Origin: a virus
Strand: one strand, 5' to 3'
Length of the DNA: 64,000 nucleotides
Virus record (IMG/VR): IMGVR_UViG_3300030202_003733
Coordinates: 47,201 to 111,200 of that record
The position numbers and the translations under genes are program-made. This document shows, in pieces, positions 1-64,000 of the stretch (the first letter of the stretch is position 1; each line of letters begins with the position of its first letter). The notes below the pieces were generated by a model. It had not been told where the DNA came from and ran no database searches. It worked only from the letters and a program-made list of their open reading frames with translations.

Positions 1-114
1 TGGCTCAACGCTGGCCCACTCCCCGTTATAGCGCAAGTCTAACCCTGCGTCTGAGGGGTTAGCCCTAACCGGTTTGTAGTCGCAATGCGGCAGGCAATAG
101 TATTCAAGAATCAA
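1..114 (-). CDS. dut: dUTPase, N-terminal fragment (cut by window edge)
   Basis: Deoxyuridine triphosphatase hydrolyses dUTP to dUMP, keeping uracil out of phage DNA and feeding dTMP synthesis. Only the first 38 codons lie in the window. The reading frame is open from a TTG at 114 to the edge and contains ANPSDAGLDLRYN, which matches motif I of the trimeric dUTPases (E. coli has SGSAGLDLRA at the same place). No ATG is available. The TTG overlaps the TGA stop of the preceding gene (TTGA) and a purine-rich GGGGGG run lies just upstream, so translation is probably coupled. The family call rests on one motif but a very characteristic one. The start codon is inferred. Confidence 0.8.
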   Translation of the reverse strand, partial: MILEYYCLPHCDYKPVRANPSDAGLDLRYNGEWASVEP

Positions 115-398
115 CTCCCACCCCCCGCTATCTTCTTCACAGATTCGTAAACACTAACAAACTGATCGATGTCTACTTCAGACTTCATCATTCTATACGC
201 TTTAACAGCCATAGAGATTTCGTCTTTGGTAAGCCATTCTTGTTCCTTATATTCTTTTCGAAGTTCACGCTTCTGCTCTTTATAGGGCTCCATAGCTTCC
301 TCAATCGTATTAAGGCTTCTGATGTATTCAATCATCTTTTCCACCTTTTCATCTCTCACTTCTTCTACAATACTAACTTCATCAACTACACTAAACAT
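111..398 (-). CDS. Small charged hypothetical protein, 95 aa
   Basis: I do not recognise this protein. It is 95 residues, rich in Glu and Lys, predicted mostly helical, and ends in a short Gly-Gly-Gly-Ser tail. It has no Cys, no signal peptide and no membrane segment. The ATG is preceded by AGGAGATATA, a good ribosome binding site, and lies 8 bases after the preceding gene. Its stop overlaps the start of the dUTPase fragment, so it belongs to the same operon as DnaE and dUTPase. A role in replication or nucleotide metabolism would be inferred from position only. Confidence 0.65.
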   Translation of the reverse strand: MFSVVDEVSIVEEVRDEKVEKMIEYIRSLNTIEEAMEPYKEQKRELRKEYKEQEWLTKDEISMAVKAYRMMKSEVDIDQFVSVYESVKKIAGGGS

Positions 399-406
399 TA
401 TATCTC

Positions 407-934
407 CTATTCGTTTATAATTTCATATGGCTGATCGCCACGATACTGTGTGAACCATGAAGGGACTTTGTCCTCGGGGTATCTAATTCGAGGCTTACTT
501 GCGTAAAACTTACGATAAGATTCCACAATATTATCAGACTTGTACTCTTCAGGCATAGCCATAGGTAACTCGGTCTCCACATGTTTGTCAAACATATCTT
601 TGTCATACAGATCTACACATCTCCAAAGAACACCCTCGCACTTATGAACTTTATGTTCCCCAAAACGCTTTTTGTATTCACATATTAGTGATTGTGTATG
701 CTCAACTAGAGACAAAAAATTAGCAGAGCTTTCCCTTGCCCATTTGGTGCTAGGGTGATTGACGTGGCAGCTTTTATAGGGCGCTACTTGTTTGCCATAT
801 AAAAAATTAAGGTTGGTGCAGAGCATCTGACAAGACTCAAGAATCATTTTAACGACTCTGTAGTTATCTTGCGACTCTGCTGACTTGACCCAATCAATTT
901 TTTTACCGTTACCTTCGATGCCGAAGATGTTCAT
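407..934 (-). CDS. Hypothetical protein, 175 aa
   Basis: Not recognised. The 175-residue product is soluble-looking and holds six cysteines and several histidines spread through residues 35-115, for example SCHVNHPS, HKCEGVLWRC and MLCTN. Metal binding is therefore possible but no standard zinc-finger spacing is visible. The start is well supported by AGGAGGTAAC directly before the ATG. The gene sits between the DNA polymerase III alpha gene (41-base gap) and the 95-aa gene, in one leftward operon. A weak sigma70-like arrangement (TTGCGT, 16 bases, TATGTT) lies in the gap upstream. Confidence 0.65.
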   Translation of the reverse strand: MNIFGIEGNGKKIDWVKSAESQDNYRVVKMILESCQMLCTNLNFLYGKQVAPYKSCHVNHPSTKWARESSANFLSLVEHTQSLICEYKKRFGEHKVHKCEGVLWRCVDLYDKDMFDKHVETELPMAMPEEYKSDNIVESYRKFYASKPRIRYPEDKVPSWFTQYRGDQPYEIINE

Positions 935-974
935 GTTACCTCCTGTTCACTCGAAACATAACACACACTAAAAA

Positions 975-3900
975 TCACGCAAGTATTTTCCATGTCTTTG
1001 CGAGCCTACCGTTCGTAGAGAATCCCCACTGGGGGTCGTACTTGGGCCTAACCAGATAGGGGCGATTCACATAAACCTTATCCTTGTCTGGGTCGATGCC
1101 CCAGCACCGTATGGTGATTGTAGACGAATTAGTGTTGTCTATAACGTCTATTTGGTAGTAGGACTTGCCTGACTTGGTCTTCTTAAGGGCAATATTCCTT
1201 GGTATTAGCCACGCCACCATTAGGTCTGAGTCGTAGTGTGAGATCGGAGGAACCATCATCTCATCAAGCTTCTTCATTAGTTCATCTGTCATAACCATAC
1301 TTACCGGGAATGTACCAGTCAGACTAGCAATGTTGTGAATCTCCTCTTCACTTGTAAACTCCCCCTCCTCTCTGTAGGCTTCTACATTTTGAAGGAACCT
1401 TTTTTTAGTTTTGGGTCTGTCCACTATCGCGGCACTCCAAAAATGTTTAGCCCCCGTAAATCTATCATCTACTAAATGGCTTAAGGCACCACTCCTAGCC
1501 AGAACATCCAGGGCCTTTTTATTAAGTTTGCTGTAGATAATATCATCATTGAACAGGAGATCTTCCACTGTATGAAACGGCCTATTATTCAAGATTTGTT
1601 CAACTGCCTTATCGCCAAGCCCTTTGAGAGAAGTAAGTGGTTGAATGAATTTTTTGCCGCACTCCGCAATCTCCCAAACAGTACCCGACTTATTAATATC
1701 AACCTGATCGATGGTATAGCCTAAGCTTTTAGCTATATTTATTGCCTTCTCTTTTCGGTCTTCTGGTTCCTTGTCTAGGAACGCCGCGACCCAAGCTGCG
1801 GGGTAGTAGTTCAAAAGCCAAGCACATTGAAATGAGAGCAACGAGTAGCAGACAGCGTGACTCTTGTTGAAGCCATAACCAGAAAAGTACTCAAATGTGT
1901 CCCAAAGGCGCACACCGGTGGACTTCTTTAGACCTTTTTGTATACAACCATCTATGAATTTTTTATGTAAGGCTTCTTTAACCTTAGCTGCTTTTCCCGT
2001 TCCCTTCTTAGTCAGCACCTTGCGAAGTATATTGCCCTCATCGAGAGATAGATCCTCTCCAAGTGTATGCGCCAACATGGCGATTTGCTCTTGAAAGATC
2101 AAAAAGCCGTGGGTTTCCTGTGTAACACTTTTGTGCGCTTCGCTAACATATTTAATTTGTGCAGGGTTTGTCTTTGCCGAGAAGTAGTCTTTATCGACCC
2201 CGGCGGACAGAGGACCTGGTCTTTGAATTGATGTGATCGCGGCCAGATCAATTATACTGGTTGGTTTGACCTTTTGGCAAAACGCCTGGGCGTTGTCCTC
2301 GGTAAATTGAAAGATGCCTGCCCATTTGCCTCCATGAAATATATTTTCATAGACATCCTGGTCGTGTAAATCAATCTTGTCGGGGTGAAGATTGTTATCA
2401 TAAAATTCTTTTATTTGCTCGTAACTGGGCTCGTCGATCCCTTGCGACTTAAGAACATGGTATATTGCACCTTGGATAGTTCTAAGTGTGGCCAACCCTA
2501 ATAAGTCATATTTGATAAAACCCATCGGTTCCAGATGTCGAACGTTTTGGCCCTCGGACCAAGGTGTTTGTGTAACACCACCAGAATTAATCAAAGGCAT
2601 ATAACTATCTAAATTTTCAGCAATAACCACGCCCCCAGCATGTCTGGAGCAGGACCTGACCTGGCCGCACAGCGCTTCGACGTGAGTCTTAATGTGTGGA
2701 TATTTACTTAAAAACTTTTTAAGTGATTCGCTGTACTCCATGACTTCTTGAAAGTTTGGATTATAGACCCCAGCTTTGATTCCATGCTTCTTCTTGGCAA
2801 GACCCGTAGCCTCGTCTATCATCTTACTTGTGACCAAGTTTACCTCTGTAAAGGGCACGCCATAAAACTTGGAAATATCTTTGATTAGGGACCTAAGCTG
2901 AAGGGTGTTCCAATTAGATATAGGGACGACACAATTTTCACCCCATTCATCAATAAGTTTTTGCTTAAGAGCCATTGGTTCGGCCACATCATAATCAATA
3001 TCTGGGTAGTCCGTCGCGTCGGACCTCAAAAATCTCTCAAATTGCAAGTCATACTTAATCGGATCAATTTGAGTGATGCCCAACACATACGCCACCAGAG
3101 ACCCGGCGGCAGAGCCCCTACCTGTTCCGGTTAACATTAGTTCGTTGGCTACCTTTGCTATCGCATTCATTGTTAGAAAGTATTTTGAAAAGCCACGATC
3201 TTTAATCACATACAATTCTTTTTTAAGGCGACTAATGTAGACATCATTTTCAGTAAGACCCCTTTGCCTTAGACCCTCAATACACATTTTGGTAAGTGCC
3301 GCAATCGCGCTGACCCCCGGCGGGACCACAAAGTCAGGAAGCCGTACTTCGGTAGATGGCATAAAGTCGTCGATCAGTTCATGAGCTATTCGATGTGTCT
3401 CAGTTATAGACTTCAAAATGATTTCATCATCGTACTCCTCGCCAGCCTCTTGCGAGTATTGTTGGTACGATTCCCACATCTGATCGCCATTTTTTGGATA
3501 AAGCTCGTAGCCGATCTCTTCGACGTTGTCGGGCAATTCGGCTCCTTCTGCGCGTCCCTTGCCTAACCAACCAAGCCTTTTATATAGCTCACGGTCTTTC
3601 CAAGAATTGGGCCCAGGGTAGTGGCTATCAGCGGTGGATATCAATTTTATGCCGTATTCTTCGTGCATCTTAATTATACACTTGTTTAGCCTATGTTGTT
3701 CTGGCACATTGTTCCATTGCAGTTCCCCGTACCAGCGGTCACCAAATATAGAGAGCATTTTCTCAGTCGTGGCTCTCATTGCTACTAAGACAGCCTCTTC
3801 GCCATCCGCCATATTCTCCCAATAATCACCAGCGTAAACTCCCCCAAGACAGGCCGACGCAGCAATGATGCCCTCTGAGTATTTGTTGAGAAGATCGTAG

Positions 3901-4400
3901 TCTATCCTTGGGTACCGATAAAAGTTTGTCGGCTTGTAACTTTGAGAAATAATCTTAAATAGGTTGCTCAGCCCCTCCTGGTTCTGGGCCAGCAGGATAA
4001 GATGCCGTCTCCTGTTAAGGATATTGTCCATAGCCTTCTTAGAGGCTCCCTCATCTTCAATAGTCGTGCCACTTGTCTTATCTTTCTTTTTGTTCTTAGC
4101 CTTCTGGTTTCTAGAGTGCTCGTACTCGGCATGCCATTCTTCTAAAGAGGGTAGGAAATAGGCCTCACAACCAAAAATAGGTTTAAATTCTTTTCCCTGT
4201 TCCCTCATCTTTTTGGTATGCAGAACTTGATGTGCTAGCCCATTCATATTGCCATGGTCCGTTAAAGCTAATGCACTGCTGCCATTATCGTAGGCAAAGT
4301 CCATGTGCTCCTGTGGGTATCCGATTGCATCGAAAACTGAGCCTGCTACGCTATGCGCGTGCAGGCCCACAAATGGTATATTTGTTTTTGTTCTATCCAT
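975..4400 (-). CDS. dnaE: DNA polymerase III alpha subunit (family C, DnaE type)
   Basis: Replicative family C DNA polymerase of 1141 aa, close to the usual length of bacterial DnaE (about 1160). The N-terminal PHP domain keeps recognisable metal-ligand motifs: HAHS at residues 14-17, LTDHG near 46-50, GCEAYF near 77-82 and TADSH near 256-260. In the palm, PDIDYD at 466-471 supplies the two catalytic aspartates (D467, D469) and KYDLLGL near 630-636 the third (D632). GRGSAAGS at 427-434 is the conserved nucleotide-contact loop. A helix-hairpin-helix (LKGLGDKAVEQIL) and a C-terminal OB-like domain follow. There is no obvious extra tau-binding extension. T4-type phages normally use a family B polymerase, so a full bacterial-type DnaE here is unusual. 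The ATG follows GAGGGGG. Confidence 0.96.
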   Translation of the reverse strand: MDRTKTNIPFVGLHAHSVAGSVFDAIGYPQEHMDFAYDNGSSALALTDHGNMNGLAHQVLHTKKMREQGKEFKPIFGCEAYFLPSLEEWHAEYEHSRNQKAKNKKKDKTSGTTIEDEGASKKAMDNILNRRRHLILLAQNQEGLSNLFKIISQSYKPTNFYRYPRIDYDLLNKYSEGIIAASACLGGVYAGDYWENMADGEEAVLVAMRATTEKMLSIFGDRWYGELQWNNVPEQHRLNKCIIKMHEEYGIKLISTADSHYPGPNSWKDRELYKRLGWLGKGRAEGAELPDNVEEIGYELYPKNGDQMWESYQQYSQEAGEEYDDEIILKSITETHRIAHELIDDFMPSTEVRLPDFVVPPGVSAIAALTKMCIEGLRQRGLTENDVYISRLKKELYVIKDRGFSKYFLTMNAIAKVANELMLTGTGRGSAAGSLVAYVLGITQIDPIKYDLQFERFLRSDATDYPDIDYDVAEPMALKQKLIDEWGENCVVPISNWNTLQLRSLIKDISKFYGVPFTEVNLVTSKMIDEATGLAKKKHGIKAGVYNPNFQEVMEYSESLKKFLSKYPHIKTHVEALCGQVRSCSRHAGGVVIAENLDSYMPLINSGGVTQTPWSEGQNVRHLEPMGFIKYDLLGLATLRTIQGAIYHVLKSQGIDEPSYEQIKEFYDNNLHPDKIDLHDQDVYENIFHGGKWAGIFQFTEDNAQAFCQKVKPTSIIDLAAITSIQRPGPLSAGVDKDYFSAKTNPAQIKYVSEAHKSVTQETHGFLIFQEQIAMLAHTLGEDLSLDEGNILRKVLTKKGTGKAAKVKEALHKKFIDGCIQKGLKKSTGVRLWDTFEYFSGYGFNKSHAVCYSLLSFQCAWLLNYYPAAWVAAFLDKEPEDRKEKAINIAKSLGYTIDQVDINKSGTVWEIAECGKKFIQPLTSLKGLGDKAVEQILNNRPFHTVEDLLFNDDIIYSKLNKKALDVLARSGALSHLVDDRFTGAKHFWSAAIVDRPKTKKRFLQNVEAYREEGEFTSEEEIHNIASLTGTFPVSMVMTDELMKKLDEMMVPPISHYDSDLMVAWLIPRNIALKKTKSGKSYYQIDVIDNTNSSTITIRCWGIDPDKDKVYVNRPYLVRPKYDPQWGFSTNGRLAKTWKILA

Positions 4401-4423
4401 AAAACTACCCCCTCTTCGTTCTA

Positions 4424-4618
4424 TTAACTAGTGATAGATCGCTCAACTGCTTCAAAAAACTTATTCACCGTCGCTTGATGTTCTCGGGGAAACTCAAGTA
4501 CCATGAGATTGGCTCTCAGTCTACCAAGCTTACTCTCAAGCATCGAGTTCTTCTGGTTTAGTCTAGCAACCTCTTGTTCGAGATTGGCCAATTTAATATC
4601 TACTTCTTTCATTTTCAT
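4424..4618 (-). CDS. Small coiled-coil protein, 64 aa
   Basis: A 64-residue protein that is almost wholly a predicted coiled coil: heptad-like leucines run through residues 8-40 (LANLEQEVARLNQKN and onward). No catalytic motif is visible. The start is set by GGAG seven bases before the ATG, and the ATG directly follows the stop of the nucleotidyltransferase-like gene, so translation is probably coupled. It ends 23 bases before dnaE. It might be a small oligomeric adaptor, but nothing in the sequence says for what. Confidence 0.6.
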   Translation of the reverse strand: MKMKEVDIKLANLEQEVARLNQKNSMLESKLGRLRANLMVLEFPREHQATVNKFFEAVERSITS

Positions 4619-4619
4619 T

Positions 4620-5483
4620 TTAAACTCCTATTAGTTTCCATTTTTTATTAGGTAACAAGATACCCTTTGGTTTTTCAAGTTTATGTCCAAGGGACAAGAA
4701 CTCGCAATATTTGTCCCAACTGTCTATTGAGTTATACCAAGGCAAACTAACGACATTGGACTCTTCTACTTTAGCACGTTTAAAGACTTTGTCAAGGGTA
4801 AAGTTTCTAGCAGTGTATCTTTCGTTTGGTGGTAGTTTTTTATGAGGCATTTTCCCCGGCTGTGGATTTTCATATAGCCCGGACCCCTCTTGCCTTATAA
4901 CTCTTCTGTATTCTAGGAAATCATCCTTGTTCATGGTAAAAGATGTGTATAAGCCATCTTTAACAGTTTGTCCCTCAAAGGAGAAGAAAAAGTTTTTATC
5001 CCCAAGGATCTCCTTCCGGTGTTTTCGAATTAGTTCCGGGTCATATATCCCATACGGAAAGCTTATATAGTATTTTTTGGGGACGACCCACTTGCTTATA
5101 CTAGAAGATATTTTAAAACAAGTTAGTGCTCCATGTAATATGCTCCATGATAAGCAATCACGCCTGTCTCTATCTTTTGGGTGTATGGGCACATAAAAAA
5201 CGGGTATGTTCCTTTTATACTGGGAGGCGATCTTGCTCTTCCTGTTTGACCACACTGGATCTTCCACCATTTCGCCTACTCGGTGTCTTACAAGGGGAGT
5301 GATATCATCATTGCAAACTAGCCATATTGTATCACAGCCCGCGTAAGCACACTCTATTACAGCCCTTTCCAGCGCTAAATAATCCGGTGATAATGGCATA
5401 AGCGAGTCATGCCAGTCAAAATTAAAACCCAGGTCTTGGCCTGATACGGGTACAATGCCGGCTATATGGGTATCTGATGACAA
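4620..5483 (-). CDS. Putative GT-A-fold nucleotidyltransferase-like protein, 287 aa
   Basis: The first 60 residues have the beta-alpha-beta layout of sugar-nucleotide or MobA-like nucleotidyltransferases: IAGIVPVSG, then a conserved-looking LMPLSPDYLALERAV helix and TIWLVCNDD. Later segments (DRRDCLSWSILHGAL; YYISFPYGIYDPELI) fit the second half of such a fold, but the canonical GxGTRxxP loop is absent. The family call is therefore an inference. The start is a TTG with GGGGAG five bases upstream. The gene overlaps the end of the preceding Rossmann-like gene by 22 bases, so the two products are probably made together. A role in nucleotide-sugar or nucleic acid modification is possible. Confidence 0.5.
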   Translation of the reverse strand: MSSDTHIAGIVPVSGQDLGFNFDWHDSLMPLSPDYLALERAVIECAYAGCDTIWLVCNDDITPLVRHRVGEMVEDPVWSNRKSKIASQYKRNIPVFYVPIHPKDRDRRDCLSWSILHGALTCFKISSSISKWVVPKKYYISFPYGIYDPELIRKHRKEILGDKNFFFSFEGQTVKDGLYTSFTMNKDDFLEYRRVIRQEGSGLYENPQPGKMPHKKLPPNERYTARNFTLDKVFKRAKVEESNVVSLPWYNSIDSWDKYCEFLSLGHKLEKPKGILLPNKKWKLIGV

Positions 5484-6295
5484 ACCAACTCCCCAAGACT
5501 TATTGGATGTTTGGTATCCTGCATGCCCAAGATATCTGTCAGATCATCCTCGATAAATAGAAATCTATCGTCGTATTCGTAAGTCCTTTTTGACATGTTG
5601 ACAACACTTCTCTTAGCCGGCTCTATTTTTATAGCATAGTATTTGTACTTATTCTTATTTCTTGGGTCTAAACCATTTCTTTTGCCCTTGATGCCTGCTT
5701 TCTTCATCATCTCTAAAACTTTAAATTTTACCATGGTGCTAGAATAATCAAAATCTAAAACCTCGGCATCAGTTAAGTGAGAGACAGCAACTAAATCCTT
5801 ATGATTTTTATTATCGCTTCTATCAGATGGATAAAAAATAACTTCTGACACAAAGTCACCGTCATCATGGATAAAATTAATATCGTGTCTACCACTAGAC
5901 CTTACATTTAGCCAATCAATAACACGATTCTTTTCTTTGATCTCTGACATTATTCTTGGCAGCCCGTCTAAAGCAAAATCATCAAAAATAGTAAGTTTTT
6001 CAAATTTAATTTTTATTGTGCCCCTTGGCGTCCTAGCTAACAAAAAATCATCTTCAACTTTTAATCTATTTAACATATTTGGGAATAGCAGAAGCCCAGA
6101 TAAGTTTAATATAAACATCAAAGCTTCCCAAGCCTGCCTTTTGTTTATTGTTGAAAGTGCGCTGCCGGGTAAATAATCAAACCTGGACGGCGCATCAGAT
6201 TTTACAAAGAGGACCGGAAGTCCCATCTTATAGCTATAAACGAGGGCTCTAAGGCTACTGCCTATGACTAAACTTTTAATCGTTAAAGTTTTTAT
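5462..6295 (-). CDS. Rossmann-like protein, about 277 aa, probably starting at a rare ATA codon
   Basis: From the first ATG (6226) the product is 254 aa, but the frame stays open upstream. It reaches an ATA at 6295 preceded by AAGGAGG with ideal five-base spacing, and there is no ribosome binding site for the ATG at 6226. The extra 23 residues supply a typical first beta strand and helix (KSLVIGSSLRALVYSYKMG followed by LPVLFVK), like the nucleotide-binding start of FAD/NAD proteins, although GxGxxG is replaced by GSS. The rest is not recognised. It overlaps the nucleotidyltransferase-like gene by 22 bases, suggesting a shared pathway. The ATA start is inference; a mutation of a former ATG or an assembly error is also possible. 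Confidence 0.6.
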   Translation of the reverse strand: MKTLTIKSLVIGSSLRALVYSYKMGLPVLFVKSDAPSRFDYLPGSALSTINKRQAWEALMFILNLSGLLLFPNMLNRLKVEDDFLLARTPRGTIKIKFEKLTIFDDFALDGLPRIMSEIKEKNRVIDWLNVRSSGRHDINFIHDDGDFVSEVIFYPSDRSDNKNHKDLVAVSHLTDAEVLDFDYSSTMVKFKVLEMMKKAGIKGKRNGLDPRNKNKYKYYAIKIEPAKRSVVNMSKRTYEYDDRFLFIEDDLTDILGMQDTKHPISLGELVCHQIPI

Positions 6296-6305
6296 GGAGC
6301 CCTCC

Positions 6306-6749
6306 TTAAAGAATAAAAATCACTGTGGCTAGCGTGTTGTTTCCAATGTGTGCCAAGGTTGGAAGATATATACTTTTACTATTTAATCTAAGCCAACCAA
6401 AGTATATAGATAATGGTAGAATAGAGACAATATGCAAAAGTTCAATATGTGCCAAACAAAATAAAATAGTCGTAAGTAAATAGGCTAGTTTTTTGTTAAA
6501 CACCCCTTCAATAAATTCCCAGAACAAACCTCTAAATATATATTCCTCAGTTATGGGCGCAAACAGGCATAAATAAACTATTAAAGAATAGTGTATCACA
6601 TTATATTCTTCCATTCCCAGCAATGATCCAAGCGCACTCGCAGTCTCGGGCTTATACAATGGAAACATGTTGATCAGAAAATTAAATATAAATGTGCCCA
6701 TTAGGCCAACAGCGCATCCGCCAGCTATGGCTATCGCTTGGTTTTTCAT
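6306..6749 (-). CDS. CPBP-family intramembrane metalloprotease, 147 aa
   Basis: Integral membrane protein with the three motifs of CPBP (Abi/CAAX-protease-like) enzymes, numbered from the ATG at 6749. EEYIFR at 68-73 is motif 1 (the EExxxR glutamates), FCLAH at 97-101 is motif 2, and HIGNN at 134-138 is motif 3. These residues bind the catalytic metal and activate water within the membrane. Four or five hydrophobic segments surround them. At 147 aa it is a minimal version of the family. An ATG seven codons earlier exists, but the run of G residues five bases before the ATG at 6749 marks the likelier start. The substrate is unknown. In bacteria, relatives process peptides and take part in bacteriocin immunity. 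Confidence 0.85.
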   Translation of the reverse strand: MKNQAIAIAGGCAVGLMGTFIFNFLINMFPLYKPETASALGSLLGMEEYNVIHYSLIVYLCLFAPITEEYIFRGLFWEFIEGVFNKKLAYLLTTILFCLAHIELLHIVSILPLSIYFGWLRLNSKSIYLPTLAHIGNNTLATVIFIL

Positions 6750-6791
6750 AACTACCCCCCCTGAATACATAAGTAAGTAGTTATGAAATCC

Positions 6792-7055
6792 CTATTTCAA
6801 CAATGCCATTATATGGTTTCTCTCCACGAGGTTAAAAACATTGCCTTCAATTTTAATTTCTCTAATAATGTGTGAAGGCACGACTACAACATCACCATAT
6901 TTATATTCCTGCTCTGGATCCTTGATCACGCTAGCTGCTTTATACTCATCCTCGGCGGGCTTAAAGCTCTCGGGCAGCAAAACTAATTCATCTTTTTTTT
7001 CATTTTGAAATGGTAATTCGATGTGAATCCATTTTGATTTCGGCTCTATCTCCAT
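6792..7055 (-). CDS. Hypothetical protein, 87 aa
   Basis: Not recognised. The product is a small, probably beta-rich soluble protein with a valine-rich segment (GDVVVVPSHIIREIKI) in its C-terminal half, which could be a small SH3- or OB-like fold. An ATG four codons earlier is possible, but the GGAG of GGAGTTTAAAATG then has the right spacing for the ATG at 7055, one base after the upstream stop. It lies between the zinc-ribbon-like gene and the CPBP protease in the same operon. Confidence 0.6.
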   Translation of the reverse strand: MEIEPKSKWIHIELPFQNEKKDELVLLPESFKPAEDEYKAASVIKDPEQEYKYGDVVVVPSHIIREIKIEGNVFNLVERNHIMALLK

Positions 7056-7056
7056 T

Positions 7057-7278
7057 TTAAACTCCATTTGTGTACTTGTTTAAAAGATTCTCATTGAGAA
7101 AAAATTCCTCCTGTGTGAAAAAAGCTGTTGCCAATTCCCCACATTTTTTACATCTAAAGCGAACAGCAACATGTTTTAGGGTAGATTCAACATGTGTAGT
7201 GGGTAGGTAATAATGTTCCCCACCCACGGCGCACGGGCGATGTTGCTCATACTTTGGCAACAGGTAATTAAATTTCAC
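7057..7278 (-). CDS. Small zinc-ribbon-like protein, 73 aa
   Basis: A 73-residue protein with one clear CxxC knuckle (RCKKCGELA at about residues 42-50) and an earlier single Cys in RPCAVGGEHYYLP, followed by histidines. A half or atypical zinc ribbon is plausible, as in many small phage regulators, but the second Cys pair is missing. The start is a GTG preceded by GAGGTG. A good sigma70-like promoter lies 21-49 bases upstream (7299-7327), so this gene probably heads its own operon running to dUTPase. Confidence 0.6.
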   Translation of the reverse strand: MKFNYLLPKYEQHRPCAVGGEHYYLPTTHVESTLKHVAVRFRCKKCGELATAFFTQEEFFLNENLLNKYTNGV

Positions 7279-7298
7279 GACACACCTCGCTACATGAT

Positions 7299-7327
7299 AT
7301 ATTAATTGGTTTAACTTATTAAGTCAA
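7299..7327 (-). promoter_or_regulatory. Sigma70-like promoter upstream of the zinc-ribbon gene
   Basis: On the minus strand TTGACT (7327-7322) and TAATAT (7304-7299) are separated by exactly 17 bases, a near-consensus sigma70 promoter placed just before the gene starting at 7278. It lies in the short gap after the ribonucleotide reductase gene. Read by host RNA polymerase, it would drive the operon that includes the CPBP protease, DnaE and dUTPase. Seen by eye, not scored. Confidence 0.7.
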
Positions 7328-7333
7328 ATAATT

Positions 7334-9190
7334 TTATCCTATTTCACAAGCGCCGCCGGCGCATGCTAGTTCTCCTTGTAGGTCGGTGTCGTCTTGCATT
7401 TCAATTACGCCCGTAAGATCAACTTCGAGTAATAGTTTTAACATTTCGTTATATGTTTCCTCGTCGCAATCTTCAAATGGTGCCTGCTTGTAAGTGTGGT
7501 CAGAGTGAGGAAGTACCGAGAGTCCGTTGTAGCTCTCTCTATTTTCCCACATCCATTCACCAACGTCTTTCCATTCATCATCCTTTATGGTAACAGTTGC
7601 ACTCACATTGTGCGTATTTTGCCCTTTGCGGTGGCCCGCCTTAACCCATTCAGTGCTAACCCTCTTCACGCGGTTCAACAGGTCTAGGGCGGTCTCAGAG
7701 CGTGTTATGGCTGCCCCTGGGGCTTTCTGTGGCGCTGAGATGACTGCGGTGTCATGAGGGCGAAAAAACTCGTCCTCTACCAGTTCAGGATGTAGCTGTT
7801 TCAGGTACTGATAGATAGCTTCATTTTTACCGACACGGATGCGACGTATATAGTGATCGTTATGCCACGCGTGAATCCCGGATGATGTACCGAGTGTCAA
7901 AGATGTGGTTCCTGCTGGCTTGACACACGTTGTTCGGGCGGCGGGGTTAATGCCGATTAACTCTGCTACCCGCTTGTTCTCTTGTTTCACCATTTTAGCC
8001 GCCGCCTTCATGTCTAATTTTAAAACATTGCCGGACGCAATACCAGTCATAGACACGCCGACAAGGCTATCTTTCTCAGTGTTACGCTGCCATATTGCAC
8101 GAAGATAATGAAAGTCTGTGTAAGATGCTTGGAGCGTACCGATAAAAGCAGCCGCCCTGACTCTCTCCTCGTACTCCTCTTGGGAGGTCACGTTAGAAAC
8201 ATTCACCTCTGTTAAATTACAGAATTGAAAGGGCCTCAGCGCAATCTCACAACATGGGTTGGTCCCCCAGTCTTTGTCGAACGTAAAATAAAAGCCGGGC
8301 TCTCCTGCGCCACTAGCTTTAACGCGGTCCCACAACTCCATAAAAAATTCCTTAGTTACAATATGCCGCATTAGCACGACAGAGTTGTTTGCCCGGCCAC
8401 GTTGTGGATCCGTCTCCCACCAATTTCCAGACTTAGACGCGATCATTTCTCCATCATCTGCGGAAAAGAGAGAAATTAGGGCTGCACGACGAATGCCACC
8501 CGCAAGCACAGCATCGGCTATGTGGCACACCATGTCGTGAACTTCAATGGGGCTCAGCTTGTCACCGTTTTCTTTGGCATCAAGAATACCCCTTAGTTTA
8601 ACAAGGCATTCTCGAAGCGGCTGTGGTCCTGGGGCTTTGCCGCCAGAAGTCACTAGACGCGCCCCTTTGGGCCGGATGTCAGAAAAATCAAAGCGCAGTT
8701 TAGATGTCCCCTTAAAATAAGAGTTGATAAGCGCTTTTACAGCGTCTGCCCAGCCCTCAATGGAATCAGATACAAGATAACGATAAGTTCTTTTACCGCT
8801 GGGTTTTAGAATAACCGGCAACTGCTCAACATGGTGTTTTTGTACCGAGTAACCAACACCCGTGCCGCCAAGAAGTAAAAACATAGCCTCACCAAAAGCA
8901 CGAACATCATCTATCGGCATATATGCACAATTAAAAATCCTGTTTGGAGCCACTTCAATCGGCTTACCACCAAACTGCATCGACCTCATCGAGGGGAGAA
9001 CCTTTTTATCATAGACGAATTTATAGGCCGCATTAATCTCCTCCTCTAAGTCAGGAAACTTTTTAATATGCATTGCCTTGTTGCGGTCTGTAAGTTCCTC
9101 GAATGTCTCCCTGCGGTATTTGTCGGCCATATACCTAGCGTACTTCATATACACTGTTATATCCGATAGTATTTTTGATGCCTTGTTCAT
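7334..9190 (-). CDS. nrdJ: Adenosylcobalamin-dependent ribonucleoside-triphosphate reductase (class II)
   Basis: Makes deoxyribonucleotides for phage DNA using a B12-derived thiyl radical, so it needs no oxygen and no separate small subunit. The 618-aa chain resembles the monomeric Lactobacillus-type RTPR. C88 (in IFNCAY), C313 and E315 (in NPCCEI) and C324 (in FCNL) sit where the active-site cysteines and glutamate belong, and the C-terminus ends in a CAGGAC pair (C610 and C615) that would re-reduce the active site. LLLGGTGVGYSV near residues 105-116 is the conserved glycine-rich loop. The start overlaps the helicase stop (ATGA), so the two are co-translated. It is somewhat shorter than the roughly 740-aa bacterial enzymes. 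Confidence 0.95.
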   Translation of the reverse strand: MNKASKILSDITVYMKYARYMADKYRRETFEELTDRNKAMHIKKFPDLEEEINAAYKFVYDKKVLPSMRSMQFGGKPIEVAPNRIFNCAYMPIDDVRAFGEAMFLLLGGTGVGYSVQKHHVEQLPVILKPSGKRTYRYLVSDSIEGWADAVKALINSYFKGTSKLRFDFSDIRPKGARLVTSGGKAPGPQPLRECLVKLRGILDAKENGDKLSPIEVHDMVCHIADAVLAGGIRRAALISLFSADDGEMIASKSGNWWETDPQRGRANNSVVLMRHIVTKEFFMELWDRVKASGAGEPGFYFTFDKDWGTNPCCEIALRPFQFCNLTEVNVSNVTSQEEYEERVRAAAFIGTLQASYTDFHYLRAIWQRNTEKDSLVGVSMTGIASGNVLKLDMKAAAKMVKQENKRVAELIGINPAARTTCVKPAGTTSLTLGTSSGIHAWHNDHYIRRIRVGKNEAIYQYLKQLHPELVEDEFFRPHDTAVISAPQKAPGAAITRSETALDLLNRVKRVSTEWVKAGHRKGQNTHNVSATVTIKDDEWKDVGEWMWENRESYNGLSVLPHSDHTYKQAPFEDCDEETYNEMLKLLLEVDLTGVIEMQDDTDLQGELACAGGACEIG

Positions 9191-10539
9191 GTTTTTCTAC
9201 TCTCCTTAAATTTTTTCCATTTTTCTTTTAGTAGCTCAGATTGATTTTTTGTATCCGTCGTCACTTCTGCATTCGTATTTAACGGCAGCACATTAATGCT
9301 CACTCTACTGGTGTCCATAAATATTGGGAAAATCAAACCGTCCGGGCCATTTCGGTTTTTAGCAACATAAATTCTTCCAGAGTTTGCAGCTTTGTCCTCT
9401 ACTGTTCTCGAAACAGAAAATATAAAGTCAGAAACAAAGCATTTAGAAAATGCCTCAGAGATCGACTCCATGGTGATGACTTCTGCGTTAAGTCCAGATC
9501 TATTCGTCTGTGATGCGGTCCACACCGGACAATTAAAATCCTGTGCTATCGCTCGCATCTCTTCGTAAATAGACTCCAACTCATTTCTTTTCTCTCTTTG
9601 ATTGTTTATTGGGCGTAAAAGATCACCGTAATCCACTATGACCATGTCGGGTTCAATATCCTTTACTCGCAACTTCTCAAGATGGTTTCTAATCGTATTT
9701 GTGGTAGCTGACTTAGTTGAATATTCTTTCACGATTAAAGACCCATCGAGGTCCTTGACTGACTCATAAATCATGTCTTTAAAGGAGACAAGACTGTCCA
9801 AGGGAACCTTGGTTAAACAACTATCGTACCTGTTGGCTATAATCGTATCACCCAATTCTAAAGTATAGTGGACAACAGTTTTGCCGTGCTTTAGGGCACT
9901 CGCGCCCAAGTGAACCAATACCATAGACTTACCAGCGCCAGTTGGGGCGATAACAACACCCAATTCGCCCTTGCCAAGACCACCTCTACAGATAGTATTG
10001 ATCTCGCTCCAGCCAGTAGTCACAGGGTCTCTGTGTTTAAATTCAAACCTGCGCTCAAAATCCTTTAGATAATCATAGCCGTGGTCCGGGCTCAAGCCCA
10101 AGGTGAGTGCATTGTTAATAATCTTAGAAATCTCGTCAAAAGAAGACGCTTGTAATAAGTCAACAGACTTAAGCATGGCTTCTTTCAACTTTTGTTTTTT
10201 GCAAAACTCCAGAGAGGTTTCCTTAATGAACTCTGGGCCTTCGACCTCTGTAGACTGAACTCTAGCGAAGTAGTCCTTTAGCTGAGTCAGCAGAGCCTCA
10301 TTTTCGTGCTCCATTGATCTAATGATCGTGTTCATTGTTTTGTGTGTTGGGTGGACCTTATATTTGGTTTTATAAGTTTCTATTTCCTCAACAAACAAAC
10401 GCAAATAATTATACTCTAGAAAACTTAAATCCAAGACCTCAAACATCTGGTCTGAAAAAGGCCTATCCTGCAATAGTAGCTGGCATAGGCCTTCTTGGAA
10501 GCTCCTCCCGAACTTGCCAAAATTGTCTCTGTTCTTCAT
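9187..10539 (-). CDS. Replicative DnaB-like DNA helicase
   Basis: Hexameric RecA-fold helicase that unwinds DNA at the phage fork, equivalent to T4 gp41. Of 450 residues, the N-terminal 150 form a helical domain. The ATPase core has Walker A APTGAGKS at 198-205, Walker B MVIVDYGDLL and later conserved elements (TASQTNRSG; FIFSVSR). It overlaps nrdJ by four bases and is preceded by TTGACA and a weak -10 box in the gap after the exonuclease gene. No helicase loader is recognisable nearby. Confidence 0.92.
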   Translation of the reverse strand: MKNRDNFGKFGRSFQEGLCQLLLQDRPFSDQMFEVLDLSFLEYNYLRLFVEEIETYKTKYKVHPTHKTMNTIIRSMEHENEALLTQLKDYFARVQSTEVEGPEFIKETSLEFCKKQKLKEAMLKSVDLLQASSFDEISKIINNALTLGLSPDHGYDYLKDFERRFEFKHRDPVTTGWSEINTICRGGLGKGELGVVIAPTGAGKSMVLVHLGASALKHGKTVVHYTLELGDTIIANRYDSCLTKVPLDSLVSFKDMIYESVKDLDGSLIVKEYSTKSATTNTIRNHLEKLRVKDIEPDMVIVDYGDLLRPINNQREKRNELESIYEEMRAIAQDFNCPVWTASQTNRSGLNAEVITMESISEAFSKCFVSDFIFSVSRTVEDKAANSGRIYVAKNRNGPDGLIFPIFMDTSRVSINVLPLNTNAEVTTDTKNQSELLKEKWKKFKESRKT

Positions 10540-10558
10540 GGTTATTTCCCCCGCATTC

Positions 10559-10587
10559 TAAATACTCTGTGTGTTTCTATTTGTCAA
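10559..10587 (-). promoter_or_regulatory. Probable sigma70-like promoter upstream of the helicase
   Basis: On the minus strand a perfect TTGACA (10587-10582) is followed after 17 bases by TATTTA (10564-10559), a weak -10 box. It overlaps the last bases of the exonuclease gene and ends about 20 bases before the helicase ATG. The weak -10 leaves this less certain than the promoters at 7299 and 25241; an activator could compensate. Confidence 0.5.
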
Positions 10588-11546
10588 TTATTTTTATGCT
10601 CAAAGATGATTTTTCTAAAAGTCCTGTCCAGAGAACTGTGGTTCCAATCACCAAAACCATCATAAAACATCATCTTAATAAATTCCATTCTATTGTAAAT
10701 CATTTCGCAGTTATCCATAATATAACTTACCTTGCCGCAAGTTTGAACTGACAGGGCTGGAGTTGTAAGCTGCATCATTTTATAGTTCTTATCGATGACA
10801 CCAGGTTTGTTTATGATGTTGTTGTGTATGATTAGTTTGTTTTCCACACCAAGGCAAAAGTCAACTAACTCATCTATCGTATAGGACTTTTCTTCTGCGA
10901 GAAACGGGAACCTCTTCGCTACAGTTTTCAAACCTGCCCCGCCGACACCTTTAATACCATCGCTCCTGTCGCCTGAAAGGGCCCTGGCTAGCACAAAATT
11001 ATTCGGGTGTATAGAATACCTATCAAGTATATCGTTCTTATTGACTATTTCCTTTTGGGCTGGTCTATACACCACTGTCTTATTGTCACAAAGCTGATAA
11101 AAGTCTTTGTCACTGGAGACAATAATTTTTTGAAAGTCCTTGAGTCTCTGGTTCTGAGATATAAAAGCTATCACATCATCAGCTTCCACATTCTCGTAAC
11201 AGAACTGTCCTACTGGCATTAGGTTAAGATATTCTATTAGCTGGGCTTGTTGCCAGAACTTATTATAAACCTCTTCTGACTCAGAAAGATTTCTAATCTC
11301 GCGGTTCAGCCTCAAGGGCTTCCTACCAGATTTATAATTTTTATCCAGTGTGCGGCGCTTTTTTGAGCCACCAGCACCATCCCAAACGAGAAATACTTTT
11401 GTAGGGCCAGTTTCACGACATATCTTTTGAAAGGTCTTTAGGAAGCCCTTGAGGCCGCCAATGGGGTTCCCGTTAAGCGAAACGCTAGGGTCCACAATGT
11501 ACGACCTCAAGTATAGATTCATGCAATCTACAATTAGGGCTCTCAT
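10584..11546 (-). CDS. 5'-3' exonuclease / RNase H of the FEN-1 family
   Basis: Removes RNA primers and 5' flaps during lagging-strand synthesis, equivalent to T4 RNase H. The 320-aa protein has the PIN/FEN acidic residues in order: D7 in ALIVDCMN, FLVWDGAG, VEADDVIAF, then VSSDKDFYQL. It also has the helix-hairpin-helix 2 signature ALSGDRSDGIKGVGGAGLKT, which grips DNA. It directly follows the recA-like gene and precedes the helicase, forming a compact fork-processing set. There is no polymerase domain attached, unlike bacterial PolA; a separate family A polymerase is encoded at 15850. Confidence 0.92.
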   Translation of the reverse strand: MRALIVDCMNLYLRSYIVDPSVSLNGNPIGGLKGFLKTFQKICRETGPTKVFLVWDGAGGSKKRRTLDKNYKSGRKPLRLNREIRNLSESEEVYNKFWQQAQLIEYLNLMPVGQFCYENVEADDVIAFISQNQRLKDFQKIIVSSDKDFYQLCDNKTVVYRPAQKEIVNKNDILDRYSIHPNNFVLARALSGDRSDGIKGVGGAGLKTVAKRFPFLAEEKSYTIDELVDFCLGVENKLIIHNNIINKPGVIDKNYKMMQLTTPALSVQTCGKVSYIMDNCEMIYNRMEFIKMMFYDGFGDWNHSSLDRTFRKIIFEHKNN

Positions 11547-12671
11547 TTATTCGTCTTCAGCGCCCTGGTTAACATCATAGAATGCCGTGGCATCGCCCTC
11601 ACGAGATGAAAACTTTTGTATGACCTCTTCATCCATAATTTCTAGGATGCGGGATCGAAATTTATCCTCTGCTAATAGCTCAAGCCACTTAGACGATTGG
11701 AATTTCTGCTCGCTTCCATCCTTATGTGTGAGAATGTACCACGCACCCTTTTGGTCAATGTGCTCAGAACTTTTGACAGCATCTAGCCAACTTTGTTCAT
11801 CTTGAATAACCGCGTCCTCTGTGCCCCATAGAATTTTAAAAGCACACTCTCTGCCCTCGGTTCCGAAACGCGACTTTTTAATCCTTGCCTTTACCTCGGA
11901 CCCAATTCTATAACCCTTATCGTCCATAATATAAGACTTTTTAGCTCTTCTTGGGTACAGCCAGATACGTAAAGAGTACGCATATGGTAATGCCTTGCCA
12001 CCAGGTGTCACATGTGGGTTAAGAAGTATATCGGCAGTGTTATTTGAAATATTTGTTTTAAGTTGGTTCAATGCCAAAATTGTACTTTCTGCGTTAGCTA
12101 GTGGTATAACAAGCTTCTTCATACCCTTAGACAAAATTCTTGCTTTTACAGCCATGGAGGACTGTGGGTTGAAATCGCCATCCGTATCAGACTTGCAGGG
12201 GGTGTTTGCAACACTATCCCAGATAAAGAAATATTTATCGTCATGGCTGATAAGCTTTTCCACGGATTCTAGGACAAACTCAACCGTTTCCGCTTGGACA
12301 TAAATCAGGTCATCCAAACATACCCCCGTTTTTTGTAGAAACTCTGAGTCGATCGCGCTTTCAGAATCAAAATAGACCACTTTTAGGCCTTCCTTTTGTG
12401 CATTCGCTGCAACCTGGGCAGCCATGTAGCTCTTCCCGGTTGATTCGAGGCCCGCTATCTCAACAATCTTGCCAAGTGGGATACCAGCCAATTTGCCCTT
12501 ACAAATTATCCCATCCAGCCATCTAGAGCCGGTTGAGACCCACTCTTTTACATCTGATGGGTTCTCATCTTTCAAAGAGTAGGCTACCTTAGAACCAGAC
12601 CCTTTGTTTAACATCTTTCTAATATCGTCGGGCGACAGGCCCCCGACTCTCACTTTTTGTTGTCTAGCCAA
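11547..12671 (-). CDS. RecA/UvsX-like recombinase, TTG start
   Basis: Strand-exchange ATPase for recombination and recombination-dependent replication. Walker A is GLESTGKS at residues 74-81, very like RecA's GPESSGKT. Other recognisable elements are VVYFDSESAID, FFIWDSVANTP (Walker B), ALNQLKTNIS and TPGGKALPYAYSLR. The first ATG (12713) has GGGAGG only one base away, too close to work. A TTG at 12671 has GGAGG four bases upstream and gives a 374-residue protein beginning MARQQKV, so I chose it. The C-terminus is acidic (GAEDE), as in RecA. Neighbours are the exonuclease and a pair of membrane proteins. Confidence 0.93.
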   Translation of the reverse strand: MARQQKVRVGGLSPDDIRKMLNKGSGSKVAYSLKDENPSDVKEWVSTGSRWLDGIICKGKLAGIPLGKIVEIAGLESTGKSYMAAQVAANAQKEGLKVVYFDSESAIDSEFLQKTGVCLDDLIYVQAETVEFVLESVEKLISHDDKYFFIWDSVANTPCKSDTDGDFNPQSSMAVKARILSKGMKKLVIPLANAESTILALNQLKTNISNNTADILLNPHVTPGGKALPYAYSLRIWLYPRRAKKSYIMDDKGYRIGSEVKARIKKSRFGTEGRECAFKILWGTEDAVIQDEQSWLDAVKSSEHIDQKGAWYILTHKDGSEQKFQSSKWLELLAEDKFRSRILEIMDEEVIQKFSSREGDATAFYDVNQGAEDE

Positions 12672-12737
12672 TATTCCTCCGATAAAATAAAAATTGAGAC
12701 ATCTGTAGCCCATGCCTCCCTGCGGCTGACGCCTTAA

Positions 12738-13028
12738 TCACCGTTGAGGGTGATCGGCATCAATAGTATTTTTCACAGCTTCGTTGGCCTGATTCACAGC
12801 CGCTGCCTCGTTGGCCTTGTCAACAAGACTTTCGACCTTGGTAGCTTCCACCACAATCTCTTGTGGGGTATGCTCCTTGGACTCTTCAACGAGTTCCGCG
12901 AGTGCTTCAGTAACGCCGTCCTCGGCATTCTCGGAGGAAGTACTACTTCCAAAGGCCCAAAGGCCCACAGCCAAAACGGCTGCTCCGAGCAAGAAAAATA
13001 CATTCTTATTTTCTTTAATGAATTTCAT
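12738..13028 (-). CDS. Small single-pass membrane protein, 96 aa
   Basis: N-terminal charged stretch, one transmembrane segment at residues 9-26 (VFFLLGAAVLAVGLWAFG), then about 70 acidic, Ala/Glu-rich, probably helical residues that would lie in the periplasm. There is no lipobox Cys after the membrane segment and no enzyme motif. Its ribosome binding site (AGGAGG) is formed by the last codons of the lipoprotein gene upstream, so the two are translationally coupled and may act as a pair at the inner membrane. A role in superinfection exclusion or envelope interaction is conceivable but unproven. Confidence 0.65.
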   Translation of the reverse strand: MKFIKENKNVFFLLGAAVLAVGLWAFGSSTSSENAEDGVTEALAELVEESKEHTPQEIVVEATKVESLVDKANEAAAVNQANEAVKNTIDADHPQR

Positions 13029-13030
13029 AA

Positions 13031-13345
13031 TTATCCTCCTGTTCCAGTGCCCGTACCCGTGCCAGTAGTAGTCCCGGTGGTAGTACCAGTGGTGGTGCCA
13101 GTGGTAGTCCCGGTAGTAGTACCAGTAGTAGTTCCGGTGGTCGTGGTCCCAGTTGTAGTGGTCCCAGTCGTAGTGGTGGTTGGGTCGGTTACAGTAGTAC
13201 TGGTTGTAGTGCTGGTTTCCGCAGCGCTATCACCCGTATCCTTACCTTCCTCACCGTCACATCCGACCAGAAAGACTGTGGCACTCATAAGAGCAACCCC
13301 GGCCAATGCACCGAAAATGTGATCACGATTAATAAACTCAAACAT
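13031..13345 (-). CDS. Predicted lipoprotein with Thr/Gly tandem repeats, 104 aa
   Basis: The N-terminus is a signal peptide ending in a lipobox, FLVGC, with C29 as the lipid-modified residue. Asp follows at +2, which in enterobacteria holds lipoproteins in the inner membrane. After a short acidic stretch, the rest is low-complexity Thr/Gly: about three TTTTG units, six TTTG units and a final run of TG pairs. No enzyme domain is present. The repeat tail could be glycosylated or act as a spacer. The gene lies between the SSB gene and the 96-aa membrane protein, inside the replication operon, where cell-envelope genes are unexpected. Confidence 0.75.
   Translation of the reverse strand: MFEFINRDHIFGALAGVALMSATVFLVGCDGEEGKDTGDSAAETSTTTSTTVTDPTTTTTGTTTTGTTTTGTTTGTTTGTTTGTTTGTTTGTTTGTGTGTGTGG
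13040..13190 (-). repeat. 12-base tandem repeats coding the Thr-Thr-Thr-Gly tail
   Basis: The 3' part of the lipoprotein gene consists of diverged direct repeats of 12 bases (15 bases at the 5' end), each coding Thr-Thr-Thr-Gly or Thr-Thr-Thr-Thr-Gly, ending in 6-base Thr-Gly units. Third-codon positions vary while the peptide is constant, so selection seems to act on the protein. Copy number could change by slippage. It is not a CRISPR: there are no spacers. Confidence 0.8.
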
Positions 13346-13420
13346 TATTCTTCTCCTTTATAATTAATTAACGATGGGACACCTGTAAACCCGTGCCCCC
13401 CTGCGGTGGTATCCTAGTAT

Positions 13421-14206
13421 TTACTGAGACATAAGCTCCGCAAACTTAGATTCTACGTCATTAGAGGTAGCGTTGGTAGCCGGACTGGAGGAAGCGTCAT
13501 CTCCGTACTTCACCATCTCCTCTTTCTCGCCCTCGTCCTTAAGGTAGTTGTCCAAAATTTGTCCAACCTCCTCGGGGGTCTTTCGCTCAAAGGCAGTGTC
13601 GTAGTCTGGGACACCTTCAATCCAGGCATTAATCCGGGCTGAATCCTGTGACGCCGGGGAACCAATGGTCATTTGACCATCCGTGTTTGGCGAAAACGAT
13701 GGGACAGGCAAAATATCCGTCATCGGGAACTGTGCGCCCGGCGGTTTGCCATAAGTGATCTTGAGGTCAAGACCCTTGTGAACATCTGTGACATCCCCGT
13801 ATTCCTTGCTCATGCAAATTTTAACGAGTGTCTCGTAGGCTTTCTTACCGTAACCCCACAAGCGAACACCTTTGTCTTCCTCACCTCGAACAATAACAGG
13901 GGTAAAAAAGCGTTGCTTAGCCATCAGCTTCTTTGCCATCTTAATACTGTCCTCCGTGGCCTCGTCAAACAGACCTCGCACAAAATCATTCAGAGGATCA
14001 TTTTCCTCGAAGTTTCTGTAGGGAGACAGGAACCCACCTCTGGTGATACCATAATGAAACCAATACGGCTTGAAGGGGTCTCCATCCTTCGTAGGAATAA
14101 TTCTAATAATCTGTTCGCCATCCTTTGGCTTCCAGAAAATAGAATCACCCTTTTTGTTCATGACCTTATCGTAGGTCTTTCTAAGTTTATCAAAATCAAT
14201 ACCCAT
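13421..14206 (-). CDS. Single-stranded DNA-binding protein, T4 gp32-like
   Basis: Coats single-stranded DNA at forks and recombination intermediates. The 261-aa protein starts with a basic helix (DFDKLRKTYDKVMNKKG). Its OB-fold core includes IFWKPKDGEQIIRIIPTKDG and FFTPVIVRGEEDKGVRLWGYGKK, phrases typical of marine T4-like gp32 proteins. A flexible acidic tail (DEGEKEEM onward) ends in a helix (VESKFAELMS), as expected for a protein that contacts helicase and primase. The zinc-binding cysteines of T4 gp32 are missing; only one Cys is present. The ATG follows AAAGGAG. A weak sigma70-like promoter lies upstream. Confidence 0.88.
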   Translation of the reverse strand: MGIDFDKLRKTYDKVMNKKGDSIFWKPKDGEQIIRIIPTKDGDPFKPYWFHYGITRGGFLSPYRNFEENDPLNDFVRGLFDEATEDSIKMAKKLMAKQRFFTPVIVRGEEDKGVRLWGYGKKAYETLVKICMSKEYGDVTDVHKGLDLKITYGKPPGAQFPMTDILPVPSFSPNTDGQMTIGSPASQDSARINAWIEGVPDYDTAFERKTPEEVGQILDNYLKDEGEKEEMVKYGDDASSSPATNATSNDVESKFAELMSQ

Positions 14207-14258
14207 TTTTTTCTCCTTTTTATTTTCGGGTTAATTACCCTATAGTAAAAACTTAAAG

Positions 14259-14287
14259 AAAATATCTCCAAGCTTTTCTAGCGACAA
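14259..14287 (-). promoter_or_regulatory. Weak sigma70-like promoter upstream of the SSB gene
   Basis: Minus strand TTGTCG (14287-14282), 17-base spacer, TATTTT (14264-14259): about four of six matches in each box. It lies in the 93-base gap before the SSB gene. The same gap holds a short inverted repeat (TCTAAC...GTTAGA) just upstream and GGGTAATTAACCC just downstream, which could serve termination or operator roles. Low confidence without transcript data. Confidence 0.35.
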
Positions 14288-14299
14288 TCTAACACGAGG

Positions 14300-14563
14300 T
14301 TAGATACTGTCAAACGTTTTTGTGAAACTTTCTTCGGCAGCTTCACACAAAGGTTCACCAACAGCGGATCCCCAATCAAAAATTCTAAAATTATTTTTGT
14401 CCAAATCCCAAACTAGCTCCTTACCCTCTTTCAAGGTAGAGCTTTTACCTGTGTTCTTAATCTTACCCGCCAAGAAGGTTTTTGGAAGATCGGGAACCCT
14501 CACAAAACGCATAGTCCTCACGTCACCGTTTGTTTTTATAAAAGTGCCAGTGTAAATGTTCAT
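14300..14563 (-). CDS. Hypothetical protein, 87 aa
   Basis: Not recognised. The frame has an upstream ATG that would overlap the previous gene by about 100 bases. The ATG at 14563, with GGAG spaced six bases upstream and directly after the neighbouring stop, is the credible start. The product looks like a small beta-rich domain (IYTGTFIKTNGDVRTMRFV; ELVWDLDKNNFRIFDW) with a mixed charged tail. No membrane segment, Cys cluster or catalytic motif. It sits between the FtsZ-like gene and SSB. Confidence 0.6.
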   Translation of the reverse strand: MNIYTGTFIKTNGDVRTMRFVRVPDLPKTFLAGKIKNTGKSSTLKEGKELVWDLDKNNFRIFDWGSAVGEPLCEAAEESFTKTFDSI

Positions 14564-14564
14564 T

Positions 14565-15416
14565 TTAACTCCATTCCTGAATTTTGTTTGTATACCAGAC
14601 CGAGTATACATAATCATCTTCATAATTTGTTGCATAGACGCCAAATGAGACATTGATCTCATCAGAGGAAGCCTCAGCCTTCATTTGCGAAGACACGACA
14701 TCTATAAGATCTTGGTCCTCATTGAGTTTTTTATTATTTATGCAATAGAAGTATCTCTTGTGTCTCGGAAAGTCCAGGTCAAACATCATCTTATTTTCTG
14801 AGGTCTCCATTTGATACGAGCCGACTGTCCCTATCCTACAAGAGTCCGGGACTTTCAGTTTGTTCTCGTATACAGCACCAATGCGGTGATACACATTGGT
14901 CATATGGATTGTTGATACGATGAATTCATTAATCTTTTCAAAAAAATTCATTATAGAAATTTTATTCATCGCCTTCTGGGCCATGGCGTTGTCCACAATC
15001 AGCATCCTGTTAAAGATGCCGGATCTTGTATATTCTTGCAACACACCAAATACCGCTCTGCCAAGCTTCTTCTTTTTTTCAGATAACAGGGTCGGATCAG
15101 GTCTAATAAATAAGACCGTTATTTTTTTGCCCTTTATCTGTTCTAGAAGAGTTAAGGACATCCCCGAAATTTTTCCAGAGCCGGTCACTATAAAAAGCAC
15201 CTCATCATCAAGCTTCTTAAAAAACTTTTTAAAACTAGGAGTGTTCGCCTCGTACTTCTCAGGGTTGTCCTGTTCGGGGATGCTAAAACAATTGATGTTT
15301 TTCTCGGAAACCTCTTCACAGTCAGTATCCACCTTATAAATGTTCCCATATTGCGGGTACTGCGAAAAAGCCTGTGCTATCTTGCATGCCGGTGTTCCTA
15401 AGCCGATAATATCCAT
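14565..15416 (-). CDS. Putative divergent FtsZ/tubulin-superfamily GTPase, 283 aa
   Basis: Several segments follow the FtsZ/tubulin layout in the right order. IIGLGTPACKIAQAF at 3-17 fits the first nucleotide-binding loop and helix. KVDTD at 28-32 fits the VNTD strand. LFIVTGSGKISG at 74-85 fits the glycine-rich signature (GGGTGTG in FtsZ) but is degenerate. ITVLFIRPDPTLLSEKKKK and LIVDNAMA at about 99-147 fit the strand, helix and ND motif that follow. The C-terminal half is unrecognised. At 283 aa it is shorter than FtsZ or phage PhuZ (about 315-380), so filament formation is uncertain. It follows an HxGH nucleotidyltransferase and family A polymerase. The call is by pattern only. Confidence 0.5.
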   Translation of the reverse strand: MDIIGLGTPACKIAQAFSQYPQYGNIYKVDTDCEEVSEKNINCFSIPEQDNPEKYEANTPSFKKFFKKLDDEVLFIVTGSGKISGMSLTLLEQIKGKKITVLFIRPDPTLLSEKKKKLGRAVFGVLQEYTRSGIFNRMLIVDNAMAQKAMNKISIMNFFEKINEFIVSTIHMTNVYHRIGAVYENKLKVPDSCRIGTVGSYQMETSENKMMFDLDFPRHKRYFYCINNKKLNEDQDLIDVVSSQMKAEASSDEINVSFGVYATNYEDDYVYSVWYTNKIQEWS

Positions 15417-15853
15417 TATTCCTCACTCCCCAGTAACCACGAAGACGACTGGACTTTGCCCCCGAGGTTATCTATTAACTCGATTCCCAATTTTTTGCAA
15501 ACTTCTCTTTCTGGAATTGAGTCGTTTGTCTGATCGCCGCCGTTAGCAAACGCTAGTGTGAACATCCTGGTTAAAGCGTGCTGTTGGTATAACTCGTGTA
15601 CAAGCCGGATGGTTTCCCTGACCGTTGTGTCTTTGTCAATAGATACTAGCGCGACGTCTACAACTTTAAGTGCTTTTACGATTGTAAGTCTTTCTTGTTC
15701 GTCCATGAACTCTTTTGAACCCTTCAGACCTCTCTGAAGGTCAGAATTAACAATCACACATAGCTTATCACCGCGAGCCTTCGCATTATTAAAATATTCT
15801 ATGTGGCCCTTATGTAGTGGGTTAAAATAACCGGATACAATTATCGTTTTCAT
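15416..15853 (-). CDS. HxGH-family nucleotidyltransferase (cytidylyltransferase-like), 145 aa
   Basis: A compact Rossmann-type nucleotidyltransferase. VSGYFNPLHKGHIEYFNNAK carries the HxGH motif (H14-H17) that binds the nucleotide phosphates, and the middle part (VIVNSDLQRGLKG; ERLTIVKALKVVDVALVS) is typical of RfaE/TagD-type enzymes. The C-terminal ISSTS-like motif is replaced by KVQSSSW. Such enzymes join CTP or ATP to a phosphorylated sugar, glycerol phosphate or pantetheine; the substrate cannot be told here. The start overlaps the family A polymerase stop (ATGA) and its stop overlaps the FtsZ-like start, so the three genes are tightly coupled. Confidence 0.82.
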   Translation of the reverse strand: MKTIIVSGYFNPLHKGHIEYFNNAKARGDKLCVIVNSDLQRGLKGSKEFMDEQERLTIVKALKVVDVALVSIDKDTTVRETIRLVHELYQQHALTRMFTLAFANGGDQTNDSIPEREVCKKLGIELIDNLGGKVQSSSWLLGSEE

Positions 15854-17031
15854 GTTTTATTCTCCATACTACCGAAGTTACTACCAATGGACACATTAGT
15901 CAAAAATTCTGTGTCATTAAACATAGAGAACTCTTGTTTTAAGGCCGCCAACAAGCCCATCTCCTCTTTCGCCATATCCACAACCACCGAATCATGAATC
16001 GTAAACGCGATGTGTGATTTTTTATCCTTTAAAAGCTTATATAGTTTTACCATTTGCCTCAAGACAATATCAGCGGCGGTGCTTTGTATGAGATATGATG
16101 TGGCGTGAAACTTATCAGACTCTATCTCTCTACCAAAAGGATTCACAACCTGTGTGCCGGTCCAATATTGGTCCAATATTCTTCCCCTGCTGTATACCGC
16201 TTCCGACAACGAATCTTTTGAGTCAATGTTATACAACCAAGCAAATATTCTCCTCTTGGCCTCCTCTCTACTCAATGAAGAGCCATAAACATTTTTAACA
16301 TTCCATTTGTGAATATCTTGGTCGGGTTGTGCCTTCCCAGACAAATACAGCAAGACCCGCAACTCGAAGGCATTATAATCAAGCTCTACAAAATAATCGT
16401 TGTTTGGTTTTATATATTTTCGCAAGCTCTTGTGCATATTAAGTATTGGGAACGTGTCTGGGTTGGTAGCTAGACGCCCAGTTTTTGTGCCAAATATATT
16501 GTAGTCGCAGTAAACTCGGCCACCGCTCACTCTCTTTAGAAAATTTTTAGTTTTTAAATCATAGCTATTTCTTCTAAGAGTCATCATATCTACATTTAGT
16601 TTCTGGTATTTAATCTCTTTCGTAATTAAATCTAAGTCGTGCAGAAAATCATAGTTATGAGGCCTTTCGCACTCTTCAAACACTCTTTTTGTAATTTCAT
16701 TTTTTATATCGTAGAAGTCTAGCAAGAATCTTTCGGGGACCAAATCATAAAAGCAATTAGCGTTTAAATCAACTTTAGATAGAATGAACGACTTTAGAAA
16801 AGCCTTAAGCCTGCTAGTCGCTAGACCCCAGTCCTTCTTTAAATCTTCAGGGCATACCTGATCGATTCGCTTGCCGCAATATAGATCAGCACACTCGATT
16901 TTATGACCATCTACCGATAAGGGGTGAGACCATGTCCGTGTGAGCCCCTGTGGAAGCGGGCCATAAATAATTGACTTGTCGTAATAATAGCCTCGACATT
17001 CTTTCTTATCGTCAAATGCTTGGAAATACAA
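15850..17031 (-). CDS. Family A DNA polymerase, polymerase domain only, 393 aa
   Basis: Contains the palm and fingers of a PolA-type polymerase. Motif A DYNAFELR at 218-225 has the catalytic D218. REEAKRR at 255-261 corresponds to the fingers region. GRLATNPDTFPILNMH near 185-200 is the conserved primer-template grip, and IHDSVVVD at 345-352 is motif C, with the usual Glu of HDE replaced by Ser. Only about 170 poorly conserved residues precede it, so neither 3'-5' nor 5'-3' exonuclease domain is present. With DnaE also encoded, this enzyme may serve repair or gap filling. The start is a TTG; the GGGGGC before it is close. The deviations from consensus leave activity to be tested. Confidence 0.85.
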   Translation of the reverse strand: MYFQAFDDKKECRGYYYDKSIIYGPLPQGLTRTWSHPLSVDGHKIECADLYCGKRIDQVCPEDLKKDWGLATSRLKAFLKSFILSKVDLNANCFYDLVPERFLLDFYDIKNEITKRVFEECERPHNYDFLHDLDLITKEIKYQKLNVDMMTLRRNSYDLKTKNFLKRVSGGRVYCDYNIFGTKTGRLATNPDTFPILNMHKSLRKYIKPNNDYFVELDYNAFELRVLLYLSGKAQPDQDIHKWNVKNVYGSSLSREEAKRRIFAWLYNIDSKDSLSEAVYSRGRILDQYWTGTQVVNPFGREIESDKFHATSYLIQSTAADIVLRQMVKLYKLLKDKKSHIAFTIHDSVVVDMAKEEMGLLAALKQEFSMFNDTEFLTNVSIGSNFGSMENKT

Positions 17032-17043
17032 GACGCCCCCATG

Positions 17044-18339
17044 CTAGTATTGTGTCTCACGACTCAGTGGTATGGAATTTAGTAACACATTGTCTAACTC
17101 CCGTCTAGAAATTTCCACACCTTCTTCGAGTTCTGCTTTCGAATACACATAAGCATTATAGCCACCAGTATCGTTAAGGAAACCTATAAAACACCTGCCA
17201 ATATACCGCAAAGCACCAGGGTAGTCCCCCTTAGCTAGAAACCCTCCGAAGTTTCTTGACAGGTTTGACATAAACGCTTTGGTATAGCGATTTTGGCATT
17301 CAATGTTTCTTATTTTAGTATACCTATCCAGCCAATACTTTTGCTTTTCCAAAGTAGTCGGGGCATAATCTTCAAACTTGACCCTTGGCCTTTCTTTGAA
17401 AGTTGTTACTTTATTTCTACCCTCGCCCGTCACTTCTTTTAGGTTCGGTCTCGCATTGACGAACCTGTTGTAGAACTTGATGCAATATTTAATGAACACA
17501 TCAATATCCTCTGCGTGCGCCAGCCCATAATAGTCCTCAAAGACAAGATCACTATCTGTATCATATTTTTTCATATAGTTCTCCATCTCCACGGATCCTA
17601 TATTGGCCACCAACCTAAAAGGTAGGTTTTTATCAATCAAAAACCCATATTTAGTCGCGCAAAGTTCAAAAAAGTTGAAGTTTGGGCTGTCAATTATTTC
17701 AGCTATCTTTTCTGAGTCTTTGTCGTAGCTAATATCGGCTATTTCAACATGTAGCCCACTAACCAGGGGGGTACAATACTTGCTAGTTAAAAAGCCTGTG
17801 CGGGTGAATGGAATGCCGATTAAGTTTTCCTCCAGATATGACATGAGCGAATCAACAAAGTCTTCAAAGTTTTTTATTTTATTCTCCAGGGATCTCGCTA
17901 AAATATAGTTATTAAGAAAATCCTTTCGGAAAGGTAAAACATGTTGGTTATAAAGAACATTTAAATCTACCCAAGATTTTTTTGCGCTCAAATCACTTAA
18001 ATACGGATCTTCATCGCTAATTCGCCTAAGGTTAGTGTGTTTATCAAATTCTTTTTTCATGTCCGCGAAAGCATCGCATACAAAGTCTAAGGCCACCGGA
18101 GAATTATTTTGACTTGGTACCAGAGACTTCAATCTATCGCGTGGTGCTATGATGGGCCTGTGATCTCTGTCTATCCTACCATAGTAAAGATTCTCTATAA
18201 ACCAAAAATCTCTTAGTAAACCAGGATACCCCTCGTCTGCGGCTGCGCTATACGCCTTGCCGGCAAACTTCGACCTGGAATTGAATACCTCACGGGCACC
18301 AGAAGAGTTGCTACCCTTAAAAAACCGTTCTCTAGCCAT
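17044..18339 (-). CDS. Probable virion structural protein, 431 aa
   Basis: Not recognised by any motif. It directly follows the baseplate genes in the transcription order and overlaps the 857-aa gene by eight bases, which makes a virion or baseplate role likely. The product is mixed alpha/beta, rich in aromatic and charged residues, without membrane segments, and has a long helical middle (residues about 105-185). An earlier in-frame ATG (18384) lies inside the preceding gene; the ATG at 18339 with GGGGAGG upstream is preferred. It could be a baseplate wedge component, but T4 counterparts cannot be named. Confidence 0.6.
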   Translation of the reverse strand: MARERFFKGSNSSGAREVFNSRSKFAGKAYSAAADEGYPGLLRDFWFIENLYYGRIDRDHRPIIAPRDRLKSLVPSQNNSPVALDFVCDAFADMKKEFDKHTNLRRISDEDPYLSDLSAKKSWVDLNVLYNQHVLPFRKDFLNNYILARSLENKIKNFEDFVDSLMSYLEENLIGIPFTRTGFLTSKYCTPLVSGLHVEIADISYDKDSEKIAEIIDSPNFNFFELCATKYGFLIDKNLPFRLVANIGSVEMENYMKKYDTDSDLVFEDYYGLAHAEDIDVFIKYCIKFYNRFVNARPNLKEVTGEGRNKVTTFKERPRVKFEDYAPTTLEKQKYWLDRYTKIRNIECQNRYTKAFMSNLSRNFGGFLAKGDYPGALRYIGRCFIGFLNDTGGYNAYVYSKAELEEGVEISRRELDNVLLNSIPLSRETQY

Positions 18340-20905
18340 TTCTAACTTCCTCCCCTGTAGCCGGTTTAGTTGTGTTTGGATCACTGCCTATTTCATCATC
18401 AGCTATGATAAAGGTTTCCTCTCTCCACCCCTCGTGACGACAGTTTATTGAAGTCTCAAAAGAGTCTTTTGTGATTGTGGAGCTAACTCCCGTAATAAGA
18501 TGGTAGCCGCCGAGACCCATCATATTCGCGTAACTTTTTAATTGTCCGTACTCCGTTCCCTGAAACGGGCTGCCTAACCTGTCGGAACCTAAACCCATAG
18601 GATTTAGATAAATTCTAGTGCCAGGTACAAATAGCCCATTACCTATTAAGTTTATGTCCACATTATAAACATCAGAAAGCTGCGCCTCCGGGTTCATGTC
18701 CGCCTGAGTGAACCTGATTTCCCGAAGGCCCTGCACTTGCGTTTTTGAAAAGGTTGCGTTTTTAACTATTCCATCTGATTGCCCAAGCGTGAGATGATAT
18801 CTCCCTTCTTCATAATCTTTATTGTATCGAGCTAGATCATCAAGTTTAGGATCTATTTTTAAATTAGGTGAATTAACTGGATATATGACGACATAATTAT
18901 AAGTTTCGTCCGATGGGACATTCAGGTCTATTCTTGGAAAAAGTAAGTTAGACGAACCATCTATGTCGCTCTTAAATTGACCAAGGTCAATCCTACCGTC
19001 TTTCGAGCGAAATTTCAATAGCCGGTCTTTCTTATCTCGACCCTCAACCAAGCCTCTAATCTGAGACGTGTCGAAGGTTGTGCCCACTGTCCCATCTCCA
19101 CATGCGGGACCTAAAGACTCAAAAACTAGATCATTTATTACCTCTCTAATAAAAGTAAAGAGGGGGTAGGTCTCCTGCTGTGTGTTTACAATTTTGTCTC
19201 TCATAAAAGAAGAAAACAATTCCACAGAAACGGGAATATCTGCTAAATTAGCGTTCCTAACCTCGTTGGTTTCAAGATCGCGGTACTCAAAAGTGGGCGT
19301 AATAAGCCTTACCCTATCCAAGTCATTATCATTTTCTAGTGCTGCATCAAAAGCCGCTGAAAGCAAATCACCTAGAAAAAAGAATGTTATGTTCCTAGTT
19401 CCCGCCTGCATTATATCCTCTGGTGGTACAAGGGTCTCGTCGTCCTTGGATTTTTTAAGAAAAAACTGCTCCGACGTGGCGTTCTCCCCCAGTTTTCTAG
19501 ACTCAAGAGGGGGATAAAGTTTAACAGTTTTTTTGACCTCCTTCAGCCTCCCGTCTACTACCTGCTGGGTGGTTATTTCGACATCTTCAGCGGGTCCGAG
19601 CGTTACACAATAGATATTTGTTTTTCTTTTTGACTGATCTTTGGGAAACATCAAGCGATTGAGTAAAGACTTATATGATTCAACTTTTATTTGTCTAATT
19701 TTATCCGCTCTTTCTTTTTTTATTGTTTCAACGATCAACGCCGTATCCAGCTCCAGGGCAGTATTCCCAACTCGGACTACCTCGGGCTGCTCGACCTCAG
19801 AGGAGAACTCGGCCAGGACGGGATCGAACTCTTCCTTAATTCCACGAACAGCGGGGGAGGTCATAACGTTGGCACTAGGGTGGAAACCAGAAGTTTCAGC
19901 ATAAGGTCTAAGAGTGAGCGTGAGTCTTACCGAGCCGTCGTCATTAATATCGTATACATGATCAACAAGACCTAGATCAAAAGTTTCAACCATATTTTTT
20001 AAAGCATTGTCAAGCTCTTTTGTGGTTACGGTGCCACCAGGTGAAGTTGCCCAGCCAGCCGATATTTTAGTTCTAAAAAATTCTGGGTTGTTGGCTAGGC
20101 GGTCTTCGCCTGCCTTGACAGTTATGGGTTGCCTCACAACGAGATCAATAATCCTATAAGTCCGTGGTTGGCCAGTAGAGTCAACGCCAGTCCTGTCTTT
20201 TAGAAGCTCATTAAAGTTTTGTGCGTATATTACTAAAGTTGCCTCTAGATCTTTGTGGGCAGTAAATGGATTCTGGCCGATGTACGTCCAAGAAAAGGAT
20301 TCTATGCCTACACCTATGCCCCTCTGGAGACTGCTATCGAGCATAGATTGCAAGTCCAAGGTTGGGTCTATAAAGTTTGGAAATTTTATTTCAAGTTCCG
20401 CATCGGGCTCATAATATTGTTTGTGGAGTCTTATAAAAGGCATCAACTGAGATAATTCGTGGGTTTTGACACTTAAAAAAGTGCTGACACCATCTTTTAA
20501 TGTCATCTTGGATATTATTGTCGATGGGTTTCCTGACAACATATGTATTCTTTCGCCTAAGCGTTGCCCGTCTGGTCTCTGGGATGCGAAGAAGTCCATA
20601 TTGCGAACAAGCCAACACTGATCGTAGGTATCCTCAGGGCAATCACCCACTTCTTCTTGATCCTCATCCTTGGGACTGGGGGGCTTGGTGGCCAGAATAG
20701 CCTTCCCTTCGGGCGAGTTTGGGTCGACTGTACCCGTAAAGGCCCCCTCGGGAGCAGCCGTGATCTCTAACTCATTCTTTTCTGGATCAAAGGAATATTG
20801 ATACTCGCTACCGTCCGACCAAGTTTCAACAGTATTCTCTGTCTCTGCTGGGGCCGGGGTTTCTGGTTGCGGTGCCGTATCTTGGGGGGTTATTTCGTCA
20901 GCCAT
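18332..20905 (-). CDS. Large baseplate-associated structural protein, 857 aa
   Basis: Starts with an acidic, Pro/Thr-rich disordered region (about 90 residues) and continues with beta-rich domains. Near the C-terminus, GGYHLITGVSSTITKDSFET followed by INCRHEGW resembles the conserved end of baseplate hub proteins (gpD / T4 gp27 type), where a field-of-view domain closes with a strand, an alternating turn and a T-rich strand. The location right after the LysM-like gp53 candidate supports a baseplate hub role. Its length is well above T4 gp27 (about 390 aa), so extra domains must be present. The hub call is an inference. Confidence 0.6.
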   Translation of the reverse strand: MADEITPQDTAPQPETPAPAETENTVETWSDGSEYQYSFDPEKNELEITAAPEGAFTGTVDPNSPEGKAILATKPPSPKDEDQEEVGDCPEDTYDQCWLVRNMDFFASQRPDGQRLGERIHMLSGNPSTIISKMTLKDGVSTFLSVKTHELSQLMPFIRLHKQYYEPDAELEIKFPNFIDPTLDLQSMLDSSLQRGIGVGIESFSWTYIGQNPFTAHKDLEATLVIYAQNFNELLKDRTGVDSTGQPRTYRIIDLVVRQPITVKAGEDRLANNPEFFRTKISAGWATSPGGTVTTKELDNALKNMVETFDLGLVDHVYDINDDGSVRLTLTLRPYAETSGFHPSANVMTSPAVRGIKEEFDPVLAEFSSEVEQPEVVRVGNTALELDTALIVETIKKERADKIRQIKVESYKSLLNRLMFPKDQSKRKTNIYCVTLGPAEDVEITTQQVVDGRLKEVKKTVKLYPPLESRKLGENATSEQFFLKKSKDDETLVPPEDIMQAGTRNITFFFLGDLLSAAFDAALENDNDLDRVRLITPTFEYRDLETNEVRNANLADIPVSVELFSSFMRDKIVNTQQETYPLFTFIREVINDLVFESLGPACGDGTVGTTFDTSQIRGLVEGRDKKDRLLKFRSKDGRIDLGQFKSDIDGSSNLLFPRIDLNVPSDETYNYVVIYPVNSPNLKIDPKLDDLARYNKDYEEGRYHLTLGQSDGIVKNATFSKTQVQGLREIRFTQADMNPEAQLSDVYNVDINLIGNGLFVPGTRIYLNPMGLGSDRLGSPFQGTEYGQLKSYANMMGLGGYHLITGVSSTITKDSFETSINCRHEGWREETFIIADDEIGSDPNTTKPATGEEVRNG

Positions 20906-20908
20906 TAT

Positions 20909-21241
20909 TTAAACTCCGTAATAACTCAAAGCCTTCTCTAAGGGTATTGGTACATATATCAAGTCACCAAAATTAACATGCGCCTCGGTTGGCTTCTTAT
21001 TGAACCAGGCTATAACCCACCAAAGGGAAGAGTCGCCATAATATAATTGAGCCAATTTATAATATCTGTCCCCTTCCGACCAAACATGGGGCACTTTTTC
21101 CAATGACGCAATTTGGGCTTTTGTCAATCGTCTGAACTTGGGCAATGCGTATTGACGCACAAAATTTTTGCCTCGGTTCTCAAGGGCTTCCTCATAAATG
21201 GGCTCTTTGTTTCTTATTATTTTGTTTCTTCTATATCTCAT
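20909..21241 (-). CDS. LysM-like baseplate wedge protein, T4 gp53-like
   Basis: The 110-aa protein ends in a LysM-like module: WSEGDRYYKLAQLYYGDSSL, WWVIAWFNKKPTEAHVNFGD and LIYVPIP. That is the signature of gp53-type and XkdP-type baseplate proteins of contractile tails, where it links wedges instead of binding peptidoglycan. The basic N-terminus (RYRRNKIIRNK) probably contacts neighbours. The start overlaps the stop of the tube-initiator candidate (ATGA) and the stop lies three bases before the 857-aa gene. Confidence 0.8.
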   Translation of the reverse strand: MRYRRNKIIRNKEPIYEEALENRGKNFVRQYALPKFRRLTKAQIASLEKVPHVWSEGDRYYKLAQLYYGDSSLWWVIAWFNKKPTEAHVNFGDLIYVPIPLEKALSYYGV

Positions 21242-22134
21242 GAGTCTGGGGCTCCATCGGGGTCTAGGGCTGTGTCGGTTTCAGTATTGGAAACAATTTC
21301 TTCAGTGGAGCCCTTTTTTGCGCCGCCTGTGCTACCTAATTGTAAGCCCGCAGGTGGTGACAGGGCTCGGCTCCACGGAAAGTTTTGACCGCCCATCCAC
21401 TGTGGAGAGGAGGCGTCGTGTTTTTTGGCAGCCCGATAATCTTGCTTGGCCGCCTTGTCTACTTGTTTTGTGGTTCCCTCTCCACCTGCCAAATCGCCTA
21501 AAGCTTCCGAAGTTTTGTCCCAGGAGAATGCACCAGCAGACTGCCAACCGAGAGGATGCTGGTGAAGAACATTGTAATTGATGCTTAAGTCTATAACTTT
21601 GGGGTAGAGCCTCGTGTCGGGGTCCAGAAAGCCAGAGTCGAGGTTTGGAGTCCAAGTCAAACTAGTTATAACCCCCAATAAACCAGTTGTTCCAGCACTT
21701 GCACCATATGTCTGGTTGCCGTCATAGATCAAATTTGAAAATCTAAGTTTAATCAAAGGAGCCTTTGATATTGTAGAGGCATTCCCCACATCAGTATACT
21801 GTGGATATAGCATTCTTGCAAGCGTGGAGCACTTGGCCATATTATTTTCTGCGCTAGTTTGCCCGTCGAGGCTAAATGCCACGACCTCCCATGACAGCGA
21901 TAAGGAGCGCTGTGTGCCTTGAAAGTTTTGTATGGGATCGCCCCTACCAAAAACAGAGACGGGTGTCCAGTTGGAAGTATAGGTCTCATTATAGGTTTTC
22001 AAGATGGCCTGGAAGTTGACGGACGTCATTGACGGGACGTGGTAAAACTCAAGTTTTTGTCCCTTTGACTCTAATATATTTCCCGCGTCGTAAGCACCAC
22101 CATTCGTAATCTTATCTAATAAAGTGTCTGACAT
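21238..22134 (-). CDS. Baseplate tail-tube junction protein, T4 gp48/gp54-like
   Basis: Probably forms the platform on which the tail tube starts. The first 100 residues hold phrases typical of tube-initiator proteins: SMTSVNFQAILKTYNETYTS, WTPVSVFGRGDPI and FQGTQRSLSLSWEVVAFSL, a tail-tube-like beta fold. DLSINYNVLHQHPLGW ends the conserved part. The last 90 residues are polar and low complexity. The gene follows the tape measure and precedes the gp53-like gene, the order expected for a central baseplate set. Confidence 0.7.
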   Translation of the reverse strand: MSDTLLDKITNGGAYDAGNILESKGQKLEFYHVPSMTSVNFQAILKTYNETYTSNWTPVSVFGRGDPIQNFQGTQRSLSLSWEVVAFSLDGQTSAENNMAKCSTLARMLYPQYTDVGNASTISKAPLIKLRFSNLIYDGNQTYGASAGTTGLLGVITSLTWTPNLDSGFLDPDTRLYPKVIDLSINYNVLHQHPLGWQSAGAFSWDKTSEALGDLAGGEGTTKQVDKAAKQDYRAAKKHDASSPQWMGGQNFPWSRALSPPAGLQLGSTGGAKKGSTEEIVSNTETDTALDPDGAPDS

Positions 22135-22140
22135 TTATCG

Positions 22141-23799
22141 TTATCCCCCTAATCCAATTTTGCTCATTACAACACTTGCGATCTGGCCGTCTAACAGGCT
22201 AAGGAAGCCTCTCCCATCTATTTTTAGTTGTAGATTTTCTACGGTAATCGGAGCACCAGCAGGAGTGCCCGTCAAGGCGGGAACAGCCGTAGCAGCAGCA
22301 GCCCCGGCAGCCGCAGCGGTTGGAGCGGAGAACATCTCTATTTTCCTGGCTTCGGTTTCGAACTCTCTCATAAGTTCCAACGACGCAAACAAGTTTTCCC
22401 GCACACTGTCACTGAACTCAACGGCATAACCCACTGCTTGATCCTTTAACCCACGAAGACCATCCGCTCCTTCCTGACCAAGTTTTGCAAAAAATTCTGC
22501 GTTCTCTTCTGCCATGGGTCCATACACATTTTCAGTAATCTCTAAGGCAAATTCTTTTGCCACTTCACGCACAGGTGTGATAAATTGGGAGGCCCCCACT
22601 GCTGCTTGGTCTTTCAAAATATTAATTTGATCCGCTGTGGTCCTGCCAAACTTTGTTGCTCCCTCTAGCTCTTCAAGGCTAGTAGAAGCAGCCGTCGCAT
22701 TTTTAGCAAACTCCTCGCCGGATTCAGACATCAACTTATTGAAATCAAGGACAGACATTCCCATCCTTTCAGCGAGTGTGCTCCTGAAATAATATGCTTG
22801 CGTTTCGCCCATAGCAGAGATTTTTTCTTGGGTAAACCCGGCATCCTCAACCGCGCCTCTTATTTTTAACATGCGCTCCGTGGGATCAACCGTCATCATC
22901 ATATCAATAGTGTCAAGATATGTGCCCCCCAAGAGTGCGTTAAGTTCCTGTACTTTATCCGCAGCGCCTGTGAAAGTATCGAATTGGGCTGTGACATTGA
23001 CCATGTTCTCCATCGAAACACCAGATCTTCTAGACTCAGCCGCCAACCTTCTAAAGTGATGAACGCCTTGATCCCCAAAAACAGCAAATTTATCCGCATT
23101 TCTAGTGAATTGCGAGGTGAGTTCACTAGCCTCCATACCCATTTCAGCCGCCATAGCAACCATGTTTGGGAACGTTTCGCGTGCAGCTTCGTCGGACATG
23201 CCCATGCCCCTAGTCATCATCTCAAAGCCTTCTGCCGTAGTGAATTGACTCACACCAAACTTTTCTAAAACTATCATAGTGTCAACTAGCGCGTCCTGCT
23301 GGTCGCCACTCATTCTAGTAAATTCGGTGGTATTCCTTAGGACCGCTTGTAGGGCTGTAGACGAATCTCGCAGTGTGCCGCCGAACTGGACGTTTCTAAC
23401 AAAAGCCTCTGACAAGGATTGGTTGAAGTTACCCATTTGTCCAGTTAATTTATTAAAACTAGCTTGAGTTTTTTCTGTTTCTATGCTCAGTTCAAGCGAC
23501 CTGTCAGCGACCGCAAGCAATCTCTCAGCGGCAATCCTAGCAACGCCGTCTAACTCACCGAGAGCCCCAGTAGATCTCATAAAATCTGAAAACGCTGAGC
23601 TTGAATTGCCAAGTCCAAGGAAAGCCTCGGTTAAGCCAACAGTCGCCTCTGATAAAGACTTTATCGACTGGGTGCTCTTCGTGGTGTCAGCGATAATACT
23701 AGGCTCAGGACCCAGAATTTTAACTATTTCTTTAGCTTGCTCTTCAGTATAGCCTAGCTCACTGACTAGTCTATCTATAGTTTCTTGTTTGGTTGCCAT
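22141..23799 (-). CDS. Tail tape measure protein, 552 aa
   Basis: Sets tail length and is held in the tail tube lumen. The sequence is mostly alpha-helical with repeated segments typical of tape measures (SLSEATVGLTEAFLGLGNSS; ELTSQFTRNADKFAVFGD; ALLGGTYLDTIDMMM) and a small Ala/Pro hinge near the C-terminus. T4 gp29 has 590 residues, so the tail should be of similar length. The gene follows two small tail genes and precedes the tube-initiator candidate. No lysozyme domain is embedded. Confidence 0.8.
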   Translation of the reverse strand: MATKQETIDRLVSELGYTEEQAKEIVKILGPEPSIIADTTKSTQSIKSLSEATVGLTEAFLGLGNSSSAFSDFMRSTGALGELDGVARIAAERLLAVADRSLELSIETEKTQASFNKLTGQMGNFNQSLSEAFVRNVQFGGTLRDSSTALQAVLRNTTEFTRMSGDQQDALVDTMIVLEKFGVSQFTTAEGFEMMTRGMGMSDEAARETFPNMVAMAAEMGMEASELTSQFTRNADKFAVFGDQGVHHFRRLAAESRRSGVSMENMVNVTAQFDTFTGAADKVQELNALLGGTYLDTIDMMMTVDPTERMLKIRGAVEDAGFTQEKISAMGETQAYYFRSTLAERMGMSVLDFNKLMSESGEEFAKNATAASTSLEELEGATKFGRTTADQINILKDQAAVGASQFITPVREVAKEFALEITENVYGPMAEENAEFFAKLGQEGADGLRGLKDQAVGYAVEFSDSVRENLFASLELMREFETEARKIEMFSAPTAAAAGAAAATAVPALTGTPAGAPITVENLQLKIDGRGFLSLLDGQIASVVMSKIGLGG

Positions 23800-23809
23800 C
23801 GACTAAACC

Positions 23810-24100
23810 TCACACCAGAGGCCATTTGGCCTCAAGAACTCGCTCAAGATCATCAATCTTGGACTGCAACTCAGCTTTTGTTTTAGTAGCCATGAGGGAG
23901 TCTTCTCCTTGCTGGTCTATCATTTCTAAATACTTCTTTTCGGCAGCCATAACCAAAGCGAACTTAGCTATTTGATTCTTTGTGCCTTTGATTTTTACCT
24001 TGTCAAGGGACATGCCTTCACCAATCATAGATTCCACAAGTATGGAACGTATGCCGTTTTCAAACTGTGCTTCATTGGGGTTGTTTAGATCAATATACAT
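23810..24100 (-). CDS. Small tail-module protein, 96 aa
   Basis: Not recognised. The product begins MYIDLNNPNEAQFENGIRSI, a phrase that looks like a small structured head domain, followed by a helix-rich charged region and a coiled coil near the C-terminus (KTKAELQSKIDDLERVLEAK). Its position next to the tape measure suggests a chaperone or a small baseplate component. A candidate late motif (24126-24134) lies 26 bases upstream of the ATG, after GGAG, so it may head the tape-measure operon. Confidence 0.65.
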   Translation of the reverse strand: MYIDLNNPNEAQFENGIRSILVESMIGEGMSLDKVKIKGTKNQIAKFALVMAAEKKYLEMIDQQGEDSLMATKTKAELQSKIDDLERVLEAKWPLV

Positions 24101-24125
24101 GAGTGCGCTCCTATAAGTTCATATT

Positions 24126-24134
24126 ATAATTAGT
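24126..24134 (-). promoter_or_regulatory. Candidate late-promoter motif (ACTAATTAT)
   Basis: ACTAATTAT on the coding strand, 26 bases before the start at 24100, in one of the few gaps of this region (63 bases). It is one of about ten matching motifs that sit 16-45 bases before virion genes. Confidence 0.5.
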
Positions 24135-24163
24135 ATACAGCCGCAAAATAGCATACAAACTTT

Positions 24164-24349
24164 CTATTCGCGTTTTAAGTGCTGGACTGCTTGGTACGGG
24201 GCCTGTGAGGAGGAAGATTTTTGTGCCTTTTTCCTAGCCTCTGCTTCCATTTCCTTTTCTTTCACCAACCTCTTCATAAACCATCTTCTAATCTGTGTTG
24301 GCAACGAGTAGGCCTCATGAAAATTCCAATTTCCGTGATATTTGAGCAT
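24164..24349 (-). CDS. Small tail assembly protein, 61 aa
   Basis: Begins LKYHGNWNFHEAYSLPTQIR and RRWFMKRLVKEKE, which resembles the short proteins following gp26-type baseplate genes in T4-like phages: a helical motif with aromatic residues and an RRWF helix. The C-terminus is basic and Ser/Lys-rich. Its role is probably in tail assembly, but no experimental counterpart can be named. It lies between the baseplate hub gene and the 96-aa gene. Confidence 0.6.
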   Translation of the reverse strand: MLKYHGNWNFHEAYSLPTQIRRWFMKRLVKEKEMEAEARKKAQKSSSSQAPYQAVQHLKRE

Positions 24350-24380
24350 AAAAAATTCTTCGTAAAGAACTTCGGAATAC

Positions 24381-25223
24381 TTAGAGTCTAGGCCAAAAAA
24401 AGTCTACGGTGAGCGGCACCTCCATGGGCGCTCTATGGTTGCAATTAGTGCAGGTAAACTCTTGTGTTAGGTCAATATTGGGCACAACTTTGCTGTACAT
24501 ACCGCGAAGGTACCTAGAGTCCAAAACTGGCATTTGATCTACAAATTTTTCTATGTCTCCGCGTATGGTCGATCCGTTAATTGAAGCTATAATGATCTTT
24601 AGTCTATCAGTCAGCGGAGTTTCGGGGAGATTGTTGTCTTTTTTACTGTTATTAAGCCTAGTCAGATATTGCTCGTCTTTACCATCCAAAAGGCGAACCT
24701 CTGTTCTAACTTTGGACACTGGCAAGTCGAACACAAAAGTATTTTGCTCAGTTTGTTCTACCTCAGAAATATCCAAATCATCTATGGATACATTTTTTGT
24801 TTTGCTTAAGTTAAACGTGTACTCCGATCTAGTGGAACACGCTGGGCATGTTACGTTAGCAAGATATTCCTCGCCAAAACCAGTTATGCGTGCTGCAACC
24901 ATAAGCGCATTCTTATCGCCAATCAACATATCGCTGGGAACCAGGGCTTTGTTCACAAGGAGGCTCTGTAGCATTCTATCTACCGCGACACCCTTTTGCA
25001 AAAGACTAATCGAAGACAAAATGTCCTCTTCTTTTGCCGTCATATATTTTATTTCAACACTCTCTACGCCATGAAGCGGGTGTTCCTCACTGTAATACTT
25101 GCCTTTAGACGGTAGTTCCACAAACGTGGTTGGCAAAGTAAAATTAAAGGAATCGTTTTGCTTCTTAGGTGGCTGTAAATCAAGATTAGGAGCAGAAACT
25201 CTCGAACTATTATCTCTAGACAA
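24381..25223 (-). CDS. Baseplate hub subunit, T4 gp26-like
   Basis: The 280-aa product shows the pattern of gp26-like baseplate proteins: TFVELPSKGKYY near residues 33-44, then helices, then a zinc-ribbon-like part with CPAC (C126, C129) and a second pair CTNC (C258, C261) close to the C-terminal VPLTVDFFWPRL. The two CxxC knuckles could bind one zinc. A near-perfect sigma70 promoter (25241-25269) lies just upstream and should start an operon running through the tape measure. Confidence 0.75.
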   Translation of the reverse strand: MSRDNSSRVSAPNLDLQPPKKQNDSFNFTLPTTFVELPSKGKYYSEEHPLHGVESVEIKYMTAKEEDILSSISLLQKGVAVDRMLQSLLVNKALVPSDMLIGDKNALMVAARITGFGEEYLANVTCPACSTRSEYTFNLSKTKNVSIDDLDISEVEQTEQNTFVFDLPVSKVRTEVRLLDGKDEQYLTRLNNSKKDNNLPETPLTDRLKIIIASINGSTIRGDIEKFVDQMPVLDSRYLRGMYSKVVPNIDLTQEFTCTNCNHRAPMEVPLTVDFFWPRL

Positions 25224-25240
25224 TTATCACCTCAATAAAT

Positions 25241-25269
25241 ATTATAACAAGAAAATACTATAGTGTCAA
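25241..25269 (-). promoter_or_regulatory. Consensus sigma70 promoter ahead of the baseplate/tape-measure operon
   Basis: On the minus strand TTGACA (25269-25264), a 17-base spacer and TATAAT (25246-25241): full consensus in both boxes. It lies between the tail tube gene (stop at 25273) and the gp26-like gene (start 25223), so the transcript would begin very close to the gene. A consensus host promoter within a late gene cluster is notable because other tail operons here carry the AT-rich motif instead. Confidence 0.85.
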
Positions 25270-25272
25270 GCT

Positions 25273-25866
25273 CTAAACACTATCTGCCCAGTATTTTCTA
25301 GAGGGAGCACCTCTGCTTGTTGGGCCTTGTGCCGACTCTTGGCCAGGTCCAACTTCAATAGACGCCCAGTCATAGGTAAACGTAATAGTGACTTCGGTCA
25401 TGCTGTCGCCATCGTAACCAAGGTCACCATACTTAACATTAGTAATAAATGGATTGTTAAGTGACCAAGTCTCAATAGCGTTACCTGCGGAGTCAATCTG
25501 CTCGATTACAACCCCTTGAAGGGCCGCCACAGCGTTAACCTTAGAAATCGTAGTGGTGTCATTGACATTAGCAGGTGGCTGGTAACCAGACTCATAAATG
25601 ATTCTAGACAAGTTGATCGATGCATCCGGACTAACCGGGTCTACAAGGGTAATGTCAACATTGTTCCACTTTGCCCTACCTGGATACTTAAAAGTGTGGT
25701 TGAGGAACTGATGTTCCGTAGTTGTGATTTCAATCGCTGGCTTTGTAGCCTTTTTGGCATACCAGGTCGCTCCATCAGGCATGGAACCAATGCGGACCAA
25801 AAATCTATATTGTCTTTTTGGCTCGCGGTCCATCGCGGATGTCCAAAAACCTGCTGAACTTGCCAT
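25273..25866 (-). CDS. Tail tube protein, T4 gp19-like
   Basis: Polymerises into the inner tube through which DNA passes. The 197-aa protein starts with a region typical of gp19 tubes (FWTSAMDREPKRQYRFLVRI), then KPAIEITTTEHQFLNHTFKY and PGRAKWNNVDITLVDPV, and a final strand FTYDWASIEVG. It follows the sheath gene and a small 109-aa gene in transcription order, in the same order as in T4 (18, 19). A candidate late motif lies 29 bases upstream. Confidence 0.9.
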   Translation of the reverse strand: MASSAGFWTSAMDREPKRQYRFLVRIGSMPDGATWYAKKATKPAIEITTTEHQFLNHTFKYPGRAKWNNVDITLVDPVSPDASINLSRIIYESGYQPPANVNDTTTISKVNAVAALQGVVIEQIDSAGNAIETWSLNNPFITNVKYGDLGYDGDSMTEVTITFTYDWASIEVGPGQESAQGPTSRGAPSRKYWADSV

Positions 25867-25894
25867 TGTCTATGTCTCCCTTTAGTGCTCAATA

Positions 25895-25903
25895 ATAATT
25901 AGT
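25895..25903 (-). promoter_or_regulatory. Candidate late-promoter motif (ACTAATTAT)
   Basis: ACTAATTAT followed by TATTGAGC on the coding strand, 29 bases before the tail tube ATG and just after the end of the 109-aa gene. Confidence 0.5.
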
Positions 25904-25925
25904 TGCTAAAATAAATTTGTTCTTC

Positions 25926-26255
25926 TTAAATGTCCATGGCCGTGTCGTCTTTCATATCGCCCGAATCAGAATGATATCTTTCGATCTCATCCATGAGCGA
26001 ACCAAAGAACTCAAGCAGCTCTGTGTTTTTCTCTAGTTTTCCCACAATGTCTTCGTTATACTCGTATCGGTCTTCCTCGCTAAGAGTCATACCCTTTGCT
26101 TCAAAGGCATCAAGTATGGCAGAAGCGATAAACTTAGAAGTGGACCCCATCTCGGCTTGTCTGGCTGCGTGATACGCAAACCCGGCCTCCTGTATACGGC
26201 CCACCTCTTCTTTAATAATACTCTTTATTCTTTCTTTTGTAAGTTTAAGTTTCAT
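25926..26255 (-). CDS. Small protein with capsid-targeting-like leader, 109 aa
   Basis: The N-terminus, LKLTKERIKSIIKEEVGRIQ, matches the pattern shared by the proteins at 49067, 52787 and 54599: a basic-hydrophobic helix ending in an acidic pair. IQE followed by A (residues 21-24) fits the T4 prohead-protease site (L/I)xE-A. If cleaved, a mature protein of about 86 residues, acidic at the end (DSGDMKDDTAMDI), would remain inside the capsid. No catalytic motif is seen. It sits between the sheath and tube genes, where T4 has no such gene. The function is unknown. Confidence 0.6.
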   Translation of the reverse strand: MKLKLTKERIKSIIKEEVGRIQEAGFAYHAARQAEMGSTSKFIASAILDAFEAKGMTLSEEDRYEYNEDIVGKLEKNTELLEFFGSLMDEIERYHSDSGDMKDDTAMDI

Positions 26256-26256
26256 A

Positions 26257-29200
26257 TTAGTCCTCGAAAGCCGCGCCAGTTCTTGTAATCACAAAGTCGA
26301 TTGCGATAAACTCAATCGATCTCGCTGGCTTGAGGAAAATCTTAGCGTACAAGATATTGCGATCAACCAAGTCAGGAGTTGTGGTCGTCTCATCGAGGAC
26401 AACTTTAAACTCAGTCAGGCCAAGTCTTGATTTAACAGAACCAAGGAAAGGCTCAACTTGTGACTTAAATCTTTGCCACGTCGCTCTCACGTTCTGGTCG
26501 AACAGGATGCGCGAGGCAATGAACGAAATTCTCTTCTTGAGGAATATGAGAAGCCTACGAACATTGATTCTGTCAAGGGCCGAGGGCGTAACTTGAAGTG
26601 TCTTCTGTCCGAAGATGACTATTCCCTCATTCGGGAAAGAAGCAATCGGGTTAATATTAGCAGCATACAGCGTGTCCCGGTCCTTCTTGGTGAGCCTTTC
26701 AGTGACTCCAGTGACCGCAAGGCCAGCATTGCCTTCGGAAAGTCCGCCTCTTGTAAAGCCAGCAGGAGCGAACCAAAGCTCAGATTTAGCTTGCGATGAA
26801 CCAAACGTGCCCAGTGCTACCACAGAAGGTGGCACCCAAAGGATTGCGCCATTTAGTGAATCTCTCACCTGGACCCAAGGGTAATATGTGCAAGCATAGC
26901 TAGAATTAATATTTCTACTTTTGAGTTGCTTCGCAGCCGTGTCAACGTTGCCAACTCTGTTAGAGAAAGACTCGGTGCTTTCAGTTTTTGGTGTATAAAC
27001 ATCCTCGATGTCTATGACTGCCATCGCATCACCACGACTCTCAGCAGTTGAAATCATGAACTCAGTCAATTTCTGATTAGTGACGCCAGGAGCAGCGATC
27101 ATGTTACAATCAACAACTTCTGGATCTGCGACCGCCTTAATACCTCTCCTAACAGAGTAGTATGCATAATTATTCTGCTCAGTTGCGGCTGAGGTCATGA
27201 CGTGATTACCAAACGGCTCTTTTTCTGTGATGTCCAAGCCGTCGTATCCGCCATAGAATGGGCTAGTGAAGCTGTTATATCCAAGTTCAAGGATAGCCGA
27301 AGACGATCCGTGGACCTGCGACATTGCAACACCCCGCACGCGCGAGCCTGAAGCCCAGAATGCTTCAGCACCCGAGGATCCGGTAGTAACGTCGTCGAGC
27401 GAGAACACCCACTGGAACTCCAAGCCAGACTCCACATCCCAAGTGTTAGTGGCGCTCGGGAAGCCAATGTTTAAGGCATCAGGCTCCGGCATCGCTCTGA
27501 GGTAGTCTGGGTAGCCCTCGTCATAGGTGGTGCCAGTAGCGGTTCTAGTGGTTATAAGTCCAAAGTAAACGTCTCTTGGATCACTAACATCTGCCTGTGA
27601 CGCAGATTTGCGAAGTCTCGTTCCCGGATAGACAAACGACGCTGTATAGCTTGCTAAATCAGGACCACCGGGCGCGTTGGCAGCAGCAGCCAAAAACTGC
27701 TGCACTGCAAGGGAGTAGGTGCCATAACGACCAACATTGTCATCAGTTATAGCGCTGTTAACATTTGCTGCACCCGTAACCCAGACGTTTTCGTTGTTGG
27801 CCAAGGTTGAACCGTCGCCGGCCAAGCTTGGGTTGAGATCACGGGGGAATGCATTACCACTTTGCGCGACAAACCCTCTAAATCTTGGCGGGCCAAACAC
27901 GCCAAATGGGAGGTAACCTGAATCCGTAGAGCCAGCGTCAACGTCAGAATGCATTTCAATGCGGACATATCTAGACTGGTTGTCAAACTGCCCGTATTCC
28001 CTCAGTAAGCCAGTATTATCATCATAAGTCATGAATTTGTCGCCTATCTTCCGAGCGACATAGTTTACAGAGGAAGGATTTAAGTTGCAGTTTGTGTACT
28101 TTTCAACAATACTCTTAGAGCCGTCCGTGTCATTTGATCTTCTAAACTCCACCGAGAAAGTGCCGTAAGGATCACTTTGATTGGTTGACAGCTTGATGTC
28201 AGTGATAGAGATTTTTAAGTTGTTTTGAACCCATTCGCCGTGGTCTAAGCCGTGGAACTTAAACAGTCTCTGCATGCTTTCACAAGTATAAGACGCGTGA
28301 TTAGTTGTAAGATCCTGCGAGAAGAACCAACCGGTTTGACCATTTACATAGCCGGCTCTCATATCCGACCTGTTGCGAGTACCGGACAAAATAGGCGCTA
28401 TGAAAGCAAAAGTGTCGCCCGCTGTAGAGCCACTGGCGGCGAGGTTGTGACCCACGTTACCATAAGGGTCTTGGCTCGCGTCAAGCCAGCTCTCAAAAGT
28501 TTCACCAAGGAAATAGTAAGCAGAGCCAGTAGGTTTCATACCAGCAGTATCAGTAACACTAGTGTTATTGAGTACTGGGTTGGTGTTGAAGACTTTTCTA
28601 ATATATTTATCAGAGTTTCTGTCAAAGTTGAAATTAGTGGTATGAACAGCAGCGTCGTCAGGGGCTGATGTTCCGTCCTTAATAATCATTTTAAATTCCA
28701 TGCTTGGCCCAACAGATTTAACCAGAGCACATGTCCCAGTAATCGGAATATCGAGCTGTGTCGAGCCTGACTGTGGGGAATTACCGGAAAGCACAATGGC
28801 AGCACCCTGTGCGTGATTAAGGTAGAATATAGCAGCTAAACTTCCAGTATTGTCAGTGTTTTCAAAAGCATGCGCGTCAGCAGCTAAAACATCCACCCCA
28901 ACACCACCACCAGAGGGGATTAAGAAGAGTCCATATGCGCCACCGTTTGAAGACGTTGCAACAGCGTGGTTCAGTTCGGTGTCCCAGCCAGCCTGACCGG
29001 CGGCGGTGGCGTTCTGGTGGTCTGCACCGAGAAGCCTAACAACCGTAGCAGGCCCAACACCAGATCTTAACCAAGCAAAAGCAGCATATGCAGCATACGT
29101 CGGGCCCATGTGGTTGCCCTCACGCCAAACATCACCGCCGCGACCTCCGGGGATTGGGTTGCCGAAAGTCTCGACAAACTCAGAACGTGATTTGATTTTT

Positions 29201-29343
29201 ACGGGCCTTAAGCCGGGTCCTTGAGGAAGGCGGCCAATAATCGCCGGGCCACTATTAATTGGTTCAGCCGGAAGCTGTGAGTTGTCAATCTCCTGGATCG
29301 AAATCCCTGGGGAAACAAAATTGAATCTGCTGCTAATTGCCAT
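26257..29343 (-). CDS. Tail sheath protein, T4 gp18-like, 1028 aa
   Basis: Contractile sheath subunit. The N-terminal part (SPGISIQEIDNSQLPAEPIN and SGPAIIGRLPQGPGLRPVKI) and the C-terminal part (INVRRLLIFLKKRISFIASR, LFDQN and SRLGLTEFKVVLDET) are classic sheath core elements that link neighbours by strand exchange. At 1028 residues it is much longer than T4 gp18 (659). The extra length lies in the middle (about residues 120-700), which should form surface-exposed domains on the sheath. A late-motif candidate is 40 bases upstream. Confidence 0.95.
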   Translation of the reverse strand: MAISSRFNFVSPGISIQEIDNSQLPAEPINSGPAIIGRLPQGPGLRPVKIKSRSEFVETFGNPIPGGRGGDVWREGNHMGPTYAAYAAFAWLRSGVGPATVVRLLGADHQNATAAGQAGWDTELNHAVATSSNGGAYGLFLIPSGGGVGVDVLAADAHAFENTDNTGSLAAIFYLNHAQGAAIVLSGNSPQSGSTQLDIPITGTCALVKSVGPSMEFKMIIKDGTSAPDDAAVHTTNFNFDRNSDKYIRKVFNTNPVLNNTSVTDTAGMKPTGSAYYFLGETFESWLDASQDPYGNVGHNLAASGSTAGDTFAFIAPILSGTRNRSDMRAGYVNGQTGWFFSQDLTTNHASYTCESMQRLFKFHGLDHGEWVQNNLKISITDIKLSTNQSDPYGTFSVEFRRSNDTDGSKSIVEKYTNCNLNPSSVNYVARKIGDKFMTYDDNTGLLREYGQFDNQSRYVRIEMHSDVDAGSTDSGYLPFGVFGPPRFRGFVAQSGNAFPRDLNPSLAGDGSTLANNENVWVTGAANVNSAITDDNVGRYGTYSLAVQQFLAAAANAPGGPDLASYTASFVYPGTRLRKSASQADVSDPRDVYFGLITTRTATGTTYDEGYPDYLRAMPEPDALNIGFPSATNTWDVESGLEFQWVFSLDDVTTGSSGAEAFWASGSRVRGVAMSQVHGSSSAILELGYNSFTSPFYGGYDGLDITEKEPFGNHVMTSAATEQNNYAYYSVRRGIKAVADPEVVDCNMIAAPGVTNQKLTEFMISTAESRGDAMAVIDIEDVYTPKTESTESFSNRVGNVDTAAKQLKSRNINSSYACTYYPWVQVRDSLNGAILWVPPSVVALGTFGSSQAKSELWFAPAGFTRGGLSEGNAGLAVTGVTERLTKKDRDTLYAANINPIASFPNEGIVIFGQKTLQVTPSALDRINVRRLLIFLKKRISFIASRILFDQNVRATWQRFKSQVEPFLGSVKSRLGLTEFKVVLDETTTTPDLVDRNILYAKIFLKPARSIEFIAIDFVITRTGAAFED

Positions 29344-29382
29344 TAGTATTATCTCCGAAAAAGCATATATAAAGTATACACA

Positions 29383-29392
29383 AATAAATAGT
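29383..29392 (-). promoter_or_regulatory. Candidate late-promoter motif (ACTATTTATT) before the sheath gene
   Basis: ACTATTTATT on the coding strand 40 bases before the sheath ATG, in a 72-base gap. Two GTATAC-like palindromes flank it. The same motif occurs before several other virion operons. Confidence 0.5.
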
Positions 29393-29415
29393 ATAGAAAA
29401 GGCTCAACGGACGAA

Positions 29416-30333
29416 TTACTCTCTATAAAATCCCTTGCCTATATACTTGCTAGTCACAAATTCATTTATATCACCCATCATAACTTTTTCTCTAGGCATC
29501 TTAACTTCTACCGCGTTTTCCCTCACAGTTATTTTGGGTCGTTCCGCGTTTGTGTCCTGACCTATCAGATAGCCAATGATTTTAACGTTAACTGTGGTGG
29601 CATAAACTCTCTCTTCCTCGCCAAGATTTTTTACATTATACTTCTGCCCAAAGTCATTTTGGATGAAGCCTTCGAATTTATGCCCCTCCTCCGTAATAAA
29701 GAAGTTATTTATCTGACCGGTCTTGGTTATGAATGGTGTAAATATTTCGTTCGCTTGCTGTTGGTACTCGGCTTGTATGTGTACTTCGTAGTTTGCCACG
29801 ACATAGGTTGGTATTGGCATGCTCACTGTTTCATAGACTATTTTTTTGTTATCATATGGGAAGTTATGCTGTCCAACACCAACTGATTGTCCGCTCATAC
29901 CCCCTTTGAGCCTAAACGAATCAGCGTTAGCAAAGTTTGCAGTTTTGTCCTGCTTGATCCGCCTAGCCACAGTTATGGCTCCGCCTTTCTCATCATTGTA
30001 CTCTGGGATATGTGCCCACGCGACACCCTTCATCTGTGGGTCTTTGATCAAAGAGGTTCTTTCGACGGTCATTAGGGGCAATCTTAAGACACCGGCGTCG
30101 TCCCGAAGCTCTTTATTATTTTTTATCTGAAACGCTCTCTCGGCAGAGACCCATAAAACAGGAACCTTATCCCAACCTTTATTTGTTGTTGAGTGGATGT
30201 TTAAAGTCCCGTCAACCCAGCTAAAAAAAGCCTTATCTATTGTCTCTATGGTAGATGGCATGATTGCTATCTCGCCTAGTACTCCATCTGCGTTGTTTAC
30301 TTCGGTGTAATCTCTTCTGTATCTACGTGGCAT
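29416..30333 (-). CDS. Tail completion / sheath-stabilising protein, T4 gp15-like
   Basis: Most likely caps the tail and stabilises the sheath. The 305-aa protein fits in length (gp15: 272) and position (between the neck gp14-like gene and the sheath). It contains a beta-rich body with NYEVHIQAEYQQQANEIFTP and FITKTGQINNFFITEEGHKF, and a helical C-terminal end. gp3 of T4 has a related role and cannot be excluded. The start overlaps the preceding stop by 11 bases. Confidence 0.65.
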   Translation of the reverse strand: MPRRYRRDYTEVNNADGVLGEIAIMPSTIETIDKAFFSWVDGTLNIHSTTNKGWDKVPVLWVSAERAFQIKNNKELRDDAGVLRLPLMTVERTSLIKDPQMKGVAWAHIPEYNDEKGGAITVARRIKQDKTANFANADSFRLKGGMSGQSVGVGQHNFPYDNKKIVYETVSMPIPTYVVANYEVHIQAEYQQQANEIFTPFITKTGQINNFFITEEGHKFEGFIQNDFGQKYNVKNLGEEERVYATTVNVKIIGYLIGQDTNAERPKITVRENAVEVKMPREKVMMGDINEFVTSKYIGKGFYRE

Positions 30334-30811
30334 CGAACAGTCCCTCCCGTGCTCTTATACACTTCGCTGATATTTCCAATTTGTGATCCACCTGACCAAA
30401 CAACCTTTTGGGTTCAGACAGCGTGACGATCTCATAATACAAATCGCCATAATACACAAAGTCACCCTCTCGGACAAACAAGTCTTGATCTTCGGTCAAC
30501 CTTCTTTTATGGAAATGAATATTAATTGATGACTCTTTGTCCAGACCTATAGAGTCATTATATTTAGTTTTGTACCCCTCCCACGCTATAAGAGCCTGGA
30601 CTCTGATGGGCGGCAGGAACGTTTTGGTTATAGCCTCGCCGTATAAGTCGTGAAAATTAGTTCTAGAGATATCAATGGGATAGTATATGACAGTCTGGCC
30701 TATAACCCTTTCGATAAGCTCATCATTAACTTGTTTTACAAGGTCTCTCTCCTTCTTACCAGTGAACAAGGGAGGGGGCGGTGCTTCAGGCTGTGACCAT
30801 TCATTACCCAT
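30323..30811 (-). CDS. Neck protein, T4 gp14-like
   Basis: A 162-aa protein with a proline-rich start (PEAPPPPLFTGKKE), then ELIERVIGQTVIYYPIDISR and a beta-rich body (LFVREGDFVYYGDLYYEIV). The order gp13-, gp14-, gp15-like, sheath, tube is the T4 order. Neck proteins close the filled head and connect it to the tail. The assignment rests on gene order and moderate pattern similarity. Confidence 0.65.
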   Translation of the reverse strand: MGNEWSQPEAPPPPLFTGKKERDLVKQVNDELIERVIGQTVIYYPIDISRTNFHDLYGEAITKTFLPPIRVQALIAWEGYKTKYNDSIGLDKESSINIHFHKRRLTEDQDLFVREGDFVYYGDLYYEIVTLSEPKRLFGQVDHKLEISAKCIRAREGLFDAT

Positions 30812-30817
30812 AACTTA

Positions 30818-32161
30818 TCACCCCACAAAGACAGGAAGGGGAATATCTTTCTGCATACTTTTTATAGAGTCTAACATCTCGGAGTCTGTTTTCATAGCAG
30901 CGGCATATGTGAGTTGGTCCAGTATACCGGTTAACTCATCTTTGAGAGCCTTCTTTTCTGTGCTAGCCTCCGTGAGAAGTGCCGTGCCGTTCAATGTGAC
31001 AGACTCCCCAGGAATAGGAATTGTGCCAAACTTGCTTCTTATTTGCCCAAGAGTCTCTTTTGATAGAGCAAGAGCATACTTTCTTATCCATTGTTTACCT
31101 ATTGAGTTAATGCTGTTGAACGGTATATTTTCAAATGGTATGGTGTTTAGGTTGTTTACTCCGTCAATGCCTGTCTTTCTTATACCAGAGTCCTCTTCAT
31201 CCCACGAGTCTCTATCGACAGTGAACTCAACCCACATATTTTTGATCAGTTCACCCTCCGGGGTGGGATACAGCTTTAGGTTATTATTGTGTATCTCATA
31301 GGAGTAGTGGGATATTCTGGTGTATATGTGGTCCTCATAGGCCATAGCTTGAAGCTTGTTTTGCCAAGTTGGTATTACTTCAAAAGTAGAGTCATCTGAA
31401 AATTGACCATACGTAGACATGTTTCCTACAACATTTAACCCACCATAATAGCCAAAAAATCTCCACATTGCTTGGGGGGTCTTGTAATAGACTCTCCTAA
31501 TTTTAACCTTGTCGCCCCCGATCTTCCCAGAATACGGAACAGGGTCATCGTTGGCCGCATCCGAATTATTGACCGCAGATGATGAAATAATGTTCTGCAA
31601 GTCGTAAATTTGCTGGTCAGACACAACATCAAAGGACGCTGAGTATGTTGTTTGTGTCCCGCCAAAACCTGCTTCTTCAGAAACTCCTTCCGCCACTCTT
31701 GTGGCATATGTAAATTTAAATCTTGGGTACTTTAAAGCAATATTCTTACCATATAGCGACTCACCCGAGCCCGATATGGTTCCATCATGATCAAAAGTGC
31801 CGGTTGCGGCACCGAGGACCTTCGTAAGAGTGTTTTTAGACTGGTGCAAGTTGATTATGTAGGAATATTCCATGACGGCGTTTTCATAGGACGTATAAAC
31901 ACTTGCAACGCTCAATTCTATATCTAAAACATCCCCACCAAGTGCTTTGTGAGTATAAGAAACCTGATCAGAGGCCCCAGACACAAAGTTTCTATCAAAA
32001 AAGTTGTTAGTTCCGCCAAAATCGTCGGCTGTCTTTACATATAGCCCAATCGGGTAGTTGCTGGAGTTGCCGGCACCGTCGTTGGTGGTAGCAACACTAC
32101 CCGTAGAGGGTAATATTGACTTGCTGGTTTGACTAGTTGGTAGAAGATTGGGTTTTGCCAT
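30818..32161 (-). CDS. Neck protein, T4 gp13-like, 447 aa
   Basis: Its C-terminal part carries a helical segment typical of gp13-type neck proteins (WIRKYALALSKETLGQIRSK followed by FGTIPIPGESVTLNG and EKKALKDELTGIL). The N-terminal 150 residues are Ser/Thr/Asn-rich and probably form an exposed domain. It is longer than T4 gp13 (309). It lies upstream of the gp14-like gene, as expected. A late-motif candidate lies 24 bases before the ATG. Confidence 0.75.
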   Translation of the reverse strand: MAKPNLLPTSQTSKSILPSTGSVATTNDGAGNSSNYPIGLYVKTADDFGGTNNFFDRNFVSGASDQVSYTHKALGGDVLDIELSVASVYTSYENAVMEYSYIINLHQSKNTLTKVLGAATGTFDHDGTISGSGESLYGKNIALKYPRFKFTYATRVAEGVSEEAGFGGTQTTYSASFDVVSDQQIYDLQNIISSSAVNNSDAANDDPVPYSGKIGGDKVKIRRVYYKTPQAMWRFFGYYGGLNVVGNMSTYGQFSDDSTFEVIPTWQNKLQAMAYEDHIYTRISHYSYEIHNNNLKLYPTPEGELIKNMWVEFTVDRDSWDEEDSGIRKTGIDGVNNLNTIPFENIPFNSINSIGKQWIRKYALALSKETLGQIRSKFGTIPIPGESVTLNGTALLTEASTEKKALKDELTGILDQLTYAAAMKTDSEMLDSIKSMQKDIPLPVFVG

Positions 32162-32184
32162 GTATACAAGTTCCTTATAACATA

Positions 32185-32193
32185 GTAATTAGT
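32185..32193 (-). promoter_or_regulatory. Candidate late-promoter motif (ACTAATTAC)
   Basis: ACTAATTAC on the coding strand, 24 bases before the gp13-like gene; one base different from the commoner ACTAATTAT. It starts the neck-sheath run of genes. Confidence 0.45.
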
Positions 32194-32229
32194 TACGGAT
32201 AAGCAAAACCCCCCGACATTAGAAGCATA

Positions 32230-32568
32230 TTACTTCTTAGTTGTTGATTTGCGGCGCTTCCTTGTCGGGGCTTTTGCTTTGGTTGTCGTTTTTTTGCTGG
32301 CTGCCCTTGCTTTTGGTTTTGCAACCTTTTTAGGTTCAGGCACCTTTTCGACTGCCGGCTCTGGGGCTTCCGCCTGTACGGCGGGCTCTTCTGCTAGTTC
32401 TTCTGCTACAGCATCAAGGATAGGTGTTGCGGGTTCAATCTCTGCCTCTGCCGCAGCAGCCTCAAGCTCTTCCGCTGTTGGTTCCTTGTTCGTAAATAGA
32501 TGTGGAAATCTCATTTTTCTTACACTAGCAAACTTTGGGTTGCTTAAAATTCTTCTTTTCTTGCCCAT
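32230..32568 (-). CDS. Basic-tailed small virion-module protein, 112 aa
   Basis: Begins MGKKRRILSNPKFASVRKMR, a basic motif, then a long acidic, Ala/Glu/Pro-rich linker and a strongly basic C-terminus (KKTTTKAKAPTRKRRKSTTK), resembling histone H1-like tails. It might bind DNA or an acidic capsid partner. The frame extends upstream over a terminator hairpin to another ATG, but GGAGG four bases before the ATG at 32568 decides the start. It lies between the 170-aa capsid-region gene and the neck genes. Confidence 0.65.
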   Translation of the reverse strand: MGKKRRILSNPKFASVRKMRFPHLFTNKEPTAEELEAAAAEAEIEPATPILDAVAEELAEEPAVQAEAPEPAVEKVPEPKKVAKPKARAASKKTTTKAKAPTRKRRKSTTKK

Positions 32569-32587
32569 TTTTCCTCCAATGGATATA

Positions 32588-32596
32588 ATAATTAGT
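32588..32596 (-). promoter_or_regulatory. Candidate late-promoter motif (ACTAATTAT)
   Basis: ACTAATTAT on the coding strand 20 bases before the ATG at 32568, right after a terminator hairpin (32608-32639). A terminator followed by this motif is what a new transcription unit would look like. Confidence 0.55.
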
Positions 32597-32607
32597 CTAT
32601 AAATAAA

Positions 32608-32639
32608 AGAAACCCCCAACCAATTGGAAGGGGGTTTTT
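32608..32639 (-). terminator. Intrinsic terminator after the 170-aa gene
   Basis: A perfect stem (AAACCCCC paired with GGGGGTTT, 8 bp) with a 12-base loop, followed on the minus strand by TTTCTTTTATTT. U-rich flanks exist on both sides so it could act in either direction. It separates the 170-aa gene from the downstream neck operon. Confidence 0.75.
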
Positions 32640-32670
32640 CAAACGCCAAATTGCTGAATTTGTATTTAAA

Positions 32671-33183
32671 TCAGGAACCCACCATGATTGTGGAACCATC
32701 TTGATGATCGGAGTCGGCGATACATACATAATTCGTGCCATCACAAAAGATTCGTACCCTTGAACCAACAGGCGCGACTGCGCCTGCACTCGAATCAAAC
32801 GTAAGAGTGGTAAAGGTATTTGTCGTGTGGCGCTGTGCAGCACCTGACGCTGTGAAGTCCCTGGCCGACACAATCATATTATCGCCGGGAGCGGTGATAA
32901 TAAGATCTCGTGCGGCTGAACCAGCTACAACTGTGACGATAACTTCAATATTAAACCCAGCGGTCAGGGCTGGCAGCGTCATAGTGTGAGAGCCGGACGC
33001 CAGAGAGACGAAAAAAACACCTCCGGAATCAGCGGCTGTGAGCGTGGTAGAGCCGCCGGCACCTGTTACAGTTGTCGTCTTCTTTAAATGTCCGACGATA
33101 GTTGATCCTCCCAGACCAATCTCTCTCTTCAAATTTTCCATTAATGCCTCAATTCTCGCGAGGCCTATTCTTTTACTTCCCAT
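32671..33183 (-). CDS. Probable virion surface/decoration protein, 170 aa
   Basis: Not recognised by motif. A basic helix (SKRIGLARIEALMENLKREI) is followed by a Gly/Ser/Thr-rich beta structure that ends in SRVRIFCDGTNYVCIADSDH, a pattern seen in trimeric decoration or fibre-like proteins. It lies directly downstream of the major capsid gene, in its own unit bounded by two terminators, with a promoter-like motif and hairpins in its leader. A capsid-decoration role is inferred from this position. Confidence 0.55.
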   Translation of the reverse strand: MGSKRIGLARIEALMENLKREIGLGGSTIVGHLKKTTTVTGAGGSTTLTAADSGGVFFVSLASGSHTMTLPALTAGFNIEVIVTVVAGSAARDLIITAPGDNMIVSARDFTASGAAQRHTTNTFTTLTFDSSAGAVAPVGSRVRIFCDGTNYVCIADSDHQDGSTIMVGS

Positions 33184-33213
33184 GTTAAAAACCCTCCTTT
33201 TATAATCGTGTCA

Positions 33214-33227
33214 CCGCAAAATTGCGG
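33214..33227 (-). other. Perfect 14-base hairpin in the leader of the 170-aa gene
   Basis: CCGCAATTTTGCGG is a perfect palindrome in the leader of the gene starting at 33183, 31-44 bases before the ATG, with no U-run after it. It may protect or position the mRNA 5' end. A second weaker stem (TGAATC...GATTCA) lies further upstream. Confidence 0.4.
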
Positions 33228-33277
33228 CTGTGCCTTCAAGCACATAATAACTTAGGATGAATCTTGATGATTCACCA

Positions 33278-33286
33278 GTAAATAGT
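33278..33286 (-). promoter_or_regulatory. Candidate late-promoter motif (ACTATTTAC)
   Basis: AAACTATTTACTGG on the coding strand, about 95 bases before the 170-aa gene and just downstream of the strong terminator at 33322. The distance is greater than at other sites, leaving a long leader. Confidence 0.4.
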
Positions 33287-33321
33287 TTATGGTAAAACCT
33301 TAAGCATATATATGTTACAAT

Positions 33322-33352
33322 AAAAAAGCCCGCTCTCCGAAGAGAGCGGGCT
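33322..33352 (-). terminator. Strong intrinsic terminator after the major capsid gene
   Basis: A perfect 11-bp GC-rich stem (AGCCCGCTCTC paired with GAGAGCGGGCT) with a TTCG loop on the coding strand, followed by TTTTTTATT. It ends the scaffold/major-capsid transcript 23 bases after the capsid stop. The 192-base gap it lies in (33184-33375) holds otherwise only leader elements of the next gene. Confidence 0.93.
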
Positions 33353-33375
33353 GAGTGATTAGCTAAGCTTAATTA

Positions 33376-35322
33376 TTAAGCAGTAGCGCCAGCCTCACCA
33401 AGCAGACCACGACAGATCACAAGGCCATACATGTCCGGACGAACCATTTTCTTGGCGTACCGGGTCATGACACCCTTGCGGGGCACGAAGTCCTCGACAC
33501 CGAAGATGGTGGGAGTCGTCTGAAGCGGCACATACGGAGCGTACACGTAGCCAGACTCAAGGAAGCTGCCTCCACGGCGGCCAACCAGAATGACGTTTCT
33601 CGGGAAGTAGGGATCAACGTAAACGTCGAACTTCTTCGAGAGTGAGCCAGTGTTGACAGCACCAATGGTGCCCTTGTCCTTATCGGCAGTCACGTTGGCA
33701 CGGAAACCAGCGGTGAACTCAAGGATGTTGGCAACCTCGGGGCCACAGACCACGAAGTTAGCACCACCACGCAGAGTCTTGCGATGGATCTGAGCCGACA
33801 CGTCATTAATCGTCTCGATCAGAGTCTCATACCATTCGCTAACCGTACCGGTGAAGTCAGGAGCAGCCGAAGATGCACCAATTTCTTGACCAGTTGTACG
33901 GTTCACAAAGAGACCTGGCGAACGCGACCAATAGAGCGTTCCAGCAGTTGCGCCGTTGATAAGGTCAGCAATGATCTCACGATCGATTTCAAGAGCAATC
34001 TGCTCAGAGAGAATCGAAGTAAGTTCAACCTCAGCATCCAAGTTATGGTATGCGTTGAGGTCCTGACCAAGCTCGGGCGACCACTTAGCCTTCAGCTTCT
34101 TGGTACGAGCGGTGACAGCCACCGAATCGACCTTGATGTCGATCTCAGGGATGGTAGCCTCGGCTTCAAGAGCCCAGTCTGCCCGACCACGAATCGATCC
34201 AAGAGCCCCTTCAGTCGCGAAGTCATCAGAGACGGGGTAAAGCACCTTGGTCATCCCATCGGTATTGCCAAGGTTAGCAAACGACTCAGAAACACCAACG
34301 GAAGCGTTAGCGGCTGTCTCAGAAAGGCCACCCTTCAGAACGAACATGATGTGCGTCTTGGGATTGCCAGCCTTCCAAACACCGTTATTAGCGGCAGAAC
34401 CCGACCACTGGGTCAGTCTGCGGAGCTGAAGAACTTCGGTGTCGTCGCCTCTATTGGCGAATTGACCAAATGGTGCATTGGCAGACTTATCAAAAGCGTC
34501 ACCGCCAGAGAGAATAAGTGAAACCAAGTTATCATTTGTTGCAGAACCAGAATCAAACTGATCCAAGTTCGATGCAGCCACCTTAAAGATGGCGAAAGCA
34601 GAACCCTGCTGTCCGGCACTAGCCGAAGTGAACGCCGGGTCATGACGCAGAATGGAGTGAATTGCATCATTCACAACAGTGCCGCGAGCAAAAGTGGTAG
34701 CACCACCAACCTCAGCACCATCAACGTCCACAACCTTCACAACACCACCAAAGTTACCAGAGGCAACACAAGAGTAGCCAGTGGACAGAACGTGGGCAGC
34801 AGCAATTGTGCCTGGCTGGAAACTGCCAGTAGCAGAAGCATAACCATTGCTCAAGCTGTAGAAACCAAGCTCTTCATTGCGGCCATCGAGGCTCACACCA
34901 CCAGTAAGCTGCGAGGCAACAACCCCACCGCCGTACAATGACTCATCTTGCACTGCGTGCAGGCGAGGCATCGAAGATCCATCCGCACTGTACACAAAAT
35001 CCAAGAAGAAAATGAGTCCAGCAGGAAGGCTCATTGGCTGAACACTAACAAGATCGTTAGCAATCAAACCGGCAAACACGCGACGAACGATGGGGAATGC
35101 TACGGAAGCAAATCCTTCAACGTCACCTGCCTGCATTGTCGAAGCTTCACGCAGAAGCTCCTTGGCCTGGTTTTCCAGCAAGCGGGCCATGCTTGCTCTT
35201 TGTCTTTCATCGCCGAGTCCTTCCAAAAGTCCGGTTTTCTCCCACTTTCCAAGCAGAGCGGAACCTTCCTTAGCAAGGTCGCGATTGACAATACCTTCTG
35301 TAAGTTTATCTAAAACAGACAT
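33376..35322 (-). CDS. Major capsid protein, T4 gp23-like, 648 aa
   Basis: Forms the HK97-fold head shell. The N-terminal 59 residues are a removable helical segment: LLREAST (cleavage expected between E59 and A60) fits the prohead-protease site (L/I)xE-A. Then FPIVRRVFAGLIANDLVSVQ, PMSLPAGLIFFLDF, the central ATIPEIDIKVDSVAVTARTK, KLKAKWSPELGQDL and the C-terminal NVILVGRRGGSFLESGYVYA, YVPLQTTPTIF are all diagnostic for gp23 relatives. Its length exceeds T4 gp23 (521), because of an insertion in the middle (about residues 150-330). It lies behind the scaffold gene and ends at a strong terminator. Confidence 0.96.
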   Translation of the reverse strand: MSVLDKLTEGIVNRDLAKEGSALLGKWEKTGLLEGLGDERQRASMARLLENQAKELLREASTMQAGDVEGFASVAFPIVRRVFAGLIANDLVSVQPMSLPAGLIFFLDFVYSADGSSMPRLHAVQDESLYGGGVVASQLTGGVSLDGRNEELGFYSLSNGYASATGSFQPGTIAAAHVLSTGYSCVASGNFGGVVKVVDVDGAEVGGATTFARGTVVNDAIHSILRHDPAFTSASAGQQGSAFAIFKVAASNLDQFDSGSATNDNLVSLILSGGDAFDKSANAPFGQFANRGDDTEVLQLRRLTQWSGSAANNGVWKAGNPKTHIMFVLKGGLSETAANASVGVSESFANLGNTDGMTKVLYPVSDDFATEGALGSIRGRADWALEAEATIPEIDIKVDSVAVTARTKKLKAKWSPELGQDLNAYHNLDAEVELTSILSEQIALEIDREIIADLINGATAGTLYWSRSPGLFVNRTTGQEIGASSAAPDFTGTVSEWYETLIETINDVSAQIHRKTLRGGANFVVCGPEVANILEFTAGFRANVTADKDKGTIGAVNTGSLSKKFDVYVDPYFPRNVILVGRRGGSFLESGYVYAPYVPLQTTPTIFGVEDFVPRKGVMTRYAKKMVRPDMYGLVICRGLLGEAGATA

Positions 35323-35348
35323 ATTATTAATCCTCCTTATAGGCTAGT

Positions 35349-36596
35349 CTATCTATCCATAATACCAGCAAGAACCTTCATCCTGTCATAGCCAGGACTT
35401 GGGGCTTTTTTCTTGCTTCTTGACGGCAAAGACATCGCAGGCTTACTAACAGCTTCGCTAAGTGATTGTGGCTTACTCTTTTGAGTAGAACCCACTGCGC
35501 TTTGAAGTGTTTCATAAATAACCTTCGTTTCTTCGACCGTCTTTGTATTTGAAATAGCCTCGACAATTTTATTTTTTTGCCGCTCATTCAGGGAGGTGCT
35601 ATTCAAAACATCATTAGTATACAAAAGCTTCGCATTCGAAAGGTTAACTTCCTCCAGCTTGTCCTTTGCAACCAAAACTAGTTGTTTAAGCTTGTCGTTA
35701 TTTTCAGCAAGCTTATCGTATGCGCCTTTAAGTGCGTCATACTTCTCTTTAAAATCATCATCTTGGGCTTTAGCCATCATAAGCTCATCGTTGTGTTCAG
35801 CGTCTTGCTCTGGAACACCCGCGTAGCCACTATTATTCGGGGAAACATCAACTTTAAGGAATTCTTTAACGATCTCCTCTAAGTTATCCTCAGTGATTTC
35901 AATCTCTTCTTCTTGGACGGCGGGACTACCATCAGGGTTCTTATGTCTCCTGCCTGGTTTCGCTCTGTCGGCCTGAGGGGTGAGAGATTCTTCCATCTCT
36001 TCTTCGTCTTCCTCGTGGAGACGATCGGCGTGCATACGATCACGACCTTGGTCGCGGTCTTCGTTGCCAGCGCGAGCCGCTGCCCCACCTTCATCAAGAT
36101 CAACGCCGCGACCCTTGAGAACATCGGCCTGAGTGGTCTTGCCGTCTTTGTTTAAATCTGGAAATTCTTTTTTCTCTTCGATTTCTTCGTCATCGGCACT
36201 TGTCATTATTTGGTTAACAAGCTCATCGCTTAATTCAGCAGCTTCTTCAAGACCCATGGCTTCGTCACCGGCGTCATCGCCCATCTCGCCACGAATTGCG
36301 TCTAAAAGTTCTTTGGCCGAGATTTCAAAGCTCTGTTGCTCTCCGTCCTCCGGGCATGGGCAAAGTTCTTCGCCAGCTTGGCCCGCATCGGGTACCTCGC
36401 CAACGTCCTCTTTGGAGTCAGAACCAAACATAGCGCCTGTTTCCTCTCCCTCATCCTCCGGCTGCTCCAAAAGAGCATTGACGGCCTCTTTAATTTGTGT
36501 AGCATATTTGCTTACGACCACGGCTTCAGCATTTTTCAAAGCTGCTTCTCGTAGTGCATCAGCATCAACTATTGCTTGTTCTAACAAAGATGACAT
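35349..36596 (-). CDS. Prohead scaffold protein, T4 gp22-like, with an EF-hand-like loop
   Basis: Acidic, helix-rich 415-aa protein placed directly before the major capsid gene, as the scaffold is in T4-type phages. The central part contains DLNKDGKTTQADVL (residues 147-160), a calcium loop pattern with D147, N149, D151 and D158 in the EF-hand/dockerin positions. The region near residues 270-330 forms a coiled coil (KGAYDKLAENNDKLKQLVLV). Potential prohead-protease sites such as IVE-A occur, expected because scaffold is digested before packaging. A variant of the late motif lies upstream. Confidence 0.75.
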   Translation of the reverse strand: MSSLLEQAIVDADALREAALKNAEAVVVSKYATQIKEAVNALLEQPEDEGEETGAMFGSDSKEDVGEVPDAGQAGEELCPCPEDGEQQSFEISAKELLDAIRGEMGDDAGDEAMGLEEAAELSDELVNQIMTSADDEEIEEKKEFPDLNKDGKTTQADVLKGRGVDLDEGGAAARAGNEDRDQGRDRMHADRLHEEDEEEMEESLTPQADRAKPGRRHKNPDGSPAVQEEEIEITEDNLEEIVKEFLKVDVSPNNSGYAGVPEQDAEHNDELMMAKAQDDDFKEKYDALKGAYDKLAENNDKLKQLVLVAKDKLEEVNLSNAKLLYTNDVLNSTSLNERQKNKIVEAISNTKTVEETKVIYETLQSAVGSTQKSKPQSLSEAVSKPAMSLPSRSKKKAPSPGYDRMKVLAGIMDR

Positions 36597-36629
36597 ATTG
36601 GTTTCCTCTAGAATAATTAAAACTTCACA

Positions 36630-36639
36630 AATAAGTAGT
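36630..36639 (-). promoter_or_regulatory. Candidate late-promoter motif, variant (ACTACTTATT)
   Basis: ACTACTTATT on the coding strand, 34 bases before the scaffold gene, in the 74-base gap after the bS21 gene. One base differs from ACTATTTATT. It would start the scaffold/major-capsid transcript ending at 33322. Confidence 0.45.
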
Positions 36640-36670
36640 AGTCAAATAGCTTAAATTCCAATTTTAGCAG

Positions 36671-36976
36671 TTATTTGTTTTCTTGTGAAGCGTTATGTTT
36701 TTCTATGGCCCTCTCTCTTTTGATTCTTTTCTTTCTTCTTTTTACAGAGGGCTTCTCAAAATACATTTTTTCTCTAAATTTATCAAGAATACCCTCTTTC
36801 TTGCATTTTTTCAAAAATCTTTTAACTGCCCTCTCAGGATTTTCGTTCTTCCTTGGTATCACAGTCATGTTGCTGGGTTTGTTACCGGAAGAATATGAGC
36901 GAGAACGATACTCATAACTTTTCATTCGATCGCGTTCTTCTTTGGAGGTGTGTCGGTATGTTTTTCTAGTAGACAA
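36671..36976 (-). CDS. rpsU: Ribosomal protein bS21 homologue
   Basis: Residues about 44-95 match bacterial bS21: NENPERAVKRFLKKCKKEGI, then LDKFREKMYFEKPSVKRRKK (bacteria: RRFKRSCEKAG and REFYEKPTxERKR), and a basic tail. A Ser/Arg/Tyr-rich N-terminal extension of about 40 residues precedes it. bS21 sits at the mRNA exit site of the 30S subunit and helps initiation; other aquatic phages encode it and may use it to favour their own messages. The start is a TTG with AGAGG five bases upstream; an ATG 17 codons later has only a weak site. It lies between head genes, unlike a translation operon. Confidence 0.9.
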   Translation of the reverse strand: MSTRKTYRHTSKEERDRMKSYEYRSRSYSSGNKPSNMTVIPRKNENPERAVKRFLKKCKKEGILDKFREKMYFEKPSVKRRKKRIKRERAIEKHNASQENK

Positions 36977-36985
36977 AGAAACCTC

Positions 36986-37456
36986 TTAGCCAACACCGGT
37001 AGAACCAGAATAATTATTACCAGAAGTGCCAGACAAATGTGCAGCACGAATACCGGTTAACCCAGCAATAACAGTCGCCTCTTTAACGGTCTGGTCGCAC
37101 GACAGTAGGTATACCTCGGTGCATTTAATTTCCATGGTCACTGACTCACTGCCGCTAAGCTCAAAGAAAAAACGATCTTGGCCGGCAACACCAGCTTCGG
37201 AAAAACCAACCCTAATACCGTTGTCGGGCCCCACACCATAGTTAGATCCCGTAGGGTCATGCCTAACGGTAATAAATTTTGTAACATAAGGAAAAGATAC
37301 TTTAGCCGCAGCTATAGTACTGGTGTGGCCTTTTCCTTCCCCGCTCGAAGCCGGCACTAAAACCGACGACGTAATATAGGGCATCCCGCTCACCTGGTAC
37401 GACCCAACATTGTTGACTCCTACATCGTACCGGCCATTAAATCCATCGTATGCCAT
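36986..37456 (-). CDS. Probable head structural protein, 156 aa
   Basis: Not recognised. A Gly/Ser/Tyr-rich beta protein without helices, membrane parts or a Cys cluster; the end NNYSGSTGVG is flexible. Position between prohead protease/132-aa gene and bS21/scaffold makes it a head component or decoration protein. A good late motif lies 21 bases before its start. Confidence 0.6.
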   Translation of the reverse strand: MAYDGFNGRYDVGVNNVGSYQVSGMPYITSSVLVPASSGEGKGHTSTIAAAKVSFPYVTKFITVRHDPTGSNYGVGPDNGIRVGFSEAGVAGQDRFFFELSGSESVTMEIKCTEVYLLSCDQTVKEATVIAGLTGIRAAHLSGTSGNNYSGSTGVG

Positions 37457-37476
37457 TTATAACTCCTTCGCTACTA

Positions 37477-37486
37477 AATAAATAGT
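37477..37486 (-). promoter_or_regulatory. Candidate late-promoter motif (ACTATTTATT)
   Basis: ACTATTTATT on the coding strand, 21 bases before the 156-aa gene, in the 33-base gap after the 132-aa gene. Identical to the copy before the sheath gene. Confidence 0.5.
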
Positions 37487-37489
37487 CTA

Positions 37490-37888
37490 TTAAATTAAAG
37501 CTTTCCAATTTTTTCCACCAACAGATAAAATACCTGAGATATCTACCCCTGGGTCTGACGGATCAGTATCAGCAAGGGGATCCGCTGCTACTTGTGTTTT
37601 ATTTTTTTGTGCCGGTGCAGGTGTCAGACCCTCAAAAATATTTACACCGTTAAAAGCATCAGCCCCTATAGAATCTATGAGCTTCTTTTTTCCAGCAGAT
37701 AAATTATTATTGATAATCCTCTCTGCCTTAACAGGCACGACTCGTGCCGATTCCTCAATCACTGGACTGCCTAACCCAGTGACCACCTCGGATACAATAC
37801 CAGAGAGGATTCCCTCTTCTAATATAACTTCTTTAATACATTGTTTAATCAAAGGCTTCAATACCTTCTTCAAATCCCCAGACTTCAT
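37490..37888 (-). CDS. Small head/core-associated protein, 132 aa
   Basis: Its N-terminus (SGDLKKVLKPLIKQCIKEVI) is a basic amphipathic helix followed by LEE-G (residues 23-26), a possible prohead-protease site; several further LxE/IxE sites are present. The rest is low in aromatic residues, with a disordered Ala/Asp/Pro-rich stretch and a short C-terminal strand (GGKNWKALI). The start overlaps the protease stop by four bases (ATGA). It might be a core or internal protein; I cannot name a T4 counterpart. Confidence 0.6.
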   Translation of the reverse strand: MKSGDLKKVLKPLIKQCIKEVILEEGILSGIVSEVVTGLGSPVIEESARVVPVKAERIINNNLSAGKKKLIDSIGADAFNGVNIFEGLTPAPAQKNKTQVAADPLADTDPSDPGVDISGILSVGGKNWKALI

Positions 37889-38490
37889 TTTTCCTTCCTT
37901 AATATTTCATTTAAAGCGTAATTGATTCTATCTTTCTTGGAGAGACCCAGTGATCTCTTTTTTCCCTCTGTATACATATATGCCTCAAAGGTCGAGGGCT
38001 CGGACACAAAGTCAAAACATATTAGCTGGAAGTCGTCTTGTACAATTGTATTGCCGTTCCTATCTGAAACAGAGCCCATCCCCCTGGACGATATGCCTAG
38101 CTTTGCGCCAGCCTTAGCAAGTTCTTGCAGAACTTTACCGCATGGTGTATTTAAAACTTTAACTTTACCCATCACCTTATTACCTTCCCACCAAGAATCA
38201 ACAACCATGTGAGAAACCTTTTCCAGAGTAATGACAGAACTATCAGGGTGGTCTAGTTCTCCAAGGGCTCTACCCTGCTTGATGAGATCATTATATTTCT
38301 GCATCTCTCTTTTAAGAATTTCTTCACTATATATCCTTCCATTCCCATTTTTCTGGTCTGAAGCTTGCATGCACCCGGTCATAAAAAAAGCAGTCCCATC
38401 AGACATTTGCCTTTTTTCGCTTTCAGTTAGGTAGTCTTGACATATACCACCGTCACACAATTCATAGTATTCTCTTAGTAAGTTCTTCAT
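37885..38490 (-). CDS. Prohead core protease, T4 gp21-like
   Basis: Serine protease that matures the prohead by cutting scaffold, capsid and internal proteins at (L/I)xE sites. H81 in GELDHPDSS and S134/S135 in LGISSRGMGS are the expected catalytic residues, and LICFDFVSEPST provides the third conserved patch. 201 aa is near the T4 size (212). The leader of about 25 residues (LLREYYELCDGGICQDYLTE) is itself rich in LxE-type sites, consistent with self-cleavage. It precedes bS21, scaffold and capsid genes. Confidence 0.92.
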   Translation of the reverse strand: MKNLLREYYELCDGGICQDYLTESEKRQMSDGTAFFMTGCMQASDQKNGNGRIYSEEILKREMQKYNDLIKQGRALGELDHPDSSVITLEKVSHMVVDSWWEGNKVMGKVKVLNTPCGKVLQELAKAGAKLGISSRGMGSVSDRNGNTIVQDDFQLICFDFVSEPSTFEAYMYTEGKKRSLGLSKKDRINYALNEILRKEK

Positions 38491-38508
38491 TTTTAATTCC
38501 TAGTGATA

Positions 38509-38523
38509 GCGGGCGCAACCCGC
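38509..38523 (-). other. Short GC hairpin in the leader of the prohead protease
   Basis: GCGGGTTGCGCCCGC forms a 5-bp stem with a 5-base loop about 20-33 bases before the protease ATG. The surrounding 102-base gap (38491-38592) has no other gene. TATAAATC, one base from the T4 late promoter TATAAATA, occurs at the far end of the gap. Both are weak signals. Confidence 0.3.
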
Positions 38524-38592
38524 ACGATACTCTTTCCTTTGCAGCAAAAACGGACTCTCTGGAGCATCCAATCTCTCCGAGCCCAAGCAGAT

Positions 38593-38937
38593 TTATAAGC
38601 TGTCTGCGTATTCTGTATCATCTCTCACCTCCTTTATATAGAAAATATTAAGGCCAGAATCCCCATAAAGGTTAACCAGCGCATAGGTTGTGGCTGAAGA
38701 CAGCCACCCACATATGAAAAAATTTGCTACCGTGTATTCAAAAGTAAATAGTTCAGTAAAACCATTTATGGTAAATAAAAACCAGCCCACATGAAAGCCA
38801 AGACACATGGGGCAATGGAAAAGTTTCCCAAGCCCATATAGCCATTCTCTAGACGGCCTAATTTTATCGAAAATAGTTCCGTAAAGAAGTGCCTGTGAAA
38901 GACCCCAACAAGCTAATACAAAATATAATAACTCCAC
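38593..38937 (-). CDS. Small membrane protein, DUF1360-like, 114 aa
   Basis: Three hydrophobic segments surround the motif LGKLFHCPMCLGFHVGWFLF, which is the hallmark of DUF1360-type small membrane proteins of bacteria and phages (consensus CPxCLGFWVG). The CxxC pair may coordinate metal or form a disulphide. The C-terminus is acidic and soluble. It lies in the head assembly cluster, between the portal-associated genes and the prohead protease, where a membrane protein is not needed for assembly as known. The function of the family is undetermined. Confidence 0.7.
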   Translation of the reverse strand: MELLYFVLACWGLSQALLYGTIFDKIRPSREWLYGLGKLFHCPMCLGFHVGWFLFTINGFTELFTFEYTVANFFICGWLSSATTYALVNLYGDSGLNIFYIKEVRDDTEYADSL

Positions 38938-38938
38938 T

Positions 38939-39526
38939 CTACCTCTCTTTATCTTCTTGCAGATAATAATTATAATAATAGGGACTATGCATAACAGACA
39001 TGCCGGTTATCATAGCGCCTTTCTTGTCTTCGTGCGGGACATCGCCAAGGGCTGTGGATTTTTCCTCTTCGGGATCCGTAAAGTGCTCCTCTTCCATATC
39101 CTCTAAATAATCCATTGTCTCAAAATACGGTCTCTCAGTACCAATCCATTTTGATATGTTCAACATAATAAGTTTAATTGGAGAGGGGTGGTTCGATACG
39201 GGTATCTCGGCTTCAATAGAACCATAAGCGTTGCCGCCCCTAACACTGCCCATGGTGACCAGGCCTTTCTTTTTTAAGTAAGTGAAAAGCCTATCTTGAG
39301 CACCATAAATTATATCGTTCATTACCTTTTTAGGGAACGCAATAACTTTACTCTTCTCGGGCATAATAACTATATCTATATCGCCGTGATCAAATATAAT
39401 TATATTTCCATCCAAAGTCTTTCTAGCATCCAGTTTAAATTTTAGTACTTCCCCTTTCGGGCCCGGACCTACATCAATTTTCAGCGAAGGTTTATTTTTT
39501 TTATCTACGTTAATCTGAATCGGCAT
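38939..39526 (-). CDS. Head-module protein, 195 aa, unknown function
   Basis: Not recognised. A basic N-terminal strand region is followed by a compact mixed domain (GNIIIFDHGDIDIVIMPE; KVIAFPKKVMNDIIYGAQDR) and an acidic tail with many Glu/Asp (YLEDMEEEHFTDPEEE). It overlaps the 279-aa gene by 17 bases and lies downstream of the portal gene. Similar position suggests a portal- or core-associated role. Confidence 0.6.
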   Translation of the reverse strand: MPIQINVDKKNKPSLKIDVGPGPKGEVLKFKLDARKTLDGNIIIFDHGDIDIVIMPEKSKVIAFPKKVMNDIIYGAQDRLFTYLKKKGLVTMGSVRGGNAYGSIEAEIPVSNHPSPIKLIMLNISKWIGTERPYFETMDYLEDMEEEHFTDPEEEKSTALGDVPHEDKKGAMITGMSVMHSPYYYNYYLQEDKER

Positions 39527-40349
39527 CGGACTTTGCCTCCCTCACAAGACTTTGTATGTGGAGTATGTCTTTCACAGCAACGGCATCGATGTTTCTATCA
39601 GAAAAACTATCTAGCACCGACAAGACCTCTTGAGTTTTTTCCATAATTCTGCTGTCTTCTTTCACCTCGTCCAAGGACAGAATTTGCTCAACCTCGTTCT
39701 TCAACCGGCCCAATTCTTCGTTTAAAAATATTTTAAACTTAATACCATTGTCCGCAAAAGATGTTATGAAATGATTAAGAAGATATTTTTGTTCTTGGTG
39801 TAGATTATCTTCATTAGAATATTTATCATTAAATTTTGCTACAAACTTACCATATACAAGATTATCGATCGGCTTCATTTGCTTAGGCTCACCAGATGTC
39901 TTGGAGAGGAGACCAGCCAATCGGTCTTCAAGAATAACCCTATCTTTGATAGTGGTGCCCTGATCTAATATCCTGTCTATCGTGGCCAAATATTTATAAT
40001 TTGGCACAAAATTACTAAAGACAGAACTATCAAGCTGTTTGTTTATTTTATTTATAAGTCTTGTTTGTTCTTTGTAAACCGTTTCAGGATCAACATTTTT
40101 ATGAAGCATTTTTGCCTCAAGTATAAGCTTTTCAGCCAAGATACGATTTAAACCCTCACTATCCTTCAGTGCATCAAAAACTTTTAATTGTTTACTAAGA
40201 GGCGAACCAGTAGGGAAGTGTTCTTTAATTATAGATAAAACCTTTTCCTTTCTTTCGTAATCTTCTTTTATAACAGACTTGGTCAGTTCCCTAACCAATG
40301 CCTCATACAAAAAAGCAGTATTTCTTTTTTTATTATGTTTAAGTTTCAT
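39510..40349 (-). CDS. Head-module helical protein, 279 aa
   Basis: Almost wholly alpha-helical and highly charged, beginning LKHNKKRNTAFLYEALVREL. Several coiled-coil stretches are likely (KEQTRLINKINKQLDSSVFS; ELGRLKNEVEQILSLDEV). It overlaps the portal stop by 11 bases and the 195-aa start by 17, so the three are made together. A core or scaffold-accessory role (T4 has gp67/gp68 near its portal) is plausible from position and composition but unproved. Confidence 0.6.
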   Translation of the reverse strand: MKLKHNKKRNTAFLYEALVRELTKSVIKEDYERKEKVLSIIKEHFPTGSPLSKQLKVFDALKDSEGLNRILAEKLILEAKMLHKNVDPETVYKEQTRLINKINKQLDSSVFSNFVPNYKYLATIDRILDQGTTIKDRVILEDRLAGLLSKTSGEPKQMKPIDNLVYGKFVAKFNDKYSNEDNLHQEQKYLLNHFITSFADNGIKFKIFLNEELGRLKNEVEQILSLDEVKEDSRIMEKTQEVLSVLDSFSDRNIDAVAVKDILHIQSLVREAKSDADSD

Positions 40350-42330
40350 CCGTGTCCGGCTCCATTTCCATTTTTTTCAAACTTTCTATCAAAAATTTAG
40401 CATCACCAGATGCGATAGATATGTCTTTTTCGCCCTTAAGCTTTTGTTCTACATTATAATTAGGTGACAAATCTTCATAAATCCTAGTCATTTTGCCTAG
40501 CCCCATTAATTCTTTTGCACCCGGTATCTCTTTGTTGACCCTAATGTTGGCACCAGTTCTCATATTCTTCCTTTGGGGCACCCTAAACTTTCTTTGATCG
40601 GAGACGACTGGCCTATAAAGTTTGCCCTTCGACTTAGCAGTCGTCGTGGCTGGCTTTCGCTTTCTGTCGTCAGTATCCCTTTTCGCTGGAGACGGCGTAG
40701 CTAGGAGAGTATCTTCCCCAGCCGCCGGGGCTTCTTCCCCACCCAGCGCACCTTCAGGAGGTGCTGCTGTCTCTTCTGGTTCTGAGAGAGCTTCACCGGT
40801 GTCGTCAGGTAGCGCCCCCATGCCAAGGTCGTCGCCACCAAGTCCTGCCATACCACCAGCAGCCAACTCCTCGCCGGCCATTTCGGCTATAGCATTAAGT
40901 TCAGCATCAAATTTACGATCGTAGAACATTTCTCTTTGGTTTCTAAGGAAATCGTCCTCAGAAAGTCCAAACATATTCTTAGCAACCCAACGCCTACTAA
41001 AGTAACCCTCAGTAGCAGAGGCAGCCGTATCGAACTTAGTCCTCCAGTGCTCCAGTTCTTGAAGTTCTGCCAATTTGGACGGGTTGTTAAGGGAGAGTTT
41101 AAAACCAATTAAGTCATCGCCTCGATACCCCAAGGTATACAAGTGTACAATCCCTATTTTTTCCATCTCAGAAACTAGCGCCCGCTGGAGTCTTTGAATA
41201 GTTCTAGCAAATCTAATGTCCTTTTGGGCCAACGTCGACTTATCTTCCTCGCCGCCCTCACCAAGGGTAAGATACGATTGAGGAACTTTGAGAGCCGCAA
41301 ACAATTTGTCTCTAAGGTATTTTACATCATCTATGTCAGAGGCGTGATTACCCCCAGGTAATGTGTCAACGGAAGCAAATTTTGTATCCCCTCTTGTAGG
41401 GATATATATATCTTCTTCAACACTAAGAGGATTATATCTAACGTCCACTCGACCACTGTTTGAATCAACTACTTGGTTCCTCTTCATCTGAGTCATTACT
41501 CTCTGCATATATTGTTCAACATCTTGTGGAGCAATATTCCCAACATCCACATAAAATATTCTTCTCTCCGGAGCCCTAACGATTCTGTAGGCCATCATCG
41601 CGTCCTCCATCAGAGTAAGCTGACGCCATATTCTCCTAGCTGGCTCTAGGACAGAGGTTCCGTAAGGGGACCATTTATCGTTCCCTAAAATTCTAAAGTG
41701 GGCGATCTGCCAATTCTCAAAGGTCATCCCGGCTGCGTTCCATTGATATTGAACATAGTTAGGGTTGGTTTTGTCCTCACCCTCAAGCCTTTCCAATTCA
41801 TTCGATGGAAGACCCACAGCAGCTTTAATTCCCATAGTATCGTCTATATCAAGATATAAGAAGAAGTCTCCAAACTTACACATGGAACGCGACCACCCAA
41901 ATAAATTAAACTCCACATTTAAAATATTATGATAGAGGGAATCTAATATTTCTTTTATTTCCTCATTTTGGCAGTCGATTGAAAGCATGCGAGTTAACTG
42001 CGAGGAGGTTGTCATCTCGTCAGCATATATATCCAGCGCAGATGCGATCTCGGGTGTGTACTCCATAGCGTCAAAGTCTTTGTACCTCTCGGCCCGGTCC
42101 TGCTGCGCCATCATATTCGACTGCATAGTCTCGAAGGGGTTGTACCTACTCTTCTTGAACTGCTGACCACTTGCGGACTTAAACGTACTAGCGAATTTAT
42201 CTATTTCTCTTCGCTTTATTCGTCTACCCGTCTGTGTTCTCCTGCCTACAATCGGGCCAGAGAATATTCTCGTTAACCTTTTAAAAAGGTCCGATGAGGA
42301 GTTTCTTGGATTTCTATCATTGTCTGCCAT
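40339..42330 (-). CDS. Portal protein, T4 gp20-like, 663 aa
   Basis: Dodecameric gate for DNA packaging. Diagnostic elements: TEYTP-like start of the core (DFDAMEYTPEIASALDIYAD), SIDCQNEEIKEILDSLYHNI, WQIAHFRILGN, GTSVLEPARRIWRQLTLMED, MVAYRI-type clip (MMAYRIVRAPERRIFYVDVG), and the crown helix region RKFDAELNAIAEMAGEELAA. T4 gp20 has 524 residues; the extra is an Ala/Gly/Pro/Thr-rich C-terminal extension (about residues 500-580). The start lies just after the terminase stop. Confidence 0.93.
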   Translation of the reverse strand: MADNDRNPRNSSSDLFKRLTRIFSGPIVGRRTQTGRRIKRREIDKFASTFKSASGQQFKKSRYNPFETMQSNMMAQQDRAERYKDFDAMEYTPEIASALDIYADEMTTSSQLTRMLSIDCQNEEIKEILDSLYHNILNVEFNLFGWSRSMCKFGDFFLYLDIDDTMGIKAAVGLPSNELERLEGEDKTNPNYVQYQWNAAGMTFENWQIAHFRILGNDKWSPYGTSVLEPARRIWRQLTLMEDAMMAYRIVRAPERRIFYVDVGNIAPQDVEQYMQRVMTQMKRNQVVDSNSGRVDVRYNPLSVEEDIYIPTRGDTKFASVDTLPGGNHASDIDDVKYLRDKLFAALKVPQSYLTLGEGGEEDKSTLAQKDIRFARTIQRLQRALVSEMEKIGIVHLYTLGYRGDDLIGFKLSLNNPSKLAELQELEHWRTKFDTAASATEGYFSRRWVAKNMFGLSEDDFLRNQREMFYDRKFDAELNAIAEMAGEELAAGGMAGLGGDDLGMGALPDDTGEALSEPEETAAPPEGALGGEEAPAAGEDTLLATPSPAKRDTDDRKRKPATTTAKSKGKLYRPVVSDQRKFRVPQRKNMRTGANIRVNKEIPGAKELMGLGKMTRIYEDLSPNYNVEQKLKGEKDISIASGDAKFLIESLKKMEMEPDTDET

Positions 42331-42333
42331 TTT

Positions 42334-43920
42334 TTATCCTTTCATTAGCCATATAAAATCGCTATTGTTTTTAAAGTAGTCTTCTCTTTTTTCTTCGATG
42401 GATCTCTTTTCTGTATATGAACTGCCAAGCTGTTCGTGTTGAAACCTCGTTGTTTTCATTGTGATCGCTCCAAAAAAAGCTTTCCTGTATTCCAAGTCGC
42501 GCTTGTTTACAGTAAGTGCAGTATCTCGAACCCAGCAACCAACCGCAAGAGCCATGACAAGGTCATCATTATAACCTCTCATTGCCTCCGGCTTGCCGCC
42601 ATTCCATATAAATGTTTCAAGCTCCTTGTGTGTCCTACTAGAATATATAGTAATTAGTTTATTTCTTATAAATTCTTCTAGCTTTGCTATAATAAGCGGC
42701 CTAGTCTTTGTAGATGTAGTGAAGCCTGGGACCGAGTCTCTTTTCATCCCAGCAAGAGCCGGGTCTATGAAGTCGTGTGAGCCTTTCAAAGAATAATATA
42801 TACTTGGATAGCCTAAAACCTCTAGCTTCTCTAAAACGGATATACCTATCCCAATATTATCTACAACCAAAAGACACTCGCCATACTCTTTCCCACACTG
42901 GTTTAGTATATTCGCGTACTGATCTAGTGTCGGCTTGCCACAATATTCAGCCACAACCTCCATAGTCTCTAGTTTTATTATGTGAAAAGCTGAGCTGTCT
43001 CTGCCGTCGCCACGCGCCACATCTGCTGTCAGGAGGTAACTGAACTCGGGGCTGAAGTCCTCCCAGATCCAGTAATTTCTGTCTAGCCCGGTCTTATATT
43101 TTGGGTCAGCCAAATTATTTCTCATGCCCTCTAGTAAATCACCATGTATTACGGTTTCACCAGAGGTGTTAAAGTTACACTCAAGCTCTTGTGCTATTTG
43201 CCGAGTGGACATATTCCTTGTTTCTTTCTCGTACCACTCTTCATCCCTTTCCGGGTGTACATCCCACGGAAGTATAGAGGGGAAAAAATCATTATTTTCT
43301 TGATCAGCGTCCACATATGTTTTGTGAAACCAATTCCCCACACCGTTAGGGGTAGAGAGAGCGATACATCGCCCACCAGTAGAAAGAGTAGGGTAGAGAC
43401 CTGTCCACAACTCATCAAGCCCCTCAACGTGTGCAGCCTCATCAATCACAAGGAGAGACAAGGCTTCGGAACGACCAGCATCGCCGCTAGTTGAGGTTGC
43501 TTTTATTTGCGAGCCGTTCGAAAGCTCAAATGACGCCCTATTATCTATTCTTATTTCTGCGACTCTTATCCACTTAGGCAGGCCTTTTACAATTGACTTT
43601 ACTTTTTTGACAAGGTTGGTCGCTGTTTGAAACTTGGTGGCCATAACAAGAATATTTTTTTCTCTATGGAAAAGCATAAACCAAACAACATAAGCAGCCG
43701 TTATAGTGGACAAGCCAAGCTGCCTCGCTTTCAAAATTACGTTAAAGCGGTGGTCGTTAAACCTCTCCAGCATCTCATCTTGGAACGGATAAGTTTTAAA
43801 CGGTATCAGTCCCTCTATCGGATGTGAGATCCTAACATAATTATTTATAAAGTAGCTAGGATCTTTGCCGGATTTTAAAATTTCCGACATCATTTGATTT
43901 TTGGATAACTGATATGCCAT
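42334..43920 (-). CDS. Terminase large subunit, T4 gp17-like
   Basis: DNA packaging motor and nuclease. The ATPase has a Walker A variant LKARQLGLST (residues 63-72), Walker B LLVIDEAAH and the coupling motif CIALSTPNG. The nuclease half has TADVARGDGRD, LLVVDNIGIG and YNDDLVMALAVG with the metal-binding aspartates. At 528 aa it is slightly shorter than gp17 (610). The portal gene follows four bases later. No clear small terminase subunit is recognised, but two uncharacterised genes (43927, 44573) lie directly upstream. Confidence 0.95.
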   Translation of the reverse strand: MAYQLSKNQMMSEILKSGKDPSYFINNYVRISHPIEGLIPFKTYPFQDEMLERFNDHRFNVILKARQLGLSTITAAYVVWFMLFHREKNILVMATKFQTATNLVKKVKSIVKGLPKWIRVAEIRIDNRASFELSNGSQIKATSTSGDAGRSEALSLLVIDEAAHVEGLDELWTGLYPTLSTGGRCIALSTPNGVGNWFHKTYVDADQENNDFFPSILPWDVHPERDEEWYEKETRNMSTRQIAQELECNFNTSGETVIHGDLLEGMRNNLADPKYKTGLDRNYWIWEDFSPEFSYLLTADVARGDGRDSSAFHIIKLETMEVVAEYCGKPTLDQYANILNQCGKEYGECLLVVDNIGIGISVLEKLEVLGYPSIYYSLKGSHDFIDPALAGMKRDSVPGFTTSTKTRPLIIAKLEEFIRNKLITIYSSRTHKELETFIWNGGKPEAMRGYNDDLVMALAVGCWVRDTALTVNKRDLEYRKAFFGAITMKTTRFQHEQLGSSYTEKRSIEEKREDYFKNNSDFIWLMKG

Positions 43921-43926
43921 ATTCCA

Positions 43927-44556
43927 TCACTTTTCTTTTACGTATTTGCTGTTGATAGTCTCTCTAGCGAAAACACCTTTCTCTCTGAAAACAGGTTGCC
44001 CAGGCGTGGGCTCTTTGCGTTTATCATTTTGTGGCCTCTTGCCCTTAAACCCACCAAGTTCCAAAAAGCTTCTAAAGTCTTTGTCTAGTTTTCTATCAAG
44101 ATCCTCGCCCACGGGACTGGCATCACTTATGTTGCCTATTACATATTGTTTAGATGACTGCACCCATGTTCTAACCCTGGACGTGTTTTGGACAATTGCG
44201 CCCACATCTCCATCAGGGGTCAAGGTCAGGGAGTTGCCCGTAAGTTTCCTATATTCTTTTTTCAAGTAAGATGCAACATTTTCTATCATTTGTTCCACTT
44301 CGCTCTCAAAATTGCCCGAGTAAACATCTTTTAACATTACTTCGGACTGATAGGTGATGACCAGTTTATTGCCGGCAAACTTAACCCCGAAGCCGTCCAT
44401 AACCCTATAGTCTAAGATTGGATCCCCTTCCTCTCTCTTAAGGCCAATTTTTTTGGCCTCACCATCGGCGGAATATTTTTCATTGTGCGAACCATCGTAA
44501 GCGTTTGCAGCAGCTTGCGAAATGGCCCTTATTATTTCTAGTGTTTCAGCGGACAT
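43927..44556 (-). CDS. Hypothetical protein upstream of the terminase, 209 aa
   Basis: Not recognised. The N-terminus is helical (AETLEIIRAISQAAANAYDG), the middle is a mixed alpha/beta domain (MDGFGVKFAGNKLVITYQSE; IENVASYLKKEYRKLTG), and the C-terminal 40 residues are basic and proline-rich. It lies six bases before the terminase start. The composition would allow a head accessory protein. A small-terminase role seems unlikely since no HTH is seen. Confidence 0.6.
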   Translation of the reverse strand: MSAETLEIIRAISQAAANAYDGSHNEKYSADGEAKKIGLKREEGDPILDYRVMDGFGVKFAGNKLVITYQSEVMLKDVYSGNFESEVEQMIENVASYLKKEYRKLTGNSLTLTPDGDVGAIVQNTSRVRTWVQSSKQYVIGNISDASPVGEDLDRKLDKDFRSFLELGGFKGKRPQNDKRKEPTPGQPVFREKGVFARETINSKYVKEK

Positions 44557-44572
44557 GCTATTTCTTCTCCTT

Positions 44573-44923
44573 TTATTCGCGGTGTTCTATATTCTTAACA
44601 TAGCACAAAAAACAACAATTGTGTCTATTCATATACAAGTCATCCTTTACGGTAAAAGAGTATATGTTACAGACAGGACAGGTTCTATCTTGCGCCTCTT
44701 TAATAAGTAGTTTTTTTGTTATTAAAACGCCATCTACTTCAATTTTCTCTTCACCTTCTTTTCTAGCTAGGTGTTTTTTATCAAACTTTTTTATTTGTTC
44801 TTTATACTCTTCTTCCTTGGATTCATTCCAGTGCTTTTGTGGATTCTGGATTGCTTCCTCGCCATATTTGCTCGCTATGGCCCTTTCAAATTTAGCTATT
44901 ATATTTGGATCTCGGTTACCCAT
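44573..44923 (-). CDS. Small zinc-ribbon protein, 116 aa
   Basis: C-terminal half carries CPVC near residue 82 and CCFLC near 101-105, spaced about 20 apart, which makes a plausible treble-clef or zinc-ribbon site. The N-terminal 60 residues are helical, rich in Glu and Lys (KHWNESKEEEYKEQIKKFDK). In position it could replace the small terminase subunit, but the family is not known to me. It follows the lysis genes and precedes the 209-aa gene. Confidence 0.65.
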   Translation of the reverse strand: MGNRDPNIIAKFERAIASKYGEEAIQNPQKHWNESKEEEYKEQIKKFDKKHLARKEGEEKIEVDGVLITKKLLIKEAQDRTCPVCNIYSFTVKDDLYMNRHNCCFLCYVKNIEHRE

Positions 44924-44937
44924 TTTGAAATTTCCCC

Positions 44938-45372
44938 TTACTCAATAATGTATATCGCCCCAACACCGACTGCAACGCCTGCCGCTACACTTGTTAAAAC
45001 AACCACAGGAATGTTCATCCTCCTGTTTTTTTTGATAATTCTTCTTAACTCTTCTAATTCTTTATCCCTCGTATCAATCTCAACTTGATAACGAACTTGG
45101 GTCTCGTCAAGAGTGATTTGCATATTTTGGATTATCAGTTCCGAGTCGAGGGTAAGCGCTCGTTTTTCAAACTCACACTGTGCTTTTGATTCTTCAGCCA
45201 AAAACTCTTTCCAAGTTAATAGTTTTGCAGTGGCTTCTGTGTCGAAGCATGTCGCTTCAAAGCGGACGGTCCCACCCTGAGGGACAAGAGTGAATTTCCC
45301 TGTACCGCCATAAGCCGTGGGGATCGCAAGGAAAAACAAAAATAATGTTTTAATCAGTGTATTCAAAACCAA
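44938..45372 (-). CDS. Signal-peptide protein with coiled coil and C-terminal membrane segment, 144 aa
   Basis: Begins with a hydrophobic signal segment (LIKTLFLFFLAIPTAYG) with a likely signal peptidase site near residue 22, without a lipobox Cys. A beta-like part with two Cys follows (ATCFDTE and KAQCEFE), then a coiled coil (about 75-115) and a final transmembrane segment (IPVVVLTSVAAGVAVGVGAI). That layout resembles a unimolecular spanin except that it lacks the lipid anchor. Placed after holin-like and Rz-like genes, it is likely a lysis protein. The start is a TTG with GAGGAG upstream, overlapping the Rz-like gene by 23 bases. Confidence 0.65.
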   Translation of the reverse strand: MVLNTLIKTLFLFFLAIPTAYGGTGKFTLVPQGGTVRFEATCFDTEATAKLLTWKEFLAEESKAQCEFEKRALTLDSELIIQNMQITLDETQVRYQVEIDTRDKELEELRRIIKKNRRMNIPVVVLTSVAAGVAVGVGAIYIIE

Positions 45373-45730
45373 ATTTCTCCTCGATTTCTAAAATTAGTTG
45401 ATCCGGGTTATCCTGGCGCAAGGCCACAAAATCCTGCACACGCTCCACCTTTGCCTCGGCGACGGCCTGTTGGTACACTATGTATTCTATCTCTAGTTCT
45501 TCCAGCTTAGCCTTATATTCTTCAAGTGCGGCAGCTTTACGCTCAGTCTCGCGCTGATGGCTTTCTTTTAGTTCTTTAATCCGAGTCTCGTAACTCTGGA
45601 CAGATGCGTCGTATGCGTCAACAAGACCCCTCCGGTCCTGCCACCAAAAGAAGGAGACCACAAAGAGCAAAACTGCTAATGTGATCTCCTTCCAATAGGT
45701 GCTTATGAATTTCACAAGACTTTGCATCAC
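45350..45730 (-). CDS. Rz-like i-spanin, 126 aa
   Basis: One N-terminal transmembrane segment (ITLAVLLFVVSFFWW, residues 15-30) followed by about 75 residues of strong coiled coil (YETRIKELKESHQRETERKA and onward), the topology of inner-membrane spanin subunits. Spanins fuse inner and outer membranes in the last step of lysis of Gram-negative hosts. It is tucked between the holin-like gene (overlap of four bases) and the 144-aa gene, which could supply the outer partner. Confidence 0.75.
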   Translation of the reverse strand: MMQSLVKFISTYWKEITLAVLLFVVSFFWWQDRRGLVDAYDASVQSYETRIKELKESHQRETERKAAALEEYKAKLEELEIEYIVYQQAVAEAKVERVQDFVALRQDNPDQLILEIEEKFGFEYTD

Positions 45731-45918
45731 GCGCCCTTAAGCTTGACGACAGCATCGATGACAGCTTGGCCACCAAGATAAAGGGCAGAGATTGTTACCC
45801 AATCTCCACTAGTCAGGAAACCGCCGGCTGCTAATCCAGTTGCGGTGGCCCAAACAAGTAGCTTTCTCGATACAACTTTTTCTAGAGTCTTATCGACCGC
45901 TCCTTTGATCATGTTCAT
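45727..45918 (-). CDS. Holin-like small membrane protein, 63 aa
   Basis: 63 residues with a basic amphipathic start and two hydrophobic segments (LLVWATATGLAAGGFL; TISALYLGGQAVIDAVV). The Y(L/I)GGQAVxDA end is typical of a family of small holin-like phage proteins. It would make the lesions that trigger lysis and release of the muralytic enzyme. GGAGG precedes the first ATG. A late motif (45935-45944) is 17 bases upstream. Confidence 0.7.
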   Translation of the reverse strand: MNMIKGAVDKTLEKVVSRKLLVWATATGLAAGGFLTSGDWVTISALYLGGQAVIDAVVKLKGA

Positions 45919-45934
45919 GTTACCTCCAATGTAA

Positions 45935-45944
45935 TATAAATAGT
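45935..45944 (-). promoter_or_regulatory. Candidate late-promoter motif (ACTATTTATA) before the lysis cassette
   Basis: ACTATTTATA on the coding strand, 17 bases before the holin-like gene, directly after the Mre11-Rad50 stop codon. Confidence 0.5.
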
Positions 45945-48900
45945 TTAAAAATTAACAAAAGCATAGTCACCTTTTTGCTCTATGCTTATTTGTGCATCCA
46001 CACAATCCTTAAGTGCTTCAAGGTGTGATATCAACAACACAGTTTTAAAGTGTGATTTGATCATATTCAACATTCTAGTGAAACCCTCCATGTTCTCTTC
46101 GTCTAGGGCTGTGCCCGGTTCGTCCAAAATAAAGACGTCACCTTTGGGAAGGTTCGACACGGAGAGCATGGCCAAGCGAATAGCCATCGCAGCAATTGTT
46201 TTTTCTGCACCTGAGCCCATCTCAAGCGGTCGCGGGTCTTGGTGGAAATGTTGGATATGTATATTTAGTCTTTTGCCGTCATCTTCAAAGAATACACCAA
46301 AATCTACAATGTTAACAAGGAATTTAGCTATCTCCTCATTAATGATTGGTAGTTTTTTCTTAATAATATCGTAGGCAATCCCATTGCTATGCATACACTT
46401 GAGGTACAAATCATAGGCGGAATATTCTCTCCTTAGGTCCTCAAGTTCCTCTTGTTGTTCCTTGAGGTTTTCAATTCTTTGTTCTAGTGAACCAATTTTC
46501 TTGATACTCATTCTTAATTTATTATCTAAGTCATTATCCAGTCGCTTAGCTTCTTGAAGACTCGAACTCTGCAACGTGGACTTTTCAGTTAATAGTCTTT
46601 CTAGATTTTCAATCGCATCTTTGTTTTGTTCATATTCTCTTCTTTGTGCCTCTAGCCGGACTTTGTCGGCTTTGGCCGAGGCTATGGAATTTTTAGCCCG
46701 CTCCATAGAAAGCTCAACCCTGTTCTTTTCAATAATCGAAGTGTCCCTCTTTCTGCTAAGTGTCTCGTGTTTCTCAATGTTGCCCACTGTAACCTCGGGG
46801 TCCAAGGCTAGGCGCTGTTCCCTTAACCTTCGAACAGAGTCTTCAACGCCCGGCTTCTTTGTCAGCGACTGTTCAGCTTCACGTAAGCATTTACATCCCC
46901 TAAGAAATTCAGGGTCTTGTAATGAAGATATTTTTTTCTCAATCTGAGCTAATTCTCTGTCGTAGTTCTCGATCTTCGTTTGTAAGCCATCCATTTCTCG
47001 TTTTCTGTCTTTGAGTAATGGCATATCTAGTAAAACCAAAAATTGATTTATGTTTTCCACTAACTCTTCTAGCCCGATCAGTTCGCTAGCCCCTTTTGAC
47101 AGGAGTGCTTCATGTTCGGTTATTGACCGCTCAGCCGACTGTATATTACTAATGACTGAGTTGATATCAATGGGCTCAGCGGGAACATTATCAATTTTTT
47201 GTTGTAGGTCTGATATCTGGCTGGTGACATCTAGGACAGACTGCTTTGATTTCTTTTTATCTTCGACTAGTTCCTCGTGTTCAATCGAAGCATCAGACAA
47301 GTCAGACACCACATCGTCGATCTCAGATGAAAAATCCTTACCCTCTAATCTTTTTAAAGCTCCTTTAAGATCGGAGGCATCTTGTTTCGCATATTTAAAT
47401 TTTTTATCAAAAAGTTCAAGATCAAGAAATTTAGCAAAAATCTCTTTTCTTTTTGTTGAACCCTCGCGAATAAAAGACAAAGAGTCCAATTGAGATGACA
47501 TCGATGTTAAAAGAAAGTCGTCTACTGTTCCAAACTTACTTCTGATTATTTTGTCCGTCTCGGCTCTAGTCATCCCGTTATGGTTTTCGACAACGTTACC
47601 ATAATGTGAATTAAATTCAACACTTGTCTTGGCCTCTATTATTTCCTCGCCTTTTGACTTTTTGGTATATTTTTCTAATGATCTGTCAATTGTCCATTGG
47701 GTGCCATCCGCCGTTTGCAAAACCGCCTTTCCAAACGCGGTGTCTTTGTCGTAATTAATTACATTGACACTTTTTCTTTCGTTTTTAGAGGTAGTGTTGA
47801 ACATCGTGTACAACAAGCCATCAATTATGCTAGACTTGCCCGAAAAGTTTTTACCAAAAATACCAACAATGCCATTTGTATTTTCAAAATTAATTACATT
47901 GTCTTCGCCATAGTTGAATAGGTTATTGAAAGTTAGCTTTTGTAGCTTCCAATTAACATTTCTTTGTACCTCTTCGTTCTCCTCTGCCATACGATTGTAT
48001 TTATCGTTAAGGTCTAAAATCTTTTTTAGAATCTCTTCCTCTAGTTCGTACCCCTCAAGGAAGTCTTTTATAAGCTTTCTTTGAACCACAATGTTACGCA
48101 GGTCATCGTGTCGTATACTATCAACAACTTCCTCTATATCTCCACGAGAGTGTATATTTCTATTTAGAAAAGTTAAGCTCTCTGGGGAAAACTTGTGCTT
48201 GGCTATGTCGACAGCCCTTTTCATACTCTCTAGAGTAATGCTCTCTGTAGAGGCCAACCTCAGCCTAGAGCCCTCTGGGACATCCACCTCAGGCAGCTTT
48301 CCGTTCTTCAGTTCTATGGTTACGAAGGGCTTTGGATTGGAAAAAACTATCTGTTTAACTGTAAAGTTATCCCTATCTTGAATGTCCCAAATTAAAATAC
48401 CTTTATCAACCTCTTCCCCAAAATTTTGTTGTATTGTCGAGCCTGCGTATCGGACACGACCCGCCTTGTCCAATTTTTGTGCTTTGTGTATGTCACCCAA
48501 AAAAGCGTAATCAAACTCTTCAAATATTTCTACTTCATTTTCTCCACTATCCATCACCCAACCACTGTCCGTCTGACAGTTGGATATTGAGCCGTGATAA
48601 AGAGCTATGTTGACGTTGTTATAATCTGTTGGATCCTGCCAGTTGTCCTCATCAAACACAGAGAGAACGTTTAAAGCAAACCTATCACGCAAATAAACCT
48701 CGCAAGAGTTTTTCAACAAGTGCAAGTTGGGATGCTCAAGGGCCTCCACAATGGGCGAAATCGCATCGAGTCGCCCCGAGTTTTTGAGGTTCCCATCATG
48801 GTTGCCTAGAATGATATATGTTGGGGCTATATCTGCTAAACTCGACAGGAAGTCAGAACACATGTTTACAAACTCAGGGGATATCTGAGTCTTGGTATGG

Positions 48901-49037
48901 GCGATATCCCCACAGTGAATTATATAATCAACGTTCTCGTTCTTAATTGAATCATACAATTGTTTAAAAACAGATTTATATTCTGCATGGTATCGCAGGT
49001 TTCTAATGTGTGTATCAGCTATGTGAGCAAACTTCAT
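45945..49037 (-). CDS. Single-chain Mre11-Rad50 (SbcD-SbcC) fusion nuclease/ATPase, 1030 aa
   Basis: The N-terminal about 340 residues form an Mre11/SbcD phosphoesterase: IADTH (D8, H10), HCGDIAH (41-47), LGNHDG (N79, H80) and LYHGS, GDIHKAQ further on. From residue about 362 a Rad50/SbcC ATPase begins: WKLQKLTFNNLFNYGEDNVI and Walker A GKNFSGKS (395-402), a long coiled coil (about 550-900) and the C-terminal lobe with MGSGAEKTIAA and Walker B VFILDEPGTALDEEN. T4 makes these as two proteins, gp47 and gp46. The coiled-coil apex has GCKC at 714-717, a CxC in place of the CxxC zinc hook. There is no stop or frameshift at the junction. Confidence 0.94.
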   Translation of the reverse strand: MKFAHIADTHIRNLRYHAEYKSVFKQLYDSIKNENVDYIIHCGDIAHTKTQISPEFVNMCSDFLSSLADIAPTYIILGNHDGNLKNSGRLDAISPIVEALEHPNLHLLKNSCEVYLRDRFALNVLSVFDEDNWQDPTDYNNVNIALYHGSISNCQTDSGWVMDSGENEVEIFEEFDYAFLGDIHKAQKLDKAGRVRYAGSTIQQNFGEEVDKGILIWDIQDRDNFTVKQIVFSNPKPFVTIELKNGKLPEVDVPEGSRLRLASTESITLESMKRAVDIAKHKFSPESLTFLNRNIHSRGDIEEVVDSIRHDDLRNIVVQRKLIKDFLEGYELEEEILKKILDLNDKYNRMAEENEEVQRNVNWKLQKLTFNNLFNYGEDNVINFENTNGIVGIFGKNFSGKSSIIDGLLYTMFNTTSKNERKSVNVINYDKDTAFGKAVLQTADGTQWTIDRSLEKYTKKSKGEEIIEAKTSVEFNSHYGNVVENHNGMTRAETDKIIRSKFGTVDDFLLTSMSSQLDSLSFIREGSTKRKEIFAKFLDLELFDKKFKYAKQDASDLKGALKRLEGKDFSSEIDDVVSDLSDASIEHEELVEDKKKSKQSVLDVTSQISDLQQKIDNVPAEPIDINSVISNIQSAERSITEHEALLSKGASELIGLEELVENINQFLVLLDMPLLKDRKREMDGLQTKIENYDRELAQIEKKISSLQDPEFLRGCKCLREAEQSLTKKPGVEDSVRRLREQRLALDPEVTVGNIEKHETLSRKRDTSIIEKNRVELSMERAKNSIASAKADKVRLEAQRREYEQNKDAIENLERLLTEKSTLQSSSLQEAKRLDNDLDNKLRMSIKKIGSLEQRIENLKEQQEELEDLRREYSAYDLYLKCMHSNGIAYDIIKKKLPIINEEIAKFLVNIVDFGVFFEDDGKRLNIHIQHFHQDPRPLEMGSGAEKTIAAMAIRLAMLSVSNLPKGDVFILDEPGTALDEENMEGFTRMLNMIKSHFKTVLLISHLEALKDCVDAQISIEQKGDYAFVNF

Positions 49038-49066
49038 CCAGGCCTCTAATAAGTATAGCCTTTTAG

Positions 49067-51022
49067 TTAGAGTGTGTCAAGAGAAAGTTCAAGCTCTTCT
49101 TCGACCATAGTTAATAACTCTTTTAGGGCTAACGGATTAGCAAACGGTCTATGCTCACCACTTACATCTGCCCCGGTGACAGGGCCTATCAACCCTAGCC
49201 TGGCCCGGTAATTACTAACTGTTTTGCCTGGGTACAACTTCCTGAAAGATAGATTTGGCACAACGTGCAACTCAGGCTCGCCACCTTTTTTTGTGGGTCT
49301 TCTTAGGAGTTCTGCCGCATAATAATCTCCGGGATTATTAATTTGAAATGCCACTATTTTAGTCCAAAAATCCCAAAGCTTTTGTGAGTCGTAACCTATG
49401 TCTGCCAATTCATTTAAAACGTTAATGTATTCCTGTGCAAACGCTCTTAGGTTCTTAGGTTTAGACTTAGACAAAACCTTAGGTATGTCGTCTCCGTAGA
49501 ACATTCTAGAGTTTATTGAATCGACACAGCCTAATTTACCGGTCACCATTTGTGTTGCAAATCCTGCTTTCGCCAGCCCTAAACCCTTGATTGTTAGAAA
49601 TACCGTCATGACATCCAGTGGGTTAGTATCAGCAGATTTAAGTAAGCCTATCATATTATTATATACTTCTTGTCTATTTCCCCATAGTTCAAAGTATGTC
49701 TTCGTTGCGGGCACAGCCGAAACCTTGCTCACACCGTTTGATATTACAATCAATTCTTCCGGCGGGAGCTTCCTGTACTGCTCGTGTTTTAATAAGTCTA
49801 AAGATATTAAATATGCCTTAGGGCTACCAAAACCCATTCCCGAACCGACCAGGTCAGGATTTTTATTCATCGGATAATTTTCTCTCATCTTCCGATTACG
49901 GGGCGATGACCAACCCGATGGATTGGCTGCATTTGGGTCGGCGTCCTTCGTGGTTATCCACTCCATTAAGTGTGGGAAGTATGGCATGACTGTGGGCCAG
50001 TCAGTTCTTTGTGTTGCATACACAAACAAAATTGTCTCTGCTAGGTTCTCTGGGCTTTCCTTGACCCATTCATTAATCTGTGGGTTGTATTTACAAAAGC
50101 CGCTCTTCCCTAAGGCGTCCGGCGTTAAGCTTACCAGTGGCACCTCTCTGCCAACATCTTGAACTTTTGCTGGTACCTTCTCTGGTCCACCTTCTTCTGG
50201 TTCTGGAACTTTATAAGTTCTAAGTGACGGCAAAGGCAAAGTCTCTTCGGGGTCCTCGTCCTCATCTGGGTCCGACAGCGGGAGATTCATTTGAGTAGCC
50301 TCAGATAGGCCAGTAACATCCTCCGGCGGGACGGGCTCAAACCCCAAGTCTAGAAGCGTTTGCTGCCAGAGTGATTTAATATCCTCACCTTGTTCCTCAT
50401 CCATAACCTCACTGACCATTGACATTAGATCGTCTTTTGACAATTCTTGGCTTGGCTCTTCTTCCGGCATGACATCTGACGCGAGCACAGGGGCCCTTAC
50501 CATAAGTTTCCAATCCCCAGCCTCCGAAGCGTGGAAGTATATCTCCTCCCCAGATAAAATTTCTTTTTGTTCTGGATCCGTAACACTGAAGAAATGGCCA
50601 ACTGCTGGGTGAAAGCTAGCTTCTTCGAATTCGGACAAAACAGCGGGGTCCACCTCATTTGTTTTTGTCACCACTCCAGAGACACCAGCAACTAAAGTTC
50701 TCTTACCTGTTTTTACAATTTGCTTAGCTCCCGACTCGGATGTTTGGAATCTAATCGGGGGCTCAAGTCTAATTGCGTTTGTATAAGCTATAGGCGACCC
50801 TGTTCTAGTGCCACGGGGGCTTGAATTATATATGCCCACCATACCATTGCGACCCTCGTTACGGTTGGTTCTATTGGTGTGCAGCCACACTCGTTGTCCA
50901 ATAAGATCATCGCCCTCCACATATGCAGCCTCGGGGGCTGTGGGGACAATTCGAGGAGGCTTAAGAGACTCGTAATATGCCTCCCTTATCATTTGTAGAA
51001 GGTCGCTCTTGTTGATTTTCAT
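49067..51022 (-). CDS. Putative capsid-targeted protein with HhH glycosylase-like region, 651 aa
   Basis: Starts with the leader shared by other suspected head proteins (KINKSDLLQMIREAYYESL); IRE-A at residues 12-15 fits a prohead-protease site. The first half is disordered and acidic in part (DPDEDEDPEETLPLP near 251-265). Residues about 470-505 (FLTIKGLGLAKAGFATQMVT, GKLGCVDSINSR) look like a helix-hairpin-helix followed by the Asp-containing strand of HhH-GPD DNA glycosylases (L/G-x-VDTHV in that family). The domain call is tentative. It may bind or cut DNA on entry into the host. It precedes the Mre11-Rad50 gene and follows primase. Confidence 0.55.
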   Translation of the reverse strand: MKINKSDLLQMIREAYYESLKPPRIVPTAPEAAYVEGDDLIGQRVWLHTNRTNRNEGRNGMVGIYNSSPRGTRTGSPIAYTNAIRLEPPIRFQTSESGAKQIVKTGKRTLVAGVSGVVTKTNEVDPAVLSEFEEASFHPAVGHFFSVTDPEQKEILSGEEIYFHASEAGDWKLMVRAPVLASDVMPEEEPSQELSKDDLMSMVSEVMDEEQGEDIKSLWQQTLLDLGFEPVPPEDVTGLSEATQMNLPLSDPDEDEDPEETLPLPSLRTYKVPEPEEGGPEKVPAKVQDVGREVPLVSLTPDALGKSGFCKYNPQINEWVKESPENLAETILFVYATQRTDWPTVMPYFPHLMEWITTKDADPNAANPSGWSSPRNRKMRENYPMNKNPDLVGSGMGFGSPKAYLISLDLLKHEQYRKLPPEELIVISNGVSKVSAVPATKTYFELWGNRQEVYNNMIGLLKSADTNPLDVMTVFLTIKGLGLAKAGFATQMVTGKLGCVDSINSRMFYGDDIPKVLSKSKPKNLRAFAQEYINVLNELADIGYDSQKLWDFWTKIVAFQINNPGDYYAAELLRRPTKKGGEPELHVVPNLSFRKLYPGKTVSNYRARLGLIGPVTGADVSGEHRPFANPLALKELLTMVEEELELSLDTL

Positions 51023-51031
51023 AAAAATACC

Positions 51032-51958
51032 TCATGCTTCGATGATTTTCTTTAGTAAGTAGTTGTCAGAATTCATAATTTCTGAACTGTTTTTCTTATC
51101 ATTGAAAATGTCTCTTGGCATAACAGCGACATCTTCATAACCATGCGTGTTAACTTTGTGTACCTCAACACCGTAACCGTTAAGTTTATCAACAATTCTC
51201 ATAGCCTTTTTATCAGCGTCGGAATCTAGTGCAACATATACGGCAGGACTCTCTAAAATTATTTTTTGAAACAAGCGCGACTCCTCTCGCAAAGTAGAAC
51301 CTAGCAGAGGTATTGCATTACCTGCTCGTATAGCATCAAACACACCCTCTACAAGAACAATGTCCGAATCCCAATCAACATATAGGTCATTAAAAATTAT
51401 GTTTCTGCTGACCTTGGGGTTTGTATATTTTTTCCAATCATTCGAGTACGACCTGGCTACGAAATAATTCACTTCCCCCGTATAATCAAACGATGGAATT
51501 ATAATCCTACCAGCATATTCTCCACGAACACAATGACCTATCTTCCACTTAAGGATGTCTCTTTTGGTTATGCCACGGCTAGTGAGATAAAATATTGCCT
51601 TCTGTGCCGTGAGTGATGCAGGGTTACCCGTAAGTGTAACAAATTCTTTTGGCAAAGAAACACTCTGTCTCTCCTCAGGCTTACCATCAAAGAATAGATC
51701 AAACTTGGTCAGATCAACCTGGCCTGTGAGATTCTTCCATTCTCTAACCTGGTCGTATGTGCCGGACTTTCGCACAAGGCGAAGTATGTTCCTGCCGCTA
51801 GTATCGCATACCCAGCATTTGTACGCGTTTTTCTCAATGTTGACAGATAACTTTCTCTTGTGGTGATCACAAAAAGGACAATAAAATAGAAGTTCGTTAC
51901 CCGAGTGGTAGCATGAGCCAAGAGCGTCTTTTAGGATTTTTAATTTTTTATTACCCAA
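51032..51958 (-). CDS. DNA primase, DnaG/T4 gp61-like
   Basis: Makes RNA primers at the fork. The zinc-binding head has C27, C30 (CPFCDHH) and C48, C51 (CWVC), and the TOPRIM core has LVEGVFDAI (E204) and ALDSDAD (D245, D247). 308 aa is smaller than bacterial DnaG, as for gp61. The start is a TTG; the site before it is weak (GAGAGTGAATAAAA). It is separated from helicase and SSB by 35 kb, unlike in T4, and sits between two putative virion proteins. Confidence 0.93.
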   Translation of the reverse strand: MGNKKLKILKDALGSCYHSGNELLFYCPFCDHHKRKLSVNIEKNAYKCWVCDTSGRNILRLVRKSGTYDQVREWKNLTGQVDLTKFDLFFDGKPEERQSVSLPKEFVTLTGNPASLTAQKAIFYLTSRGITKRDILKWKIGHCVRGEYAGRIIIPSFDYTGEVNYFVARSYSNDWKKYTNPKVSRNIIFNDLYVDWDSDIVLVEGVFDAIRAGNAIPLLGSTLREESRLFQKIILESPAVYVALDSDADKKAMRIVDKLNGYGVEVHKVNTHGYEDVAVMPRDIFNDKKNSSEIMNSDNYLLKKIIEA

Positions 51959-51964
51959 TTTTAT

Positions 51965-52765
51965 TCACTCTCTAAAGTCCCCGTAAATATATACCATTGG
52001 CTCATCAATATCAAGAGACTTTTTTGTTAAGCCTGACATCGCCTTAAACGAGTGCTTGTAAAAACCATCGCGCATTTTGTAATCTACAGAAGGACCACCA
52101 TCAAACAAAATACCGTCTTGGATATTGAAGTCTAGTCCGATTGATACAATATCCTCAATAGTAACCAAACCAAGACGACTGCTTGAAACCACAATGACAA
52201 TATTACCCGATGAATCTTCCCCAACAAGACTTCTGTAATTTTTCTTCTTGGCAGATTCCGCTTTCATGATGTTCCTGTTTGCTTTGCCATTGTTTATACC
52301 AACCAATAGTGTCTGCGAGTTATGCTCCGTCAGTGGTGGGCTGCTGTAGGCTTGAACGTGTGGGGTGCCATTCTTTACATAGAAGTATCCGCCGCCCCTG
52401 ACACGGCTTGAGCGTCTTTTTTTATCAATCACTACAAGCCCTATCGGGTCTTGTTCGCCAAAGAAATTACTGTTTAGAAAGAAATCCTTATCTGTAGGCT
52501 TCTCTGTGGAAACTCCAAATTTCATCTTGTTTTTGGGAATCACAAAAACCTTTAAAGATCCCAAAGGTAGATATCCTCCGATGCATGAAGTCTCATACAC
52601 TGTCATGTGTTCTGTTTTGCTCAGAGTAGTGTAGTCATAAGACTCGCGTTGATCAAAGAACAAGTTGTTGTCAATCGCAGGCCAAACAAGCGGATCAATC
52701 ACAGGTGTTTGTGGTGTCGCGTAAAGCATTGCGGCAATGAATGTTGTAATGGTTTTAATGTTCAT
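51965..52765 (-). CDS. Secreted phosphodiester glycosidase-like protein (NAGPA/DUF2233 type), 266 aa
   Basis: Has an N-terminal signal peptide (IKTITTFIAAMLYATPQ) and then the pattern of NAGPA-type domains: NSNFFGEQDPIGLVVID near residues 92-110, GGGYFYVKNGTP, LVGINNGK, GNIVIVVSSSRLGLVTIEDI and DGILFDGGPSVDYKMRDG near 212-229, with the DGG motif. The human relative removes GlcNAc from a phosphodiester; phage and bacterial members act on cell-surface or wall polymers. Here it is likely to act in the periplasm. It lies between the hydrolase at 52787 and primase. Its substrate is unknown. Confidence 0.8.
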   Translation of the reverse strand: MNIKTITTFIAAMLYATPQTPVIDPLVWPAIDNNLFFDQRESYDYTTLSKTEHMTVYETSCIGGYLPLGSLKVFVIPKNKMKFGVSTEKPTDKDFFLNSNFFGEQDPIGLVVIDKKRRSSRVRGGGYFYVKNGTPHVQAYSSPPLTEHNSQTLLVGINNGKANRNIMKAESAKKKNYRSLVGEDSSGNIVIVVSSSRLGLVTIEDIVSIGLDFNIQDGILFDGGPSVDYKMRDGFYKHSFKAMSGLTKKSLDIDEPMVYIYGDFRE

Positions 52766-52786
52766 GCAAAAATGATAACATAAATT

Positions 52787-54586
52787 TTAAAAAAGTCGAT
52801 AGATTTCTTTGTATGTTTTCATATTTTGCGCCACTTCACTTATGTAACCAAGGGATGTAAGGAAACTATCGCCTCGTGGTGTTTTGAACGCTGGGATATA
52901 GTTTTGTGCGACAGGCTCCTGCTCAGTCTCCTCACATTTCTTTTTTATCTCGTCAGTACCGCAGTAGCTTGTGACATTGTCTGGGCTTGTATTATATCCG
53001 ACAAGTGCCATATCAAGAGCGGCTCGGCCAGTTGAAGTAAACTTCTGTCTAGAAACGCCGGGGGAGTCCGTGCTATAACCTATCTTAGCGGCCTTTTTAT
53101 ATAGCAAGGCGAGAATGCCTATCGCGGCTATTACCGCTTTAGAGTAATTCGTGACAGACATAGCTCCTTGAATTTCCATTTTTTTAGCGTAATCAGCAAG
53201 CTCAGCATCTTCATCACCAAAATGTTGACCATATCTCACTTGAGCAGGGCCTATAGATGTGTCCCCTACCGTCAGAAGAAGCCAGCCAAGTGCGCCGTCT
53301 CGATATGCTATTGATTTAGTAATCGGATTATTGGCAGTGATCGATGCCATGTTTTCAACCCATTTGAGGACATTGTATCTTTTGCCTTTGCCAAAGTCAC
53401 TCTCTCTGCCAGTGACGCCTACCGCAGCATTTGTTAAGAGCCGAAGAGTTTGTTTATCAATTCCCAAAGATTTCATTATGGACCCTTGACTAAGTGTAAC
53501 TGCGAGCACGGCGTTTTTTATATTGTCAGGCAAGTTAGTATCATTAATTTTACTAGTCGCCACGTCTGCCTTGGTGGGGCGCTGGGCCATCGACCCCTTC
53601 TCCTCTGAAAGCACCTGGGGTGACTTGTTCCACATAATCTTAATTGACCCTCTGCCACTACTATTTTTTATGTAGCTTAGCGGTTCTGCCTTCACGGTTC
53701 CCTCGGCTTGATGAAAAATAACTGGCTCGCCATTGCTTATAGCCCCTACAAACCCTAAGTGTGTATTCATGCCAAAACCCTTACCAGATAGGATGGTATT
53801 ACCCGGCACCCATTTGCCGCCCTTTTGAACAAAAAATGGCCCGTCTCCAGCCTTTGTCTCTCCCCCTTCTTGATTTGGGCTCATGCCTGTGGCCCCCTGT
53901 TTAAAAGCTGCCTTAAAGTTCGAACTACCTTGATAATAAAGCCCCACTATATCTCCGAGCTTCAAAGCGCGTTGCCACATAGATTGATCTGGTATAAGTT
54001 TTTTTACAAACTTCTCCACATCTGAGTTTCGCTTTGCTCTGATATTTGCAAAAAGCTCAGTGGCCTCAATAGCAAGATCCTTGCTTATATTTTTAAAAGC
54101 AGAATATTTGACCTGGCTTAAGCGGTGTTGGTGCCACGCATTGCCCCTGCTACCTCCGGTTGTTTTCAGCGTATCAGAAACCCACTGAGCGCATCCCCGG
54201 TCTTTACATTGTAGCACATTACTTTTTTTACCCGCCTTAATGTCTTCCTCGGCGGTCTTTAGGTTTTCAGGCAAGCCCTTGTAATACTGTATGCCCTCTT
54301 GCCCGAATATATAATTATAAATTGATTGAAGTACCCCTGGTCCTCCCTCTTCACCGGCAGCCTTCAGAACCTTGCCTAAACTTTCGGCGTCCGTAATCCC
54401 TTTTCTTGCAAGTTTGTTGCCTTCTCTCTTATAAGCGTCATAAGACTTTTTGTCGGGAGATAAAATATAATAGAAAACGCTATCACCCGGCAGCTCAATT
54501 GCACCACGGGGCAACGAGGCCTCCTTCAGGTAGGCCTTCAGTTCTTCTTCAATGATAGATTCTATATCGGATTTAGTTACTATCAT
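52787..54586 (-). CDS. Two-domain peptidoglycan hydrolase with capsid-targeting-like leader, 599 aa
   Basis: The leader (VTKSDIESIIEEELKAYL) ends in LKE-A at residues 20-23, a prohead-protease type site. A cysteine peptidase-like domain follows: C132 in GCAQWV and H276 in NTHLGFVG fit the Cys/His pair of NlpC/P60 or CHAP folds. The C-terminal part looks like a lytic transglycosylase: E395 in GRESDFG, SIGPAQV at 444-450 (as SxGxxQ) and VGYNTSP at 529-535 (as AYNxGP). The two activities would cut the peptide stem and the glycan. If packaged and ejected, it would open the wall for DNA entry, or it may act as the endolysin. No other endolysin is seen in the window. Confidence 0.75.
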   Translation of the reverse strand: MIVTKSDIESIIEEELKAYLKEASLPRGAIELPGDSVFYYILSPDKKSYDAYKREGNKLARKGITDAESLGKVLKAAGEEGGPGVLQSIYNYIFGQEGIQYYKGLPENLKTAEEDIKAGKKSNVLQCKDRGCAQWVSDTLKTTGGSRGNAWHQHRLSQVKYSAFKNISKDLAIEATELFANIRAKRNSDVEKFVKKLIPDQSMWQRALKLGDIVGLYYQGSSNFKAAFKQGATGMSPNQEGGETKAGDGPFFVQKGGKWVPGNTILSGKGFGMNTHLGFVGAISNGEPVIFHQAEGTVKAEPLSYIKNSSGRGSIKIMWNKSPQVLSEEKGSMAQRPTKADVATSKINDTNLPDNIKNAVLAVTLSQGSIMKSLGIDKQTLRLLTNAAVGVTGRESDFGKGKRYNVLKWVENMASITANNPITKSIAYRDGALGWLLLTVGDTSIGPAQVRYGQHFGDEDAELADYAKKMEIQGAMSVTNYSKAVIAAIGILALLYKKAAKIGYSTDSPGVSRQKFTSTGRAALDMALVGYNTSPDNVTSYCGTDEIKKKCEETEQEPVAQNYIPAFKTPRGDSFLTSLGYISEVAQNMKTYKEIYRLF

Positions 54587-54598
54587 CTAGGAAGTTCC

Positions 54599-56818
54599 TT
54601 ATGCTACGCCAGTGTCGCCACGGCCAGCGCGGCCAGCCCTCTTTGCAAGTCTGCCTGCGGCTTTCTCGCGACCTGCGCCAGAAGCAAGCTGTGACAATTT
54701 ATCTGCCCTAGCGGCTCTAACTTGTTTTGCAATATTTTTAAGCTGCGGGTCTCCGACGCCATACTTGTCTTCTGCATTGGCAAGAATCCTATCTGCTGCC
54801 CTTCTTACTTCGCCAGGTGTATTAGCTTTAGCAATCATACCACGCCAACCTCTTGCCTGTGGGGCCGGGGTCTTAGCTTTTGGCATCGGCACATCTGAGG
54901 TCATGGCGACCTGACGTGGCGGAGTTGTCATTTTTACAACGTCATCGCGGTCAAGCTTGACACCTTTGCCTGCTCTTTGTGCAATAGATGCAGGTGGTTT
55001 GGGTGAGGGTCTATCCGCGACCGTCTCAATATCACCGTAGGTCTTCACTGGAAGGGTAAGCTTTTGGCCAACACGAATCAAGTCAGGATTTTTCTCCAGT
55101 TCTGGATTTGCCATGATCATATCCCGGACAGTTATGCCGAGTCTTTGTGCGATCTTGGAAACAGAGTCACCCGACTTAACAGTGTATTCCTCATTAAGGT
55201 TGATCTTTCTTCTGTGAGTTTTCATCACATCCACGGTCTCTTCTTTAACCATTGACTCTATAAGTTGTTTGGTGATTTTCATTGTTTTAGTTCCTTCTTG
55301 TATACCTTTGTCATCTGCATAAGCTTGTGCAACCCTACCCCTTGCAGGGGTGCCTGGTGCTGGTGCTTTTTTAAATCTTTGTTTACGAGCCCTATCAGCG
55401 CGTTTACCAGCTTTTCGGTCAGCCGATGGTCTAGTTTCTTGTCTCGTGAGCCTAGCCTTTTTTGTTTTGAATTCTTCAATCTTCTTGTCTGCTATCCTAA
55501 CAATATCTGCTGGCAAGTAATCGGTTTTGAGGCTAACATACCTTTTCATAATAGCTGGTAGATTGCGAGGCTTCTCCGGTATTGCTCTTCTGTCCGGGTC
55601 CCTTCCTTTTTGAGCATACTCTGTTCTTATCCTCTGTAGGTCCGCAATTGCGCGATCATACTCTTGCATAGCTTTAGAGCCCGTGAACGTAGGGACCGGA
55701 ACGTTTTCTTTTTTCTCTTTCTCTACTTTAGCCTGTTTTGGCTCAACTTTTGTTTCAGGTGTTTTTGGATCGGCTTTACGCTTAGGAGTAGGGCCGCCTT
55801 TGAGAGACGCCTTGTATTCCTCCCCATACTGTGCCCATGCTTTTCTTATATATGAATTATTGTATGGTCCGCTTGGGTCAAGATCAATTTGTCTAGCGTA
55901 GTCCGAGTGGGTCTTATTTACCCATGCTCTGAATTTATCACCAGTGGTTCGGTCTACAATAACACCGCCAGTAAGAACTGCCATAGCGACTCTGCCGCCG
56001 CCGCCCTTCTTGTCATCTTTCTCTTCTTTTTCCTCTTCGGGCTCTTCCTCTTCACCACCAAGTATTTTATTTTCATCTAACGCTCCGGTCTTAGGATCCC
56101 ACTGATCTATCTTATGACCATCGAGCAGGGCCAGCGCGATTGTTTGAAGGTTTTTACCAAAAGCCTTAACTAAACCACCCGCAGCGAGGCCAGCGCCGGC
56201 TGCACCGGCTGCTCCTCCCGCAGCAACACCGGCAGGTATTGATAGACCACCAGTAAACCCAGCACCAGCGAGGCCAGCAACCCCTCCGGCAGCAGCACCT
56301 CCAATACCGCCAGCAACAGCAGCAGCGCTGCCGGCAGCAGCGGCTTGGATCGCCGCGTTGGTCAGTTCACCCTTTATGTGTCTCCTCAGGGGCGCACCAG
56401 CATATTCTTTGTATGCGGCCTCAATTAATTTGTTAGTGCCTTCATCATTAGCCAAGTTACCAATAAGTTTTGATTCATTCGTGCCAATACCCGTGCCGCC
56501 TTTCATAGATTGGTAAAGTGCTCGCACTCTAGCATTTATTAGAGCTGTCCCGGATTTACCAGCGTGCTCGTTATAATAGTCCATGGAGGACTTGCCTCCA
56601 GCAATACCTCTTGACGTCATTTTCCAAGCAGCCAGCAGATGTTTCCATTTGATTTTACCCTCTCCGGGGACGAGCCAGTACTCCTCACGCGCTTCCTGTG
56701 GGTCCTCTGCGGCGGGCGCGGCCTCTTCCTCTTGTTCAGATATTTCGTTTAAGTATCTTTTATACTCTTCTTTAACAATCTTGTTGAGGTCTTGAGGGTT
56801 CATTTTTACTTTGCTCAT
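54599..56818 (-). CDS. Putative ejected membrane-active protein with glycine-zipper and LysM domain, 739 aa
   Basis: Leader VKMNPQDLNKIVKEEYKRYL (LNE-I, ISE-Q sites near 22-29). Residues 152-218 are extremely Gly/Ala-rich (for example GGIGGAAAGGVAGLAGAG), a glycine-zipper pattern that could insert in membranes. A long charged region follows, then at M513 a second leader KITKQLIESMVKEE, and a LysM domain at about 543-591 (EEYTVKSGDSVSKIAQRLGI; NPDLIRVGQKLTLPV). AAGGA precedes the internal ATG (55282), so an independent 227-aa LysM product may also be made. The role as ejected pore or wall-binding protein is inferred. Confidence 0.65.
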   Translation of the reverse strand: MSKVKMNPQDLNKIVKEEYKRYLNEISEQEEEAAPAAEDPQEAREEYWLVPGEGKIKWKHLLAAWKMTSRGIAGGKSSMDYYNEHAGKSGTALINARVRALYQSMKGGTGIGTNESKLIGNLANDEGTNKLIEAAYKEYAGAPLRRHIKGELTNAAIQAAAAGSAAAVAGGIGGAAAGGVAGLAGAGFTGGLSIPAGVAAGGAAGAAGAGLAAGGLVKAFGKNLQTIALALLDGHKIDQWDPKTGALDENKILGGEEEEPEEEKEEKDDKKGGGGRVAMAVLTGGVIVDRTTGDKFRAWVNKTHSDYARQIDLDPSGPYNNSYIRKAWAQYGEEYKASLKGGPTPKRKADPKTPETKVEPKQAKVEKEKKENVPVPTFTGSKAMQEYDRAIADLQRIRTEYAQKGRDPDRRAIPEKPRNLPAIMKRYVSLKTDYLPADIVRIADKKIEEFKTKKARLTRQETRPSADRKAGKRADRARKQRFKKAPAPGTPARGRVAQAYADDKGIQEGTKTMKITKQLIESMVKEETVDVMKTHRRKINLNEEYTVKSGDSVSKIAQRLGITVRDMIMANPELEKNPDLIRVGQKLTLPVKTYGDIETVADRPSPKPPASIAQRAGKGVKLDRDDVVKMTTPPRQVAMTSDVPMPKAKTPAPQARGWRGMIAKANTPGEVRRAADRILANAEDKYGVGDPQLKNIAKQVRAARADKLSQLASGAGREKAAGRLAKRAGRAGRGDTGVA
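55276..55299 (-). promoter_or_regulatory. Possible internal translation start within the 739-aa gene
   Basis: AAGGAACTAAAACA precedes the in-frame ATG at 55282, a ribosome-binding-like AAGGA at nine bases. The peptide that starts here (KITKQLIESM) repeats the capsid-targeting-like leader. It may start a separate LysM protein. The longer frame has no stop, so both forms are possible. Confidence 0.45.
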
Positions 56819-57345
56819 TAGCTGTTGTTCCTTATCTCTTGTAAGCCTGCTCTGGCTATTACCAAACTATCTGCTCTGTCGTAATATTCAGGCTTTGGGT
56901 TTCCAAATTTAGTATATTCGATTGCAAAGTTAGGTTCATTCTCAATTAAATAGTTCATTACAAACTGTTTTGCCTTAATTCCCCTGGGAACTTTTATACC
57001 ACACAACTTTCTCGCACTAGTCGCTGCAATGTACTGTGGCTCAATATCAAATTCTTTAAAGACCATCCATGAAACAACACCGTTAAATCTTGATAAAGTG
57101 GATAAAGTTTTAGCAGACGAGAAGCCACTTCTAAAAGACTGTAGCGACTGTTCTATAAAAACACTCGCTATATCAAAGCGGCTATCTTTCGCTAGTTTTA
57201 TTATCTGCTCGTTGACAAAATTAGCCTTATCGAAAAAATTCTTGTATTTTCTAAGATCCCAAGCTTCATTCAACAATATGTCATCATCGTCCGAAACGAT
57301 AGTGACGCCAGTTATGCTTGTAGAAATATCTAACCCTAAAATCAT
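56818..57345 (-). CDS. RuvC-like Holliday junction resolvase, 175 aa
   Basis: RNase H-fold endonuclease. The catalytic acidic residues are D6 in LGLDISTSITGV, E65 in VFIEQSLQS, and D156/D159 in YYDRADSLVIARAG. T4 uses endonuclease VII (gp49) for this job; here a RuvC-type enzyme would clear branched DNA ahead of packaging. Its stop overlaps the 739-aa gene start and its start overlaps the 492-aa stop by one base, placing a DNA enzyme in a virion operon. Confidence 0.88.
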   Translation of the reverse strand: MILGLDISTSITGVTIVSDDDDILLNEAWDLRKYKNFFDKANFVNEQIIKLAKDSRFDIASVFIEQSLQSFRSGFSSAKTLSTLSRFNGVVSWMVFKEFDIEPQYIAATSARKLCGIKVPRGIKAKQFVMNYLIENEPNFAIEYTKFGNPKPEYYDRADSLVIARAGLQEIRNNS

Positions 57346-58823
57346 TATATATCCAATTTTAATTTAAATGTGTAGTCTTGCTCTTCGGACTTTCTTATAG
57401 GCTTGTTAACTGTGGCTATGCCAATTAAATTCTTGTCCTCATCATAGATGCCCACCTTTGAAATAAATGTTTGCTTAGCATAGCTCCCACTGGGATCTGC
57501 AAATGACGAACTAACCGTATTGACCAATTCGAGTTCAGGTTCCTTATACATGTAGGACGCCGTGCGAGCCGTGTAAGCTTCGACAGAAGAAGTGTATTGA
57601 ATAGCTGTTGGGTTGGTTGTATAATTTAGATGCCCCTTTCTGGCATGTGCCATCATTGTTACAACAGGAACAAAATTAGTCCCTTCAAAAGACAGACCAA
57701 AACTAGACGAGTTTCTATGGAAGGACAGGCCGGCTGCCTTCGTTGCGGAACCAGATATTCCATCGTTAGCACCTATGCCCCAATAAATCCACTTTTGAAG
57801 TACGCGGTCGTCGGGGTCTAAAGCACTTGTCAATATCCTAGTTTCGAGGTCATTGGTGAAAGTCCAACTCCCGGTCAACACTATCACGCCTTCGTTATAT
57901 AGCACAACACCAGCGACACTTGCTGATCCGAAGTCGGCCCCGAGATCATTGGCAGTGCCGCTAACCTGTATCAGTTCTCCATTAAAATTTTTATCTTGCA
58001 CCGTGCCAGCAAGCGTACCAGATATATAGTAATCAAGCCTGACTGAGCCTTTTTTTATCGAAGAGCCATAAAATATTGATGGGATATTTATAATGTTCAC
58101 AGCTTGTTGGTCTTTGTCCCCAAGGTTTGATGAGTAAGCATAGTGCGGGCTAAGAGTTTTATAGTGGTTCAAAACATTTTCTAAGGCTTGAATTCTTGAA
58201 GCAGTAAGAAGACCTCTTAGTCTTCTATATCTCTCGTGGCTTGTTCTTGTTGTGCCGTCTGTGGCTTCAAAGATTGTGTCCCTGTCGAACTCAACACCAT
58301 CAGGGCCAACCATTCCGGTAGATAATAACAAATTACCACCCGTGTCGCCCTCCGGGAGATCATGGGCAAGACCTGCACCTGCCTCTCTCCTCTCTTTATC
58401 AAGCAAAAAAGCGTTAGATGCAGCTATACTTGCGGAGTGATTTTCAGGATAAAAATCTCTTACTATTGAAGCAGAGTAGGGATACATTGTGCCGCTTATT
58501 TGATCGCCGTAATCAAGCGCCATATAGTCTTCTGTGGAGATCGTTTTAAATGAATTCATGGTTGCATCTTTAGTCATGAAAGTATAAATTCTGTTTGGTG
58601 CCTCAAACGATGGACTTATAGCAGAACCACTTCTGTCAACATTTATTTCGTATAAACTTATATGCCCAGGTGGAACACAACCCACACTCGATGTAAATAC
58701 ACCGGAATGATGAGGTTTCATATTATGATAGATTACGGAGTCATAAATAAAAAACTCGTGATGCGGATGAGTTTTTATTGTATTCCGAAATATATCGTTG
58801 CGGCCAAATTTATAAAGAGACAT
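57345..58823 (-). CDS. Virion structural protein A, 492 aa
   Basis: A beta-rich, Gly/Ser/Thr-rich protein beginning SLYKFGRNDIFRNTIKTHPH. The last 45 residues (FISKVGIYDEDKNLIGIATV, then NKPIRKSEEQDYTFKLKLDI) match the end of the gene at 58857 (YVTTIGLYSPDNELLAVAKL, then SEPLKKTPSNELTFRVRLDY), so both carry the same C-terminal module. Probably tail fibre or baseplate-attached. A late motif lies 16 bases upstream. Confidence 0.7.
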   Translation of the reverse strand: MSLYKFGRNDIFRNTIKTHPHHEFFIYDSVIYHNMKPHHSGVFTSSVGCVPPGHISLYEINVDRSGSAISPSFEAPNRIYTFMTKDATMNSFKTISTEDYMALDYGDQISGTMYPYSASIVRDFYPENHSASIAASNAFLLDKERREAGAGLAHDLPEGDTGGNLLLSTGMVGPDGVEFDRDTIFEATDGTTRTSHERYRRLRGLLTASRIQALENVLNHYKTLSPHYAYSSNLGDKDQQAVNIINIPSIFYGSSIKKGSVRLDYYISGTLAGTVQDKNFNGELIQVSGTANDLGADFGSASVAGVVLYNEGVIVLTGSWTFTNDLETRILTSALDPDDRVLQKWIYWGIGANDGISGSATKAAGLSFHRNSSSFGLSFEGTNFVPVVTMMAHARKGHLNYTTNPTAIQYTSSVEAYTARTASYMYKEPELELVNTVSSSFADPSGSYAKQTFISKVGIYDEDKNLIGIATVNKPIRKSEEQDYTFKLKLDI

Positions 58824-58838
58824 CTACTCGCTCCTTAA

Positions 58839-58847
58839 ATAATTAGT
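58839..58847 (-). promoter_or_regulatory. Candidate late-promoter motif (ACTAATTAT)
   Basis: ACTAATTAT on the coding strand, 16 bases before the 492-aa structural gene, followed directly by the ribosome binding site AAGGAGC. Confidence 0.5.
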
Positions 58848-58856
58848 TGGCTAATA

Positions 58857-59969
58857 TTAATAGTCTAATCTGACTCTAAATGTTAACTCATTGGATGGAG
58901 TCTTTTTCAGCGGCTCGGACAACTTAGCAACCGCAAGCAATTCGTTGTCTGGTGAATAAAGTCCAATAGTAGTAACATATGAGGCAGGCAGCGCTCTGGG
59001 ATCTCCGTTCTTCACAACGATTTCACTAGCGCCGTTAGTGCCAGAAAGGTAAGTTGGGTTTGAACTGTAATTAAACTCATTGTGGTTACCTCTACAGAAA
59101 TAAACTGTAGAATTTAACTCTGTGGTATTGTTAAACTCTATGTTAAAAAGTCTATTCCGGAACGCATCACAAGAAGAGGAGATATTCGACCCAGTAAACA
59201 TTATATTAATAGAGCCTGTGTCGAAGTGGTTGGCCACTAAGTTCGGCCCAAATGGTGTGACAGCGGGGCCATGCGCTGTAAACAAAGAAGCCGTTAACAC
59301 AGCAACTCCCGCTTGATAGAACACCAGTCCAACCGGCTGATGGCCTGCTGGGGCTGCTGCCGAGGAAGTATAAAGCAGACCATACTCACCAGCAGGTGAA
59401 TTTGTTTTATAAGTTGTAGAAGCACTAAAATCTGAACAGGTTATCATAGTGTCTACAGTGAACTCTGGGATTGTGCCCAGGGCTCCATCAACAGACCCTG
59501 TGTCAACCACCAATTGGAAGCTTTCTTTTTTAATCTCATCTTTTACAAGAAGTCTTGAGAATGTGATAAAAATGGCTTCATTGATTTTGGTGCCGCCAGC
59601 AATAATATTACCATCCTGATCAAAATTTCTTATAGAGCCAGTCTCATCATAGCCAACTAAAAGCTGTGCCATTTGGTTGTAAATATTAATCTTTTTGCTC
59701 TGCTGGTTGGGCGCACCCGCACCAGACAGCGCTGAGTCGCTGGAAAAGCCGACTGTCAAATCATATATGTGATTTGCAGAAGAACTTAAAAAGGGGTAAT
59801 CAAACACACTTTGAAATATACCATGAGAGTAGTTCTTAATATTCGTTTCTGTCGTCCCCTGCACGTAGGTGCCCGAGGAAATAGTTCCTGTGAGGGGTAT
59901 AGCCTCGTGTAACAACGTTTTGGTTGTTGTTACATCGGTCGCCCCCATTTCTTTAAAAGTAGATGCCAT
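58857..59969 (-). CDS. Virion structural protein B, 370 aa (paralogue of the 492-aa protein)
   Basis: Shares with the 57345 protein a C-terminal module (IGLYSPDNELLAVAKLSEPL) and the preceding FNYSSNPTYLSGTNG element. Its N-terminal half differs (VTTTKTLLHEAIPLTGTISS). It is beta-rich with few charged residues. Likely a fibre or baseplate component; T4 equivalents are not recognisable. It follows the 299-aa gene by 26 bases. Confidence 0.7.
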   Translation of the reverse strand: MASTFKEMGATDVTTTKTLLHEAIPLTGTISSGTYVQGTTETNIKNYSHGIFQSVFDYPFLSSSANHIYDLTVGFSSDSALSGAGAPNQQSKKINIYNQMAQLLVGYDETGSIRNFDQDGNIIAGGTKINEAIFITFSRLLVKDEIKKESFQLVVDTGSVDGALGTIPEFTVDTMITCSDFSASTTYKTNSPAGEYGLLYTSSAAAPAGHQPVGLVFYQAGVAVLTASLFTAHGPAVTPFGPNLVANHFDTGSINIMFTGSNISSSCDAFRNRLFNIEFNNTTELNSTVYFCRGNHNEFNYSSNPTYLSGTNGASEIVVKNGDPRALPASYVTTIGLYSPDNELLAVAKLSEPLKKTPSNELTFRVRLDY

Positions 59970-59995
59970 TTTTTTACTCCATTGTTCCTTTTATA

Positions 59996-60895
59996 TTACT
60001 TCTTAATAAACCTAACAGGTACATCCACGCTATACCCGGTTGTGATGCCCGTTACTCTCACATACGTATCGATAAATTTAACTGAGGTTGATACACCATC
60101 TTTATTGTTTATAGATGTCGTTCCACCAAGCCTACTAAACAAAGTGTCACTTGAGTTTAATTCAACAGATATATTTAATTTAAATTCAAGTCTAGATCCT
60201 CTAGGACCATTAAACGCGCCGTCTGTGGGATCAGTGAGACTTGATATCCCCCTCACATATCCCGTACCGCCACCCATGGTAAGGAAATAAGTTGCCTTTT
60301 GATCATCATCAACAAAAGACACTGGTGTCTGGCGGCCCCCTATAGACGATATTCCACCGAGTCTATTATCAATCTCAATAGAAAATTGAGTTTCAATTAG
60401 GTCACTCGATATGCCAATTGTAGCCGGCGGACTTCCATTTGTGTCTAAGCCTTGGTCGAGGCGCACAAATCCTTCGCCGACACTTGGTCTCTCACCAAAA
60501 AGAACACCGGTAACAGTGTCAAAATCCTCTTCCGTGGTACGATTAGCACAAACTAAAAAAGTGCTGCTTGAATGCTTTTGGCTTGCACCATTTTCGTAAA
60601 GTTGAATTACCGGTAGGTACAGGTGGTCGGTCCTAGCAAGGCTCACAAGTCTGCTTTTCATAGTGGACCTATTATCTGTAAATGATTCTAAAATTGGTGT
60701 TTGGAGTATCTCTAGGTCGTAATACGCACTGCCACTAGGGTGGTTCCCGTTGAACGTCCTGTAATTGATCTCCTCATCGCCAAAGGAAAATTTTGTTACG
60801 TTAAAACTACCATCACCTCTGGCCAGTCTTTGCCTGCCAGAATCTGTTAAAACGGCGTCTAATATGATATCGCCACTGTTGTCTAAGAAACCCAT
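59996..60895 (-). CDS. Virion structural protein, 299 aa
   Basis: Begins GFLDNSGDIILDAVLTDSGR and QRLARGDGSFNVTKFSFGDE, a start that recurs in baseplate- or fibre-associated structural proteins of marine T4-like phages. The rest is beta-rich (VTGVLFGERPSVGEGFVRL; KFIDTYVRVTGITTGYSVDV). No enzymatic motif. Two copies of the late-promoter motif lie upstream, at 17 and 33 bases, which marks the start of this unit. Confidence 0.7.
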   Translation of the reverse strand: MGFLDNSGDIILDAVLTDSGRQRLARGDGSFNVTKFSFGDEEINYRTFNGNHPSGSAYYDLEILQTPILESFTDNRSTMKSRLVSLARTDHLYLPVIQLYENGASQKHSSSTFLVCANRTTEEDFDTVTGVLFGERPSVGEGFVRLDQGLDTNGSPPATIGISSDLIETQFSIEIDNRLGGISSIGGRQTPVSFVDDDQKATYFLTMGGGTGYVRGISSLTDPTDGAFNGPRGSRLEFKLNISVELNSSDTLFSRLGGTTSINNKDGVSTSVKFIDTYVRVTGITTGYSVDVPVRFIKK

Positions 60896-60911
60896 GCTAT
60901 ACTCCTCACAA

Positions 60912-60920
60912 ATAATTAGT
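60912..60920 (-). promoter_or_regulatory. Candidate late-promoter motif, proximal copy (ACTAATTAT)
   Basis: ACTAATTAT on the coding strand, 17 bases before the 299-aa gene; followed by TTGTGAGGAG. A second copy lies 16 bases further upstream. Confidence 0.5.
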
Positions 60921-60927
60921 ATTTTAT

Positions 60928-60936
60928 ATAATTAGT
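60928..60936 (-). promoter_or_regulatory. Candidate late-promoter motif, distal copy (ACTAATTAT)
   Basis: A second ACTAATTAT in the same 54-base gap, in tandem with the copy at 60912. The spacing between the copies is 16 bases, about one and a half helix turns. Confidence 0.45.
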
Positions 60937-60949
60937 TCTATTTTTTTTA

Positions 60950-63900
60950 TTATTCGTATTCTGTTTTCGTCTTAAAGTTGACATTTAAATCTATTTTCTT
61001 TCCAGTCTCAGTTGATCTAATCCTGAATTTAAACTTTTTGCCCCACAATGTATTTTCGTCGTAAAGACCGCCGCCTAATTTTGCAGTGTTTAAAGTGTCA
61101 GGCGTGTTTGTCGTGCCATCTAAAGCTTCGCCCCATTCGTTTTTAATTCCGCTGTCCTCAGTAGTTAACATACTCTGCTGCATGTTCGGTCTTATTAATA
61201 GTAATTTTTTAAAGCTCTTTGTTCCATCTACCGTTGCAGTGCTCTCAGGGCGGAAGGAGTTAATCAATGGATAAACACTACCACCGTCGTCGACCATTTC
61301 TACTTCATAAATAGATGTCGGATTCGAGAAAGTCCCATGAAAATCGACACATCTAAATGTGTAATAGTATTTAGTGTTTGGTATTAAATTATCCTCCAGT
61401 GAAGGAGACAAATTGCGTATAACGTTTGGCTTTTCAGAGAAAAAGGTACTCAATTTTTTACGAAGTTTCCCGGCAAAGTCTTGATATGATGTAGGTTTTG
61501 TAGTTGTCCGGTAGATTTCTATGTATGAAGGATAATCATCATACCCAGTTGTATGCCCATCCTCTATCCTTTGACCAGTAGCGTAAATGACCTGTGACTC
61601 GTCTGCCGGGTTCCTGGGTAGAGAATTGATAATGTTCTGATCCCCAGGTTCAATAGCTATAGGGACTTCTGTGCTTATACCAAAGGCGCATGTAAAGTTT
61701 AAAAGTATTTTATCGCTGACCGATCTGTAAGATACAATATTTACATCCGGTTTCCTGGGTGGTTTATCTGACACCTTGGATATTGCGCTGCCATAGGGCG
61801 CAAGCACAATACTAGACTTTGGACGTATTTCCAAGTCAACTGTTGCGTTATAACTTAATACTTCACCTGCGCCTTCTACTATCTCTTCTTCAGAATATTC
61901 CGCATTCATGTCGAAAGGAATTACAGACTCGGGCACAAATACTGTCGAAGAGTTTGTCCAAGAACCATTCTCCTCTGTAAAAAGGTCAGGAAACCTATTA
62001 AGATACTCTCGAAATTCTGCTCTAACTTCAGCTATGCTAGTGTAAGTTTTGTCGGGGTCTAAGACAGGTTCATTGCTATCGTCTAAAGCAAGATTGTGTG
62101 TTTGGAGCCACCTGATGGGTATCCGATATCTATAAATGTTTATAACCCCGCCATATGTATCGCCAGCCCCCACAGTTGGGTTAATCTCCAGATCTTTAGA
62201 ATCTCCGATATTTGGGTAATCTAAAATTTCCAGATCGTCAAGAACAGTTAGGTATGCTATATTTGGCGGGGCTGCAAATGCGTTATCCGGCAGATCTCCG
62301 ATCAGTACATCATAAAGAGAAACGAAGCTAAACCCCGACTCAAACAAAACCGGTCCCGGCCTTGGTTGAACAACGCGCTCGACGCACAGATCTCCTGCGC
62401 CTGCACAGGACCACGTATTGAAAGGTGCGATTATTCCGCCTTCGTTGTCTCCCAAATTCATCATCCTTGGAAAATAACTCCCCCAACTAGAATCCTCATC
62501 AGCGTTATATATATATGCACGTTCAGGCAACCCAATCTCATCTGTGTGTTTCCACCTGTTGAAACCACCAACACGCTCAGTAGAACCTTGATCCCACATA
62601 AATGGGTCTCTAGAATTTGGGGATGGGCTATCTTCATCGATGCCATCTAATGGCGAAGCAAATGTGAATTCTACATGAGTTATGACTGGTGCGGCGTCTC
62701 TATTTGTCGCCACAGACTCAACAGAAAATTGGTACTCCTGTCCTAACACATATTTTGCTTCATGCACTTCATAGTAATATTGTTTTCCAAACTTAACCTG
62801 CGTATCAACATATGAGATATTATTATCAGGTACATCAAACAAAGAGTTGGCGATATATATTTGCTGTATCATTTCGCCATTTTCATCATTATCTTTTTTA
62901 GTAATTCTGTAGCCTAATGTCTCAGTGTAAGCTAATTCGCCTTGCTGAAAGAGGGCGCTAAAGCCTCTAGCTTTTCCTTCCTCTATAAAATATATATCAT
63001 CTATAAAGTTATTATAGTTACCTTCGCGGAGATATCCTCCATCTAATTGGTTTTGTATGTACAACTCTTCGTCTTCGGGACAAACGGAGTAAAAGTTTTG
63101 TAAGGGGATCCCAGTAGCAGTAGGCTTATATATATGATATCCTTGTGTATCTTCGGAGGAGAAAAAATTTGGAACAGTAGCTCCTGACTCTGGATCGCTA
63201 TATAATTCCGGATCTTCCGCCCATAAAATAGAGTTTCTGTGACCAAAAGATATAGTTTCATTGCTGGCATCTGAGGCCCTGTAGACCTCAAATAATTCAT
63301 TGAAAGAAGTATAGTGAGCCTCAGGCGAAGAAAGATTATACAGCACTGGCCGGGTTGAGGCTTCGGATAAGACCCATGAAGAGAAAGCAAAAGTTAGATG
63401 CCTGGAGGCGAGAGACGCGGCATAGCTGCTACCGGCTGCAACCGTACCGTCCTCTCCTGCGTAGTCTTCGGGAAAATCTCGGTTGAAAGATACCCCACCA
63501 TAGAATGGGTGACGCCAAGAGTTCTGTGGGACCATCTCAAAATTATATGCCCACGAATCTTTATATGCTTTATTATCAAATACAAGTTTCTCATTTTTTT
63601 TATTAATTTTATTGATCTTATCTACAGATATATCCTCAAAAGAGTTGGCAAAATCATTGTAATATGTTTTTAACGTAACATCCAGGTCCGCACTGTCTTC
63701 CGGCAAATATTCTAAACCTTTAGAATCCACAAGATCAAAGAGGGTTGTGTGTTCAAATAAATCCGGGTAATCAACACGATCATCTATAATCGGCTTATCC
63801 GCATTTGTTACATAATATAAATAATTGAAATAAGCATTTGGCAATGACCGCTCATTTACGCTTAGACCTAAAGAGAAATCTTCATATTCTTCTTGGAAAT

Positions 63901-64000
63901 AATTATAAGAAGATAAACCTTTTATAGATTCGGGCTCGAAGCAAACAAAGGTTCCGTCGTAATAGCTTTCGCTTTCTTGAAAATAAGCCTTCATCTCTGC
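60950..64000 (-). CDS. Large virion protein with fibronectin-like segments, partial (start beyond window)
   Basis: At least 1016 codons. The frame is open to the window edge (the last visible codons are Ala-Glu before an ATG at 63994), and that ATG lacks a spaced ribosome binding site, so the true start is probably outside. The protein is rich in Tyr, Asp and Ser and contains several FnIII-like strands (KQYYYEVHEAKYVLGQEYQF; NTKYYYTFRCVDFHGTFSNP). Such domains occur on tail fibres and baseplates and may bind cell-surface carbohydrate. It heads the transcription order of the window. Confidence 0.75.
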   Translation of the reverse strand, partial: AEMKAYFQESESYYDGTFVCFEPESIKGLSSYNYFQEEYEDFSLGLSVNERSLPNAYFNYLYYVTNADKPIIDDRVDYPDLFEHTTLFDLVDSKGLEYLPEDSADLDVTLKTYYNDFANSFEDISVDKINKINKKNEKLVFDNKAYKDSWAYNFEMVPQNSWRHPFYGGVSFNRDFPEDYAGEDGTVAAGSSYAASLASRHLTFAFSSWVLSEASTRPVLYNLSSPEAHYTSFNELFEVYRASDASNETISFGHRNSILWAEDPELYSDPESGATVPNFFSSEDTQGYHIYKPTATGIPLQNFYSVCPEDEELYIQNQLDGGYLREGNYNNFIDDIYFIEEGKARGFSALFQQGELAYTETLGYRITKKDNDENGEMIQQIYIANSLFDVPDNNISYVDTQVKFGKQYYYEVHEAKYVLGQEYQFSVESVATNRDAAPVITHVEFTFASPLDGIDEDSPSPNSRDPFMWDQGSTERVGGFNRWKHTDEIGLPERAYIYNADEDSSWGSYFPRMMNLGDNEGGIIAPFNTWSCAGAGDLCVERVVQPRPGPVLFESGFSFVSLYDVLIGDLPDNAFAAPPNIAYLTVLDDLEILDYPNIGDSKDLEINPTVGAGDTYGGVINIYRYRIPIRWLQTHNLALDDSNEPVLDPDKTYTSIAEVRAEFREYLNRFPDLFTEENGSWTNSSTVFVPESVIPFDMNAEYSEEEIVEGAGEVLSYNATVDLEIRPKSSIVLAPYGSAISKVSDKPPRKPDVNIVSYRSVSDKILLNFTCAFGISTEVPIAIEPGDQNIINSLPRNPADESQVIYATGQRIEDGHTTGYDDYPSYIEIYRTTTKPTSYQDFAGKLRKKLSTFFSEKPNVIRNLSPSLEDNLIPNTKYYYTFRCVDFHGTFSNPTSIYEVEMVDDGGSVYPLINSFRPESTATVDGTKSFKKLLLIRPNMQQSMLTTEDSGIKNEWGEALDGTTNTPDTLNTAKLGGGLYDENTLWGKKFKFRIRSTETGKKIDLNVNFKTKTEYE

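Follow-up and report, generated by a model that had tools for sequence, protein, structure and literature searches.

The window analysed here is a stretch of 64,000 nucleotides from the genome of an aquatic phage (IMG/VR record IMGVR_UViG_3300030202_003733, positions 47,201 to 111,200). Its minus strand carries, at 49037..45945, an ORF of 1030 codons that runs in one uninterrupted frame from an ATG start codon to a single terminal stop codon; the plus strand of 45945-49037 contains many stops. The original prediction of an Mre11-Rad50 fusion in this interval had described one continuous frame, which is found, and had left the strand unstated. Residues 1-185 match the Pfam family Metallophos (E 6e-13) and residues 367-615 match AAA_23 (E 4e-10), and PHROGs matches are SbcD-like over residues 1-362 and SbcC-like over residues 292-1024. 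The 183,023-base IMG/VR record contains a single Metallophos and a single AAA_23 match, both within this ORF. The features of the protein and of the replication genes are listed in Table 1.

Table 1. Domains and motifs of the fusion protein and replication genes in the window (coordinates of the window; those of the record are given where indicated)
Feature	Coordinates	Strand	Basis
DnaB-type replicative helicase (matched stretch)	9331..10023	-	PF03796, E 3.5e-20; record 56531-57223
RecA-family recombinase (matched stretch)	11820..12611	-	PF00154, E 2e-39; record 59020-59811
DNA polymerase A (matched stretches)	15922..16548	-	PF00476, E 9.5e-12 and 5.8e-10; record 63122-63748
Rad50 ATPase C-lobe, residues 871-1030: MGSGAEK signature, FILDEP Walker B, D-loop, H1005	45948..46427	-	Motif columns, fold match
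Coiled-coil arm 2, residues 718-870	46428..46886	-	Long helices in model
Apex CKC (C715-K716-C717), altered zinc hook	46887..46895	-	CXC in 5/141 distinct relatives
Coiled-coil arm 1, residues 546-706	46920..47402	-	Long helices in model
Rad50 ATPase N-lobe, residues 362-545, Walker A 395-402, Q516	47403..47954	-	AAA_23, motif columns
Junction linker, residues 354-361	47955..47978	-	Between helix end 353 and ATPase strand start 362
Helix-loop-helix, helices 316-330 and 334-353, candidate Rad50-binding domain	47979..48101	-	AF2 secondary structure; role inferred
Mre11 capping domain, residues 226-312	48102..48362	-	Position and predicted secondary structure, model match
D182 in GDIH (P. furiosus His206 position)	48492..48494	-	Asp in place of the usual His of separate-gene Mre11/SbcD
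Mre11/SbcD-like phosphoesterase (nuclease) domain, residues 1-225	48363..49037	-	Pfam Metallophos, PHROGs SbcD, conserved residues, fold match
DNA primase, neighbour upstream of fusion	51032..51958	-	PHROGs DNA primase, E 4e-37

The N-terminal half shows the phosphoesterase fold of Mre11/SbcD with the motifs D.H, GD, GNH, H and G.xH, in which one ligand histidine is replaced by aspartate (D182). The C-terminal half contains the complete Rad50/SbcC set of Walker A, Q-loop, signature, Walker B, D-loop and His switch, into which a short coiled coil of about 160-170 residues per arm is inserted; 170 residues separate residue 545 from the apex cysteine. D8, H10, H80, Walker A (GKNFSGKS), C715 and C717 are all located where they had been predicted, and Walker B falls on D972/E973, in the place expected from its motif. 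The apex carries CXC rather than the CXXC of a zinc hook, which lowers the case for a canonical hook; the ATPase fold and its motifs place this half with Rad50/SbcC. With the Mre11 part first and both domains in a single uninterrupted chain, the protein is confirmed as a genuine, conserved single-chain Mre11-Rad50.

The DNA primase gene lies upstream of the fusion gene on the same strand, and this arrangement recurs in 36/36 near-family loci that have 3.9 kb or more of upstream sequence and in 49/53 loci of the sister subclade described below. The RecA-family recombinase is a probable partner in recombination-dependent replication. No DNA polymerase B was found, and the replisome is therefore not that of T4.

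A single ORF spans the whole match in all of the best 80 among 315 confirmed IMG/VR relatives, which share 49-85% identity with this protein and have ORFs of 1030-1059 codons. A ranking based on the complete query is biased towards fusions, and the scan was therefore repeated with each half alone. Anchoring on the Mre11 half yielded 73/80 uninterrupted ORFs and 7/80 cut by a contig end, and anchoring on the Rad50 C-lobe 55/80 and 25/80, respectively; no split ORF is present among the best 80 of either scan. Four Mre11-anchored loci (L217, L218, L252 and L269, 1053-1067 codons) and two Rad50-anchored ones (L314 and L316) miss one exact motif string and were counted as uninterrupted by length. 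A scan for homologues of the fused protein of Microcystis phage Mel-JY01 added 80 further loci (the Mel-like or sister subclade), none encoding a protein identical to one of the first 80 relatives; 78 are fully contiguous and the other two stop two codons short of where the tblastn match ends. Each scan covers the best 80 of a longer list (315, 586, 597 and 330 confirmed), and rare split forms may occur lower down. The fused ORF is the only AAA_23 match in 13/13 large IMG/VR contigs and in Mel-JY01, and the only Metallophos match in 11 of the 13, the other two encoding a second, small phosphoesterase.

The original prediction had allowed that two adjacent genes could have been joined artificially, by a frameshift or a lost stop codon in sequencing or assembly. 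Such a false fusion does exist in Listeria phage LMTA-57, in which an A-run located 8 bases ahead of the stop codon of the Mre11 gene is one A short, producing an apparent ORF of 1009 codons, whereas Listeria phage A511 carries two genes, as do most of the other annotated Listeria entries among the matches listed, which cover 60 of the 62 megablast rows. This look-alike belongs to a different lineage with separate genes. For the present ORF, the same explanation is vanishingly improbable, because the frame is contiguous in all of the 80 best relatives, down to about 49% identity, and in the 80 loci of the sister subclade, and because the linker length is constant; continuity across independent contigs leads to its rejection.

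An AF2 model of the fusion, built with 46 sequences, reached a mean pLDDT of 78 and a pTM of 0.45, so it does not fix the placement of the domains relative to each other. Within the domains, residues 1-293 superimpose on S. aureus SbcD (7dog; Z 22.9, rmsd 3.3, 273 aligned) and residues 363-1030 on E. coli SbcC (7yzo_D; Z 28.7, rmsd 3.4, 351 aligned). Residues 1-297 match the Mre11/SbcD nuclease plus capping domain, and the predicted secondary structure fits a capping domain followed by a helix-loop-helix. In the model, the helix pair at 316-353 is a candidate for the Rad50-binding helix-loop-helix. As the first ATPase strand begins at residue 362, only about eight residues link the two halves. 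The stretch 337-369 has exactly 33 residues in 141/141 distinct near relatives, and the corresponding junction has 32 residues in 79/80 proteins of the Mel-like subclade. Mean identity to this protein is 71% for residues 356-364 and 70% for the nuclease; residues 226-355 reach 47.5% and the coiled coil 28%. Among the closest three proteins, namely this one and those of L002 and L003, the helix-loop-helix plus linker has a dN of 0.028-0.065, with synonymous sites saturated in most segments. In the T. maritima complex, the Mre11 C-terminus and the Rad50 N-terminus were estimated to lie approx. 28 Angstrom apart, which corresponds to a linker of 9-12 residues (PMC3175470), and the linker length observed here would fit a joining in cis.

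One ORF could nevertheless give rise to two proteins, if the chain is cleaved or if a second, internal start near residue 350 yields a separate Rad50; an ATG at codon 350 directly precedes the ATPase. This is very unlikely, as no obvious Shine-Dalgarno sequence is seen by eye within 20 bases upstream of codon 350 and as many of the aligned relatives have a different residue, e.g. V or I, in place of M350. M350 is therefore a weak, unconserved candidate for a start codon.

Fusions of Mre11 and Rad50 have been in print since 2011, when Yoshida et al. reported them for Mimivirus (R555), Bacillus phage 0305phi8-36, plasmids and cells including eukaryotic ones, concluded that they arose several times, and predicted abundant homologues in aquatic phages with primases on the same scaffolds (PMC3175470). 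This paper directly anticipates the fusion, the linker, the aspartate change and the abundance in aquatic viruses, and the contrast to separate T4 and bacterial genes drawn in the original prediction is not in itself new. The fusions of Yoshida et al. share with the present one the order of nuclease and ATPase, the retained helix-loop-helix and the short linker. Here, in contrast, whole or long phage genomes are available, which support the 2011 prediction for aquatic phages, and the linker was counted over 141 sequences. Later literature, as far as its accessible text goes, repeats the R555 proposal (PMC6466248), merely cites the 2011 paper (PMC3655615), or counts SbcC and SbcD among the nearly universal proteins of jumbo phages, with the fusion unmentioned (PMC7824862).

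The separate-gene systems show the same building blocks. T4 gp47/gp46 and other phage SbcD/SbcC pairs have the same domain content, a short coiled coil and a phage replication setting, but the phage pairs are encoded by separate genes, have a CPxC hook (7/7) and mostly GHxH (6/7). E. coli SbcD and SbcC resemble both half-folds, but are encoded by two overlapping genes and have a much longer coiled coil (SbcC, 1048 aa), a CPLC hook and GHIH. A phage homologue with a named host is WWT39521.1 of Microcystis phage Mel-JY01, which is annotated only as 'AAA domain containing protein'; it is fused, 30% identical over 100% and encoded near a primase gene, and differs by a CXXC apex (YDPKCKHC). Rhizobium phage RHph_Y65 encodes a 959-aa 'SbcD-like' protein that likewise contains both halves in a single ORF and shares GDIH; it is distant, with Gln at the N79 position, a CYAC apex and a Rad50 half outside this near family.

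A concatenated tree of a small sample (14 fused proteins, seven phage pairs and E. coli) unites all of the fused proteins in a single clade with a support of 100. The near family, Mel-JY01, a 735-kb phage and the MAG-derived copies group into one clade for each half (nuclease 95, ATPase 97). The nuclease tree includes RHph_Y65 in the fused clade (99), whereas the ATPase tree leaves it outside, at a weakly supported position (56). A search with its fusion retrieved one weak locus only. By terminase, the nearest isolates are Flavobacterium phage immuto (closest, 44%) and Mel-JY01; an AAA_23 match is absent from immuto. Plasmid homologues were matched in 15 records, none over more than 80% of the query, and a plasmid fusion of this near family was not found among them. 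Among cellular genome contigs, 13 loci were matched, but the ten examined are mostly short MAG contigs resembling phage contamination. One locus, L102, lies in a long chromosome and contains masked stretches. A group I intron in the interrupted copy of a huge phage found no support in Rfam.

The catalytic residues D8, H10, D44, N79, H80, H148, D182, H184, G400, K401 and Q516 are unchanged in 81/81 proteins, and S942, D972, E973 and H1005 form invariant columns in alignments of 48 and 46 rows. In the Mel-like subclade, all tested residues are invariant (80/80) except H10 (74/80), which is Gln in six proteins, and H1005 (76/80), where the four exceptions are gaps at contig ends. These two sets, of 81 and 80 proteins, provide the unconditional counts; the additional members of the 141-protein set (L204-L361) were chosen as proteins of more than 1000 residues with GDIH and LDEP strings, and the conservation of D182, H184 and D972/E973 in that set is in part by construction. 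At the D182 position, Asp is present in 14/14 fused proteins and His in 7/8 separate-gene pairs. Mimivirus R555 shows the same His206-to-Asp change at this catalytic position according to its published description (PMC3175470). Its occurrence in R555 and all fusions compared indicates that D182 is a family trait and not a sign of decay in this phage. An aspartate in place of a metal-binding histidine may nonetheless alter the chemistry.

GDxH instead of GHxH throughout the fused members, together with Gln for H10 in part of the sister subclade, could also point to a structural or DNA-tethering protein with a decayed nuclease. This is quite unlikely, because the remaining metal ligands are invariant, few segments of the protein are conserved as well as the nuclease, and Asp is itself a metal ligand; moreover, the T5-like Vibrio phage PG07, which has separate genes, likewise contains GDLH.

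The fusion is very probably the phage's own Mre11-Rad50 (SbcD-SbcC) complex in the form of a single chain, with a likely role in recombination-dependent replication. This reading is supported by the single ORF in all best relatives, the lack of split forms in the scans, the match of both halves in fold and sequence, the invariant nuclease residues, the conserved junction, the adjacent primase and the presence of RecA, PolA and DnaB in the same window. T4 gp46/gp47 perform end resection for recombination-dependent replication, and by analogy the fusion is likely an end-resection and tethering machine for the same process. Two copies would pair via their ATPase heads, and probably via their nuclease domains too, to form an ordinary M2R2 head, such that a dimer of fusions stands in for the usual heterotetramer and each nuclease would be placed in cis on its own ATPase. 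ATP binding and hydrolysis would control whether DNA ends or hairpins can reach the metallo-nuclease, and the short coiled coils, closed at a two-cysteine apex that may bind zinc, would clamp or tether DNA. Resected ends could then be fed to the phage RecA and to the PolA/DnaB/primase replisome. The covalent joining had been proposed to fix the stoichiometry, and it does guarantee a 1:1 ratio; however, the M2R2 complex built from separate genes has this ratio already, so that nothing changes in this respect. For structural and single-molecule studies of Mre11-Rad50, a short single chain with the whole M2R2 head would be a convenient object, in which cis and trans placement could be told apart geometrically.

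The fusion is of a known kind, and its variable apex is the part that is not found in print and worth following. Yoshida et al. make no mention of hook, zinc or cysteine (PMC3175470), and a search for fused phage SbcCD and for hook variants in chiefly non-subscription literature brought up no further title that deals with phage fusions of this kind or with the spacing of the hook. The original prediction considered the zinc hook absent or altered. C715 and C717 are real and the hook is altered, but absence is contradicted by the two apex cysteines kept in 141/141 distinct near relatives; they may form a two-cysteine hook of different spacing. The relatives divide into CX6C (105, of the type PCGxxxPxCKFIxDA), CX2C (16), CX7C (15) and CX1C (5), and CXC is indeed a minority form confined to one small clade; all 80 proteins of the Mel-like subclade have CXXC. 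In the alignment, C715 corresponds to the conserved second cysteine and C717 to the following Phe, so that CXC most likely arose when the first hook cysteine was lost and another was acquired at a new position.

On a tree of 82 of the 83 alignment rows (L086 left out, coiled coil excluded), hook type changes at least 12 times; branches with strong support impose nine changes for CX6C, and CXC requires one. L062 (CX6C), for example, is 89-90% identical to L054 and L078 (CXXC). In a shuffle control, values as low were reached in 209/500 cases for CXXC (weak) and in 44/500 for CX6C (moderate); this low degree of clustering shows that switching is scattered and not clade-structured, and rapid switching is a fair description. 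In 13 switched and 15 unswitched hand-picked pairs, the flanking coiled coil is not clearly less alike in the switched ones, and a recombination block was not demonstrated. The re-spaced apex constitutes a natural experiment on the hook requirements of Rad50, in which two cysteines are kept and their spacing is free, and thereby challenges the view that CXXC geometry is essential. Phages whose fusion proteins are 70-90% identical carry different hook types (CX2C, CX6C, CX7C and CXC). It is conceivable, though unlikely, that the apex acts as a swappable dimerisation cassette by which the Rad50 arms of each phage pair exclusively with arms of their own type; relatives infecting the same cell would then have their fused machines kept separate.

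The copy of the fusion found in a huge phage (L085; LR756508.1) is broken by approximately 0.9 kb directly 3' of GDIHKRQK, and an ORF lies inside this insertion. An intron family was looked for in the insertion and none was found; it is probably a mobile element adjoining the catalytic motif. At the start of contig L097, the residues preceding CNLNNSNRLDALTP form a segment with an intein-like end exactly at the nuclease-motif position GNHD|C, and this segment looks like a candidate intein within the nuclease active site. H10 of the nuclease motif is replaced by Gln in 6 of the 80 loci (L120-L199) of the sister subclade around the Microcystis phage Mel-JY01 homologue, and likewise in L098.

Among named phages, the protein of Listeria phage LMTA-57 is probably a false fusion, created by a one-base deletion within an A-run. 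The fused Mre11-Rad50 of Rhizobium phage RHph_Y65 comes from a phage with a named host, and its annotation is SbcD-like only. The ORF located between the primase and the fusion in the window is present at only two of 80 near-family loci.

Coordinates of fused, look-alike and accompanying reading frames
Feature	Locus	Positions	Strand	Length (aa)	Match or annotation
Interrupted fusion copy	L085	5944-10169			
ORF inside insertion	L085	6665-7582			HNH endonuclease, TnsA-like
LMTA-57 protein	L084	2908-5937		1009	'recombination exonuclease'
RHph_Y65 fused Mre11-Rad50	L118	4001-6880		959	
ORF in primase-fusion interval	window	49067-51022	-	651	Phage_L5_gp82 (weak)

What the first reader, a model, noticed from the sequence alone, without database searches (positions are those of the whole stretch)
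49067..56818. A family of proteins sharing a capsid-targeting-like leader with prohead-protease sites
Seen: at 25926, 49067, 52787 and 54599 the N-termini share the pattern K-(I/L/V)-(T/N)-(K/P)-x-(D/E)-(L/I)-x-x-(I/M)-(I/V/R)-(K/E)-E-E, followed by IQE-A, IRE-A, LKE-A and LNE-I. A shorter variant with LEE-G occurs at 37490. The capsid protein has LRE-A. Known: T4 internal proteins bear a leader removed by gp21 at (L/I)xE-A/G. Inference: a cohort of large proteins, including a peptidoglycan hydrolase, is packed in the head and ejected with DNA.
Basis: partly seen in the sequence, partly recalled or inferred. Interest (0 to 1): 0.8.

Follow-up and report, generated by a model that had tools for sequence, protein, structure and literature searches.

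The report
Interchangeable packaging tags on phage proteins
Many unrelated proteins of a widespread group of uncultured, mostly marine T4-like viruses of bacteria begin with one of a few near-identical 14-22-residue tags that end in the cut site of the virus's own head protease, so they are probably loaded into the virus head, trimmed, and injected into the host with the DNA.

Summary
The window lies in a 183-kb T4-like phage record with one S77 (gp21-type) head protease. All end in [LI]-x-E, the gp21 motif. In A and B the conserved hydrophobic positions keep the spacing of T4 capsid targeting sequence (CTS, MKTYQEFIAE|A) residues 4 and 7, needed for targeting. In public viral contigs, 456 class A/B proteins fall into 320 unrelated bodies; homologous bodies carry different leaders, in the clearest pair swapped exactly at Glu14. 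Where the phi-x-E shifts by one residue, its hydrophobic residue shifts too. Leader contigs carry one S77 gene (18 of 19 at 135 kb or more); random viral contigs rarely do (1 of 50). A promoter-like 9-mer precedes structural and leader genes alike. Best reading: CTS-like tags that load a large injected cargo. Location in the virion and cleavage are inferred, not shown. For class A the main site is probably I-K-E|E.

The parts
25926..26255 (-). 109-aa class A leader protein, MKLKLTKERIKSIIKE|EVGRIQE|A..., between sheath and tube genes
   Evidence: translation; scan
49067..51022 (-). 651-aa class A leader protein MKINKSDLLQMIRE|A...; C-terminal domain homologous to proteins that bear the class B leader in relatives L129, L142, L109, L277
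52787..54586 (-). 599-aa class A leader protein MIVTKSDIESIIEE|ELKAYLKE|A...; no confident domain
   Evidence: AlphaFold model unusable (pLDDT 34)
54599..56818 (-). 739-aa class A leader protein MSKVKMNPQDLNKIVKE|E...; Ala/Gly-rich and charged middle, C-terminal LysM
54599..55282 (-). possible nested gene: internal ATG with AAGGA 9 nt upstream, class A leader MKITKQLIESMVKE|E followed by LysM
   Evidence: inference
37885..38490 (-). S77 (gp21-type) prohead protease with conserved propeptide ending L-T-E|S
   Evidence: PF03420 8e-27; phrog_207 2e-51; site Glu invariant in 77/77 relatives
33376..35322 (-). major capsid protein (Gp23) with N-terminal region site L-L-R-E|A
   Evidence: PF07068 3e-74; site conserved in 95 relatives, P1' mostly A/S
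35349..36596 (-). probable scaffold/core protein, conserved N-terminus ...A-L-[KR]-E|A
   Evidence: position and alignment; function inferred
37490..37888 (-). small conserved core protein next to the protease, site L/F-E-E-G (gp67/68-like by position only)
   Evidence: 60 relatives aligned; function inferred

Best explanation
The leaders work like the T4 capsid targeting sequence. During head assembly the N-terminal leader (14 residues in classes A and B, about 22 in class C) binds the prohead core, so any protein that bears it is enclosed. After the shell closes, the phage's S77 protease cuts behind the [LI]-x-E at the end of the leader, in the same reaction that matures the capsid protein and probably the core. 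The freed cargo stays in the head and is ejected with the DNA to act in the first moments of infection. Cargo with recognisable domains looks like early host-takeover or counter-defence enzymes (SAM-lyase-like, nucleases, NUDIX, deoxynucleotidase, Zeta-type kinases, GNAT, SET, pentapeptide proteins). Shown by sequence: the modular leader, its phi-x-E end, the protease association, leader swapping, the shared promoter-like element. Inferred: core binding, cleavage, packaging, ejection, cargo function.
For: (1) Modularity: 456 leader proteins fall into 320 body clusters, 268 of them singletons; codons differ at 31-36% of identical residues between leaders of one locus, so selection acts on the peptide. 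(2) phi-x-E end: class B chosen on residues 1-8 only is conserved to E14 and then drops; class A chosen on residues 1-5 only is conserved to residue 16; in class B variants with E at 15, residue 13 is hydrophobic in 19 of 27, against 10 of 184 when E is at 14 (Fisher p 6e-14). (3) The same motif ends the protease propeptide (L-T-E, E in 77/77) and the capsid site (L-[RK]-E), with variable P1' as in the leaders. (4) S77 in 18 of 19 leader contigs of at least 135 kb and 16 of 50 of 20-90 kb, against 1 of 50 random viral contigs; 10 of 11 S77-negative leader contigs also lack the capsid gene and are probably fragments. (5) Different leaders on homologous bodies: L297/L138 differ up to E14 and match after it; the 49067 protein; SAM-lyase-like protein and deoxynucleotidase. 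(6) Same spacing as the T4 CTS read from NC_000866, whose residues 4 and 7 drive targeting and 8 and 10 processing (PMC9026906). (7) AACTAATTA lies 10-60 nt before starts in 8/10 (this phage) and 7/9 (G018) occurrences, before structural and leader genes. (8) Class B DNA pattern: only 2 stretches in 257 Gb of cellular genomes, both phage-like.
Against: No virion proteomics was found for this lineage, so head location and cleavage are untested. The S77 association is partly lineage-level. P1' is more variable than the A/G/S usual in T4. Bodies are mostly acidic (median pI about 5), whereas T4 IPs are described as basic (PMC9026906). Some class B starts lack a phi-x-E at residue 14/15 (17 of 228). 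The promoter element does not stand out in two of five genomes and its role is unproven.
Confidence: 0.83

Rival explanations
1. The leaders target proteins to another virion part (tail, baseplate) or to a non-virion site such as the inner membrane or a replication compartment; the phi-x-E end is incidental.
For: Class A would form a positively charged amphipathic helix (median leader charge +2.5), which could bind a membrane; one leader gene sits between sheath and tube genes (25926).
Against: The phi-x-E end is conserved, moves as a unit in insertion variants and equals the lineage's capsid and protease sites; near-complete leader contigs carry S77; classes A, B and C share the C-terminal pattern, not helix charge.
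Confidence: 0.09
2. The leader is a core-binding or scaffolding tag: the proteins are part of the prohead core and are degraded or expelled during maturation rather than injected.
For: Core and scaffold proteins of this lineage also bear L-x-E sites; many class A bodies are small, acidic and without known domains.
Against: Class B bodies include enzymes that make no sense as scaffold; bodies are not conserved between phages.
Confidence: 0.06
3. The shared N-termini are a spreading DNA cassette (promoter, RBS, start region) copied by recombination with no function of the peptide.
For: Leader genes occur in tandem and leaders sit on unrelated bodies.
Against: Abundant synonymous variation within one locus, peptide-level conservation that stops at the predicted cut, coordinated indels.
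Confidence: 0.02

Closest known systems
T4 capsid targeting sequence (CTS) of internal proteins IPI, IPII, IPIII and Alt, removed by gp21 (S77)
   Same: Short N-terminal leader starting MK, ending [LI]-x-E, carried by unrelated proteins; hydrophobic residues 6 and 3 before the cut Glu; S77 protease and Gp23 capsid protein in the same phage; T4 cargo includes counter-restriction and host-takeover proteins.
   Different: Class A/B 14 residues, class C about 22, against 10-19 in T4; no alignable sequence beyond the pattern; at least three leader classes; 5-17 class A/B proteins in each of five large genomes and hundreds of bodies overall; variable P1'; mostly acidic cargo; different cargo.
phiKZ/SPN3US ejection-protein propeptides cut by S80 proteases (gp175/gp245)
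   Same: Ejected head proteins with N-terminal propeptides cut after Glu; CTS-like role proposed (PMC5694885).
   Different: SPN3US propeptides are often over 100 residues; protease family S80; no short leader shared by hundreds of bodies.
Flavobacterium phage immuto 2-6A (cultured relative)
   Same: Gp23 capsid protein, S77 protease, two class C proteins and several class-A-like N-termini.
   Different: Fewer leader proteins; I found no report of virion N-termini.

Membership tests
T4-type capsid targeting sequence | Short N-terminal leader shared by non-homologous proteins | tested here: met
   456 proteins, 320 body clusters
T4-type capsid targeting sequence | Leader ends in gp21 motif [LI]-x-E | tested here: met
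   class A I12 212/220 and E14 213/220; class B phi12-x-E14 184/228 plus 27 with E15
T4-type capsid targeting sequence | Hydrophobic residues at the spacing of T4 CTS residues 4 and 7 from the cut Glu | tested here: met
   class B W/F8 and Y/F11, class A L8 and I11 against Y4 and F7 of ipIII
T4-type capsid targeting sequence | Same phage encodes an S77 protease and Gp23 capsid protein | tested here: met
T4-type capsid targeting sequence | Sequence homology to the T4 leader | tested here: inconclusive
   pattern match only; leader queries found only Flavobacterium phage immuto or nothing among 50,697 phage records
T4-type capsid targeting sequence | Leader exchangeable between cargos | tested here: met
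   natural leader swaps on homologous bodies; no engineered fusion tested
T4-type capsid targeting sequence | Cargo found inside the head, leader cut off, cargo ejected | not testable with these tools
   needs virion proteomics
phiKZ/SPN3US ejection-protein propeptides | Long propeptides (often over 100 residues) with an S80 protease | tested here: not met
   leaders are 14-22 residues; protease is S77

The most novel reading that the evidence does not exclude
The several leader classes are a packaging code: different classes load cargo into different core layers, at different copy number or ejection order, so these phages inject a large, rapidly exchanged effector set listed in the genome by tag type. 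Class A bodies are shorter (median 117 aa) with few known domains, class B bodies longer (205 aa) and more often enzymes, although some homologous bodies carry either tag.
Probability: 0.15. Interest if true: 0.85.

Novelty: new variant of a known kind. Interest (0 to 1): 0.7.

Why it matters
Which phage proteins are injected with the DNA is normally learned phage by phage with mass spectrometry. A leader readable from sequence would turn that into a genome search and mark hundreds of uncharacterised proteins of an abundant uncultured phage group as candidate first-wave effectors (counter-defence and host takeover). It would also show that the T4 CTS, known from a handful of proteins, is one case of a larger interchangeable tag system, and would supply new tags for loading proteins into phage heads. 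A cultured relative makes it testable.

Tried and rejected
AlphaFold of the 52787 protein (pLDDT 34) and of the 49067 protein with four relatives (pLDDT 40) gave no usable fold; the leader was predicted as a helix at low confidence; no fold search was run on these models. Profile search of the 49067 family against solved structures: nothing. T4 late promoter TATAAATA as the common element: rejected, one upstream occurrence. Absence of S77 in some leader contigs as a counter-example: rejected, these mostly lack the capsid gene too. Two cellular-genome hits of class B: both lie in phage-like stretches. Literature searches for the leaders or for a marine CTS system found nothing beyond T4 and giant-phage work. 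The Fisher value for contigs of at least 100 kb used a wrong count (1 of 8; the list shows 1 of 7) and is not used.

Full report
What the window is. The window is positions 47,201-111,200 of a 183,023-base virus record. It holds a T4-type head module read on the minus strand: terminase, portal, S77 protease (37885-38490), a small core protein (37490-37888), a probable scaffold (35349-36596) and a Gp23 capsid protein (33376-35322), followed by tail genes (terminase, portal and tail genes named by reading their sequences). The nearest cultured capsid relatives are Flavobacterium phage immuto, Microcystis phage Mel-JY01 and Rhodothermus phage RM378, about 41-49% identical over half the protein.

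The observation. A fixed-spacing pattern (phi-x-x-phi-phi-x-E near residue 14) is found in 11 of 229 ORFs of this phage against 0.29 in shuffles, and no more than chance in random viral contigs. Reading the rest of the record showed further class A proteins and, mostly near its two ends, a second leader, class B, on ten or more proteins.

The leaders. The class B pattern gave only two stretches in 257 Gb of cellular genomes, both phage-like. Consensus A is MKITKSQLKQIIKE|E, B is MKLLLENWRKYLNE|x; they align without gaps: K2, hydrophobic 3, L/W 8, K/R 9, I/Y/F 11, I/L 12, E14. Selecting sequences only on their first residues, class B conservation ends at E14 and class A at residue 16. In class B variants with one extra residue the hydrophobic residue moves with the Glu (19/27 against 10/184). 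A third leader, MKKQILSEEFKRMQKLAGIITE|S/N, sits on 52 proteins with 37 bodies in related phages and in cultured immuto.

Modularity. The 456 class A and B proteins fall into 320 body clusters. Homologous bodies carry different leaders: L297 (A) and L138 (B) differ up to E14 and match closely after it, 64% identical over the whole length; the C-terminal domain of window protein 49067 (A) is found behind class B leaders in four relatives; a SAM-lyase-like protein and a deoxynucleotidase show the same with other leaders. Between leaders of one locus, 31-36% of identical residues use different codons. Five large genomes have 5-17 class A/B proteins each; 991 ORFs from randomly sampled contigs gave two spurious matches.

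The protease. In 95 capsid relatives the site is L-[RK]-E|A/S/T/N, and in 77 proteases a propeptide site is L-T-E|variable with invariant Glu. So this lineage's sites are phi-x-E with free P1', which is what the leaders show. S77 is present, once, in 18 of 19 leader contigs of at least 135 kb, 16 of 50 shorter ones, 12 of 17 class C contigs, and 1 of 50 random viral contigs. Ten of eleven S77-negative leader contigs also lack the capsid gene. This association is partly one of lineage and is not by itself proof.

Comparison with T4. T4 ipII and ipIII begin MKTYQEFIAE|A (read from NC_000866). Residues 4 and 7 are needed for targeting and 8 and 10 for processing, and gp21 cuts after [LI]-x-E (PMC9026906). 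Counted back from the cut Glu, T4 residues 4, 7 and 8 fall on leader residues 8, 11 and 12, the conserved hydrophobic positions of classes A and B. T4's injected IPI inhibits a restriction enzyme and Alt modifies host RNA polymerase (PMC9958956). Recognisable cargo here includes SAM-lyase-like, NUDIX, RNase_T, HNH, endonuclease I-like, Zeta-type kinase, GNAT, SET, M23 and pentapeptide domains, consistent with early action; most cargo has no known domain, and several of the hits are weak.

Co-expression. A 9-mer, AACTAATTA, lies 10-60 nt before start codons in 8 of 10 occurrences in this phage and 7 of 9 in relative G018, reached by none of 200 permuted 9-mers. It was picked from enrichment in this phage, so G018 is the independent test. 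It precedes structural genes and leader genes in both. It is promoter-like, not proven, and does not stand out in two of five genomes.

Conclusion and limits. The best explanation is a T4-CTS-like tag system for loading injected proteins, expanded to several interchangeable tags and many cargos. Packaging, cleavage and ejection have not been observed. The peptidoglycan-hydrolase claim is not established.

Noticed in passing
window 55282 (minus strand), inside 54599-56818: Internal ATG with Shine-Dalgarno-like AAGGA starts a second class A leader followed by LysM: nested gene or fused leader proteins.
   Followed up: partly
record 10164, 178049 and structural genes; G018 L474, L478, L480: Promoter-like AACTAATTA shared by structural and leader genes.
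   Followed up: partly
window 51965-52765: Phosphodiester glycosidase-like (NAGPA, E 6e-7) protein with a hydrophobic N-terminus inside the leader gene cluster.
   Followed up: no
record about 139,600-162,300 (L006, L007): Long run of genes that look like sugar-nucleotide and glycan biosynthesis (sialic-acid-synthase-like, epimerases, glycosyltransferases) by reading of their N-termini.
   Followed up: no
L136, L161, L319 and others: A short C-terminal domain ending ...KLYKDLxxxHPYIIDRIK(I/V) is shared by leader proteins of both classes.
   Followed up: no
record 42201-42884 (L004 4201-4884); L469, L198, L295: Another conserved N-terminus, MSKK-LLNE-x-x-[VI]R-[RQ]-[FM]MKLA...F[ILV]TE, resembling class C.
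   Followed up: partly
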